From an uncultured Methanobrevibacter sp. (GTDB taxonomy: Archaea; Methanobacteriota; Methanobacteria; Methanobacteriales; Methanobacteriaceae), in assembly GCF_905235195.1 (NCBI RefSeq), contig NZ_CAJOKH010000008.1, forward strand, positions 1 through 53,679: 53,679 nucleotides of DNA, written 5' to 3'. The notes under the pieces are model-generated. The model was not told the DNA's origin and did no database searches. It saw only the letters and a program-made list of their open reading frames with translations. Positions 1 to 53,679 of this stretch are shown here, one piece after another. Both the position numbers and the translations under genes were made by a program. Within the stretch, counting starts at the first letter, position 1. Every line of letters starts with the position of its first letter.

Positions 1-82
1 AAAAAAAAAACATAATCTCAATCAATTAGATTATTCAAGACTCGAATCTAATATTAGATAATATACTTTATAAAACCTTAAT

Positions 83-895
83 TTATTTGTTACCTTCTGA
101 GCGTGCTTGTTTTACACCATTAGACAAATAGATAATAATTCCTACAAAAGCTATAATGGAAGCAATTAACATTACAACTGAAAGAGGATAAATAAATAAA
201 AAATTATTTAATTGTAAAAGATCAGTTCCATAGGATAAGGTATTATTTAAACAGTGAATAATCATTGGAATAATTATATTATCTGTTTTTAAATATATAA
301 CACACATACATAATCCAAATACAAATGCACTAATCATTCCTGAAGGATCATGTAATAATGCAAATAATGCTGAAGAAATAATCATAGCCCAAATAATTCC
401 AAGTCTAGGTCTTAGACGAGTAAATATTACACCACGGAATATTAACTCTTCAATTATTGGTGCACCAATAATTCCTGTAAGTAAATCTAAAAAGTAATAA
501 ATAGGACCTATATCTGCACTACTAAACTCTACTGTTACAGAAGAACCTGGACTCAAAGATATCAATACTGCAGTAAATACTGAAATAACTGCTATTAACA
601 TTAATGCAAAAAAGTAATTTAATACAAGTAGATATAATATTTCTTTTTTATTTGAAGGTTTTAAAATATCCCTAAAATTATCTTTCAAACCCACTGTTCC
701 TCTAAGAGCATATATGAAAAATATAAGTAATAATATATGCATTGTTAAAACAAACAAATCATCATATTTTGCATATATAGGTATAAATGTTGCTAAAATT
801 ATTGAAATAAAAGAAGCTATAATAATAGCAAGAATAAGTTCGCCTAATCTGATACTTCTTAATCTAAGATTAAAATTATTAACTGAAAAATCCAT
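83..895 (-). CDS. CPBP-family intramembrane metalloprotease
   Basis: This is a 270-residue polytopic membrane protein of the CPBP (CAAX protease/bacteriocin-processing, Abi) family. The family motifs are visible: E149-E150 followed by R154 (EELIFRG), H182 in the FALLHD segment, and H214 with N217/N218 (HCLNN). In the family these residues form the metal-dependent active site inside the membrane. About seven to eight hydrophobic segments fill the chain, and the length is normal. Substrates of archaeal members are mostly unknown; prenyl-CAAX processing and peptide maturation are family roles, not shown here. It stands alone, divergent from the ion channel gene at 1180. Confidence 0.88.
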   Translation of the reverse strand: MDFSVNNFNLRLRSIRLGELILAIIIASFISIILATFIPIYAKYDDLFVLTMHILLLIFFIYALRGTVGLKDNFRDILKPSNKKEILYLLVLNYFFALMLIAVISVFTAVLISLSPGSSVTVEFSSADIGPIYYFLDLLTGIIGAPIIEELIFRGVIFTRLRPRLGIIWAMIISSALFALLHDPSGMISAFVFGLCMCVIYLKTDNIIIPMIIHCLNNTLSYGTDLLQLNNFLFIYPLSVVMLIASIIAFVGIIIYLSNGVKQARSEGNK

Positions 896-1179
896 ATTTT
901 TAACCTTGAATTTTATTTAAAAAAATAATTTTTATTAGATATTAAGTATATGTTATTTAAACTAATAAATGTTTTTTATAATTCTATATGAATCAAGAGT
1001 TATAGTGAAATTTTTTATAAAAATAAGTATTACTTATAATTAAAGGTAATATTCTCCAGTAAAAATATTTAATAATATCTTAAAATAATATAATAATTAA
1101 CTATTAATTTTTTAACGAAAATCTAAAAAGATTAAATTCCTATAAATTTAGAATATTTCAGTGGGTAAGTTGATTAATA

Positions 1180-1983
1180 ATGAAAATAGCTGGTAGAGAT
1201 ATAAGTTTAAAATCATTTCTTTTCTATTATTGTTTTAATAGTTTAATAATTTTAGATATGATTCTAATTACTATTGCTCTAGTTTTTCAACTTCCAAAAG
1301 ATATTGTAACACGAATGGAATATTTTGATTTAATTGTTTGTATAATGTTATTAACAGAATATACAATAGAGTTATACCACTCTTCATCAAAAAAAGATTA
1401 TATATTGGACCCTATGAACATAGTAGGTTTAATAGCTTCCATACCATTGGATTTTATTTTAATGACAACAATTCCAGGTTCCAACCTTTTAAGATATTTT
1501 AGACTTTTAAGATTTATTAGAGTATTCCTTTTATCTCGTAGATTAAAGTTTATTAAGCGGTTCTGTGAAAAAACTGCACTACATAAAATTTTAACAGTAG
1601 TATTTGCGATAATAATAATATTCACTTCATTATTTTACCTTTTTGGTTCCAGTTATGGAGGATTTGATTATTTTTATTTCGTTATAGTGACTTTAGCAAC
1701 TGTTGGATATGGAGATATAACTCCTATAACTTATAATGAAAAAATTTTAACTATAATTTTAATAATAACCGGTATATTTATATTTTCTACAATTACAGCA
1801 GCAATGTCTTCATATTTAACTGATCGTATAATGGAAAAAGAGAATAAATACAATGGATTGAAAATTAATGAAAATATAGAGGAGAAAACTGCAAATATTA
1901 TGAATGAAATACAAATTATGCAAAAAGAAAATCAAGAATTAAAAGAGGAAATTAAGGAATTAAAAAACTTAATTAAAAAATAA
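1180..1983 (+). CDS. Voltage-gated-like potassium channel, 6TM
   Basis: A 267-residue ion channel subunit. The K+ selectivity filter TVGYGD lies at residues 174-179 between two hydrophobic helices (S5 and S6). Arginines at 105, 108, 111, 114 and 120-121 recur about every three residues in a hydrophobic helix, as in an S4 voltage sensor. Earlier hydrophobic segments fit S1-S3. The C-terminal 40 or so residues are a charged coiled coil rich in Lys and Glu, which probably helps the tetramer assemble. The role is K+ flux across the cytoplasmic membrane. It runs convergently into carB, with only 49 bp between the stop codons. Confidence 0.92.
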   Translation: MKIAGRDISLKSFLFYYCFNSLIILDMILITIALVFQLPKDIVTRMEYFDLIVCIMLLTEYTIELYHSSSKKDYILDPMNIVGLIASIPLDFILMTTIPGSNLLRYFRLLRFIRVFLLSRRLKFIKRFCEKTALHKILTVVFAIIIIFTSLFYLFGSSYGGFDYFYFVIVTLATVGYGDITPITYNEKILTIILIITGIFIFSTITAAMSSYLTDRIMEKENKYNGLKINENIEEKTANIMNEIQIMQKENQELKEEIKELKNLIKK

Positions 1984-2032
1984 AAAATTTTGTGTTTTAT
2001 AAAAAATAGAAAATAGTTAATGTATAATACAT

Positions 2033-5000
2033 TTAACCTTTTAAGTCCATATTAAAATTTTCACCAGCATACTCATTTAATGATTTAACACTAATATTAG
2101 AATTTACTGCAGATTCAATAGCATAAAGTACCGCTCTTGCACCAGCCAATGTTGTAACATATGGTATACCAAGCTCAACTGCAAGACGTCTAATAATATA
2201 TCCATCAAGAGCAGCTTGTTTTCCATAAGAAGTGTTAATAATCATATCAATATTATTATCTAATATCTGATCTCTAATATTAGGAGTTCCCTGAGAAACC
2301 TTTTTAACCTTTTCAACAGGTACATCTTTTATAGACTCAGCTGTACCTCTAGTTGCACAGAGTTCAAATCCAAGATTATGTGCCTTTTTAGCAATAGCAC
2401 CTACTTTCTTTTGATCCTTATCACGTACACTAATAAAAATTTTACCTGATTTTGGTAAATCCATTCCTGCAGATAATTGTGATTTATAGAATGCCATACC
2501 TACATCATCATCAATACCAATCGCCTCACCAGTAGATTTCATTTCTGGTCCAAGAATTGTATCTGCCTCAGGCAATTTTAGAAATGGGAATACTGATTCT
2601 TTAACAGCAACATAATCTATTTTGATTTCATTTGTAAGGCCAAAGTCTTTAAGTTTATAACCTGTCATTAGAAGTGTTGCAATCTTTGCAATAGGTACAC
2701 CAATAGCTTTACTTACAAATGGAACAGTACGACTTGCCCTAGGATTTGCTTCAATAATATATACCATTTCAGTATCTAATTTTACTGCATATTGAATATT
2801 CATTAAACCTACAACATTAAGTTCAAGTGCAAGTTTACGAGTATTCTCTTTAATCTCATCAATTAAATGTTTTGGTACATTATGTGGAGGTATTACACAT
2901 GCAGAGTCTCCAGAGTGTACACCTGCCTCTTCAATATGCTCCATTATTCCTGCAATAAATACATCTTCACCATCAGCTAAAACATCAACATCAAGTTCAA
3001 TTGCATCTTCAAGGAATTTATCAACTAAAATTGGATGTTCTGGTGAAACCCTTACTGCCTCTTTCATATATTCTTCAAGTTCACCATCATCATAAACAAT
3101 CTCCATTGCACGTCCACCAATAACATATGATGGCCTTACAAGAACAGGATAACCAATTCTATTAGCCTCCTCTTTAGCTTTCTCATAAGAGTGTACAATA
3201 CCAAATGGTGCCTGATGAATATCAAGTTTTGAAAGTAACTGTGAAAATCTATCCCTGTCTTCAGCCATATCAATACTATCATATGGAGTTCCAAGAATCT
3301 TTACACCTGCATTTGCAAGTGGTACTGCAAGATTAATTGATGTTTGACCACCAAACTGTACGATGACTCCATCCGGTTTTTCTCTTTTTATAATATTCAT
3401 TACATCCTCATAGTTTAATGGTTCAAAGAAGAGTTTATCTGAAATATCATAATCAGTACTTACAGTTTCAGGGTTATTGTTGATTAATATGGTTTCAATA
3501 CCTTGTTGTTTAAGTGCAAGTGAGGAATGTACACAACAATAATCAAATTCAATACCCTGACCAATTCTAATAGGGCCTGCACCAATAATGACAATTTTCT
3601 TATTTTTACTTGTCTCGACAGTTAACTCATCTCCTATATCATATGAAGAATAGTAGTATGGAGTTTTAGCTGCAAACTCTCCACCACATGTATCAACCAT
3701 TTTATAATGAGTTATAATGTCTAATTCATCTTGAATTTTATTTATTACATTAGTCTCAACACCTGCAATATTTGCAAGTTTTTTATTTGTAAATCCTAAT
3801 TGTTTAGCACGTCTAAAGTATGATTCATCTTTAAGTTTGTCTAAACTAATGTCCTTTTCAAAGTTTACAATGTTTTCAATCTTATCTAAAAAGAATGTGT
3901 CTATTTGAGTTAAATCAGATAATTCCATTAAATCCATACCATCTTTTATAGCAGAATAAAGTGCCATAAATCTTTCATCATTAGGATTTTCAAGAGATTC
4001 TTTAGTATATTCCACATCTTCAAAACCATCATAGCCTAAATCAAGAGATCTTAAAGCTTTTTGGAATGCTTCTTCAAAAGTTCTTCCAATAGCCATAACT
4101 TCCCCTGTTGCTTTCATCTGTACACCAATCTCACGACTAATACCTTTGAACTTGTCAAATGGCCATCTTGGTACTTTAACTACAACATAATCAATACTTG
4201 GTTCAAATGATGCAGGAGTTTCTTTTGTAATATCATTTTTTATTTCATCTAAGGTTAGACCTAATGCAACTTTTGAAGAGATTTTTGCAATTGGATAACC
4301 TGTTGCCTTACTTGCAAGAGCACTACTTCTACTTACCCTCGGGTTAACCTCAATAACCTTATATTCCCCTGTTTCAGGTTTAACTGCAAATTGAATATTA
4401 CATCCACCATTAATACCTAAAGCTCTAATAATTTTAATAGATGCATCTCTTAATCTTTGTGCATACTTATCCTCTAAGGTCTGTGCAGGTGCAACAACAA
4501 CACTTTCTCCTGTATGTATACCCATAGGATCTATATTTTCCATATTACATACAATAATACAGGTGTCGTTTTTATCACGCATAACCTCATATTCAAATTC
4601 TTTCCAACCAAGAACAGACTCATCAATTAAGACCTGTCCAATAAAACTCATATCCAATCCATGCTGGGTGATTTGAATTAATTCCTCTTCATTATTTGCA
4701 ATTCCCCCACCAGTACCACCTAAAGTAAATGCAGGACGAACAATTGCCGGATAACCTATATCCTCAATAGCTTCAAGTGCCTCATCAACAGATTCAACAG
4801 CGTGACATTTTGGTATAGGTTCATCAAGTTTATCCATAAATAATGCAAAAAGGTCACGATCTTCCACATTTGCAATAGTTTTAACATCAGAACCAAGAAC
4901 CCTTATCCCATCAAGTAATCCTTTCTCCCCAAGACCAGTTGCAATATTAAGACCAGTTTGACCACCCATAGTTGGAAGTATTGCATCTATATTTTCTTTA

Positions 5001-5236
5001 TCAATAATTTTTTTAACAAGTTCTGGAGTTAAAGGTTCAGTATAAACAACATCAGCCATATCCATATCAGTTTGAATAGTTGCAGGATTACTATTAACTA
5101 AAACAGTTTCAATACCCTCCTCTCTTAAAGACTTACATGCTTGAGAACCAGAGTAATCAAATTCTGCAGCTTGACCAATTTGAATAGGACCAGAACCAAT
5201 AATTAATACTTTTTTAATATTCTTATCCACAGGCAT
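2033..5236 (-). CDS. carB: Carbamoyl-phosphate synthase large subunit
   Basis: At 1067 residues this is a full-length CarB. It makes carbamoyl phosphate from bicarbonate, two ATP and ammonia delivered by CarA, feeding pyrimidine and arginine synthesis. Both tandem ATP-grasp halves are present: each begins with a [14 protein letters not shown]-type nucleotide fold and contains [12 protein letters not shown]-type metal-binding stretches. The C-terminal MGS-like domain, roughly residue 930 onward, is the usual allosteric region. It lies 33 bp downstream of carA on the same strand, so the two genes form a carAB operon. Methanobacteriales often split carB; here it is one uninterrupted gene. Confidence 0.97.
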
Positions 5237-5269
5237 CTTATCACTCTTTATAATCGTAAAATAGTAAAT

Positions 5270-6352
5270 TTAATAATTTACAATAGTCTCCTTAAATTCA
5301 TCGAATAAAATATTTGTATCAGTTGGACCCGGAGTAGCTTCTGGGTGATACTGAATAGTCTTAATCGGCAACTCTTTATGAACAAAACCTTCAGGAGTTC
5401 CATCATTTAGGCTTATCTGAGCAAGTTCTAAATCTGTACCTTTAAGTGAATCAGCATCAACAGCAAAACCGTGATTTTGACTGGTAATATATACTTTACC
5501 AGTTTTTAAATCTTTTACCGGCTGATTTCCTCCCCTATGACCAAATTTCATTTTAAAGGTTTTTGCACCAAATGTTTTTGCAATAACAAGTTGACCCATA
5601 CAAATACCGAAAATTGGAAGTCTATTTGTAAGATGTGAAACATTATCAATTGTTTCAGTTAATCTTGCAGGGTTTCCAGGGCCACATGAAACAAGTAAAC
5701 CATCAACATCATAATCTAAAATCTCTTGATAATTAGTATCATATGGTACACGTACAACACCTAAATCCCTTTTAAGGAAATCATTAATTATACTTGTTTT
5801 AACACCACAGTCAATAATAGCTACCATATGCTTATTATCTTCACCATAAATTTGAGTTTTCTTTGTTGAAACTTCAGGAACAAGATCTCTATCTACAATA
5901 CTTTTCTGGTTTCTTGCAAGAGTTAAAAGTTCCTCATCACTAATATCTTCTGTAGTTAATGCACCTTTCATTGAACCTTCAGTTCTTATTTTTAATGTTA
6001 AATCTCTTGTATCAATTCCACTAATTCCTGGAATTTCATATTCTTCTAAAAAATCCTTTAAAGTTTTTTGAGAAGTGTATCTTGAAGGTTTCCTACAGAC
6101 TTCTCTTACTATAAATCCATCAGCCTGAATACTATCAGATTGAAAATGCTCTTTAGATACACCATAATTACCCTCTAAAGGATATGTTGACATTAAAATT
6201 TGACCCTTAAAGGAAGGATCTGTTAATGATTCAGTGTATCCGACCATACCAGTTGAAAATACAACTTCACCAATCTTGGTAGTTTCATAACCAAAAGATT
6301 CGCCTTTTACGATAGTTCCGTCTTCTAAAGCTAATTTGGCCCTATTTTCCAT
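5270..6352 (-). CDS. carA: Carbamoyl-phosphate synthase small subunit (glutaminase)
   Basis: This 360-residue protein is the glutamine amidotransferase subunit of carbamoyl-phosphate synthase. It hydrolyses glutamine and channels ammonia to CarB. The N-terminal CPSase small domain covers about residues 1-160. The class I GATase domain follows, with nucleophile C251 in the FGICMGQ elbow and the H336/E338 pair in QYHPEA completing the triad. The start ATG is preceded by GGTGAT at 6356-6361, a typical archaeal ribosome binding site. It is the first gene of the carAB operon. Confidence 0.97.
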
Positions 6353-6675
6353 TAAATCACCATAAGCAAATAATATTCATAACCCATATAAAAATAAATT
6401 TTTCATAGGTTCATTATATTAATTTAATATATATTCAAATCCTTATTTTAAATTAACTATATATTGAAAATTCCATATAAAAATAAAAAAAATAAATTTT
6501 TAAAAATTAAAATTTCACAGATTTTCTTTTAAAATAATATTTGCTATTGAAATAAAATCAAAATAGTGGTAAAATATAATAGAATATTAGAAAAAATCTC
6601 TAAAATAAATATTTTGGCAAAATAAAAGAAAAATAGAATATAAGATTAGTTATTAGAAAAATTATGTTTTATGAA
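6353..6675 (-). promoter_or_regulatory. carA upstream region with candidate promoter
   Basis: This AT-rich stretch contains no convincing gene. On the minus strand a TATA-like ATTTTTATATGG (about 6386-6398) sits about 40 bp before the carA start, which would give a short leader carrying the GGTGAT ribosome binding site. I see no clear operator or stem-loop. The part nearest 6676 is the flank of the decayed HEPN gene. Confidence 0.35.
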
Positions 6676-7096
6676 TCATTGCATAATAAAATGATTGTAA
6701 AAATACGAAAAAATAAGTTTATAAAAATTTTTCAGTCTCTGATAAAAATTCCTCGGCATGTACAAGTTCTTTTTGAGCAATTCTTCCCCATAATCTGATT
6801 CAACTGTATAATTTCCATCATTTCTTAATGATTGGGCTCCGATAAGATAAGTGAAAATCTCATAATCAAAATCACCCTCATGAACATATTTAAGAGAGAA
6901 AAAAATCAATAGTTCCCTTCTGAGTTTTACTTTTAAATCCTAAATTTAAGGTTAAAGCTTTAACTGCCAGATACATCGCATAAAAAGATAAAGGGATAGA
7001 GTTTCTATATTGGCCTGCTTCAAATAAAATCTGTGCAGATTTTAAATTATCCTATGCATTATTCATATATGCATCGATTTCATCCAAGAAGAACAC
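6676..7096 (-). pseudogene. Decayed HEPN-domain gene (toxin-type partner)
   Basis: Reading the minus strand from a GTG at 7096, the segments joined across lesions match a HEPN domain: an LDEIDAYMNNA start, then LFEAGQYRNSIPLSFYAMY, then KTQKG and a final YTVESDYGEE helix. HEPN proteins are typically RNases or RNA-binding partners of MNT nucleotidyltransferases. Two lesions break it: an in-frame TAG at 7052-7054, and a frameshift in the A7 run at 6899-6905 (T7 in the coding sense), where dropping one base restores DFFSLKYVHEG. The catalytic RxxxxH motif is not evident. It follows the broken MNT gene directly, so the whole toxin-antitoxin module appears dead. Confidence 0.72.
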
Positions 7097-7383
7097 CTTC
7101 TTGCCTAATATTTTCCATAAATGTAAAATTATTGATTGATTTGATTTGTTTTTCACTCATTAAGTGAAGAGATTAATTCATGTTTTTCAAGGACAATATC
7201 TGCTATTGCTTTAGATAAATCAGACCATATTATATTACGAGGATTAGAGACAATTAAAATATCTATATCAGAATCTTCCTTGTCATCTCCCCTAGCCACA
7301 GAACCAAATAATACAATCTTATTTATATATTTTGAATTTATAATCTCTGCAAATTCATGAGCAAGTTCTACCCGGTTATTCAT
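7080..7383 (-). pseudogene. Decayed minimal nucleotidyltransferase (MNT), HEPN partner
   Basis: The N-terminal 76 codons encode a clear MNT fold with the catalytic pattern GSVARG followed by SDIDI (residues about 27-42). This is typical of MNT antitoxins, which AMPylate HEPN partners. The first frame stops at TGA after SSLNE, near 7153. One base away in frame the sequence continues as SEKQIKSINNF and then FMENIRQEGVLLG, which matches the usual C-terminal tail of this family and ends at 7080. Removing one base near 7156-7160 would restore a protein of about 100 residues. The 76-residue piece may still be translated but lacks its tail. Confidence 0.72.
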
Positions 7384-7486
7384 ATAATCACCAAAGATTA
7401 TAATTATAATAATTATTATAAATTTTCATAATAAGAAATACTTTGAAAATATGAACTTCCTCGGATAAAATGAAAAAAATATTAGT

Positions 7487-7517
7487 TTCCACAAGCTCTT
7501 GGAATCTTTTTAAATAA
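7487..7517 (+). promoter_or_regulatory. Palindrome next to TATA box of the cdc6-like gene
   Basis: The interrupted palindrome TTCCA-CA-AGCT-CT-TGGAA lies at 7487-7504, directly followed by the TATA-like TTTTTAAATA at about 7507-7516. The start codon at 7565 has a strong ribosome binding site, GGGGAGGT, at 7553-7560. A palindrome touching the TATA/BRE position is a natural repressor or autoregulatory site. It does not resemble the known origin-recognition boxes of Methanothermobacter as I remember them. Confidence 0.4.
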
Positions 7518-7564
7518 ATTTATGATTAAAATTTTTAATGTAAAAAAGATTAGGGGAGGTTAAA

Positions 7565-8407
7565 ATGAAACAAAAAACTATTTTTGATGTTATTGAAGAA
7601 GAAGGCACTATTTTTAAAAAGAGAGAAGTCTTTACAACAGAATATGTACCTGAATTCTACCAATACCGAGATCATCAACTAGACTCTATGGCATTCCACT
7701 CTAGAAGGATTGAACATAATCGTGCACCACACCATATGCTACTTAAAGGTAGAAATGCTACTGGAAAAACCAGCACACTAAAAAGATATTTTCAACTAGT
7801 CTGTGAAAGATTTCATAATGTTTTAACAGTATACATAAACTGTAGACTCCATAGAACAGAATATCAAATATTTTCAAAAATATACATTGAACTATTTCAC
7901 GAAAATATTGCAAGTCTTAATACATATAATTTCTACAATCGTATAATGGACTATTTAATTGAAAATAAGATAATTCTAATAGTTGCACTTGACGAATTCA
8001 ACAATATTAAAAGTCCAATAGAATTAAATCGAACATTATATACATTATTAAGAGCCCATGAAGAATACCCTAATGTAGAAATATCTGTAATTGCAATTAG
8101 CTCAGAGAAAAATATCAGTGCTACAGATTTGAATGTATCAACAATACATCTACCTATTGAAATACGTTTTCCCTTCTACACTCATCAAGAAGTCTACAGT
8201 ATTTTAAAACAAAGATGTGATCTTGGCTTTTACCCTGGAGTAATAAGTGATAATTTACTTGCAGATATAAGTGAAAATGCATATAGACTTGGAAATCTTC
8301 GTATTGGCATTAAAAAATTAGAACATGCTGGAGAAAAGGCTGAATATCGTGGTAGCTGTAAAATAGAAAAAGAAGATATAAACAACTACTTTAAATGGAA
8401 ATACTAA
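7565..8407 (+). CDS. Orc1/Cdc6-type AAA+ ATPase lacking a winged-helix domain
   Basis: A 280-residue AAA+ ATPase resembling archaeal Orc1/Cdc6. The Walker A motif is GRNATGKTS (residues 62-70) and Walker B is LIVALDEFN (138-146, D143/E144). A sensor-1-like VIAISSEKN segment and the helical lid region follow. Typical archaeal Orc1/Cdc6 proteins are about 370-410 residues and end in a DNA-binding winged helix; this one stops after the lid, so it should lack that domain. It may be an accessory paralogue, a helicase loader, or an element-derived ATPase. The neighbours are pseudogenes and AT-rich DNA; I see no clear origin repeats. Confidence 0.75.
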   Translation: MKQKTIFDVIEEEGTIFKKREVFTTEYVPEFYQYRDHQLDSMAFHSRRIEHNRAPHHMLLKGRNATGKTSTLKRYFQLVCERFHNVLTVYINCRLHRTEYQIFSKIYIELFHENIASLNTYNFYNRIMDYLIENKIILIVALDEFNNIKSPIELNRTLYTLLRAHEEYPNVEISVIAISSEKNISATDLNVSTIHLPIEIRFPFYTHQEVYSILKQRCDLGFYPGVISDNLLADISENAYRLGNLRIGIKKLEHAGEKAEYRGSCKIEKEDINNYFKWKY

Positions 8408-8731
8408 TCATGTAGGAGAGGGTTTGGATATTACTACTTTTTTAAAACTATTTGTAAATAATGAATAAAATAATAAAATAAAATGAAATAATAAAATAAA
8501 ATGAAATAATAGAATATAATAAATAAAATAATAAAATAAAAAGAATTTAACTGCTTTTAAAATAAACCCACTACAAAAATAAAAAAAATAACTTATTTTA
8601 AAGAAAAATAAAGAATAAAAATAAAATATAGAATTTTTCTAAAAAATATTTCACAATGTAAAAATTTACATGAAATTATAATAATAAGACCTTCAAAAGA
8701 AAAAATTAAAACTATTTTTCAAAAATAAGAT
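8408..8731. other. Low-complexity AT-rich intergenic DNA
   Basis: This gap between the cdc6-like gene and the protease promoter holds short imperfect repeats of the type AATAAAATAAAATGA, mainly at 8460-8545, followed by A-rich sequence. No gene, RNA or origin box is recognised. Confidence 0.5.
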
Positions 8732-8866
8732 AATAACTGATACTAAAGTTTTATATATTATTACAAACATAAATGAGAGTCATTAAGTATATGCTAAAAT
8801 ACCAGTTATTCATAGGTATTTTTACAAAATAACTGATATTAATACTTATTTTCTATTTTATATATT
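8732..8866 (+). promoter_or_regulatory. Promoter with repeated AATAACTGATA motifs
   Basis: The 11-mer AATAACTGATA occurs twice in direct orientation, at 8732-8742 and 8828-8838. An inverted copy of its core (CAGTTATT) lies at 8803-8810. Two TATA-like elements are present: TTTATATA at 8750-8757, immediately after the first motif, and TTTTATATATTC at about 8855-8866. The arrangement suggests operators controlling the secreted protease gene at 8893, possibly from two promoters. Sites and TATA boxes are read directly; the regulatory role is inferred. Confidence 0.45.
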
Positions 8867-8892
8867 CTTATATAATTATTTAAAAATGGAGG

Positions 8893-10653
8893 ATGTTAAA
8901 TATTAAGATTAAATTGATTATTGCAGTAACATTGATTTTAGGCTTATTTTTAGCTTTAGGTCTTGTTTCTGCAAGTGATGTTAGTATGGACGATTATACT
9001 AATATAAAAGATAACAATAATAATCTAGAAATCACAACAAACAATAATATTAATGAAAATAATGATAAAGATTTTGGAAATGATAATGTAAATGATAATG
9101 TTGAAGGCGTAAATCCTACTACCCCCAGTAATAATAGAGAATCAATTAAAGATAAAACTGCCACTTTAGATTCACTAATCCAAAATAACACAATTACATC
9201 TCAAAGTAGTACTGTATCTAAAACATCTACTTCAGCAAAAAAAAATTTAAAAATAGTTAACCATACTAACTTTGTTAAAAATGGAAACGAATATCATCTT
9301 TATTTAAGAGATGCAAATAATAAGGGAATAGATAATAAGACACTATACATAAATTTTAATGGAAAAACCTATAAAAAAACAACTGCAAATAAAGGCGCAT
9401 TTTCAATTTTAATAAACTCAAATAACCCTATTGAGACAATGGATATTACATTTAAAGGAGATAGTAAATATAATAAATTTACTAAAACACTTACATTTTA
9501 TGTTGATCCATCAACAGCACTCGTTGTGGGAAATAAAAAAGTACTCACTGACGGTTTTCTAAGAATTTATTTAACCAATACTAAAAAGTCAGTTGCAAAT
9601 AAAACTATTAAAATAAGCATTGAAAACAAAAAATATACTAAAAAAACTAGTGCCGAAGGATTTGTTGTTTTCAAACCTAAACTTTCCGTTGGTACACACA
9701 ATATAGTGGTTCAATATGGAAAATATGTTCTAATTAAAGCAGTAAACTGTATAAAAGGTACTGTATTAAATCCTCTTGAAAAGGTAATTCCAACTATTAA
9801 TGGAGTTCCAAATATTGATGTGATGCCAGGACATTATGTTATGGCTAATCCAAGTGGAAAATATACCCTTACAAAAGAACAATACAAACTTACTATACAA
9901 TTAGACAGTTATTATTTGTTTTTATATAATAAATTATCAAAATACACAACCTTTAAAACAAAAGCATGTCCTACAATCAATCACATTATACAACGTGAAA
10001 AATGGAATGTAATTGAAAGAGCACTTAATGTTATGCTTGTTAAAAAGAACAAAAAAACTTATTGGCCTAGCTCAATAACAGTTTCCCTTGCAGGAAAAGC
10101 ATATACCTACTGTGAAGTTCGTGATGTTCAAAACACAGAATATACCTGTGGTCCTACATCTGCTAGTGTTTGCAGTCAAGCATTAAGAAACTACTATTCT
10201 GAATATTACTTCCAGAAAAAAGCACATGTAGTAAGTGGAGTTAATATTCCAGTTCTTAAAAAAGCTATAGAAGATACTGGATTTGCAGCAGAATATTTTT
10301 ATACCGATTCTTTCAATAGTGCTTTAAAAAAATTAGGCAAAGGTGGATGTGCATTAATAGCTTACTTACCTAACCATTATGTATCTATAATTGATATAAG
10401 TAAAGATGGTAAGAAAATTTTAGTTAGTAACTCATATGGAAAGTATAATGAAGGGGGAAAAAATAAAGTTCCAACCGGCTGGGTTTCCTTAAAATATTTC
10501 AAAACCAAATTTGCGGGTGTTGGTCTAACCGTTAAACTTAATTACAAAATAAAAAACAAAAAGGTAATACAACGGGTAAAGAATATGTACTTAACTATGG
10601 GATCTAATTGGATAAGACAAAATACAAAAGAAAAACTTCTTGATACCAAATAA
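8893..10653 (+). CDS. Secreted adhesin-like protein with C39/C71-like cysteine protease domain
   Basis: A 586-residue surface protein. An N-terminal signal peptide (hydrophobic residues 7-27, VSASD cleavage-like site) is followed by an Asn/Asp-rich linker. Two Ig-like beta modules lie at about 120-205 and 206-290. A C-terminal papain-like domain has C419 in YTCGPTSAS, H495 in PNHYVSI and N513 in VSNSYG. Archaeal pseudomurein endoisopeptidases (C71) and C39-like peptidases share this Cys-His-Asp/Asn order, so cell-wall remodelling or adhesion is likely but unproven. No C-terminal membrane anchor is seen. GGAGG directly abuts the ATG, which is unusually close; an ATT codon at 8902 has better spacing. 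Confidence 0.72.
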   Translation: MLNIKIKLIIAVTLILGLFLALGLVSASDVSMDDYTNIKDNNNNLEITTNNNINENNDKDFGNDNVNDNVEGVNPTTPSNNRESIKDKTATLDSLIQNNTITSQSSTVSKTSTSAKKNLKIVNHTNFVKNGNEYHLYLRDANNKGIDNKTLYINFNGKTYKKTTANKGAFSILINSNNPIETMDITFKGDSKYNKFTKTLTFYVDPSTALVVGNKKVLTDGFLRIYLTNTKKSVANKTIKISIENKKYTKKTSAEGFVVFKPKLSVGTHNIVVQYGKYVLIKAVNCIKGTVLNPLEKVIPTINGVPNIDVMPGHYVMANPSGKYTLTKEQYKLTIQLDSYYLFLYNKLSKYTTFKTKACPTINHIIQREKWNVIERALNVMLVKKNKKTYWPSSITVSLAGKAYTYCEVRDVQNTEYTCGPTSASVCSQALRNYYSEYYFQKKAHVVSGVNIPVLKKAIEDTGFAAEYFYTDSFNSALKKLGKGGCALIAYLPNHYVSIIDISKDGKKILVSNSYGKYNEGGKNKVPTGWVSLKYFKTKFAGVGLTVKLNYKIKNKKVIQRVKNMYLTMGSNWIRQNTKEKLLDTK

Positions 10654-10658
10654 TTATT

Positions 10659-10711
10659 TTGAAACTTAAGTAGAATGTATTTTTACTTAATTTTCAATAC
10701 TTTCTTTTTTT
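10659..10711 (+). terminator. Hairpin plus T-run after the protease gene
   Basis: TTGAAACTTAAGTA (10659-10672) pairs with TACTTAATTTTCAA (10684-10697), 13 of 14 positions, around a short loop. The stretch CTTTCTTTTTTTT follows at about 10700-10711. It lies 6 bp past the stop codon and fits a transcription terminator. Confidence 0.6.
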
Positions 10712-10900
10712 TATATTAAAAATATTATTTTTAAATTCTATACAATTCTTTTTTTAAATTAAAATAGATCTATTTTATTTATTTTCATTTTGAATTTTAT
10801 TTATTTTATTTTATACTGTTTTTTATTTGAATATATACTAATTTAAAAGAAATAAACTTTTTTTAAACAAATTAAATATTTAATAATATACATAAATAAA

Positions 10901-11160
10901 AATTAAAATAGCTAAAATAAAATAATTAAAAATAGCTAAAATAGACTAAAATATAATGAAAAAATAATAAAAAAAAATTAAAATAGCTAAAATAAAATAA
11001 TTAAAAATAGCTAAAATAGACTAAAATATAATGAAAAAATAATAAAAAAAGTTAAAATAAAAATAAAATAATTAAAAATAGCTAAAATAGACTAAAATAT
11101 AATGAAAAAATAATAAAAAAAGTTAAAATAGCTAAAATAAAGTAAAATAATAAAAATGAT
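10901..11160. repeat. Imperfect tandem repeat, about 71-75 bp period
   Basis: Three copies of a unit containing AATTAAAAATAGCTAAAATA, then GACTAAAATATAATG and a run of A-rich sequence, follow each other. The GACTAAAATATAATG core begins near 10944, 11019 and 11090, so the periods are 75 and 71 bp. The unit is nearly pure A/T with the same few G and C positions kept. It lies between two convergent genes (protease and coiled-coil protein), and no coding potential is seen. Confidence 0.75.
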
Positions 11161-11250
11161 TAATAATAAAGTAAAATTAAAAAAAGGGTTAAAAAAGTCA
11201 ATAGGTAAACTTATACTCAATTGACTAAAAAAACTGAATGACTTAAAAGA

Positions 11251-12261
11251 TTATTCTTTTTTAGTGTGATTAACATCTATAGGTTCACGTTCAGAGTCAT
11301 CTTCTTCTGTGTCAATCCACAATTGTTTTAAATTATCAATCTTATGATCATTTTTAATTTTCAAAATATCAACATTAACATCTTTATCTTCAACAATATC
11401 CTCAGGCATATTGATTTTAACCTGTTTGTTCAAGTCACTAGTTGGTATTTTAATTTCAATTTCTTTTCGATTAAAAAGCAATTTCCAAAAACTAACATTT
11501 TTAATTTCTTCATTAATACTGTCAACCATATTATTAATATTACTAGCCATAGCCCTATTTCTTTCTGTAACCTCTTTTTCCGTTTTATCTACAGCATTAT
11601 TAATTTTCTGACGAGTAGTTTTGTTATTAGCATTAATAAGTTTTGTAGTTTCTTTTACAGTATCTGTTATTGCCTCTTCCATTGTTTGATTAATATTTTC
11701 CGTTACTTCATACAAGAGTTCATTACGCTGGTTAACCTTATTTTGAAGAGCATATAATTCCTCATTTTGTGAAATCTTATCAGGTAAAAATTCATCACTT
11801 GCATTTGAAGATAAACGCTCTGTAAGTATAAAGATTTCATCCTTAAGTGAGGATATTTCTTTGTCTTTTTCACTTAAATCCTTATTATTTTTATCTTTTA
11901 ATTCTGCAATTTCACTTTTAAGACTATTTATCTCCTTATCTTTAAGGTTCAAATCTTCTTTAATACCATTTAACTCTTCTTCCTTAATAATGACCTGATT
12001 TTTAAGATCATTATTATCGTTTTGAGATTGAAGATTTGAAATTTCTTCTTTTAAGTTTTTAATTTCCTGATTTTTATGCTCTATTTCTTTAAGCATTTCA
12101 TTAATTTTATTAAACTCATCAATTGAAAAATATACTACTTCATCTCCTTTTGAAAATCCGTCTCCAGGTGCAAATATTGCTAATGTATATGATTCAACAT
12201 CACCTTCAAGAGGGACATCATCAGTTACAGAATAAATTGTTTTAATTTTAGGGTCAGTCAT
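11251..12261 (-). CDS. Coiled-coil protein of unknown function
   Basis: A 336-residue hydrophilic protein I do not recognise. It has a short globular N-terminus (about residues 1-55, containing IFAPGDGFSKGDEV). A long coiled coil at about 55-145 is built from E/K/L/N heptads such as LKEEISNLQSQ. A second helical part at about 165-260 contains NINQTMEEAITDTVKETTK-like heptads, and the acidic/basic C-terminus contains KIPTSDLNKQVKI. There is no signal peptide or membrane segment, so it is probably cytosolic. The architecture recalls scaffold or chromosome/cytoskeleton-associated proteins, but no function can be assigned. It is monocistronic. Confidence 0.75.
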   Translation of the reverse strand: MTDPKIKTIYSVTDDVPLEGDVESYTLAIFAPGDGFSKGDEVVYFSIDEFNKINEMLKEIEHKNQEIKNLKEEISNLQSQNDNNDLKNQVIIKEEELNGIKEDLNLKDKEINSLKSEIAELKDKNNKDLSEKDKEISSLKDEIFILTERLSSNASDEFLPDKISQNEELYALQNKVNQRNELLYEVTENINQTMEEAITDTVKETTKLINANNKTTRQKINNAVDKTEKEVTERNRAMASNINNMVDSINEEIKNVSFWKLLFNRKEIEIKIPTSDLNKQVKINMPEDIVEDKDVNVDILKIKNDHKIDNLKQLWIDTEEDDSEREPIDVNHTKKE

Positions 12262-12702
12262 TCATATCACTAATACTATTTATTTATATCCTATTAAATA
12301 AAATTTATTAATTTTTTAAAAGATAGAAAAATAGATTTTTATAAAGAAATTACAACATATATTTAAGAAAATGCCTCAATAAATAAAGAAAATAGATTTT
12401 TATAAAAATTAGACCATTTTTAAGATAATCGTTGAAATATTTACTTAAATAGGATTTATAAGATAAATTATCTAACGGACTATTAGATAATACTGTAAAA
12501 AGTATTAAAAAAACAACAAGATAAATTGAAATAAAACTATTATAATATTAAGCTAAATTAAAAATCTTAAATTAAATAAAATAAAGGCTAAATATAAGGA
12601 TTTTAAGAACAAATCTTTATAAATTATATTAAAACTTAAAAATATCAAAAATATCAACTAAATCCAAAACTTATATAAATATTATATATAAGATTAATAT
12701 GT
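12262..12702 (+). promoter_or_regulatory. Divergent promoter region; TATA close to the ABC1 gene start
   Basis: This gap separates two divergent genes. Just before the ABC1-kinase ATG lies CTTATATAAAT (about 12670-12680), followed by ATTATATATAAG. The ATG is only about 25-30 bp from the first TATA and has no recognisable ribosome binding site, so the mRNA is probably leaderless or nearly so. The rest is AT-rich with no gene seen. Confidence 0.4.
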
Positions 12703-14310
12703 ATGACAGAAAATAACAAAGAAAAATCTAGAAGTAGGGAAATTTATGCTGTTGCAAAAAAATATAAATTGGGAAAATTATTTAAATCATCAAGAAAACG
12801 TAAAAAAGAACAAGACGATTACGATGAAGAGATTGATGCAAGTAATCTTAGATTAGCATTTGAAGAATTAGGTCCTGCTTTTATTAAATTAGGGCAAATA
12901 TTAGCTACAAGGCCAGACCTTGTTGGACAGGACATTGCAGATGAACTTGCAAAACTTAGAGATAATACTCCTGCAACACCCTTTGAAGAGATAAAAAAAC
13001 TCATTGAAGAAGAACTTAATAAACCATTAGATGAAATATACTGCGAATTTGATGAAGAACCTCTAGGTTCTGCATCTATTGGTCAAGTTTATAAAGCAAA
13101 ATTAAAAGAAAATGGTGAAGAAGTAGCAGTTAAAGTCCAAAAACCCGGTTCCTATGAAATAGTAGTTGAAGATGTAAAAATAATGAAAAAAACCGCTAAC
13201 TTAGCAGATAAATATATTACAAGTACAAGAACCTATAATTTACCTGCAATTATAGCTGAATTTGAAAGGTCCATTTTCAAAGAACTTGATTATATGGAAG
13301 AAGTTATGAACATCCAAAAGATTACTAAAAACTTTAAAGAGGAAACTTATGTAAGATATCCTAAAGTTTATCCTAGATTATGTACTAACAAACTCATTAA
13401 CATGGAACTTGTAAAAGGATATAATGTTACAGAATTATATGGCAATCAAGTAGAAGGAATTGATAATGTAAAATTAGGTGATGACATTGTTAATGCTTAC
13501 TTTAAACAAATAATGCTTGATGGATTTTTCCATGCAGACCCTCACCCGGGAAACTTGATTATTGGTGAAGATGGTATACCTTGTTTTATTGATTTAGGAA
13601 TGATGGGAATTTTAAGTGAAGATTTCAGAGGCAATTTAGCACAATTAATCCTACTTTTATTTGATGGTAATCCAAATCACCTCATAAAACAGTTAACCTA
13701 TATGAAAATACTCACTCCAGAACAAAACACAGAAGAATTAAATATGGACATTAATGATTTACTAAATCGGTATATGGGTGCCGAATTAGACCAAATGGAT
13801 GGAGTACTCGAAAAATTAATAGATACAATGATTAAACATGGAGTCACCCTTCCAAGAGAATTTGTTATGATTGGAAGAGGATGTGCACTTATAGAAGACA
13901 TTGGTTATAATCTTAACCCTAAATTTAATGCTGCAGAAGCATTACAAAGATTATCCAAAAGATTAGTTCTTCATAAATTTAATCCTGCTAATGTTGCAAC
14001 AAGCAGTTATAATTATCTTTTAGAAGTTGAACATTTAGTTAAAGATATGCCTGAGCGAATTAATTCAACAATGACCAAAGTAGAAAAAGGAGATCTTGAA
14101 TTTAATATAAATGTAGGGCATTTAAACGAATTTAAAAATCAAATATCAGCATCTTTAATTATTTCTGCATTAATTATTGGTTCTTCACTTGCTATCTTAG
14201 CAGATAATGGGCCAAAACTATATGATATTTCTGCAATAGGCCTTGTAGGATTTCTTTTCAGTGCAATAATTGGAGCATACATTGTTGTAAAATATGTCAT
14301 TAGAGAATAA
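12703..14310 (+). CDS. ABC1/UbiB-family atypical protein kinase, membrane-anchored
   Basis: A 535-residue member of the ABC1/ADCK/UbiB kinase-like family. The signature KLGQ lies at 62-65. The Ala/Ser-rich loop and invariant Lys appear as GSASIGQVYKAK and VAVKVQKPG (K144). HADPHPGN lies at 277-284 and the DLG metal-binding motif at 297-299. The C-terminus has two hydrophobic helices that should anchor it in the membrane, as in UbiB. In bacteria UbiB supports quinone synthesis; this lineage has no quinones, so the archaeal role may concern isoprenoid lipids or other membrane chemistry. A perfect hairpin overlaps its stop codon. Confidence 0.92.
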   Translation: MTENNKEKSRSREIYAVAKKYKLGKLFKSSRKRKKEQDDYDEEIDASNLRLAFEELGPAFIKLGQILATRPDLVGQDIADELAKLRDNTPATPFEEIKKLIEEELNKPLDEIYCEFDEEPLGSASIGQVYKAKLKENGEEVAVKVQKPGSYEIVVEDVKIMKKTANLADKYITSTRTYNLPAIIAEFERSIFKELDYMEEVMNIQKITKNFKEETYVRYPKVYPRLCTNKLINMELVKGYNVTELYGNQVEGIDNVKLGDDIVNAYFKQIMLDGFFHADPHPGNLIIGEDGIPCFIDLGMMGILSEDFRGNLAQLILLLFDGNPNHLIKQLTYMKILTPEQNTEELNMDINDLLNRYMGAELDQMDGVLEKLIDTMIKHGVTLPREFVMIGRGCALIEDIGYNLNPKFNAAEALQRLSKRLVLHKFNPANVATSSYNYLLEVEHLVKDMPERINSTMTKVEKGDLEFNINVGHLNEFKNQISASLIISALIIGSSLAILADNGPKLYDISAIGLVGFLFSAIIGAYIVVKYVIRE

Positions 14311-14338
14311 TATTGTATTTTTAAAATACAATATTATT
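14306..14338 (+). terminator. Perfect 16-bp hairpin overlapping the ABC1 stop codon
   Basis: AATAATATTGTATTTT (14306-14321) and its exact complement AAAATACAATATTATT (14323-14338) are separated by one T. The stop TAA (14308-14310) is inside the left arm. The symmetry could terminate transcription, stabilise the 3' end, or bind a dimeric protein; no long T-run follows. Confidence 0.5.
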
Positions 14339-14455
14339 TGTTTATTTAAAAATCATTAGAACATAAAAAAATATTCCCAATTATTATTTTTAATACTCTT
14401 ATAAGATTTTTAATTGTTATTTTTTCATAAACAGGGCCAAATAGATAAATAAATT

Positions 14456-14482
14456 TTAGATTAAAAAATATTTTTAATCTAA
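14456..14482. other. Second perfect inverted repeat in the intergenic gap
   Basis: TTAGATTAAAAA (14456-14467) is followed by ATA and its exact complement TTTTTAATCTAA (14471-14482). It lies about 120 bp past the first hairpin, in a 423-bp gap (14311-14733) with no gene. It could be another terminator or a protein site upstream of the zinc-ribbon gene at 14734. Confidence 0.45.
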
Positions 14483-14733
14483 GTTTATTTTATTATTATA
14501 ATATCCTATTAAAACTCATTTTAGCTAATTTTAAATACTTAAACTCAATTGATTATAATTTAAATAATTAAACTAATTTTACTCTAATTATAAATATTAA
14601 ATATAAAAAAGACTGAAAAATAAGTATTTTAATAAAAATTAACTACTTTAATAAAATAAATAATGACCAACAATAATTATAAATAGTATTCAAATATAAT
14701 ATAAATTTATTAATAAATGGTTGGTGCTATTTT

Positions 14734-16251
14734 TTGAAAATCAAATGTCCTATTTGTGGAACAGAAAATAAGAAGGATAAGACCTACTGTAAGGTATGTG
14801 GTGCTAGTTTGAATACTGACCCAGATTATCTTGAAGATACATCAGAGAATGATTTTAGCTTAACCAATGCTCTTAAAGATATGGAAAAATCATCCTCAAC
14901 ATCTTCAAATGACCACAACGATAATGAAAAAATAGCTGCTGAAAAGTATCTAGAAGCACTTGAAGAAGAGCATGGCCTCAGTAGTGAAAAAACAGAAGAT
15001 ACTATTATAGAAGGACAAGCACAAGAGGATATTGATTCTGCATATAGTCAAGAAAACTTAAATAGTTCTTTTAAAGAGAAAATTGAACAATTATCTGACG
15101 ACTACATCATAGTAGAGCATGCAGAAGAAGAAACAATTGAAGAAGAAAATCTCCAAGAAGAATACGCTCAAACTGAAGATCCAACTTTAGAAGAAGAAAC
15201 AACACACAAACAACACACAGACACAGAAGAAATCAAAGAAGAAACATACCTCATAGAACACACACCAAAAGAAGCAACAGAAACAAATCATGACCAAGAA
15301 TATCTCCTTCCAGAATACTCAGAGGAAGAATACATCCAAATAGAACACAGCCCAGAAGAAACAATAGAAGAAGAAACAACAAAAGAATACTACATCCAAA
15401 TAGAACACACCCCAGAAGACATAGCAGAAGAAGATAAATTCCAAGAGGAAGCTGCAATTCAAGAAGAAATTGAAAAACAAAAGGAGATTGCAGATCAAGA
15501 TGAAAACTCAGATGAGGATGACGAAGAATATGACTGGGTATACGATATATATCCTGATCATTCCTCTGAAGTTAAAACTGCAGAAGAACATGAAGATAAC
15601 CGGAATGAAGTAGAGCAATTTATTAAAAAACCTAAAGAAAAAGGGTATAAAAATCTACTTAAATTTGAAACAAAATCTCTTGAAGATAAAAATATAGATA
15701 AAAATTCATTTAGATATGTCCATAGGAAAGGAATAATGGTTTTAGGTGTTCTCATACTTTTAGCAATAGTTGGGACAATGACAATGCACTATATTGATGA
15801 AAACACCTTAAATTACTTAAGTGCAAGTAATTCAGAACCAGGACAATATACAAATAATATCATATCATTTAAACTACCGGCCACCTGGGAAAAATATAAT
15901 ATTACTGAGAAAAATGTGATTGGTAGTTATAAATCTGAAAAAGATGGACATAAAATACTATTAAGTGTTTATCAATCAAAAGTTTCAGGTAGAACATTAG
16001 ATGAAATTAAAAGTTCAACCGAAGAGTTAGATATTAGAAGCGGAGCTTTAGTCAATCAAAGCAAAATTGAAAACATTAAACATGTAAAATCATATGATGT
16101 TTTAAGTAGAGAAGGTGCTAATGATTATGAATATCGTACAATAGGATTTATTAAAGATAATAAAGAATATGCGTTCCTATTTGTATCTGACGACATAGAT
16201 ACATTTAATGAAGATATTAATGACTTTAAAAAAAGCCTTGAATTCTACTAA
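14734..16251 (+). CDS. Zinc-ribbon membrane protein with acidic repeat linker
   Basis: A 505-residue protein with TTG as start; a GGTTGGTG purine-rich stretch lies about 10 bp upstream, and the following ATGs are out of frame. A zinc ribbon at residues 5-22 (C5, C8, C19, C22) is followed by some 250 residues of very acidic, Glu/Thr-rich repeats including QIEHTPE/QIEHSPE units. Then come a basic stretch, one membrane helix at about 334-355 and a C-terminal globular domain (about 370-505) beginning with ISFKLPATWEKY. Topology predicts the ribbon inside and the last domain outside. The downstream gene has the same architecture with a basic linker. Function is unknown. Confidence 0.72.
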   Translation: MKIKCPICGTENKKDKTYCKVCGASLNTDPDYLEDTSENDFSLTNALKDMEKSSSTSSNDHNDNEKIAAEKYLEALEEEHGLSSEKTEDTIIEGQAQEDIDSAYSQENLNSSFKEKIEQLSDDYIIVEHAEEETIEEENLQEEYAQTEDPTLEEETTHKQHTDTEEIKEETYLIEHTPKEATETNHDQEYLLPEYSEEEYIQIEHSPEETIEEETTKEYYIQIEHTPEDIAEEDKFQEEAAIQEEIEKQKEIADQDENSDEDDEEYDWVYDIYPDHSSEVKTAEEHEDNRNEVEQFIKKPKEKGYKNLLKFETKSLEDKNIDKNSFRYVHRKGIMVLGVLILLAIVGTMTMHYIDENTLNYLSASNSEPGQYTNNIISFKLPATWEKYNITEKNVIGSYKSEKDGHKILLSVYQSKVSGRTLDEIKSSTEELDIRSGALVNQSKIENIKHVKSYDVLSREGANDYEYRTIGFIKDNKEYAFLFVSDDIDTFNEDINDFKKSLEFY

Positions 16252-16651
16252 TAATTAAAATAAATGAACAGATTGTGAATTTAGATTATAATTTAAAAAT
16301 GAAATTTTTAAATAAACATCTTTTTTAAGTCTCTTCATTAGAAATTAACAGACTTATTTCTAATTTTTTAAAATTTCCACAACATATAATAAAATTAAAT
16401 ATAAAAATAATAGAAATATTTAAATATAATGTAAAATTCATTTAGTATTTATAGAAAGAATAATATAAAATTTTTATTATTAATATATAATAATAAATTT
16501 AAATAAGATTATAAATAGCATATTAATGTTATAAGTTAAATTAAGCTTATAATTTAAAATTAATCATTATAAATAATTAAAATTAAAAAGAAAATCATAG
16601 TAAATTATATTAAAGATTTTTTTAACAAAAAATGTATTATTTAGGGATATT
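16252..16651. other. AT-rich intergenic DNA
   Basis: There is no gene in this 400-bp gap between the two zinc-ribbon paralogues. It is nearly all A and T. Several TATA-like stretches occur but none is clearly placed, and the downstream ATG at 16652 is preceded by TAGGGATA as a weak ribosome binding site. The spacing argues against one shared transcript, though it does not exclude it. Confidence 0.4.
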
Positions 16652-18168
16652 ATGTCAAGGTACTGTCCAAGATGTGGAAAAGAACATATTAAAAATGAGG
16701 AATATTGTCTTGATTGTCATACAAGATTGCCTAAAGATGAAATAGAACTTAATGATAAGACCCCTTTAAGTATTTTTAGAAATGAAAAAATGGAAAATGA
16801 AAAAATACAGACAGAAAAAAAGAATACAGGTCTTGGAAAAATATTTACCTATGAAAAAGCTCAAAATATTCCAAAAGAAGTGGAACAAACACGGAAAATC
16901 GAAAGGACCGCAAAACCAAAAGATACACAGAAAAAAACGCTAAACATTTTTAAAAGAAACACAAAAGAACAAAAAGAAAATATTCAAAAAAATAACGAGA
17001 AAAAAACAACAAGACCAAAAACAAATCTAAAAACAGAAAAACCAAAAACCAATACCCAAATTGAAAAACCAAAAACAAAACTAAAAACAGAAAAACCAAA
17101 AACCAATACCCAAATTGAAAAACCAAAAACAAAACTAAAAACAGAAAAACCAAAAACCCCAGACAATGCTAAAATTGAAAAACCAAAAACAAAACTAAAA
17201 ACAGAAAAACCAAAAACCCCAGACAATGCTAAAATTGAAAAACCAAAAACAAAACTAAAAACAAAAACCCCACAAAATATAAAAACAGAAAAACCAAAAA
17301 CCCCAGACAATGCTAAAATTGAAAAACCAAAAACTAGCCTAAAAACAGAAACCCCACAAAATATAAAAACAACAAGACCAAAAACAAATACCCAAATAGA
17401 AAAACCAAAAACAGATTTAAAAACAGAACGAAAAACTAACATAATCAAAACAAGCCCAAAAACAAAAGAAGTCAAAAAAGAACAATCAACTAACATAGAC
17501 AAAAACATAAAACCAAAAACAGATTTAAAAACAGAACGAAAAACTAACATAATCAAAACAAGCCCAAAAACAAAAGAAGTAAAGACTCCTCAAGGAAATG
17601 TAAAAACTAAAGCTAAAGAAAAAACTTTAGTATAAGTGAAGAGGATAAACGGAAAATAATCATTGGAGGATTAATTGTACTTGCAATACTTATCCTAATT
17701 ATTATTGCAGGAGTATTAACTAATCCTACCCTTAACAATTCTGAAACAGGACATACTAACTATAATTTTACTGATTTTGTTGTAAGTATACCTAATGATT
17801 ACAAGAAAAACAATGATACTGACTACATTACCGAATTTTCAAAAGATAATGTTTCTGTAAAATTCTATACTTCAAACCTAAAGGGAACTGGTTATCAAGG
17901 TACAAGTATTGAAAGTCTACAACAAGCAACGGTCAATAATATTGCAAATAATCTGAATGGAACCATTAGCTATAATGATTTAGTAGATCTTGATAATGGT
18001 TATAGAGGATATAATATAACATATAGCTCTGAGGGAAATGTCACAAGAAACATTGGATTTATAAAAGATAATGTAGAATATGATATAATAATCACCACTC
18101 CAGGAAATAATACGGAAAAACTTGATAATATTAGCTCAGAGATTATACCTACATTAAAAATCAACTAA
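16652..18168 (+). pseudogene. Frameshifted zinc-ribbon membrane protein with basic repeat linker
   Basis: The first frame encodes 327 residues: a zinc ribbon (C5, C8, C19, C22), a link, then about 210 residues of Lys-rich repeats such as KPKTKLKTE and KPKTPDNAKIE. It ends at TAA 17633-17635. The -1 frame is open from 17617 to the TAA at 18166-18168. It encodes SEEDKRK, a membrane helix (IIIGGLIVLAILILIII) and a 140-residue outer domain like that of the gene at 14734. Adding one A to the A6 run at 17619-17624 joins the two into a protein of about 505 residues. Decay, ribosomal slippage on A6, or a sequence error would all give this picture. Confidence 0.7.
17017..17600 (+). repeat. Intragenic minisatellite encoding Lys/Pro/Thr repeats
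   Basis: Tandem copies of a short unit whose core reads GAAAAACCAAAAACAAAACT encode KPKTKL/EKPKT repeats. Some 60-bp blocks are repeated exactly (17089-17149 resembles 17029-17089; two CCAGACAATGCTAAAATTG blocks follow). The end repeats a block of about 80 bp containing ATAATCAAAACAAGCCC. The coding strand is almost free of T and G, unlike the flanking code. Copy number is likely to vary by slippage. Confidence 0.75.
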
Positions 18169-18219
18169 AATAGTTTAATATATAAAAAATAATCATTTAA
18201 ACTATTTTTATTATTTTTA
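18167..18219 (+). terminator. 12-bp hairpin with T-rich tail
   Basis: AAAATAGTTTAA (18167-18178) pairs exactly with TTAAACTATTTT (18197-18208), followed by TATTATTTTTAT. It starts in the TAA (18166-18168) that closes the -1 frame of the zinc-ribbon gene. This supports 18168, not 17635, as the true original gene end. Confidence 0.6.
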
Positions 18220-18286
18220 TTTATATTGTTTATTTAATTATTTTTAATTTAATTTTTTACATAAGATAAGACTTATAGAGATAAAA

Positions 18287-19324
18287 ATGAGAAAAGTTAC
18301 ACTTGGTAAGACTAAAATATCTGTAGAAAAAAATGGTTTTGGAGCACTGCCTATTCAAAGAATAAGTATAAAAGAAAGTACCTACCTACTACAAAAAGCT
18401 TATAATGAAGGAATAGACTTTTATGATACTGCACGATTATATACAGACAGTGAAAAGAAGATAGGTATTGGATTTGAAGGATTTAATAATAAATATCCTC
18501 GAGAAAGTATTATACTTGCAAGTAAAAGTGGAGCAAGTAAAAAAGAAGATCTGCTTAAAGATTTAGATGAGTCTTTAAACAATCTTCAAACAGATTACCT
18601 TGATATTTACCAATTACACAATCCATCATTTTTACCTAAACCTTCAGAGGATGGACTTTATGATACTCTACTTGATTTAAAAGAAGAAGGTAAAATAAGA
18701 CACATTGGTATAACCACACACAAATATGAAATTGCTCTTGAAGCTATAAAAAGCCAATTATATGAAACAATACAATATCCATTCTCATACATTAGTGATG
18801 TTAAAGATTTGGAAATTGTTGAGAAGGCAAAGGATGCAAATATTGGTTTTATAGCTATGAAAGCTATGGCAGGAGGACTTCTTAGAAGTTCAAAATCAGC
18901 ATATGCCTACCTTAATGAATTTGATAATGTAGTGCCAATATGGGGAGTTCAAAGAAAAGAAGAACTAAATGAATTTTTATCATATATGAAAAAAGACATT
19001 AAACTTGATGATGAGCTTAGTGAAATTATTAAAAAAGAAAGACGCGAATTAGCTGGAGATTTCTGTAGAGGATGTGGATACTGCTCACCATGTAGTGTGG
19101 GAATTGAAATATTCAAATGTGCAAGAATGTCCTTATGGATTAGACGTATGCCATCAGAACCTAGTTTAACAGATGAAGCTCAAGAAATGATGATGAAAAT
19201 AGAAGACTGTACATATTGTGGTAAATGTATGGAAAGATGCCCTTATGAGTTAAATATTCCTGAACTTTTAGAGAAAAACCTTAAAGACTATAAAGATATT
19301 TTAAGTGGCAAAGTTAAACTATAA
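18287..19324 (+). CDS. Aldo/keto reductase with C-terminal ferredoxin-type domain
   Basis: A 345-residue oxidoreductase of the AKR-ferredoxin fusion type (COG1453-like). The AKR tetrad is visible as D47, Y52, K80 and H111 (FYDTARLY, ILASKSG, IYQLHNP). The C-terminal part has two cysteine groups: C260, C263, C266 and C269 (CRGCGYCSPC), and C308, C311, C314 and C318 (CTYCGKCMERCP), enough for two Fe-S clusters. It probably links NAD(P)H- or ferredoxin-dependent electron transfer to a carbonyl substrate that is not known. Single gene, GAGAT as a weak ribosome binding site, cytoplasmic. Confidence 0.9.
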   Translation: MRKVTLGKTKISVEKNGFGALPIQRISIKESTYLLQKAYNEGIDFYDTARLYTDSEKKIGIGFEGFNNKYPRESIILASKSGASKKEDLLKDLDESLNNLQTDYLDIYQLHNPSFLPKPSEDGLYDTLLDLKEEGKIRHIGITTHKYEIALEAIKSQLYETIQYPFSYISDVKDLEIVEKAKDANIGFIAMKAMAGGLLRSSKSAYAYLNEFDNVVPIWGVQRKEELNEFLSYMKKDIKLDDELSEIIKKERRELAGDFCRGCGYCSPCSVGIEIFKCARMSLWIRRMPSEPSLTDEAQEMMMKIEDCTYCGKCMERCPYELNIPELLEKNLKDYKDILSGKVKL

Positions 19325-19520
19325 TAAATATTATATACTAAACCATAAAGATTATTTTAAGTGGTAAAATTAAACTTTAATAAACTTTATAAAATAATAA
19401 TCATTAATATAGATAAGTTTAGGGTTTTAAACCTTATATATTATTATAAATTAATATAATTTAATAAATAAAATTATTATAAGAAATGAAACTAAAAGAG
19501 AACTAATGTGGAGATAATTT

Positions 19521-20657
19521 ATGAATATTAAAAAAATAGCTACACTATTTATTTTACTGATTATACTACTTGCACCTACACTTAGTGCAGTTAGCGCAAC
19601 AAATGTGTTTTTAACCTCCGATACAATCTTTGGCCAGAAAGGTGAAGAAGTTAAAATGCTAAATGAAATTAAAACATATATTGAAGAAGAGGATAGTAGT
19701 ATAAATGTAACAGTAGATTCTGAATCACCAGGACCTGGTGAAGGTACAAGAGCTATGGTATCAGATAGTGATGTAAGTGTCGCTTTTGCATTTGCAGATG
19801 CAGCTAATTTTTATGAATTAGCTAAATACTCCACAAAAGTAGATAAACAGGTAATTTACGTTAATGTAGGTTCTCTTGATTTATATAATCTTACTCTTCT
19901 TCGAAGAGCATGGGATGATAACTGGTCAGATAAAACTTTCTTATCACTGAAAAATCCTGGAAATTTCTTAAGTAAATCTGGAGTAACTGTCATACAACCA
20001 GTACAAGCCCTTCCAGGAAATACTGATAAAGATGGAGACATGTATTATAGTGATAGTGAAAAAAACAAGTATATTGCAAGTCAGATTGTAGAGGCCGTCC
20101 ATAATTATAATTCATCAAACAAAAACTTAAGGGAAGGGGATATTATACGTACAGAGTTAGATGTAAGTGTAATTGGAGATATATCCCAAGGAATTATAAT
20201 AAACCAAAAATTAGGCCAGGAAAATGCAATTTATGCTGGATATACAGGCCCTCAAGCATTATACTTATTATCTTCATATCTTTCTGGAGAAGGATTAAAT
20301 AAACCTGGAGAATTTTCTAATCCAAGTTCCCCTCAAGATTATTCTGTAGGCACTCCGTCAAGTTATAGTGTATATGATTATGAAGAAATGGGAGGAATTG
20401 TTAAAAATTATATGGACAAAAATGGTCGTGCACCAGATTCTATACAATATAAGGGTGCAAGCATAGGATATAATGATTTGTTATATAATTTTGCACTTTT
20501 AACAGAAGACGATAAAGATGCAAGTAGTATGAACCTTCCAAAAACAAGTGAATTTAAATCAAGTAATGATATGACATTATTCTTCATTGCAATTGCAATA
20601 ATTGCAATAATTGGTGTAATATTACTATATATTGGAATTCGCAAAAGACGAAGATAA
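19521..20657 (+). CDS. Pseudomurein-binding repeat surface protein, membrane-anchored
   Basis: A 378-residue exported protein. Residues 1-26 form a signal peptide (KKIATLFILLIILLAP, then SAVSA). The middle (about 30-255) is a globular domain with a Gly/Pro-rich start (ESPGPGEG) that I do not recognise. A segment at about 277-320 (DYEEMGGIVKNYMDKNGRAP, then YNDLLYNFALL) matches the pseudomurein-binding repeat of Methanobacteriales. A C-terminal helix (about 352-372) with a KRRR stop-transfer tail anchors it in the membrane. It should sit between membrane and wall. GGAGAT precedes the ATG. Confidence 0.82.
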   Translation: MNIKKIATLFILLIILLAPTLSAVSATNVFLTSDTIFGQKGEEVKMLNEIKTYIEEEDSSINVTVDSESPGPGEGTRAMVSDSDVSVAFAFADAANFYELAKYSTKVDKQVIYVNVGSLDLYNLTLLRRAWDDNWSDKTFLSLKNPGNFLSKSGVTVIQPVQALPGNTDKDGDMYYSDSEKNKYIASQIVEAVHNYNSSNKNLREGDIIRTELDVSVIGDISQGIIINQKLGQENAIYAGYTGPQALYLLSSYLSGEGLNKPGEFSNPSSPQDYSVGTPSSYSVYDYEEMGGIVKNYMDKNGRAPDSIQYKGASIGYNDLLYNFALLTEDDKDASSMNLPKTSEFKSSNDMTLFFIAIAIIAIIGVILLYIGIRKRRR

Positions 20658-20684
20658 TCCATTAAAAAAAAATAATAAATTAAT

Positions 20685-20728
20685 AATAAAATAATTAATC
20701 AAAATTAATTAAAGCTTATTATTTTATT
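20685..20728 (+). terminator. Hairpin downstream of the pseudomurein-binding gene
   Basis: AATAAAATAAT (20685-20695) pairs exactly with ATTATTTTATT (20718-20728), 28 bp past the stop codon. The rest of the gap to 20995 is AT-rich with no gene; GGTAGGAT serves the next start. Confidence 0.45.
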
Positions 20729-20995
20729 TAATTTAATTTTAAATAATAATTTAAAACTAGTAGTTAATTTTAAATGAAATATAATAAAATATTTAATTTT
20801 GGTATTATTTATAGAAAATTGATTAGTTAAAGATTATTTAAACCGTAAAATAGCTAAAAGCTAGCAGTCATATAATAAAAAATTACAAAATTAGATACTT
20901 TCAAAATTAATAAACAAAAAAATATAAATGTTAACTTTAATATAAATCCAATTAAAAGATATTAAAATAAAAAAATAAGTAGATGGTAGGATATT

Positions 20996-21514
20996 ATGGA
21001 AATAAGAAAATGTCCAAATTGTGGAAAAACAGATACTTCAGGATTTGGATTCTGTATATATTGTGGAAAAGAATTTACTCCCGAAAATGCGCCTGTAATC
21101 CATATAAATGAACCAGGAATAACTATTCAAAATTTTAATTCAGCTCAAAATTTTGATAATCAAAATATTAATTCTAACTTAACAGCAAATAATGAATTAA
21201 AAGGTAATGAAAAATTTACAGATAATCAAAGTGAAAATCTTAATACACCCAGATCATTTGAAATGAACCTTTTAATAATATTTGGATACATACTTACTAT
21301 TTTAGGAAGTTTCCTTGGATTAATTATAATTATATATCTAATAACACGTAAAGATTATAATATTAAAAGACATGGAGTTATACAACTTGCAATATTTTCA
21401 TTCTACGTTGTACTTATCGTAATACTCTTTTCAAACGGTACAATAGACATGAATACACTTGCACACGTTGGTCAAATGGAATATAATAATTTAACTAATT
21501 TACTGGGAAAATAA
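20996..21514 (+). CDS. Small zinc-ribbon protein with two membrane helices
   Basis: A 172-residue protein with an N-terminal zinc ribbon (C6, C9, C20, C23; CPNCGK and CIYCGK). An Asn-rich linker follows, then two hydrophobic helices at about 92-117 and 130-150, and a short tail. It is the third zinc-ribbon membrane protein in 6 kb, but it has no charged repeats and no outer domain like those at 14734 and 16652. Many archaea have such ribbon/TM proteins of unknown role. GGTAGGAT lies 6 bp before the ATG. Confidence 0.8.
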   Translation: MEIRKCPNCGKTDTSGFGFCIYCGKEFTPENAPVIHINEPGITIQNFNSAQNFDNQNINSNLTANNELKGNEKFTDNQSENLNTPRSFEMNLLIIFGYILTILGSFLGLIIIIYLITRKDYNIKRHGVIQLAIFSFYVVLIVILFSNGTIDMNTLAHVGQMEYNNLTNLLGK

Positions 21515-21520
21515 TTACAA

Positions 21521-21537
21521 TATTCTCTTCTTTTTTT
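21521..21537 (+). terminator. T-rich terminator
   Basis: TATTCTCTTCTTTTTTT begins 7 bp after the stop of the zinc-ribbon gene. Archaeal RNA polymerase terminates on such T-runs without a hairpin. It lies between convergent genes. Confidence 0.45.
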
Positions 21538-21588
21538 ACTTATTTTTATAAATTAACCAATATCTTAAAAATAAAAACTATTTTAATA

Positions 21589-22023
21589 CTATTTAAACTT
21601 ATAAAACATTATATATGCTGAATCATCATTATCATAATAGTGAGGAACCTTACGATCAATACAAAATCCAAAGTTTTCATAAAACCTTACACTATCATCA
21701 TGATTTGCATTAACCTCAAGAGATACAAAATCAACACCTACACCTTTAAAAACTAAAATTGCTTTTTTTAAAAGAGAAGTACCTATTCCAAGATTTCTAT
21801 AATTTTGATCAATAGCCAATGAAATGATATGTCCTTCATTTTCTTCCTTCATCCAAAAAATAATATAACCTACAACATAACCATCAATTTCTCCTACTAA
21901 AAAGCCAGAACCTATCTCAAATAGCTTTAATATCATTTCAACACCATAAGAAGAATCGAATGACATGGTTTCTATTTCATGAACTCTTTTTAAATCATTT
22001 TCAATAAATTGACGAATAATCAT
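21589..22023 (-). CDS. rimI: RimI-like GNAT N-acetyltransferase
   Basis: A 144-residue GNAT protein. The acetyl-CoA-binding motif A is visible as LAIDQNYRNLGIGTSLL (the RxxGxG type, about residues 71-87). Motif B follows, with LEVNANHDDSVRFYENFGF near residues 100-118, which is characteristic of RimI/Ard1 N-terminal acetyltransferases. Archaeal homologues acetylate protein N-termini; the exact substrate cannot be read here. The GAGGCTA upstream is a plausible ribosome binding site. It is a single gene, convergent with the zinc-ribbon gene. Confidence 0.88.
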   Translation of the reverse strand: MIIRQFIENDLKRVHEIETMSFDSSYGVEMILKLFEIGSGFLVGEIDGYVVGYIIFWMKEENEGHIISLAIDQNYRNLGIGTSLLKKAILVFKGVGVDFVSLEVNANHDDSVRFYENFGFCIDRKVPHYYDNDDSAYIMFYKFK

Positions 22024-22070
22024 AAGTTAGCCTCAAAAAAATAAGTCTAAATCAAATATGATAAAATATT

Positions 22071-22169
22071 AATTTAAATTTAATTTAAAGGAGATATTAA
22101 TTTTAATTTAAATGTGATTTAAATGGATATTAATATTTAATTTAAATTTAATATAAAGGAGATATTAAT
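22071..22169. repeat. 31-bp direct repeat, 68-bp period
   Basis: Copies at 22071-22101 and 22139-22169 differ at one base. Both contain TAAAGGAGATATTAAT, which resembles a ribosome binding site. It lies in the 289-bp divergent gap between rimI and UPF0146. No start codon follows the first copy usefully, so a coding role is doubtful. Confidence 0.6.
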
Positions 22170-22312
22170 ATTAATTTAATATGATATTAATAAATTTTAA
22201 TATATATTTTTTTAAATATGAAATAAATTATATAAAAAAGTTAAATATGAAATAAATTATATGAAAAAGATAAAATAAATTAACAATAATAAAACATAGG
22301 AAAGAAGTAAAA

Positions 22313-22708
22313 ATGTGGAATGATTTTGGAGAATATATCTTAAAACTAATAGATGGTGAAAAAATTAATGTAGCAGAACTTGCTATAGGCCATTTCTATA
22401 ATCTAAGCAATATCCTTGAAAAATATGATAATATTAACCTTATTAAAACAGATATTAAACCTAGTAGAGAAGATATTATTAAAGATGATTTGAAAGATCC
22501 AGATTATGAATTATATAAAAATATTGATTTAATCTACTCTATCCGACCTCCAAATGAACTTCAACCTTATATTTTTAATCTTGCAAAAAAACTTAAATGT
22601 CAATTAATTATTAAACCTTTAACTGGTGAAAACCTAAGTCAAAAATTAAGTTTAATGAAATTAAAAAATTATAAAAAAGCTAGTTTTTATTATTATGACT
22701 TTAAATAA
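22313..22708 (+). CDS. UPF0146 family protein
   Basis: A 131-residue protein matching the archaeal UPF0146 family. It begins with WNDFGEYIL and contains VAELAIGHFYNL, then a DIKP segment and the SIRPPNELQPYI block near residues 79-90, which are the most recognisable parts. The fold resembles a small Rossmann/SAM-methyltransferase-like domain without clear catalytic residues. Function is unknown. It is followed 150 bp later by the P-type ATPase on the same strand. AGGAAAG is the likely ribosome binding site. Confidence 0.82.
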   Translation: MWNDFGEYILKLIDGEKINVAELAIGHFYNLSNILEKYDNINLIKTDIKPSREDIIKDDLKDPDYELYKNIDLIYSIRPPNELQPYIFNLAKKLKCQLIIKPLTGENLSQKLSLMKLKNYKKASFYYYDFK

Positions 22709-22858
22709 AATTTTTAAAAAAATAAACTTAAAATACTAAAAATTATAAAATAAAATACTAAAAATAATAAAATAATAAAATAGTAAACTAAATCAATCTA
22801 AAAATAATAAGCTAAATGAAAACCCTTAGATATTACTAATTTTTAAAAAAGTGAAACT

Positions 22859-25510
22859 ATGAATAAGACAGATGAAATATTAAAAAAATATAATTCAAGG
22901 ATAGATGGGCTTAATAGCCAAGAGGTTCAAAACCGTCAGGAGAAATACGGTTTAAATGAACTTGAAGAGACTAAAAAAACGAGTTCAATTATTAAATTTT
23001 TAAAACAATTTACAGAACCACTTATTATACTCCTTATTATTGCTGCAATTGCTGCATATTTCATTGGAGATGTTATAGATTCAATTGTAATTTTAATTGT
23101 AGTAAGCTTTAATGCAATTATAGGATATCATCAGGAACATAAAGCTGAAAAGGCTATGGAAGAATTGAAAAATATAGTAACTACAAAGGCAATAGTAAAA
23201 AGAGAAGGAAAAAAATCACAGATTGATGGAAAATACCTTACCCTTGGAGACATTGTAAATGTTGAAGAGGGAGATAAAGTTCCTGCAGATATAATACTTC
23301 TAAGTTCTGTAGAACTTAAAATTGACGAATCTTCCATTACTGGTGAATCCAAACCAGTGAATAAAAATTCCGATTATAGTGAAAATGATGATATTGAAAA
23401 AATTGATGGGGCAAACAGAGATTTTGAAGATAAAATTTTATATATGGAATCAACAGTAGTTTCTGGAAGAGGTACAGGTCTTGTATTTAATATTGGAATG
23501 AATACATCCATGGGTAAAATTGCAAAACTCATTCAGGAAGACTCTGATGAAACTCCTCTTCAACAGAAAATTGGTAAACTAGGTAAATATTTAGGTGCAA
23601 TAGCAGTTATTATTTGTATACTTGTATTTATACTTCAAATGTTTAAGGGAATGGGGCTTGTTGAAAACTTTATGACTGCAGTTTCACTTGCCGTTGCAGC
23701 AATACCTGAAGGACTTCCTGCTGTTTTAACATTAACACTTGCACTTGGAATGCAAAGAATGGCTAAATCCAATGCGATTATTAGAAAACTTCTTGCTGTT
23801 GAAACCCTTGGAAGTTGTAATATTATATGTAGTGATAAAACAGGTACACTTACCTTAAACCAAATGACTGTTCGTGATAGTGAAATCTACTCCAATAAAG
23901 CTTTTGAATGTGCTTATCTTTGTAATAATGCAATTTTAAAAGATGACGATATATTGGGAAATCCTACAGATGGTGCTGCACTTGTATTTGCAGATAAAAG
24001 TGATTATCCAACTAGCACTTTAAGTGAAAAATTACCAAGACTTGGTGAAATTCCACTTACAAGTACTCGTAAGATGATGACAACCCTCCATGCTATTAAT
24101 AAAAACAATGAAAATATAGAAAATAATTCTACTACAGATAGATTAGATGATGGAAAATTTATATCATATACAAAAGGCGCTCCTGAAATAGTTCTAAACC
24201 TATGTAAATACATAGATGACAATGGCACTATTAAAATTATTGATGATAAAATCAAGGAAAACATACTCTCAAGAATTGAAGAAATGAGTAACAATAGTTT
24301 AAGAGTACTTGCACTTACATATAACAATATAGATATAGATTTACCACAAGCTAATGAAAATAATACCCTAGATTTACAAAGAATAATTGAAGAAGAGACA
24401 CTGGAAAATGAGCTTACCCTATGTGGAATAATAGGTATAATGGATCCTCCAAAAGAAAATGCAAAAGAAGCAGTAGCAAAATGTAAAAGTGCAGGAATAA
24501 GAGTAATAATGATAACAGGAGATCATAAAGATACTGCATCTGCAATTGCAAAAGAACTAGGCATATTAAATAAAGGTAAAGTTTTAACAGGTATCCAGTT
24601 AAATCAGCTTAGTGATGAGGAATATTTAAAAATCTGTGATGATGTAGAGGTATATGCTAGAGTATATCCTGAACAAAAGGTTAGAATTGTTGAAACATTA
24701 AAATCAAAGGACAATGTTGTATCAATGACTGGTGATGGTGTAAATGATGCACCTGCACTTAAAAAAGCATCAATTGGAGTTGCAATGGGTAATGGAACTG
24801 ATGTTGCAAAAGAATCAGCAGATATGGTCTTACAAGACAATGACTTTACAACAATTGTAAAAGCAATTGAAGAAGGACGTAAAATATTTGACAATATAAG
24901 ACGTTTTGTAAAATTCCAGATATCAACAAATGTAGGTGCAATACTTACAATAGTAATAGCAAGTATTTTAAATATGCCACTACCATTTAATCCAATACAA
25001 ATATTATGGATTAATATTATTATGGACGGCCCACCAGCACAGTCACTTGGAGCTGAAGGCCCAGAGCGAAACATTATGAACCGTGAATCTGAAAATGGAG
25101 AAATATTAAATAAAAAAGATATTCTCCGTATACTTATTACAGGACTTATAATGGCTGCAGGTACCCTTTTAGTCTTTGGATATGAATTAAGTGCATATAA
25201 TAATCTTGGATATAAGTCCTCACTAACAAAAGCAATGACAGTAGCATTTACAATATTTGTAATATATCAATTATTTAGTGCAATAAACAATAGAGCAGAT
25301 ACTGATGAGAAAAACAAAGCATTTACTTCTGCTATAATTGGTTCATTTATACTTCAATTATTAGTTGTATATGTAGGACCTCTCCAATTAATATTTAGAA
25401 CAACTGCTATTGGACTCATTGATTGGGTTTTAATATTTGTTGTAGCATCAAGTATATTCCTTGGAGAATATATTATGAGAAAAACATTTCTTAAAAATCC
25501 TAACCATTAA
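22859..25510 (+). CDS. P-type Ca2+/cation-transporting ATPase (P2 class)
   Basis: An 883-residue P-type ATPase. Landmarks are TGES at 161-164 (actuator), PEGL at 283-286 in M4, the phosphorylated D326 in DKTGT, and TGDGVNDAP near residue 625 (hinge). About ten membrane helices are expected, including six after the hinge. The AAIPEGLPA motif in M4 and the C-terminal cation-ATPase domain place it with SERCA/PMR1-like Ca2+ pumps. Ca2+ export is the best call, with Mn2+ or Na+ as alternatives. The N-terminal cation-ATPase domain is intact. It is a single gene. Confidence 0.93.
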   Translation: MNKTDEILKKYNSRIDGLNSQEVQNRQEKYGLNELEETKKTSSIIKFLKQFTEPLIILLIIAAIAAYFIGDVIDSIVILIVVSFNAIIGYHQEHKAEKAMEELKNIVTTKAIVKREGKKSQIDGKYLTLGDIVNVEEGDKVPADIILLSSVELKIDESSITGESKPVNKNSDYSENDDIEKIDGANRDFEDKILYMESTVVSGRGTGLVFNIGMNTSMGKIAKLIQEDSDETPLQQKIGKLGKYLGAIAVIICILVFILQMFKGMGLVENFMTAVSLAVAAIPEGLPAVLTLTLALGMQRMAKSNAIIRKLLAVETLGSCNIICSDKTGTLTLNQMTVRDSEIYSNKAFECAYLCNNAILKDDDILGNPTDGAALVFADKSDYPTSTLSEKLPRLGEIPLTSTRKMMTTLHAINKNNENIENNSTTDRLDDGKFISYTKGAPEIVLNLCKYIDDNGTIKIIDDKIKENILSRIEEMSNNSLRVLALTYNNIDIDLPQANENNTLDLQRIIEEETLENELTLCGIIGIMDPPKENAKEAVAKCKSAGIRVIMITGDHKDTASAIAKELGILNKGKVLTGIQLNQLSDEEYLKICDDVEVYARVYPEQKVRIVETLKSKDNVVSMTGDGVNDAPALKKASIGVAMGNGTDVAKESADMVLQDNDFTTIVKAIEEGRKIFDNIRRFVKFQISTNVGAILTIVIASILNMPLPFNPIQILWINIIMDGPPAQSLGAEGPERNIMNRESENGEILNKKDILRILITGLIMAAGTLLVFGYELSAYNNLGYKSSLTKAMTVAFTIFVIYQLFSAINNRADTDEKNKAFTSAIIGSFILQLLVVYVGPLQLIFRTTAIGLIDWVLIFVVASSIFLGEYIMRKTFLKNPNH

Positions 25511-25542
25511 ACTTAATCAGTGAAAATATAAGTTAAGTTTAA
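25507..25542 (+). terminator. Hairpin overlapping the ATPase stop codon
   Basis: TTAAACTTAA (25507-25516) pairs exactly with TTAAGTTTAA (25533-25542). The stop TAA (25508-25510) is within the left arm, as with the hairpin at 14306. No strong T-run follows. Confidence 0.4.
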
Positions 25543-25614
25543 ACTAATGTTATAAAAAATCATTTTTAGGAAAACTAGACTTATATACTTAAAAGGCAAT
25601 ACGAGTGGAAATCT

Positions 25615-26442
25615 ATGAATATATTTATTATGGGTGGTACAGCTGAATCTATAGAGATAATTAAATATATTAAAAAAAAATATTCTGATATTTATCTTAT
25701 TACAAGCACCATCACAGAATATGGAGCAAATATTGCAAAAGAAGCAGGAAGTGATGAGGTAATATCAAGACCACTTCCAAAAGAGGATATTCTAAAGGTT
25801 CTAGATGATTACAATATAGGCCTTTACATAGATGCCACTCACCCATTTGCTGAGCATGTTACAAGAACTGCATGTAATATTGTAGATGAGAGAAAAATAC
25901 CATTTATTCGATTTGAAAGAGAGTCCTTATACATTGAAGATATTGAAAACATAAATTTAGATAATGTATACCATGTAGACTCATTTGATGATGCTGGAAA
26001 GTTAATAGTTAATAATTCTATTGAAGGAAATGTCCTACATCTTGGAGGAATTAACACAGCAGGAAGTGTATTAAAATATATTCCTCCCCATAAATTTTAC
26101 ATACGTGTATTAACTGTCAAATCATCAATTGATAAATGTAGAGAACTTAAAATAAAAGAAAATCATATATTTCCAATGACTGCAAGTAAAAATAAAAATA
26201 AAAAAATCAGTAAAGACGAAAATCTAGAACTATATAAAAAAGTTAATGCAAAAATAATACTAACAAAAGAAAGTGGAGATACAGGAGGATTTAAAGAAAA
26301 AATAGAAGCAGCAAATAAATTAAACATAAAAATAATTATAGTAAACAGACCCCAAATAAAAGAATTAAAAGATAAAACTGTCATTAGTACAATTGAAGAG
26401 TTTGATAAAGAGTTAAATAAAATTATTTCATATTTACATTAA
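25615..26442 (+). CDS. cbiJ: Cobalt-precorrin-6A reductase
   Basis: This 275-residue CbiJ/CobK enzyme reduces cobalt-precorrin-6A with NAD(P)H in the anaerobic corrinoid pathway. The N-terminal nucleotide fold contains GGTAES at 7-12, and the family signature DATHPFAEH lies near residues 73-81. The closing ILTKESGDTGGFKEK segment is also characteristic. Length is normal. It supplies the corrinoid cofactors of methanol and tetrahydromethanopterin methyltransferases. No other cobalamin gene is adjacent, which suits the dispersed cbi genes of this order. Confidence 0.93.
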   Translation: MNIFIMGGTAESIEIIKYIKKKYSDIYLITSTITEYGANIAKEAGSDEVISRPLPKEDILKVLDDYNIGLYIDATHPFAEHVTRTACNIVDERKIPFIRFERESLYIEDIENINLDNVYHVDSFDDAGKLIVNNSIEGNVLHLGGINTAGSVLKYIPPHKFYIRVLTVKSSIDKCRELKIKENHIFPMTASKNKNKKISKDENLELYKKVNAKIILTKESGDTGGFKEKIEAANKLNIKIIIVNRPQIKELKDKTVISTIEEFDKELNKIISYLH

Positions 26443-26520
26443 AATACATTAAAAAAATCTTATCTGAAAAAATTAAATAAAACTATTAGAATCGAAAATA
26501 CACATATACAATAAAAAATT

Positions 26521-26533
26521 TTATAATATATAA
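26521..26533 (+). promoter_or_regulatory. TATA box of a probably leaderless gene
   Basis: TTATAATATATAA lies 18 bp before the ATG at 26552. The TATA-to-start distance leaves no room for a leader, and no ribosome binding site is visible before ATGAATACAAAC. Translation is therefore probably leaderless. Confidence 0.4.
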
Positions 26534-26551
26534 TAAACAAAAAAACCTATT

Positions 26552-27709
26552 ATGAATACAAACAGATTTGAAACTTTTTATGATGCTATTTTGGCCATTA
26601 TTATAACAGTTTTAGTACTTAAAATTCCACAACCCTTAAATCCCACATGGGGATCTTTTTTTCAAAATTCTTTACATTTTACAACATACCTAATAGTCTT
26701 TTTAACAATTATCAATATTTGGTACAGTAATCAGAAATTATTCCAATATATTGATAAAATAAATAACAAAGTTTTATTTGTATATGGAAATAAACTCTTT
26801 TTAATTACATTAATTCCATATTTTGCATCATGGCTATCAATGAATTTGTATTCATTAACTGCTGAGACAATATTCGGAATACTTATAATATTTGCAAATA
26901 TTTCCCATATTATATCCGCAATTGTAGTTTTTGGAGCTAATAAATCCAATGAAAAACTAAAAGAATTAAACGTTAAAAAAATTCATTATATAGGGCCTTT
27001 AACCCTTACAGCAATAGGATTTATAATATCATATACTGTATATGTTCCAGGAATATACATAACAAGTCTATTTGCTGTAATTTTAAGTATTTTCTATAAT
27101 AGAAAATATGGAAAGGAAATTGAAAATACAGAAAGATTTGAAGCACTGATTGATGCAATTATTGCAATCATCATAACAATAATTGTTTTAGAAATCCCAA
27201 CTGCATTAAATGGTAATCTGGAATCATTAATTGAGATAAAATTTGATTTTATAGCATATATAATTAGTTTTATAGTTTGTTTTAATTCATGGAAAATTAC
27301 TTATAACATATTTTCAATAATAAATAAGATTAATTTTAAAGCTATCTGGAGTATATCCCTAGGATTATTCTTTTTATCATTTATCCCCTATTTATCAACC
27401 TTTGTTGCTATGCATTTTAATGAATTTGTTCCACAATGTATCTACGGTATAAACTTTATTATAATCAACATATGTTATCTTATATCCACATATGAAATAA
27501 AAAAAATAGATGAAGACAATTTATTACTGCAAATAGCATTTGAAAACTATAATAAATTTATTATAACTATTATATCCACATGCGTTTTCATAGCTATCGG
27601 ATACTTCTACTATCCCCCAATAATAATCATATCATGTATATTTTCAATAATAGCATCATGGATTTTCGTGATAGCGAAAATAAACATAATTAATTGTAAT
27701 TATGATTAA
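26552..27709 (+). CDS. Two-repeat TMEM175-like potassium channel (DUF1211)
   Basis: A 385-residue membrane protein made of two homologous halves. RFETFYDAILAIIITVLVL at residues 5-23 and RFEALIDAIIAIIITIIVL at 195-213 are the first helices of each repeat, and each is followed by about five more helices. The first-helix motif of TMEM175 channels is RxxxFSDAxxxI; here FSD is FYD and LID, so the Asp remains but Phe and Ser are changed. Most prokaryotic members are single-repeat tetramers, while animal TMEM175 has two repeats. K+ leak conductance is the likely role. It is probably leaderless. Confidence 0.82.
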   Translation: MNTNRFETFYDAILAIIITVLVLKIPQPLNPTWGSFFQNSLHFTTYLIVFLTIINIWYSNQKLFQYIDKINNKVLFVYGNKLFLITLIPYFASWLSMNLYSLTAETIFGILIIFANISHIISAIVVFGANKSNEKLKELNVKKIHYIGPLTLTAIGFIISYTVYVPGIYITSLFAVILSIFYNRKYGKEIENTERFEALIDAIIAIIITIIVLEIPTALNGNLESLIEIKFDFIAYIISFIVCFNSWKITYNIFSIINKINFKAIWSISLGLFFLSFIPYLSTFVAMHFNEFVPQCIYGINFIIINICYLISTYEIKKIDEDNLLLQIAFENYNKFIITIISTCVFIAIGYFYYPPIIIISCIFSIIASWIFVIAKINIINCNYD

Positions 27710-27842
27710 TTTTTAATTTAAGATGTAAAAAAAGATTAAGAAAATAAACATATAAACACAAATTAAGAATTACTAAATATCTGAATAGATAATCCTCATA
27801 TTAATCAGAATTTAAAAAAATTTCCAAATCAACTAAAGCTTA

Positions 27843-28406
27843 CTAAATAATAATCTTATAATCATGATTACAATTGTCTCTTTTTCTTGAATCCATATCA
27901 ATTAAATCAAAAACAAGGCGATTACGTGCTAAAACCTTCCATATATTATAAGTTTCAAGTATGAAATCCTCATTTAGTTTAATTTTATCATGTACAATAG
28001 GACAAGTATATGGAAATTCCTCCTCATCAACAATTAGATGAAACTGACCATCCTTAGAAATATGAGGAATAAGTGGAAAAGTTCTACACTGAATAGGACG
28101 AATACTACGATCACATTTAGGAGGATTAGTACATTTAACCAAATAAATTTGACCCCTCCATGAATGAGGATATCTAATCTCTGAAGAATCAAGATAATAT
28201 AACTGAAAACTGTCACTATCCTCATACATTAACTCTTCACCTGGAAGAAGATATAATGCAAGTTCTTCAGCACCTTCATCCAAATCATAAACACAACAAA
28301 CTTCACCACAAAGTTTGCCACAATCATAATCAACTGGTGAAACCTTATCTAAACGATCATATATTTTTTGAATATAATTCTTCATCTCTTCTTTTGAAAA
28401 TCCCAT
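27843..28406 (-). CDS. YkgJ-family cysteine-cluster protein
   Basis: A 187-residue protein with the YkgJ/UPF0153 cysteine pattern. C29, C33, C37 and C38 form CGKLCGEVCC, and further conserved Cys follow in KCTNPPKCD and PIQCRTFPL. The family is thought to bind zinc or an Fe-S cluster; no function is known. The CRTFPL motif and the hydrophilic remainder fit a cytosolic protein. The ATG carries no strong ribosome binding site. It is monocistronic and convergent with the TMEM175 gene. Confidence 0.85.
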   Translation of the reverse strand: MGFSKEEMKNYIQKIYDRLDKVSPVDYDCGKLCGEVCCVYDLDEGAEELALYLLPGEELMYEDSDSFQLYYLDSSEIRYPHSWRGQIYLVKCTNPPKCDRSIRPIQCRTFPLIPHISKDGQFHLIVDEEEFPYTCPIVHDKIKLNEDFILETYNIWKVLARNRLVFDLIDMDSRKRDNCNHDYKIII

Positions 28407-28743
28407 AAATGTATTTATGTTTTTTAAAGTATTTTATTATTTAGTTAATAGTTTTAGGAAAGTTTCATATGTTTACTTATAAATGCATATTAAGAAAAAA
28501 GAGACCATAAAAATTTTAAAAACAATACTAAAATAAAAATAAAAATTTTAAATGAATAATAAAAATAAATATAAGAATTTAAATGTATAATAGAAATTAG
28601 ACTATGAGAATTTTAAAAAAATAATAAAAATTAGAAGTAAAACTTTTAAAGGAATAAAAAAATTAGACTATGAGATTTTAAATGAATAATAAAAATAGAA
28701 TATAAGAATATTTGAAAAAAATTAGAAAAAATAAAATGAATAA
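28407..28743. other. Low-complexity intergenic DNA
   Basis: This gap between the YkgJ gene and tRNA-Ser is made of A-rich degenerate repeats of the kind AATAATAAAAATTAGACTATGAG (two close copies near 28590-28620 and 28650-28690). No gene or structured RNA is seen. Confidence 0.5.
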
Positions 28744-28827
28744 CGCCGAGACTGGGATTTGAACCCAGGAGGAGGTTACTCCACAGGATTTCAAGTCCTG
28801 CGCCTTACCAGACTAGACTATCTCGGC
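28744..28827 (-). tRNA. tRNA-Ser (UGA)
   Basis: The 84-nt cloverleaf reads on the minus strand from GCCGAGA, paired with TCTCGGC before discriminator G. The anticodon loop CTTGAAA gives UGA. A long variable arm (GGAG/CTCC around TAAC) is typical of serine tRNA, and GGTTCAAATCC is the T loop. No CCA is encoded and no intron is seen. Confidence 0.95.
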
Positions 28828-29023
28828 AAAATAACTAGCAATAAATACAATATATTATAAACTGTATTTTCATAATTATTTAATAAACACATCAAGTGTA
28901 AATTAAATTGTATTTAATAATCATTAATTAAAAACACCATAAATGTAATTAAAATATTTAATAAATATCACTAACAAGATATTTAAAAAATAGATTAATA
29001 TTGTAAATTATTAATATATTTAA

Positions 29024-29335
29024 TTAGCTTTTAAGTTCAATTTCAATACTTACTTGATCAGGTACTTTGACTTTCATAACTTGTCTCATAGCCCTTTCAT
29101 CAGCACCAATACTAACTAAACGTTTGTGAATACGAAGTTCCCATTTTTCCCAGGATGATTTTCCTTCTCCATCTGGAGATTTTCTTGTAGGAACAACTAA
29201 TTTTTTAGTTGGAAGGGGAATAGGACCAGAAATGTCTACACCAGTTCTTTCTGCAATTTTTTTAATTTGTTCACAAACATCTGAAAGGTCATTAGGATCA
29301 GTACCAGTAAGTTTAATCCTAGCTTGTTGATTCAT
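29024..29335 (-). CDS. rpsJ: Ribosomal protein S10 (uS10)
   Basis: This 103-residue S10 is full length for archaea. It contains [20 protein letters not shown], and the [21 protein letters not shown] loop region that contacts 16S rRNA near the A site, then [24 protein letters not shown] precedes the ATG. It is the last gene of the str-type cluster, 175 bp after tuf, and could have its own promoter in that gap. Confidence 0.97.
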
Positions 29336-29510
29336 TAATTTTCCTCCAAAATAAACAAAAAAAATACTGTAAATAGATTATAAAATTTTTTAAAAAATAA
29401 TTTCTAAAATTTAAAATGAATAAATTATAAAAAATTATGTTTTAAAAAAAATGAATTAAGTTTTTTTTAAAGTATTTAACTTTAAAAACTTAATTTTAGA
29501 TTAAATCTAT

Positions 29511-30752
<1,242 letters not shown>

Positions 30753-30962
30753 TTTTTAACCTCCGTTAAATATTATAATCATTATTTTTAGCTTATTAAT
30801 ATAGCATAATTTAAAATTGTACTTTCATATATAAAAACATAATGATTTTTTTACATACTTTTTAATTTTATTTTTAATATTAAAAAAATAATTTTAATTT
30901 TTTTAATTTTTTAATTTTAAATTTTGAAATAAATAAATAAAAAAATAAATTTAATTATTTAT

Positions 30963-33155
30963 TTATTCTAAGTAATGAGATGCACCATAAGGTTCTTCAG
31001 ATAATCCTTTTCTTTGTCTGATTTGTTTTATGATATTTTTCTGTAATTCACCAGGTAATCTTTCAAATCCACAGTTTTCAGTAGACCATAAACATCTACC
31101 TTCTGCTGCAGAACGGATATCTCCAGCAAATCCAAACATTTCAGCAACAGGTACTTTAGATTCAATAGTAACCATATCGTTATTTTGTTGCATATCTACA
31201 ATGTTACCTCTTCTGTTTTGGATTTCTCTGGTACATGCACCCATATAATCTTGTGGTACATTAATAAATACTTTTTGCATAGGTTCAAGTAATGTTGGTT
31301 TAGCTAACATTATAGAACCAAAGATTGCTTTTCTAACTGCAGGTAAAACTTGTGCTGGTCCTCTGTGAACAGCATCTTCGTGAAGTTTTGCATCCATTAA
31401 TTTGAATTTTAATCCCATACAAATCTCGTTTGCAATGGGACCTTGATCCATTGCAGATTCAAATCCTTCCATTAATAATTCTTTTACCTCATCTAAGTAT
31501 TGTATACCACGAGTCATATTAATGAACATACTTTTACTGTATACACCCCAAACTCTTCTAGCTTCTTCTTTATCCATTCCATATTCCATGAAAGTATTTG
31601 CTTCTTCTTTAGATTTAACACGGCCTTCTTTAATGTCACCAGCTTGATAAGCAGCAAATAATTCTTCTTCCATAGGTTCAATTTCAATATAGAATCTGTT
31701 ATGTTTGTTAGGGGATTTACCTTCAACAGGTCCAGCAGTACCAGCAACAGTTTCCCTGTATACAACAATAGGTTCTGAAGTAGTAATTTCTACACCTTTA
31801 TCATTAATCCTAAATGTAATAACTTCAAGGTGAAGCTCTCCCATACCAGATACTAAGTGTTCACCAGTTTCTTCGTTAATATTAACTTTAATAGTTGGAT
31901 CTTCTTTTGCAACTTGTCTTAATACTTCAATTAATTTAGGTAAATCTTTAGTATTTTTAGCTTCTACTGCAACAGTAACTACTGGTTCTGAAATATGTTC
32001 TAAACCTTCAAATTCTTTGATTTGATCATCAGGAGAACATAAGGTTTCACCAGCAATAGCTCCTTTTGCACCAGCAACATAAACAATATTACCTGCTGGG
32101 ACTTTATCAGTATTAACTCTTTCAGGTCCAAAGTATACACCTACTTGTTGTACCCTACTTTTAGCATGAGCACCAACTAAATATACTTCAGTACCTTTTT
32201 CAATAGCTCCTCCATAAACCCTACCAGTTGCAATTTCACCTGCATGTTTATCTACAGATACATTTGTAACCATTACTGCAAGTGGTCCATCAGGAGAAGT
32301 ATTAATCATACATTCACCAGCTGGAGAATCTGCATCTCCATCCCATATATTAGGTACTCTGTAAACTTGTGCTTCTTTAGGAGAAGGTAAGTGTTCAACT
32401 ACCATACCGAGTAATACATCAGATAAAGGTACTTTTTGAGCTAATTCTTTCTGATTATCATTATTACAATAATCAATAATATCATTAAAGTTTACTCCAG
32501 TTTCTTGCATAGTAGGTACATTAATAGCCCAGTTATGATAAGCAGAACCAAATGCTACACTACCATCAGTAAAATCAAGAGACCATTCTTCTTTTTTCTC
32601 TTCAGGAGCCATGTTTTTAATCAATTTATTAGCTTCCATAAAGATTTTTAAAAATCTATCTTGTAATTCCTTACCATCTAATTTTAACTCATTGATTAAA
32701 CGGTCAACTTTGTTAATAAATAAAACTGGTTTAACGTTTTCTTTTAAAGCTTGTCTAAATACAGTTTCAGTTTGTGGCATAATACCTTCTACTGCACAAA
32801 CAACAACAACTGCACCATCTACAGCTCTCATTGCACGAGTAACGTCTCCACCAAAGTCAACGTGACCTGGAGTATCTATTAAATTGATTAAGTATTCATC
32901 CTCTTTATAATCGTGAACCATAGATACATTTGCTGCATCAATAGTAATACCACGAGCTTGTTCTTGTTCATCAAAATCTAAGAATCTTTGATCACCTGCT
33001 AAATCCTCAGAAATCATGCCTGCACCTGCAAGAAGGTTATCAGATAAAGTGGTTTTACCATGGTCAATGTGAGCACAAATACCAATATTTCTGATTTGAT
33101 CAGGTTTAAACATTAATTCCTTAATTTTTGCAATCATTTTGTCTCGTCTACTCAA
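30963..33155 (-). CDS. fusA: Elongation factor 2 (aEF2)
   Basis: This GTPase moves tRNA and mRNA after peptide bond formation. From TTG at 33153-33155 it has 730 residues beginning [12 protein letters not shown], as in other Methanobacteriales. A GTG nine bases upstream lies inside the ribosome binding site GGTGAT, so the longer start is unlikely. G1 is AHIDHGKTT (near residue 28) and G3 is DTPGHVDFG. All five domains are present, and [13 protein letters not shown] carries the His that is converted to diphthamide. It follows rpsG by 25 bp. Confidence 0.97.
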
Positions 33156-33180
33156 AGAAATCACCTTATGAATATAAAAT

Positions 33181-33744
33181 CTAGTGAGCAGCTTTAGCTA
33201 CTCTTTCTTTCTCTTCTTTTTTCTGTAATGCAAAGCTTCTTGAATCTTCATTAGAAGCAAGGAGTAATTCATCTGCTAAACATGCACCTGCAGATTTTCT
33301 ATTTTTAAATGCTGATCTAAAGGTTCCTCTTGTAATGAAACCTAAAGATAAATCTACTCTTCTTTGTGGAGATATATCTACAGCAACTTGATAACCAATT
33401 CCCCCATATTTAATACGAGTAGTTTCTTCACGAGGTGCAGTGTTTTCAATTGCAGTTACTAAAATTTGAACAGGATTTTTATTAGTTTTTTCATTAATAA
33501 TCTCTAAAGCTTCTTTAACAATAGCATATGATTTATTCTTTTTACCTGCATTTTTTTTAGATTTCATGATTTTGTTCATTAATCTCTCTACAATAGAAAC
33601 TTTTGATTTTGCAAATTGTCTTTTTACATGTCTGCCTGAAGTGTGAGGCACATCATTACCATCAAGACAAATATATTTTACAAGTCCGAGATCACTTACT
33701 TCTACTTCAGATAAATCCCATTTATCAAATAATAAATCAGACAT
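33181..33744 (-). CDS. rpsG: Ribosomal protein S7 (uS7)
   Basis: An S7 of 187 residues from the ATG at 33742-33744 ([11 protein letters not shown]). A GTG three codons upstream is part of the ribosome binding site AAGGTGA, which itself includes the rpsL stop TGA (33750-33752), so the ATG is preferred. S7 nucleates the 30S head and contacts 16S rRNA. Conserved parts are [18 protein letters not shown] near the middle and the [19 protein letters not shown]-terminal region. It is translationally coupled to rpsL upstream and followed by fusA. Confidence 0.97.
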
Positions 33745-33749
33745 AATAT

Positions 33750-34175
33750 TCACCTTACTGGTTTTTCTATTTTACCTGAAACCATTTCAGATAATGCAAC
33801 ATTGTTTACTTTAGAAACTTTCCAACGAACCCCTGGAATATCTCCCATAGACCTTCCAGACGGTCCTCCAATTCCTTCAATCATCACTTCATCGTGTTCA
33901 TCAATAAATCCAATTGCTCCATCACCTGGTGCAAATGCAGTTAATTGTTTACCGTTTTTAATTAATTGAACACGTACACATTTACGAATAGCGGAGTTAG
34001 GCTGTTTTGCTTCAATACCAACTTTTTCAATGACAATTCCCCTAGCTTGAGGAGCTCCTTCAAGAGGATCAGCCTTAACATCTAAACGTAATGCTTTCCT
34101 TTTATAATCTACATCTTTCCACTTAAAATTTTGTCTATTCTTTTTAAGCTTTCCTGCTGCAAAAAGTCCTGGCAT
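33750..34175 (-). CDS. rpsL: Ribosomal protein S12 (uS12)
   Basis: A 141-residue S12, the decoding-centre protein of the small subunit. The conserved [20 protein letters not shown] stretch and the following FAPGDG and [13 protein letters not shown] are present. The ATG is preceded by AAGAGGTAAATATA. Its stop is part of the rpsG ribosome binding site. Upstream on the same strand the expected nusA is about 2.3 kb away because two plus-strand genes interrupt the cluster, and a long stem-loop-rich leader precedes it. Confidence 0.98.
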
Positions 34176-34212
34176 TATATTTACCTCTTTTAATTTTTAT
34201 TTCTTGATACAA

Positions 34213-34735
34213 CTAGGATTTAACCTAGAATTTATTTGAATAATTGACTTGAAAACTAGATATTAACCATTAGGACTTTTAGTTTTCAAAGTATGTAAAT
34301 ATTAACAAACTAAATAATTAAAAATCCACCGCTGCGATTTGCATTATATTGATGAGACATAATGCAATCTAAATTTTTAAATTATATAGAATTATAATAA
34401 AAGATAAAAGAATTAAATTAAACTAGTCCGGATAAATTAATAATAATTGTAATTGAATATTTTAAGAATTATAACTAGTAATTTTTAATTTATTGCACAC
34501 ATTACTAGATATAATACAAAGATTATGATAAAAATTACAATTTTTAATTTAATTGCTATTTATCTATAGATAGTGCTAACTAATAGTAATAAATTCTCTA
34601 TAGCCAAAAAACATGATATAGCCATAGTTTCTATGCATAATACAATTAAAAACTCCTAGAACTTGATTAAACAAATTCCTAAGAAAAACAACATAGAGAT
34701 ATTCCAAGCAATATCTATTAGTATAAATTATATAC
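34213..34735 (-). promoter_or_regulatory. Candidate structured leader and promoter of the rpsL operon
   Basis: The 803-bp gap 34176-34978 has no gene. On the minus strand GTATATAATTTATA (34735-34722) can serve as TATA, predicting a leader of about 530 nt before rpsL. Within it lie seven inverted repeats: 34213-34217/34224-34228 (CTAGG/CCTAG); 34249-34258/34280-34289 (TTGAAAACTA); 34336-34347/34359-34369 (GATTTGCATTAT against GATTGCATTAT); 34475-34482/34501-34508 (CTAGTAAT); the palindrome 34561-34572; 34623-34627/34631-34635; and 34697-34703/34710-34716 (AGATATT). The arms are read directly; the RNA role is inferred. The part 34736-34978 shows only AT-rich sequence. Confidence 0.4.
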
Positions 34736-34978
34736 ATTACCCTTTATAAAGCTAATGTTTTTTATATCTAAAAACTAAAATTATTGAAATTTTAAAAAAT
34801 ATTTTTTAAAAAAAAATACATAAATCAAGTTAAAAATAATCAGTTAATATATCCCAATAATATATAATATAACTAATTAGTAAAATAATTAATAAAATTA
34901 TATAATAATAAACATATTATGTAAAAAGATTTTGAATAATTAATTTAATCTAAAAGTATTTAAAAAAGGAGATAAACA

Positions 34979-35432
34979 ATGACAGATGAAACTAATGGAA
35001 ATCGTATGAGTAACTGAATATTATCTCAAAATTGCTTTTTCTGTATCAAAAAGAAGCACATGTTTAAAAAGATGATATGGTGCTGTAATAGTCAATAATG
35101 ACGAGATAATAAGTACAGGTTATAATGGAAATCCACGAGGAAATGAAAACTGTTGTGATAGAGGAAACTGTCAAAGAATGAACCTTCCATCTAAGTCAGG
35201 TAACTACAATGATTGCTATTCAGTTCATGCAGAACAAAATGCTATGCTTAGTGCAAGTAGAAATGAAATGATTGGCTCAACCATTTATATAGCTGGAGAA
35301 AAATATGATGATGGTAAAGGGGTAGAAATAGACGATACAGAACCATGCCCCATTTGTTTTAGAATGATTAAAAACTCTGGAATTGATAAGATAGTTAGTA
35401 AAAAAGGGACATTAAAATTAGATGAACTTTAA
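34979..35432 (+). pseudogene. Decayed dCMP deaminase (cytidine/deoxycytidylate deaminase family)
   Basis: From the ATG at 34979 (ribosome binding site AAAGGAG) the first frame gives MTDETNGNRMSN and stops at TGA 35015-35017. The +1 frame continues TEYYLKIAFSVSKRSTCLKR, meets an in-frame TGA at 35073-35075, then resumes YGAVIVNNDEIISTGYNG and reaches the zinc motifs VHAEQNA and PCPICFRM, ending at 35432. These match dCMP deaminase, which makes dUMP for dTMP synthesis. Two lesions (a frameshift and a nonsense codon) mean it is dead unless the 84-codon tail from 35178 is used. Its strand opposes the surrounding operon. Confidence 0.8.
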
Positions 35433-35546
35433 AATGAATTTAATATTATAAATACTTTTAAAAAAATGAGCTTAAAAGGAATATAATAGTATAAATAGTT
35501 TTAAAGAAAAAATAAAATAAACTGTTTATATATTAAAGGTGTTATT

Positions 35547-36311
35547 ATGGGATTATTTGACAAATTTAAAAAATCTAAAACTAATGAAAATAGGGAAAAT
35601 GAAAATGAGAAAATAAAGCTCAATGAGATTAATGATGATAAAGATCTTTTTGAAATTGTAAATAACAATTCCTCATCTAAAATTCGTCTAGAAGCCGCAG
35701 GAAAAATAAAAGATGAAGAAACACTTGAAAAAATTGTTTGTGGAAATTATGAATGGATCTTAAGAAAAAAAGCACTTGAAAATATATTTGACAGTAGTAT
35801 AATAAGTAGTATCTTAAACAATACAAATGAAGACTATCTTAAAAAGCAAATAATTACCACAAAAGAAATAGATAATAAGACTCTTGAAGAAATAGGATTA
35901 AATGACAGAGATAGTAGTGTTCGTATAGCTGCAATTGAAAAAATAAACAATAATGACATATTATATGAAATTATAAAAAAAGAGTATAAAATAAAAGACA
36001 TTGATACTAGTGAAATATCTCTTAAATCCATAGAAAAAATTACAGATACAAATATTTTAAAGGCAATTGCAAAAAATGAAAGCTGTAAACACCTATCAAC
36101 ACGTGCCCTATTAAAAATCACAGACAATGACTTTTTAAAGGATATTGCTAAAACTCATTCAAATGAATCTGTACGTATTGCTGCAATTAATAAGATAAGT
36201 GATGAGAAAACCTTAAAGGATATTGGAAAAAAGGATCCCAATAGTAGAGTTAGAAAAGCAGCACTAGATAAAATCCATGATAAAGACTTTTTAGTTAAAA
36301 ATATTCCGTAA
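35547..36311 (+). CDS. HEAT-like repeat protein
   Basis: A 254-residue soluble protein. After a basic, Asn/Glu-rich N-terminus (1-30) it consists of degenerate helical repeats of the form VRIAAIxKIxDxxxLxxI. Clear units are SSVRIAAIEKINNNDIL, ESVRIAAINKISDEKTL and SRVRKAALDKIHDKDFL, the last two near the C-terminus. HEAT-like repeats form protein-binding solenoids; the partner is unknown. It sits 114 bp after the dead deaminase, on the plus strand inside the minus-strand str/rpo cluster. GGTGTTATT is a weak ribosome binding site. Confidence 0.75.
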   Translation: MGLFDKFKKSKTNENRENENEKIKLNEINDDKDLFEIVNNNSSSKIRLEAAGKIKDEETLEKIVCGNYEWILRKKALENIFDSSIISSILNNTNEDYLKKQIITTKEIDNKTLEEIGLNDRDSSVRIAAIEKINNNDILYEIIKKEYKIKDIDTSEISLKSIEKITDTNILKAIAKNESCKHLSTRALLKITDNDFLKDIAKTHSNESVRIAAINKISDEKTLKDIGKKDPNSRVRKAALDKIHDKDFLVKNIP

Positions 36312-36501
36312 ATTTAGTTAGATTAAATGATCATAATACATACTATTATAAAAAAACTGAAAACTTTAGTATGATTGAAAAACTTGAATAAAATATCACA
36401 AGTTAAAAATAGAAAAAATATAAGAACAATTTATGTATAAATCATCCTTATTTTAGAAAAAAAATAGAATACTAAAAAATAATAAAAATAGTTTGAATTA
36501 A

Positions 36502-36933
36502 CTATTTTAAAATTATATTACTAATATTATGTTGTCTGTTTGCAATAAGTTTAGCCCTTTCAATGTTAGCTCCACCTTTACCAATAGCAATACGTTTATT
36601 AGTATTATCTGCAGTAACTGTAGCAACACTTTCTCCAGAATCTTTTTTAAGAACTTTAATAGATTGGAGTTCTGCAGGAGCAAGAAGATTTTTAATAAAG
36701 ACAGTTGGATCTTCACTGTGTTCTACAATTTCAACACCTTTATCAACTGCTTTTTTAACTTTATTGACAGTACTTCCTCCTTTACCAATAGCTAAACCCA
36801 TATCCCCATTCTTGACAACAAATGTAACCTTAGCATGGTCATCATCTATAATACAGTCACGAACCATAGCTCCAGTCATACTTTCAAATAATGCAATATA
36901 TCTAATTTCATTAGAATTAAATTTAATAGACAC
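36502..36933 (-). CDS. nusA: NusA-like transcription factor (two KH domains)
   Basis: The 143-residue archaeal NusA contains only the two KH RNA-binding domains. Each has its GxxG loop: LAIGKGGSTVNK at about 51-62 and IAIGKGGANIER at about 115-126. It probably binds nascent RNA behind RNA polymerase. The start is GTG, with GGGGTAG upstream. It lies 6 bp after rpl30e, the usual archaeal pair, and should be followed by rpsL, but here two opposite-strand genes come first. Confidence 0.94.
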   Translation of the reverse strand: MSIKFNSNEIRYIALFESMTGAMVRDCIIDDDHAKVTFVVKNGDMGLAIGKGGSTVNKVKKAVDKGVEIVEHSEDPTVFIKNLLAPAELQSIKVLKKDSGESVATVTADNTNKRIAIGKGGANIERAKLIANRQHNISNIILK

Positions 36934-36939
36934 TAAAAT

Positions 36940-37239
36940 CTACCCCATTACTTCTAGTATAGTAGAATCTCCTGGATCGTTAATAACTAATGTAGCTACA
37001 GTAAATGGTTTACCACAAACAGAACCAAGAGTTACACTGGTACCATCATACACATAGTAAGGAACATTAGAAAGGTTAGAATAGTATTCTACATCTTCAA
37101 GAATATCTTTAGGACTGTTTTTTGCAACAATAACAAGTTGACCTTTTCCTAATTTTAAAGATTGAATTGATTTTTCAGAGCCAAGAAGTACATCACCTGT
37201 ATCTACTGCCACTCTGATTGCTCTATCTACGTCCATCAT
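36940..37239 (-). CDS. rpl30e: Ribosomal protein L30e (eL30)
   Basis: This 99-residue L30e/L7Ae-type RNA-binding protein belongs to the large subunit. The conserved GSEKSIQSLKLGKGQLVIVA block, followed by NSPKDILEDVEYYS and the VYDGTSVTLGSVCGKP segment, is present. GGAGG lies 3 bp before the first ATG and 6 bp before a second ATG (one codon later), so the real start may be 37236. It precedes nusA by 6 bp and follows rpoA2 after a long gap. Confidence 0.95.
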   Translation of the reverse strand: MMDVDRAIRVAVDTGDVLLGSEKSIQSLKLGKGQLVIVAKNSPKDILEDVEYYSNLSNVPYYVYDGTSVTLGSVCGKPFTVATLVINDPGDSTILEVMG

Positions 37240-37270
37240 CTGCCTCCTTTAATATTTTATATTTTTCGAC

Positions 37271-37360
37271 TTTGGTTTATTTATTAACCAAATGTAACAG
37301 AGCTTAATTAGAGTCTGTAAAACTATTAATCTTAAAACTTAAATTTAAGATTTAATAGTT
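37271..37360 (-). promoter_or_regulatory. Two hairpins in the gap between rpoA2 and rpl30e
   Basis: The 464-bp gap 37240-37703 has no gene but contains TTTGGTT/AACCAAA (37271-37277 and 37286-37292). It also contains AACTATTAATCTTAAA (37321-37336) facing TTTAAGATTTAATAGTT (37344-37360), a 16-bp stem with one bulge. In most Methanobacteriales this junction is short. The hairpins may end the rpo transcript or form a leader for rpl30e-nusA. The remainder is AT-rich. Confidence 0.4.
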
Positions 37361-37703
37361 GTAAATTGAATAAAAATTCAAAAGCTAATATTTATTTATT
37401 CTTCAAATATAATCTATAAGCTTATGATTTTTATATTTTAAGATTTTGCAAAACCATTAATTAAATAATCAGTTTTACATATGAAAATAATAAAAAAATA
37501 ATACAATCTAAGATTATATTACATACTTAATAAATGTAATGAAAATCTAATATGTATTTTAGATTAGGAATTTAAAAAATTTAAAAAAAAAATTTAATAA
37601 ATTGAATAAATTGTATTAAACTATTAAAAAATAAATAATAGTTAATAATAATCAAGAATCCATTGATTAGTATTAAACTACTCAAGGACCAAGAATCATT
37701 AAC

Positions 37704-38975
37704 TTAATACATACTTTTTGCTCTTTCTTTTTCAATAGCTTTTAAGGTCTTTTTAGCCTTTGTTCTATTAGATTTTGTAGTAGCTTCATCCTGTGATTTA
37801 TCCATAATAATATCAACAGAACCTGTACCTAATGGTATAGGCTGACCTACAATAATGTTTTCAATAACACCTGTAAGTTTATCTGTTTCACCACGAATAC
37901 TTGCAGTTAAAAGGTGTTTACCAGTTTCCTCAAATGCTGCACGAGCAAGAACAGAAGACTTTTCACCACCGATACCATGACGACCAATAGATTTTACAAT
38001 ACCCTCAGAGGTCATCATATCAGCTACAAGCATAATATGCCTAATATCAACTGAAAGACCTTGTTCTGATAATGTTCTTAAAGCTTCATGAATAATAGCA
38101 TTACGTGCTGCTTCAATACCTAATACCATATAGATTTCATTAATATTGTTAGTTGTTGTTCTAACATTATCTATTCCATCAATTTTAAGGATTTCTTTTA
38201 AGTTTGAACCTTCAGTATGTATAATCCATTCATCTTCTTTTCTAATAATAACTTTACCAATATTTTTTAAACCACTAATTTGTGTATCTCTTACTTTATC
38301 TGCAAGTAAACGTAATTCACGAATTGATTTGTTAGATGGTTCAAAGGTAAATTTATTATCATCGATTTTAACTTTTTTATGTGCATTTTCGATTTTATCA
38401 ATTACTTCATCATAGTCTAAACGTTTTTCAGCTAATTTATCTTTATTAATAACTGCATCAACTTTCATTTCAGCATAATTCATGTTAAAATCATCAAGAA
38501 CATCATTGATTGTAGATTTACCAATTTGGTTTGCTAATTTACGTACAAATTCTTCATTTTGATTAGGTGCAATACCTGTATCCTCATCCACCTCACTAGA
38601 TAAGTATATGTCCATTGTAGGTGTTGAAATTGATTTTCTTGCATCTACAATTTCAATAAGACGTGGTAAACCTAATGTTACGTTTAACTCCGCTACCCCT
38701 GCGTAGTGAAAAGTACGCATAGTCATCTGAGTACCAGGTTCTCCAACAGATTGTGCTGCAACTGTACCTACAGCTTCACCTGCTTGAACAAATGATCTAT
38801 GATAAGCTTCCTCCACTTTATCAATTAAGGTATCAAGTTCATCATCACTTAATTCACGTCTAATATATGCACTTGCAATTTCTTCAACATAACTTGGAGG
38901 AAATGAAATACCTTTACTGTTAAGTACATTTTCAACTTTTACAATTACTTCTTCATTTGTTAAATTTTCTGGCAT
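37704..38975 (-). CDS. rpoA2: DNA-directed RNA polymerase subunit A'' (RpoA2)
   Basis: This 423-residue protein is the C-terminal third of the archaeal largest subunit, which is split as in all archaea. It carries the trigger-loop region ([20 protein letters not shown]) and the [16 protein letters not shown] stretch, and the cleft and jaw parts follow. AGGAGG lies just upstream of the ATG. It begins 10 bp after rpoA1 ends, so the two are cotranscribed and probably coupled. Length is as in relatives. Confidence 0.98.
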
Positions 38976-38985
38976 ATTATCCCTC

Positions 38986-41631
38986 CTATTTTTTTACCCT
39001 CATTTGATCAATAATTTTATCAAGATTTGCTACATGACCATAATCACTTTTAGCAGGGTCTACACCATCTTCACCAAATAATGTTTGTATAACCATACCA
39101 CGATTATCAGTAACAAGTCCATTTGATTTAACTTTTAAATCTTCAAGAGCATTTACAAGTCTTCTTTGCATATAACCAGATTGTGCTGTACGAATAGCTG
39201 TATCGACCAATCCTTCTCTTCCCCCCATAGCGTGGAAATAGAATTCTATAGGGTCAAGTCCTCCTTTATAGGAAGAGTGTACAAATCCTTTTGCTTTTGC
39301 ACCTAATTCATTTTTCCTAAAGTGAGGAAGGGTACGTTCAGAGTATCCTCTGTGAATACGTCCACCACGAACAGATTGTTGTCCTACACAAGCAGTAATC
39401 TGAGTTAAGTTTAACATACTTGCCCTTGCACCAGTTCTTGCCATTACAACAGAGTGGTTAGTCATATCGAAGTAACTTTCTGCAATTTCTCCTGATTTAT
39501 CCCTTGCTTCACCAAGAACCTGCATGATTTTCATCTCAAGAGTTTCTTCTAAGCTTCTACCAGGTAATGCTTCAAGTTCTTCATTTTCATATGCTTTAAC
39601 AAGTTGATCTACCTTTTCTTCTGCTTGTTGCAAGTGTTCTTTAATACGTTCTTGTGCCTCGCTTGGAATTTCTTCATCATTTGTACTGGTAGTAATTCCA
39701 GTTTTCATAATTCCACATATAGCCATATCAGTAGACCTGTCCAAGAATGTTTTAGCTGCACTTGGACCATATTCTTTTGTAATAGTATCTAAAATATTAC
39801 CACTAAATGATCCATATGCTTTCTCATCTATTGCACCATAGATTAATTCACCATCTTCGATTACAACATAAGCATTGTTTTCACATTCTTCCTTAAGACA
39901 TACATCACATTTTTGACAGACTTCTCCTTTATATGTCATATTCAAGTCATCTGGAAGGAGAAGTGAGAACAATTCTTTACCAGTCCAATCTTCATGGTCT
40001 TTACGTTTAGCCATTAATTTATCACGTTTAACTTTAGACAATATTTCGAGTAAATGAGATTTACGAATAACTTGAAGAGCTTGTTCTTCTGTGAAAACTG
40101 AACCATCACGAGTAAGTAAGTATCCTCCAGAAATGTGGTCGTGAATAGCTCCAATAATTGGTCCACCAAACCTTGGAGATAAGATATGTTCCTGTACCCT
40201 CATAAGAGATTTAGCTTCTGCTCTTGCCTCATCAGTTTGGAAAATGTGCATGTTCATTTCATCTCCATCGAAATCTGCATTATATGGAGGACATACACAT
40301 AAGTTTAATCTAAATGTTTTATATGGAAGTACCTTTACTTCATGAGCCATCATACTCATTCTGTGAAGGGAAGGTTGACGGTTAAAGAGGACCATATCAC
40401 CATCATGAAGATGACGTTCAACAATAAATCCTGGTTCTAACTGTTCTAAGATTTTATCTTTAGTCTCTTCATAGATTCTGATTTTTCTACCATCAAGTCT
40501 AATAACATAATTAGCACCTGGATGTTTATCAGGCCCATTTTGAATGTACTGTCTCATTTCATCAATATTCCATTCATTAACATAAGTCGGTACGGTTACT
40601 TCTTTTGCAATCATTTCAGGTACACCAACTTCATTAATGGATATGTTTGGATCTGGTGAGATAACTGTACGAGCAGAGAAATTAACCCTTTTACCTGAAA
40701 GATTACTTCTAAACCTACCTTCCTTACCTTTAAGCCTTTGCGCTAAGGTTTTAAGTGGACGACCTGATCTGTGTCTTGCAGGAGGTACACCAGATGCCTC
40801 ATTATCAAAGTAAGTTGTAACGTGATACTGTAAAAGTTCCCACAAATCTTCAACAATAAGTTGTGGTGCACCAGCATCCATATTCTCTATTAATCTTTGA
40901 TTGATTCTTAAAATATCTACAAGTTTGTGGGTTAAATCATCCTCTGACCTTTCTCCAGTATCCAGAGTAATAGATGGCCTTACGGTTACAGGAGGAACAG
41001 GAAGTACAGTTAAAATCATCCATTCAGGACGTGCTACTGCAGGGTCAACACCTAATACATATGAATCATCATCAGGTATTTTTTCTAAACGTTCCCTTAC
41101 TTCACTAGCAGTTAATTTATAGTCACCTTGAGTAATAGTAGTTGGTTTATCGATTTTAATATCCTCTTGTTCTGCACCACAATGAGGACAGGTATCTTTT
41201 TTAGCAACTTTCCATACCTCTTTAATAACATCATTAATGTTTTCTTCATGTTCTTTACAGAAATCGATTTTTTCTCTGAATTCTTCGATTTCAACCTCAT
41301 CTAAAAGTATACGTCCACATTCATTACATGATGCACGTAATATTTTATGAATAGTATTTCCAAAACCTGTGTGCATAACTGGTCTTGCAAGATCTATACT
41401 TCCAAAGTGACCTTGACAATCTCCTCCTCTAAATCCACAAGTACGGCATCTTAAACTTGGGTCAATAACACCTAAATGACGATCCATTAAACCATTTTCA
41501 ATTGGATAACCATCTTCATCATAAGTATCTGGAGTTTCAATTTTAACTACAGACATTTTCCTAATTTCTTCTGGAGACATTAGTCCAAAGTCAATTTGTT
41601 TAATTTTTTTAATAATTCCTTTATCGCTCAA
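38986..41631 (-). CDS. rpoA1: DNA-directed RNA polymerase subunit A' (RpoA1)
   Basis: The 881-residue N-terminal part of the largest subunit. It contains the catalytic Mg2+-binding [10 protein letters not shown] near residue 455, zinc-binding cysteines in [16 protein letters not shown] (about 62-77) and in CNECG and CPHCG, and the bridge-helix region. The start is TTG with AAGGAG 9 bp upstream, giving [12 protein letters not shown]. It follows rpoB by 39 bp and precedes rpoA2 by 10 bp, so the three are one transcript. Confidence 0.98.
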
Positions 41632-41670
41632 TTTATTGGCTCCTTAATAAAATTTTAAATTCAACAGCTC

Positions 41671-44600
41671 CTAAACTTTATCTCGTAAGACCAATTTAGG
41701 GAATATACATAAACTTTTAAGTTCGTCAAGCAATAATTTGAATGCATAAGAGATTTCAATAGGATATGTTTCAGAATCTCCACAAATAGGACAATATGTT
41801 TTGTCTCTCATTTTATCATATACTGCTAACATACCACAATTACTACAGACAATAGCTTCAAATATATCTGATTCATCAAGTAATCTTTCTTTAAGTGCAA
41901 GTGCTGCACCATGAGCAATAAGACAATCTCTTTCCATTTCACCAAATCTTAAACCACCTTCACGTGCTCTACCTTCAGTAGGTTGACGTGTAAGTACTTG
42001 GACAGGACCTCTAGAACGAGCATATACTTTATCAGAAGTCATGTGGTGTAATTTTTGGTAGAATGCAACTCCTACAAAAATTTCTGCTTCTATTCTCTCA
42101 CCAGTTACTCCACTGTATAATGATTCACATCCTGCAGATTCAAATCCATAGTCAAGTAAGGTTTGTTTAATGTTCTTTTCAATTTCACTGTTAAATGGAG
42201 TACCATCTATACGTTCACCATTTAAACATCCTGCTTTACCTGCTACCATTTCAAGTACCTGTCCAACAGACATCCTTGATGGGATAGCATGAGGATTTAC
42301 AATAATATCAGGTACAACTCCGTCTTCAGTAAATGGAATATCTTCTTGAGATAAAATAAGACCTACTACACCTTTCTGACCGTGTCTTGATGCAAATTTT
42401 TCAGGTTGTCTTGTATCACGAACACGAATCTTAGCAAGACGACTTCCTTCAACAGTCTCGGTTAAAAGTACTGCATCAACAATACCTTTCTCACCATGAC
42501 GTACTGTAACTGAAGTTTCTCTACGTTTTTCAGCACTTGCACCAAATTCATCAATTTCTTCTAAGAATCTTGGAGGAGATGTTTTACCAATAAGTACATC
42601 ACCAGATTTGACTACACTTTCAGGATTAACAATACCACTGTCATCTAAATGTCTATATGCTGCATCAGATCTGTAACCTTTTACACTTTTAGATGGAATT
42701 TCAAATTTATCTTCCTGACCACCAGGATATTTTTTCTCTGATGTGTCATAAGAACGGAAGAAACTACTACGACCTAAACCTCTTTCAAGTGAGGATTTGT
42801 TTAAGACCATAGCATCTTCCATATTATATCCTTCATAACTCATAAGTGCAACAACAAAGTTTTGACCAGAAGATCTTTCATCATAATGAGTAGAATCAAT
42901 AATACGTGTTTTTACAATAGGTTTTTGAGGGTGATGTAATAAATGTGCCCTTGTATCTGTACGTAAACCATAATTAGAAACATATAAACCTAATGCCTGT
43001 TTTGTCATACCGGATTCCATAGTATTCCTTGGTGAAGAGTTATGATCTGAGAAAGGAATAATTCCAGCACAAATACCAAGCATAGTTGCAGGGTCAATTT
43101 CTAAATGAGTATGGTCTTCATTTAAATCTGCAATTGTCATTGCAATATAAGAGTTTTCTTCTTCTTCTGCATCTAAGTATTCAATAAGACCCATATCAAT
43201 TAAATCATTCCATTTGAGTTCGCCATTGGAAACCTGTTCAAGATGTGTTTTACTTAAAAGAGGTTTACCCTCTTCAACAATAATTACAGGTCTTCTTGCA
43301 CGACCCGGATCATCGAAAATATAAACCTCATTAGTATCATCATAATAGGTAATGTTAACTTCAGATGAAAGATCTCCTGATCTTCTTTTTTGCCTTATAT
43401 CAAGAGTAAATTCTTCTGGATTTTCACAATAATCAATAAGTTCTCCATTAAGGTAAACTTTAGCACCAATTACATCTTGATTTAAAACTCCCATACTCCT
43501 AATTGTTTCAATAATTTTTTCAGTCTCACTACCTTCAGAGATTTTACACATTAATGCTAAGTTTTTAACAAGACCACAGTTTGGTCCCTCAGGAGTTTCG
43601 TTTGGACAAATTTTACCAAATTGAGTTGGGTGCAAATCCCTTGCTTCGAAGTGAGGTTGACTTCTTGTAAGAGGAGATACAACACGTCTAAGGTGAGATA
43701 AAGTACCCATGTAAGAGGTCCTATCTAAAAGTTGGCTTACACCAGCTCTTCCACCAACCCAATTACCAGTAGCAATAGCGTGTTTAATGTTTTCTGTTAA
43801 AACATCACTTCTAACTGCCTGTTTAATAGATAAATCTTTACCACGAGAAATACTACGCTCTAATTGATAACTCATATCACGAGTAAGAGAAGTAAATGCA
43901 ACCCTAAACAAGTCTTCCATTAAATCTCCAGAAACTCTAAGTCTTTTGTTAGTATAATGATCTTTATCGTGAGGTTCACGTTGTTCATCAATAACTTGAA
44001 GTAACATTTCAGTCATTTCAGCTAAATATATTGCTTTAGAGTGACGTTGTTCTTCTTCAATACCCATATGAGGAAGTAAATATCTGTCGATAACATCTTC
44101 AGCACGTTTAACACGGTATTCTTCAGTCATACCTTTTGCAACACGATTACCAATATATTTAACTGCAGCTAAACGGAGATATTCTTTACGTTCTTCATCA
44201 GACATTTTTTCCATTTCATCTTTATCAAGTTTAAGGTTAGCTTCAGATACTTGAATATCATCTGCAATCATCATCTGGAAGTTGAAATCATTACTGATTG
44301 CTGTGATAATTTCTTGATCTGTAGATAATCCTAAAGCACGTAAAAGGATTACAAGTGGAATTTCACCAGGAACATATGGGAATGAAATTCTTAAAAACAC
44401 ACCACTTTTTCTAGGTTTTTTATATTCGAGAGTAATTCTTGCTCTAAACCCACTTTTAATTGAAGTAACAATAGCCTTAGCATGTCTATCTTCAACTTCA
44501 CCCATACGCTCTAAGATGATTTTATTCGGAGCAATTTCCTCCATTGTAACAACAGCCCTTTCAGAACCATTTACAATAAAGTATCCGCCTGGGTCTTGAG

Positions 44601-45021
44601 GATCTTCACCTTTATCAAGTAATTGTTCTTCATCTAAATTGTCTAAATGACAAACATTAGATTTAAGCATAACAGGTAATTCCCCTATATACACATTTTC
44701 AAATTCAGATTCCTCCTCACCTTCTTCATCAAGTGCCATTTCCAAATACATATGAGCTGAATAATTTAAATTTCTAAGTCTAGCTTCAGTAGGATAAATA
44801 CTAGTTTTAGAACCATCTGCTTCTTTAGTAAATGGTGGTTCAATATGTACATCTCCAGTACGAACCTTATATTTACCATTTTCTAAGCTTATTTCATCCG
44901 TAAATTCTATAATTTTTTGTATACGGTTATTTACAAAATCGTTGTATGATTTAATATGATGATCTACAAGGTCATATTCATCAAAAAATGCATCAACCAA
45001 ATCCCATGTCTCTTCTGTCAT
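41671..45021 (-). CDS. rpoB: DNA-directed RNA polymerase subunit B, unsplit
   Basis: This 1116-residue protein is a complete second-largest RNA polymerase subunit. Its N-terminal lobe and fork parts ([20 protein letters not shown] and the [20 protein letters not shown] region, where the rifampicin-type fork lies) run without a break into the hybrid-binding half ([31 protein letters not shown]) and the C-terminal zinc site CSNCG...CPICGD. To my knowledge many methanogens, including Methanothermobacter, encode it as B'' and B'. Here no stop or start interrupts the chain. GGAGGAAGTCC precedes the ATG. Confidence 0.97.
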
Positions 45022-45757
45022 GGACTTCCTCCATAGCTTTATGTGAATTTTTAATTAAAAATATAAAATTTATATTTTAACAACTTAAACAAGTTTAAAT
45101 TTAAGTTTTATATTAAATTTGAGTTTAAATTTAAATTTTAAATAAAAACTTAATTTAAATTTAATTTTAAATTTGATTTGAATTCTAATATGAATTAAAT
45201 TAAATTAAATTTTTTAAATTTAGAATTTTATCCATTTTAGATACAAATTAACAGAATTTAAGTGAAGAATTGATAAATAATTATTATTGAATTTTAGAAT
45301 TAAATTTAGATAATCTTAAATTAATAATGAAATAATAGTAAAATTATTATAAATAATCAATAATAGCTAAAATTATTAAATATAACTAATAACTATGCTA
45401 TGATTATAAATCTTAATATGCTCTTTATTAAATTATTAATTTAAATTAAAGTTAAATCATTAAATTTATTCATAAATTAAGTTTATATTAAATTTCTTGA
45501 GTTAATCCACACATGATTAATCCATTAAATTAAGTTTATTTAATTTATTTATTTTTATTAAGTTTATTAAAGTTTATTATTAATTAATCTCAATTTTAAT
45601 CATAATACGAATTACACTTTTAATTAATGTGATAATTATAAGCACTTTTTAGTTTAAAATAAAATATGGACAAATACTCTTTATTTAAATCCACTAAACT
45701 AAAAAATAATTAAAAATCAGTTTTATGCTTATTATTATTTATCAAAATTTTTTAAAT
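45022..45757 (-). promoter_or_regulatory. 736-bp rpoH-rpoB gap with candidate rpoB promoter
   Basis: No gene is seen in this gap. A TATA-like AAATTTTATATTTTT lies about 35-50 bp before the rpoB ATG on the minus strand (about 45056-45070), and GGAGG precedes the start. The rest consists of low-complexity ATTTAAATTTAAA-type sequence (45090-45230) and AT-rich DNA with a repeated AATTAAGTTTAT near 45477 and 45531. rpoH and rpoB are usually adjacent in archaea, so the gap is unusual. Confidence 0.4.
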
Positions 45758-46003
45758 TTAGTCTGCTTCTTTATCTACAACCAAACGATAGGTTTCAAAA
45801 ACCCCTGCAGTTTGACTGTCACGAGTGATTTTAAGAATATCTCCTTCTTCTGCACCTATATATTTTACTACAGGATCTTTTAAAAGGATTTTAGGAAGAT
45901 TTTCTTTATCATATTCTAAATTGTTAATAAATTCTTCTTTTTCTTCATCGTTTAAAATTTCATGTTTCGGAACTAAATGATGTTCTTGGATATCCAATTT
46001 CAA
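45758..46003 (-). CDS. rpoH: DNA-directed RNA polymerase subunit H
   Basis: An 81-residue archaeal/eukaryotic-type subunit H (Rpb5 C-terminal homologue) from TTG at 46001-46003, giving MKLDIQEHHLVPKHEIL. An ATG five codons upstream lies inside the ribosome binding site GGAGGAAATT, so the TTG start is preferred. The conserved HHLVPKHEIL, LPKILLKDPVVKYIGA and GDILKITRDSQTAG stretches are clear. It supports the downstream jaw of RNA polymerase. It is separated from rpoB by 736 bp, so it may be transcribed separately. The tRNA-Lys gene lies just upstream. Confidence 0.95.
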   Translation of the reverse strand: MKLDIQEHHLVPKHEILNDEEKEEFINNLEYDKENLPKILLKDPVVKYIGAEEGDILKITRDSQTAGVFETYRLVVDKEAD

Positions 46004-46072
46004 ATTAATTTCCTCCATATTGAAAAAGATTATTGAAAAAATTGATAAAATTTATAATAAAAAACAAGAAAA

Positions 46073-46146
<74 letters not shown>

Positions 46147-46240
46147 TTACAAATAATAAATTTTGGAATTTTCCAATATAAAAATTTATAATACATATAT
46201 TAATCTTAAAGAAAAAAACCCTATGAAATTAATCTAAAAG

Positions 46241-46312
<72 letters not shown>

Positions 46313-46448
46313 ACATACAGAAATAATTTCACACATTAGATTAAATAATATGTAACATAAAATACTTTTGTTAGCCTCATATATAAAGGTTTGTAATTAT
46401 CAGAAAATTAAATAATTTTCTAAAAAATTACAAAAAACAAAAGTAAAA

Positions 46449-46522
<74 letters not shown>

Positions 46523-46526
46523 ACAG

Positions 46527-46602
<76 letters not shown>

Positions 46603-46879
46603 TATTAAATTATAAAAATATTACTTACAGCAATATAATTACTATGGTATGTAAGTCTAATATTATATATAAAGCTTATGATTTTATAGAAATTCTTATA
46701 ATTTATTTAAAAAATATTATTTTTAAAACAAAAAAATCATATGAAACTTAACATTCATTATTTTATAATTAAACAGAAATAAAGAAATACTATTTAACTA
46801 AAAATAAATGATGTTAATTGAATATTGAAGAAAAATATTGATTACATTATAATACATTATATAAATAAGCAATATTATA

Positions 46880-46952
46880 AGCCTCAGGGGGGAATTGAAC
46901 CCCCGACCACCAGATTACAAGTCTGGCGCTCTACCGACTGAGCCACTGAGGC
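46880..46952 (-). tRNA. tRNA-Thr (UGU)
   Basis: Minus strand, 73 nt. Acceptor GCCTCAG pairs with CTGAGGC, discriminator U as usual for archaeal threonine tRNA. The anticodon stem CCAGA/TCTGG carries loop CTTGTAA, anticodon UGU. No intron and no encoded CCA. Confidence 0.95.
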
Positions 46953-47421
46953 ACAATAATATATCAACATACAAATTTCTATAAATTTTTACATATAAAG
47001 CTTACGATAAAATAAGTATTTTATTATGAATTTTTTAAAAATTAGAAAAATTAACTATTAATCATATGATAAAATTTTTAAAGAAAAATAAAATTATTCC
47101 TATAAATGGTAAAAATTTCTTATTAATGGTAAAAAAGCATCTAACAAAATGTAAAAGGTTCTAATAAAATGTTAAAATAAAAAACCCCATGAAAAATATT
47201 GAAAATAAGAAATAAGTTTTATAACTAATTTAAAGAAAATATAATAGAATAATAAGTAAATAATCAAAATATAATTATTGACAAGTGATTTTAAAATTTA
47301 TTATTAAAATATTTATATTATACTCAATATATCCATAATAAGATTTAAAAAAATATTAAATTTGATTTTAAATAATTAAAATAATATCTTAAAATCATAA
47401 AATAAAAAAATAGATGATAAA
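46953..47421. other. AT-rich intergenic DNA before thiM
   Basis: This 469-bp gap between tRNA-Thr and thiM shows no gene. I looked for a thiamine riboswitch (the conserved CUGAGA and ACCUGA blocks) and found none. Short near-repeats such as TAAAATGTAAAAGG/TAAAATGTTAAAAT occur at 47145-47175. The thiM start has only GATGAT as a weak ribosome binding site. Confidence 0.45.
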
Positions 47422-48290
47422 ATGAGTGATATTGAAATATTAAATAAAATCCCGCAGGTATTAAAAAATTTAAAAGAAGTAAATCCATTAACACAATGTA
47501 TTACAAACTATGTAACAGTAAATGACGTTGCAAATGCATTACTTGCAATAGGGGCAAGTCCACTTATGAGTGAAGAGGCTAAAGAACAAAAGGATATAGT
47601 AAATATTGATAATGGACTTGTAATAAATATTGGAACCTTAACCAAAAGTCAAATAGAGGGAATGTACGAAGCACTTGATGAAGCAGATAACATATATAAA
47701 CCTATTTTACTTGATCCGGTAGGAGCAGGAGCAAGTAGTCTTCGAACAAATACTGCACTATTTATGCTTAAAAATTATAATATAACTGTTGTTCGTGGAA
47801 ACATGTCTGAGATAAAGATCCTTGCAAAAGAATATAATATAGAGATAGAAAACAATGAAATTGTAAAGGGGGTAGATGTTGCAAAAGAAGATATAATCTC
47901 AAAGGACAATATAAAAGTAAATGGTAAAATTGTAAAAGAATTTGCAAAAAAAACTAATGCAATCGTTATGGCATCTGGCCCTATCGATATAATATCAGAT
48001 GGTGAAGATGTTTACTCAATAGTGGAGACCCTCTTATGAGCCATATTACTGGTTCTGGATGTATGTTATCCGGAATTATTGGAGGATTTATAGGTTCTAA
48101 TGAAGATAAATTACTTGCAACCATAGCAGGTGCACTTTCAATATCCATAGCTGGAGAAATTGCAGCAGAATACATAAAAAATAATGATTTAGGCCCCGGA
48201 TCATTTAGAACCTCACTTATAGATGAACTATATAAATTAAATAGTGAAATTATATTAAAACGAGCAAATATAGAAAAAGTAGAAATATAA
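47422..48290 (+). pseudogene. thiM: Hydroxyethylthiazole kinase, split by one frameshift
   Basis: ThiM phosphorylates hydroxyethylthiazole in thiamine salvage. The first frame (47422-48039, 205 codons) covers most of the enzyme, with NPLTQCITNYVTVNDVANALL and LDPVGAGAS. The second (48036-48290, 84 codons) begins MSHITGSGCMLSGI and supplies the catalytic Gly-rich C-terminus. The -1 frame is open from 48006 and encodes LLNSGDPLMSHITGSGC, matching the family's NGxPLMS block, so one base is missing near TTT at 48011-48013. The ATGA overlap would allow two coupled peptides, but the lost NGDPLMS block argues for a frameshift or sequence error. Confidence 0.8.
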
Positions 48291-48367
48291 AGACTAATCT
48301 ACTTGCTTAATAAAAACTAATACTAAAAATTGTTTAATAAATATTATAAGAGCTTAGAGAGGATAAA

Positions 48368-49012
48368 ATGGAGAATATTAACTACCCACTATATCTTGTA
48401 ACAGATAGTAGTGGAAAAACTGATGAAGAATTTTTAACTGTTATTGAAGAAAGTCTTAAAGGTGGTGTAAGTGTAGTGCAGGTTCGTGAAAAGGAACTTG
48501 AACTTATACCATTCTATGAAAGAGCAAAAGCAGTTAAAGAATTAACAGACAAATATGAGGTACCTCTTATAATTAATGATAGAATAAGTGTATGTATTGG
48601 TCTTGGAGCAGATGGTGCACATATTGGCCAAAATGACTTAGATGGAGAAATTGCAAGAGACATACTAGGACCAGATAGAATACTTGGAATTTCTGCATCA
48701 ACAGTAGATGAGGCAATAAAAGCTGAACGTGATGGTGCAGACTATATAGGATGTGGAGCAGTATTTCCAACATCAACTAAAGATGATGCAGATAGTGTTA
48801 CAATAGAAGAATTTAAGAAAATAAAAGAATCAGTTAATATTCCAGTACTTGCAATAGGTGGCATCAGCGAAGAGAATGTATGTGAACTTGCATCTACAGA
48901 TGCAGATGGAATATGTGTTGTATCTGCAATAATGAACTCAAAAGATCCAAAAGAATCAAGTGAAATATTACTTAAAGAGTTTAAAAACTTATCTAAATAT
49001 ACAAAAAAATAG
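48368..49012 (+). CDS. thiE: Thiamine-phosphate synthase
   Basis: This 214-residue TIM-barrel enzyme joins HMP-PP and thiazole phosphate to make thiamine phosphate. Conserved parts are the N-terminal YPLYLVTDSSGKTDEEF; GGVSVVQVREKE near residue 38; LIINDRISVCIGLGADGAHIGQ with the DxHxG-type site near 80-90; and the phosphate-binding YIGCGAVFPTSTK and VLAIGGI near the end. Full length. It follows thiM by 77 bp in the usual thiM-thiE order; GAGGATAAA is the ribosome binding site. Confidence 0.95.
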   Translation: MENINYPLYLVTDSSGKTDEEFLTVIEESLKGGVSVVQVREKELELIPFYERAKAVKELTDKYEVPLIINDRISVCIGLGADGAHIGQNDLDGEIARDILGPDRILGISASTVDEAIKAERDGADYIGCGAVFPTSTKDDADSVTIEEFKKIKESVNIPVLAIGGISEENVCELASTDADGICVVSAIMNSKDPKESSEILLKEFKNLSKYTKK

Positions 49013-49047
49013 TTAATGAATTTAATAAACTTATAATCAATTAATGA

Positions 49048-49386
49048 TTAGATAATTAAGAATATTTTTATAATAAAAGTCATAGCTATGATTAAACCAA
49101 TACCTCCAATAACACCTGTTACAAATCTTAAAGTATTAAAACTTTCCCTTAAACCTAAATATTGTGTAAAACCATCAATAAAAGCAGGTATCATTAAACT
49201 CAGAGATATTAAAAATAGATTGAAATTTAAATCAACAGGATTTAAAAGATTATAAATTTCAAATAAAATTAGACCAGTGTAAAATCCAGTACACCTGGCA
49301 CAAACAGGAAAATAATGACCTTTATACGAAAATGTCCTATCAGGACGTCTATGACAAATATACTTTGTAATGTCAGTAACTTTCAT
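49048..49386 (-). CDS. DUF2085 small membrane protein
   Basis: A 112-residue protein of the DUF2085 type. Cysteines C11, C29 and C32 occur in YICHRRPDRTF and FPVCARCTGFYTG, which is the family signature, followed by three hydrophobic helices (about 34-52, 55-72 and 88-110). The cysteines suggest a metal or redox site near the membrane, but the function is unknown. It is convergent with thiE and sits between thiamine and glycolytic genes without obvious relation. Confidence 0.82.
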   Translation of the reverse strand: MKVTDITKYICHRRPDRTFSYKGHYFPVCARCTGFYTGLILFEIYNLLNPVDLNFNLFLISLSLMIPAFIDGFTQYLGLRESFNTLRFVTGVIGGIGLIIAMTFIIKIFLII

Positions 49387-49430
49387 AAAATAAGTATAAA
49401 TTAATAAATATATAAATTTAATTAAAATTT

Positions 49431-50660
49431 CTAGTTATGAAACTTTTTTCTATTTTCTATTAGTGCTTCAACAGCATCAAGTTTTTTACCTGCAAGTAAA
49501 TTAATACATGCTCCACCACCACTACTAACATGGTCCACCTTATTTTCATAACCCATACCTATAGTCGCAGCACCAATATGGCCCCCACCAATAATAGAAT
49601 AAGCATCACTAGATGCAATAGCATTAATAATATCCTCTGTACCTATGGAGAATTTAGGGTCTTCAAATACCCCTGCAGGACCATTAGCAAATATAGTTTT
49701 AGCGTTTCTTAAACTTTTAGCATAACTAGCACTTGTCTCTTTTCCAATATCAAATATAGGATTATCACTAATATTATCAACACTAACATCAACCCTTTCC
49801 CCATCAATTTCAAGGGCTACATCACTTGGTATGATAATCTGATCTGAAAACTCCTTAAGTAAACCTTTACATTTTTCTATTTGATCTAAATATCCTTGAG
49901 ATTTAATTAAATCCATATTAGGCACACCAATATTATATCCAGCCGCTACTAGGAAAATATTAGCAACAAGTCCACTAGTTAAAACATAATCTGCAGTACC
50001 ATTTCTACATACATTTTCACATACCATAATAGAATCATCAGCCTTCATACCCCCAAGTGCAAATACACAAGGAGATTCAACATTATCTAAAGTATTTAGA
50101 ATAGTTTTAAGCTCATATTCCATAACACGTCCTGCAGCAGAAGGAGTATTAACAGTAAAACCTATAAGTGAGACCTGACCTCTATGTGCTGCTGCAAAAG
50201 CATCATTAACAAAAAAATCAATAAGAGGACTTAAATATTTAACCATCATAGAATTGGATTGTTCTTCTCTAGAACGTTTAAGGCTTTCTTCTGAAAAGAA
50301 TCTAGCATTTTCAAGAAGTAAAACTTCACCCGGATTGAGATTATTAATAGCCATAATAGCAGGAGTAGAAAAAATAGAATCAACATAACGGACCTTACGA
50401 TTCAATAGTTGAGTTAATACTTTTGAATGCTGTCTTAATGTAGTAAAATCCTTTTTACCCGGTCGAGATTGATGAGCTAAAAGAATCACTTTAGCTCCTT
50501 TTCTTGCAAGTTCTGAAATAGTGTTTGCATGTAATTTCATACGATTATCATCTAAAATCACACCACTATTTGGATCAACAGGAGAATTAATATCAATTCT
50601 CAATAAAACAGTTTTACCTTCTACATCAAAATCATCAATTGTATTAAAGTTTAAAGCCAT
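49431..50660 (-). CDS. pgk: Phosphoglycerate kinase
   Basis: This 409-residue enzyme interconverts 1,3-bisphosphoglycerate and 3-phosphoglycerate with ATP. The ATG at 50658-50660 (MALNFNTIDDF) is preferred over a GTG three codons earlier, which overlaps the ribosome-binding GTGAG. Landmarks are LLRIDINSPVDP near residue 20, LLLENARFF, FVNDAFAAAHRG, ALGGMKADDS, FANGPAGVFED, and the C-terminal IIGGGHIGAAT and HVSSGGGACINLL. It serves gluconeogenesis and is followed by tpiA further along the same strand, with the MBL gene between them. Confidence 0.97.
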   Translation of the reverse strand: MALNFNTIDDFDVEGKTVLLRIDINSPVDPNSGVILDDNRMKLHANTISELARKGAKVILLAHQSRPGKKDFTTLRQHSKVLTQLLNRKVRYVDSIFSTPAIMAINNLNPGEVLLLENARFFSEESLKRSREEQSNSMMVKYLSPLIDFFVNDAFAAAHRGQVSLIGFTVNTPSAAGRVMEYELKTILNTLDNVESPCVFALGGMKADDSIMVCENVCRNGTADYVLTSGLVANIFLVAAGYNIGVPNMDLIKSQGYLDQIEKCKGLLKEFSDQIIIPSDVALEIDGERVDVSVDNISDNPIFDIGKETSASYAKSLRNAKTIFANGPAGVFEDPKFSIGTEDIINAIASSDAYSIIGGGHIGAATIGMGYENKVDHVSSGGGACINLLAGKKLDAVEALIENRKKFHN

Positions 50661-50740
50661 TATTCTCACTCAATATAAATAAATTATTTATAAGATATGT
50701 TAATACTATTTAATAAAATTTAGTAATTTTATTTACAAAA

Positions 50741-50830
50741 AAATTAATGATAATATATTTAATAAACTAAAATTTAATGATAATATATTTAATAAACTAA
50801 AATTTAATGATAATATATTTAATAAACTTA
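50741..50830. repeat. 30-bp tandem repeat, three copies
   Basis: The unit AATTTAATGATAATATATTT plus AATAAACTAA repeats exactly at 50771-50800, with near-exact copies before (50741-50770) and after (50801-50830). The copies are directly abutting, so this is not a CRISPR array. It lies upstream of pgk and downstream of the hydrolase. Confidence 0.8.
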
Positions 50831-50887
50831 TCAAAATCAGTGATTGCTAGTAAAAGTGAATATTATCTAGATATAAAGTTATAAGCA

Positions 50888-51523
50888 TTAATATAACATA
50901 GATGCAGTTCTACTAGATAAAGCAATATGCTGATTTGCATTAGCTTCCACATATGGACCGTGACCTGTAAAAAGATTTGAAACATCTAAGTCTGCAAGCC
51001 TTTTAAGTGATTTGTTCAAATCTGTTTGTGAACCTGTTTTAAAGTCACTACGTCCAAAACTTCCATCACTAAAGACAGTATCTCCAGATATTAGTGATTG
51101 ACCATTATATAAACATATGCTCCCATGAGTATGTCCTGGAGTGTGAAGTACTTCAAAGTCATAAAACTTATCACCTTCTTCAATGATTTTAACATTAATA
51201 TCGGGTACACTACATCCAAAATGACTTGCAACCGTCTCTTCCCCATCACGACGGATTATAGCATCTGCATCTAATTTATGTAAATATACTTCAAGGCCGA
51301 ATTCTTTTTGTAAATACTCGTTTGCACCAGTATGGTCAAAGTGACAATGAGTATTAACAATCTTATTAATATTATCAATTGATAAACCTGCAAGTTTAAT
51401 ATTTTCAAGCAAATAGTCAATATTAGAAGCAGTTCCCGGATCTACTAGAATATCATTGAAAATATATGCATTTGAATTAAAATCCCTACTTATAATCGGA
51501 ATAATATTATCTATTTTTTCCAT
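50888..51523 (-). CDS. Metallo-beta-lactamase-fold hydrolase (glyoxalase II-like)
   Basis: A 211-residue MBL-fold hydrolase. The dinuclear metal site is clear: H59, H61, D63 and H64 in THCHFDH, H131 in HTPGHTHG, D148 in SGDTVF and a final His in LFTGHGP. The SFGRSDF pattern is typical of glyoxalase-II-like thioesterases. The substrate cannot be read from sequence. Methanogens lack glutathione, so another thiol ester or a lactone is more likely. It lies between tpiA and pgk on one strand. Confidence 0.9.
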   Translation of the reverse strand: MEKIDNIIPIISRDFNSNAYIFNDILVDPGTASNIDYLLENIKLAGLSIDNINKIVNTHCHFDHTGANEYLQKEFGLEVYLHKLDADAIIRRDGEETVASHFGCSVPDINVKIIEEGDKFYDFEVLHTPGHTHGSICLYNGQSLISGDTVFSDGSFGRSDFKTGSQTDLNKSLKRLADLDVSNLFTGHGPYVEANANQHIALSSRTASMLY

Positions 51524-51688
51524 CCCATCACCAATAGATTAAATAATTATTTAATATTTTAAAAACGCTTAATTTTAAGTTAGAAAATAAATTACCTATT
51601 ACTTTAATAAAAATAAAAAAATTTTAAAAAAAAATAAAAAACGAATAAATAAGTAAATAAAAAAACTAACTAAAAAACTAAATTAATA

Positions 51689-52366
51689 TTATATTTTACT
51701 TACTAAATCCAATAAAGCATCTTTAGGATTATCCGCTTTAACTATACCTGATGCAAGAAGAACTCCTTCAGCACCTAATTCAAGTGCTTGAGCCATATCC
51801 TCACCAGTAGATATACCTGCACCACATAAAACTTTAACATTAGAATTAATTGCTTTAACCTTATCTACAGTACCTTCAACAATTTCAGGTTCTGCCTGTG
51901 AAACACTTATACCTGAACCAATTAATTCTGGAGGTTCAATAGCAACAATATCTGGATTAAATGTTGCAGCTGCAACACTTGTTTCAACATTATTAGTACA
52001 TATACATGAAATTAAATTATTGTCAATTAATTTTTGATTAACTTCTTGTATATCTGCTAAAGTAAGTCTTTTTTCAGAATGATTAAGCAAAGATCCATCT
52101 ATTCCAGAAGCAAGTACTCCTTCAAAGAGTGTAGAACCCGTGTTACTTCCAGGTGTAATTGCATCAATATGTTGAGATAAAACATCAATAGAAGTTTCAT
52201 TTTTTATTCTATAAATATCACATGCCTGTGGACAAGCAACCATTTTAATTCCAGTTTCTTCTTGAACACTTTGTAAAGCTTTTGCTAAATTTAATGCATC
52301 ATCTCCACAAGACTCTAAATAAGTTTTAAAATTTAAAATAACGATTGGAGTTTTTATTTTGCTCAT
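51689..52366 (-). CDS. tpiA: Triosephosphate isomerase (archaeal type)
   Basis: This enzyme interconverts glyceraldehyde 3-phosphate and dihydroxyacetone phosphate. The ATG at 52364-52366 (MSKIKTPIVILNFKTY) gives 225 residues. A GTG four codons upstream belongs to the ribosome-binding GAGGT and is rejected as start. Catalytic parts are the NFK motif, LLNHSEKRL (electrophilic His) and AIEPPELIGSG (catalytic Glu), with the phosphate-binding VLCGAGIS and EGVLLASGIV. The short length is typical of the tetrameric archaeal type. It lies in the same direction as the MBL gene and pgk. Confidence 0.97.
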   Translation of the reverse strand: MSKIKTPIVILNFKTYLESCGDDALNLAKALQSVQEETGIKMVACPQACDIYRIKNETSIDVLSQHIDAITPGSNTGSTLFEGVLASGIDGSLLNHSEKRLTLADIQEVNQKLIDNNLISCICTNNVETSVAAATFNPDIVAIEPPELIGSGISVSQAEPEIVEGTVDKVKAINSNVKVLCGAGISTGEDMAQALELGAEGVLLASGIVKADNPKDALLDLVSKI

Positions 52367-52648
52367 AAAATACCTCACTAAATTTAATTATGAATTTAAT
52401 CAAGATGTTAATAGTAGTTATATTAGATTAATAATATAAATATTTTTTAAAAATAAAAATTATAAAAATATTTAATAATAATAATTAATGAACATTAAAT
52501 TTGATTAAATTTAGAAAATGATTATAAAAATTTAATAAAAATAAAATACAAATTAGTTTTTAAAGAAAAATACATTTTTTAAATTAAATATTAAATTAAA
52601 ATTAATTTTAAAAATAATTAAAGTAAAACAAAATTTATTCATGATAAT

Positions 52649-53572
52649 ATGTCACTTACTATAGATGAACAAAAAATACTAGAACATAGTGGTTATCGTT
52701 TTGTAGGCAAATATGGACATGCAGCATGTAAAATATGTCATTGGACCAGGGAAAGTATAATTAACCGTGGAGTATGTTATAAGGAAAAATTTTATGGAAT
52801 TAAATCCCATAGATGTCTTCAAATGTCACCTGCAGTACCATTTTGCCAACAAAAATGTTCATTCTGCTGGAGAGACTTATCACTTACAGAAACAGAATGG
52901 AATGGTCCTTATGATGACGTTGAAACCATTATTGATGAGGCAATAGAAGCACATAATCTACTTTTATGTGGTTATTATGGAAATGATAATGCAGATAAAA
53001 AGAAACTTGAAGAATTAAAACAACCAACAAATGCTGCAATTTCACTTGCAGGAGAACCAACACTATATCCAGATATTGATGAGCTAATAGGAGAGTTTAA
53101 CCATAGAAATTTCTCCACATTCCTTGTATCAAATGGACAGTATTATAAAAAACTTTCAAATTTAGAAAATGAACCTCGACAAACCTATCTTTCCTTAGAC
53201 TCACCTAACAGTATTGTATATAATGACCTATGTAACCCTCAAATAAAAGAAGGTTGGGACAATTTAAACAAATCACTAGATATTCTTAATAGTTTTTCAA
53301 ACAATACTGCTATACGAATTACCCTCGTTAAAGGAAAAAATATGATTTCACCTGAAGAATATGCAAAACTTATAGAAATTGCAAACCCAGATTATGTTGA
53401 AGTAAAAGCCTATATGTGTGTCGGATCATCACGTGAAAGATTAACTCTAGACAATATGCCAACAATTGAAGAAGTTGAAAACTTTGCAAATGAAATTGGC
53501 CTAAATTGTGGACGTAGCGTAACTGATAAGTCAGATATAAGTCGCGTAGTACTACTTACACCCGATAAGTAA
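52649..53572 (+). CDS. taw1: tRNA 4-demethylwyosine synthase (Taw1)
   Basis: A 307-residue radical-SAM enzyme that forms the imidazopurine of wyosine at G37 of tRNA-Phe, from pyruvate. The radical-SAM cluster is C66, C70 and C73 (CQQKCSFCW). A second set of cysteines, C30, C43 and C56, has the spacing of 13 and 13 known for Taw1 and fits a second Fe-S cluster. SLAGEPTLYP is the SAM-binding GEP motif. Length matches archaeal TYW1, which lacks the eukaryotic flavodoxin domain. The ATG has no strong ribosome binding site. Confidence 0.95.
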   Translation: MSLTIDEQKILEHSGYRFVGKYGHAACKICHWTRESIINRGVCYKEKFYGIKSHRCLQMSPAVPFCQQKCSFCWRDLSLTETEWNGPYDDVETIIDEAIEAHNLLLCGYYGNDNADKKKLEELKQPTNAAISLAGEPTLYPDIDELIGEFNHRNFSTFLVSNGQYYKKLSNLENEPRQTYLSLDSPNSIVYNDLCNPQIKEGWDNLNKSLDILNSFSNNTAIRITLVKGKNMISPEEYAKLIEIANPDYVEVKAYMCVGSSRERLTLDNMPTIEEVENFANEIGLNCGRSVTDKSDISRVVLLTPDK

Positions 53573-53679
53573 TTAAATTGGTTTAGGGGTCTGAAATCTT
53601 CTGAATAAAATTCGGGCTGAAATCTCTTATTTTTTATATTTATCATATTCATTTATAATTGTTTGTAAAAATACAATTT

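Follow-up and report, generated by a model that had tools for sequence, protein, structure and literature searches.

The PsbP superfamily (PF18933 and PF01789) includes PsbP, CyanoP, DcrB and LpqN. Its fold is predicted for the outer domains encoded by two neighbouring genes, here called A and B, located in a 53,679-nucleotide stretch of DNA from an uncultured Methanobrevibacter species (the window). In A and B the PsbP-like domain is joined to a zinc ribbon through a charged linker and a membrane helix, a design that is not known for PsbP, DcrB or LpqN. TcaA of Staphylococcus aureus is described as having a zinc finger that is predicted to lie inside the cell, a single membrane helix and a large outer part, and as acting on the cell wall (PMC10328498). 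A and B resemble TcaA in architecture and in topology signals (ribbon inside, one helix, outer domain), which is a likeness rather than membership; charged paired linkers are not mentioned for TcaA in the available part of that source (PMC10328498). Oppositely charged chains that bind while disordered are known from prothymosin-alpha (-44) and histone H1 (+53), with a binding strength that is picomolar to nanomolar (PMC7661507). The linkers of A and B in the window species are likewise opposite in charge, and their net charges are of similar size to those of that pair; prothymosin-alpha and H1, however, are soluble human proteins whose binding was measured. Our literature search for this architecture found no description of such a protein type.

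The initial annotation of the window proposed that charge-complementary linkers pair A with B inside the cell and couple an outer sensor domain to a zinc-binding head. A and B are a real, conserved and genus-specific pair, the meaning of which is narrower than was first proposed.

Layout and topology of genes A and B

Gene A is a single open reading frame of 505 amino acids on the forward strand (positions 14,734 to 16,251). It opens with a predicted zinc ribbon of the form CxxC-x10-CxxC (14,746 to 14,799; cysteines 5, 8, 19 and 22, read from the sequence), followed by a strongly acidic linker of 304 amino acids (14,818 to 15,729; net charge -71), a membrane helix identified by hydropathy (GIMVLGVLILLAIVGTMTM; 15,730 to 15,786) and a PsbP-like outer domain (15,829 to 16,248). 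The final 60 amino acids of the linker, beside the helix, are not acidic. The start codon at 14,734 is TTG, and because gene A also begins with TTG in its three orthologues, this weak start may be conserved across the four species.

Gene B, also on the forward strand, is split in this assembly by a one-base frameshift. Its first frame (16,652 to 17,635; 327 amino acids) carries a predicted zinc ribbon with cysteines at the same four places (16,664 to 16,717), the motif TPLSIFR (16,760 to 16,780) and a basic repeat array of the KPKTKLKTE type (17,002 to 17,583) within a linker of 307 amino acids with a net charge of +47, and ends at an in-frame stop (17,633 to 17,635). The second frame, at -1 relative to the first (17,617 to 18,168), encodes the membrane helix (IIIGGLIVLAILILIIIAG) and the outer domain (17,752 to 18,165). 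The shift must fall in the overlap of the two frames (17,617 to 17,635), near a run of six A residues (17,619 to 17,624), and parts the linker from the helix and outer domain. In the other three species gene B is unbroken in a single frame, which attributes the break seen here either to an error in the draft assembly or to a lesion particular to this strain. Programmed -1 frameshifting is not favoured, since the orthologues are unbroken and the A6 context, inspected by eye, lacks a good slippery heptamer. A second motif, KIFTYE, is common to all four B proteins. An initial scan of genome contigs with gene B alone as the query gave no match.

The common plan that had been read from the sequence (ribbon, repeat linker, one helix, outer domain) thus stands for both genes, except that B, which had been taken as intact, is not one open reading frame here. 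The four-cysteine ribbons are present as described, and the contrast between an acidic first linker and a basic second one, both with repeats, is borne out. Against the Pfam zinc-ribbon family PF13240, with a cut-off of 25 bits, the A ribbon scores 25 bits in one run and 20.4 in another, and the B ribbon 22.5 and 19.6.

Each protein has one membrane helix, with a basic flank on the inner side and almost no lysine or arginine after the helix. N-glycosylation sequons, eight of which lie in the outer domain of B in the window, exceed the shuffled mean weakly in the outer domains of B (25 to 85 of 1000 shuffles reach the observed count), and the inner parts of the proteins hold at most one each. 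The scarcity of positive residues after the helix and the distribution of sequons point to an N-in/C-out topology as most likely, with the predicted zinc ribbon inside the cell.

Conservation and charge of the linkers

Gene A is followed directly by gene B, in the same direction, in all four species of the genus examined (the window species, the species of genome G001, uncultured Methanobrevibacter sp. RUG012, and Methanobrevibacter sp. 87.7), with gaps of about 60 to 400 bp. Two further genes of the window also have counterparts close to A and B in G001 and in RUG012: one encodes a protein that has a signal-like helix at its N terminus and another helix at its C terminus (19,521 to 20,657), and the other a third zinc-ribbon membrane protein (20,996 to 21,514). 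In RUG012, where the locus lies on the reverse strand (L037), gene A is frameshifted within the acidic repeat array; other species have intact copies.

The linker of A is net negative and that of B net positive in every one of the four species, despite strong differences in linker sequence between the two species pairs. Net charges for A and B are -71 and +47 in the window, -27 and +21 in G001, -72 and +17 in RUG012 (the A value computed by joining its two frames), and -9 and +24 in 87.7. The partners' charges do not match in size, as RUG012 and 87.7 show, and in 87.7 the linker of A has hardly any net negative charge. In a tree of the outer domains the four species form two sister pairs, so that independent support amounts to about two lineages and the opposite sign may have been kept by common descent.

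Both linkers are charge outliers to a degree that exceeds chance, the basic one more so. Among 289 predicted proteins from 400 kb of G001, none reaches +0.18 per residue in any window of 115 amino acids, and 14 of 283 have such a window at or below -0.15 per residue. The linkers of other zinc-ribbon membrane proteins, taken from the best-scoring loci of the same genome and four relatives, range from -5 to +5. Both linkers are probably disordered.

It is conceivable, though in our view somewhat unlikely, that the linkers are neutral low-complexity spacers produced by replication slippage, the charge of which has no function and stems from A-rich codons (AAA for lysine, GAA for glutamate) and drift. 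The repeat arrays vary among species and are weak or absent in some, a frameshift lies in or just after the repeats in two of the four (B of the window and A of RUG012), and basic repeats of the PKVEKP type have arisen elsewhere in the family to which A and B belong, all of which such spacers would predict. They would not readily account for opposite signs that persist through sequence change in four of four species, for charges this extreme against the proteome sample and other zinc-ribbon membrane proteins, or for an A repeat unit that is a defined peptide.

That unit is of the type Y-[IL]-x-[IV]-EH-[TSA]-x-E-E. It occurs in four copies in the window species and seven in RUG012, with one related copy (VIYPIHTVEE) in G001, versus 0 to 0.0015 in shuffled linkers, and VIYPIHTVEK occupies the matching position in 87.7. 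This excess makes a docking motif a rival to plain charge: the repeats of A could have arisen by amplification of a linear motif, YIxIEHTPEE, to which a partner in the cytoplasm binds, with acidity as a by-product. Such docking would be compatible with the other readings. We nonetheless judge it improbable, because the match between the two species pairs is short and because the G001 linker block, for which a search of 139 family genomes gave no other occurrence, suggests no partner.

PsbP-like outer domains and the wider family

The outer domains of A and B, each of about 140 amino acids, are homologous (hhalign E 1.8e-5), in line with the similarity noted earlier, and both are confidently predicted to adopt a PsbP-like fold. 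The AlphaFold models have pLDDT values of 87.7 for A and 93.9 for B, and PsbP chains are the top Foldseek matches for both (E 2.8e-7 and 2.3e-6). PF18933 (PsbP_2) scores 19.9 bits against the outer domain of A (E 8.2e-4), below its cut-off of 27. Of 16 family members that were aligned, 13 match it, with E values down to 8.8e-12. A sequence search of solved structures returned chance-level matches alone; PsbP was found by the fold search. What had been called an outer sensor domain is thus recast as a PsbP-like domain, and we found no evidence of sensing.

Of 151 genomes from the order, 142 contain a match to a profile built on the outer domain. Beyond A and B, 66 distinct proteins combine zinc ribbon, helix and PsbP-like domain, and 60 of them come from two neighbouring genera. 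The single-gene relatives in other Methanobacteriales (for example L022, L016 and L023) have the same domain order as A and B. They resemble B in their weakly to moderately basic linkers (in the 60, a net charge between -3 and +16 that averages +0.10 per residue) and, in the larger group, in an IF motif: an xIF sequence, mostly EDIF or ESIF, lies 14 to 16 residues past the last cysteine in 59 of the 60, and the SIF of B falls at about this place. The relatives differ from A and B in that the linker has only 21 to 71 amino acids (30 to 71 in the 60), no second member adjoins and the locus is a different one. At each of eight loci that were inspected, the single gene precedes a carbon-nitrogen hydrolase-like gene; three species of the window genus have no such gene at that position, and in the window's own assembly the contig ends there. 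As to the size of the zinc-ribbon repertoire, one genome (G084) has 55 matches to PF13240 versus 20 in G001, which is a large number.

A and B form separate, well-supported clades in the tree, which leaves a recent tandem duplication of the two unsupported. The tree neither establishes nor rejects them as sisters (p 0.375), and B joins the single-gene group weakly (63/56). A and B are diverged paralogues within a family of membrane proteins that cross the membrane once and occur in Methanobacteriales, and B is probably the genus version of the family-typical protein. In the genomes of the 60 relatives no acidic family partner was found among the matches listed, and the second matches listed there are short frames that could hardly accommodate a ribbon and a helix. 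Since the relatives carry mostly basic linkers without such a partner, the basic linker is independent of A; together with the IF motif it is the family norm, and the novelty is the acidic linker of A. The initial annotation held that its idea would fail if related genomes carried only single genes or linkers of random charge; within the genus the idea withstands this check, with adjacent acidic and basic genes in four of four species, while the 60 relatives outside the genus are single genes. Pairing of acid with base as a general mode is thereby ruled out for the family, and the role of the basic linker is another or an older one.

In an alternative reading the two linkers act independently of each other. 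In B and the single-gene relatives, the basic linker would contact a polyanion near the membrane, for instance nucleic acid or the headgroups of anionic lipids, while the acidic segment of A would fold onto its own basic juxtamembrane block or repel such partners, the two genes being neighbours as paralogues. Besides the 60 relatives, this is consistent with the bipolar character of the A linkers, the last 60 amino acids of which have a net charge of +6 to +10 in three of the four species. However, it leaves the acidity of the adjoining paralogue in all four species unexplained, and the tree does not show a recent tandem duplication. We consider this alternative doubtful.

Possible association of A and B

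The reading that we tentatively prefer, with a probability of about 0.4, is that A and B are envelope proteins of predicted PsbP fold, paired specifically in this genus, and that their opposite linkers may favour association. In each protein a probably cytoplasmic zinc ribbon is connected by a charged linker and a single helix to a PsbP-like domain directed toward the cell wall. A would be a second family member, which has an acidic linker and lies beside B. Most likely A and B would act together in the envelope. Polyelectrolyte attraction between the linkers would favour a heteromer in which the two PsbP-like domains meet outside and the two zinc ribbons inside, and the pair would serve in assembly or as a scaffold, and not as a classical sensor.

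Several findings are consistent with association. Order and strand are the same in all four species, and the sign of each linker is kept while its sequence diverges. The linker charges in the window are similar in size to those of prothymosin-alpha and histone H1, the tight binding of which suggests, by analogy, that a linker-driven heteromer of A and B would be physically possible. The two predicted PsbP folds, the probable topology and the IF motif of B and 59 of 60 relatives also fit. Against association stand the basic linkers of relatives that lack an acidic partner, the unmatched charges, and the sample of four species in two sister pairs. In addition, the A linkers hold acidic as well as basic blocks, so contact within the molecule is possible. 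The cytoplasm of methanogens is high in salt, and attraction between the linkers would weaken under such conditions. The bolder proposal, that two disordered cytoplasmic linkers form a membrane heteromer that is an archaeal counterpart of prothymosin and histone, with charge inside the cell uniting PsbP-fold domains outside it, we regard as unlikely.

An [ED][DSN]IF-type motif is near-invariant in single-gene relatives (L022, L054-L056, L061, L065 and others), and points to a cytoplasmic partner. A broad family of zinc-ribbon-anchored PsbP proteins in the envelope of Methanobacteriales extends the range over which PsbP-like domains are known. If the linkers of A and B do pair, they would offer a simple natural case of paralogues with opposite charge that form a heteromer.
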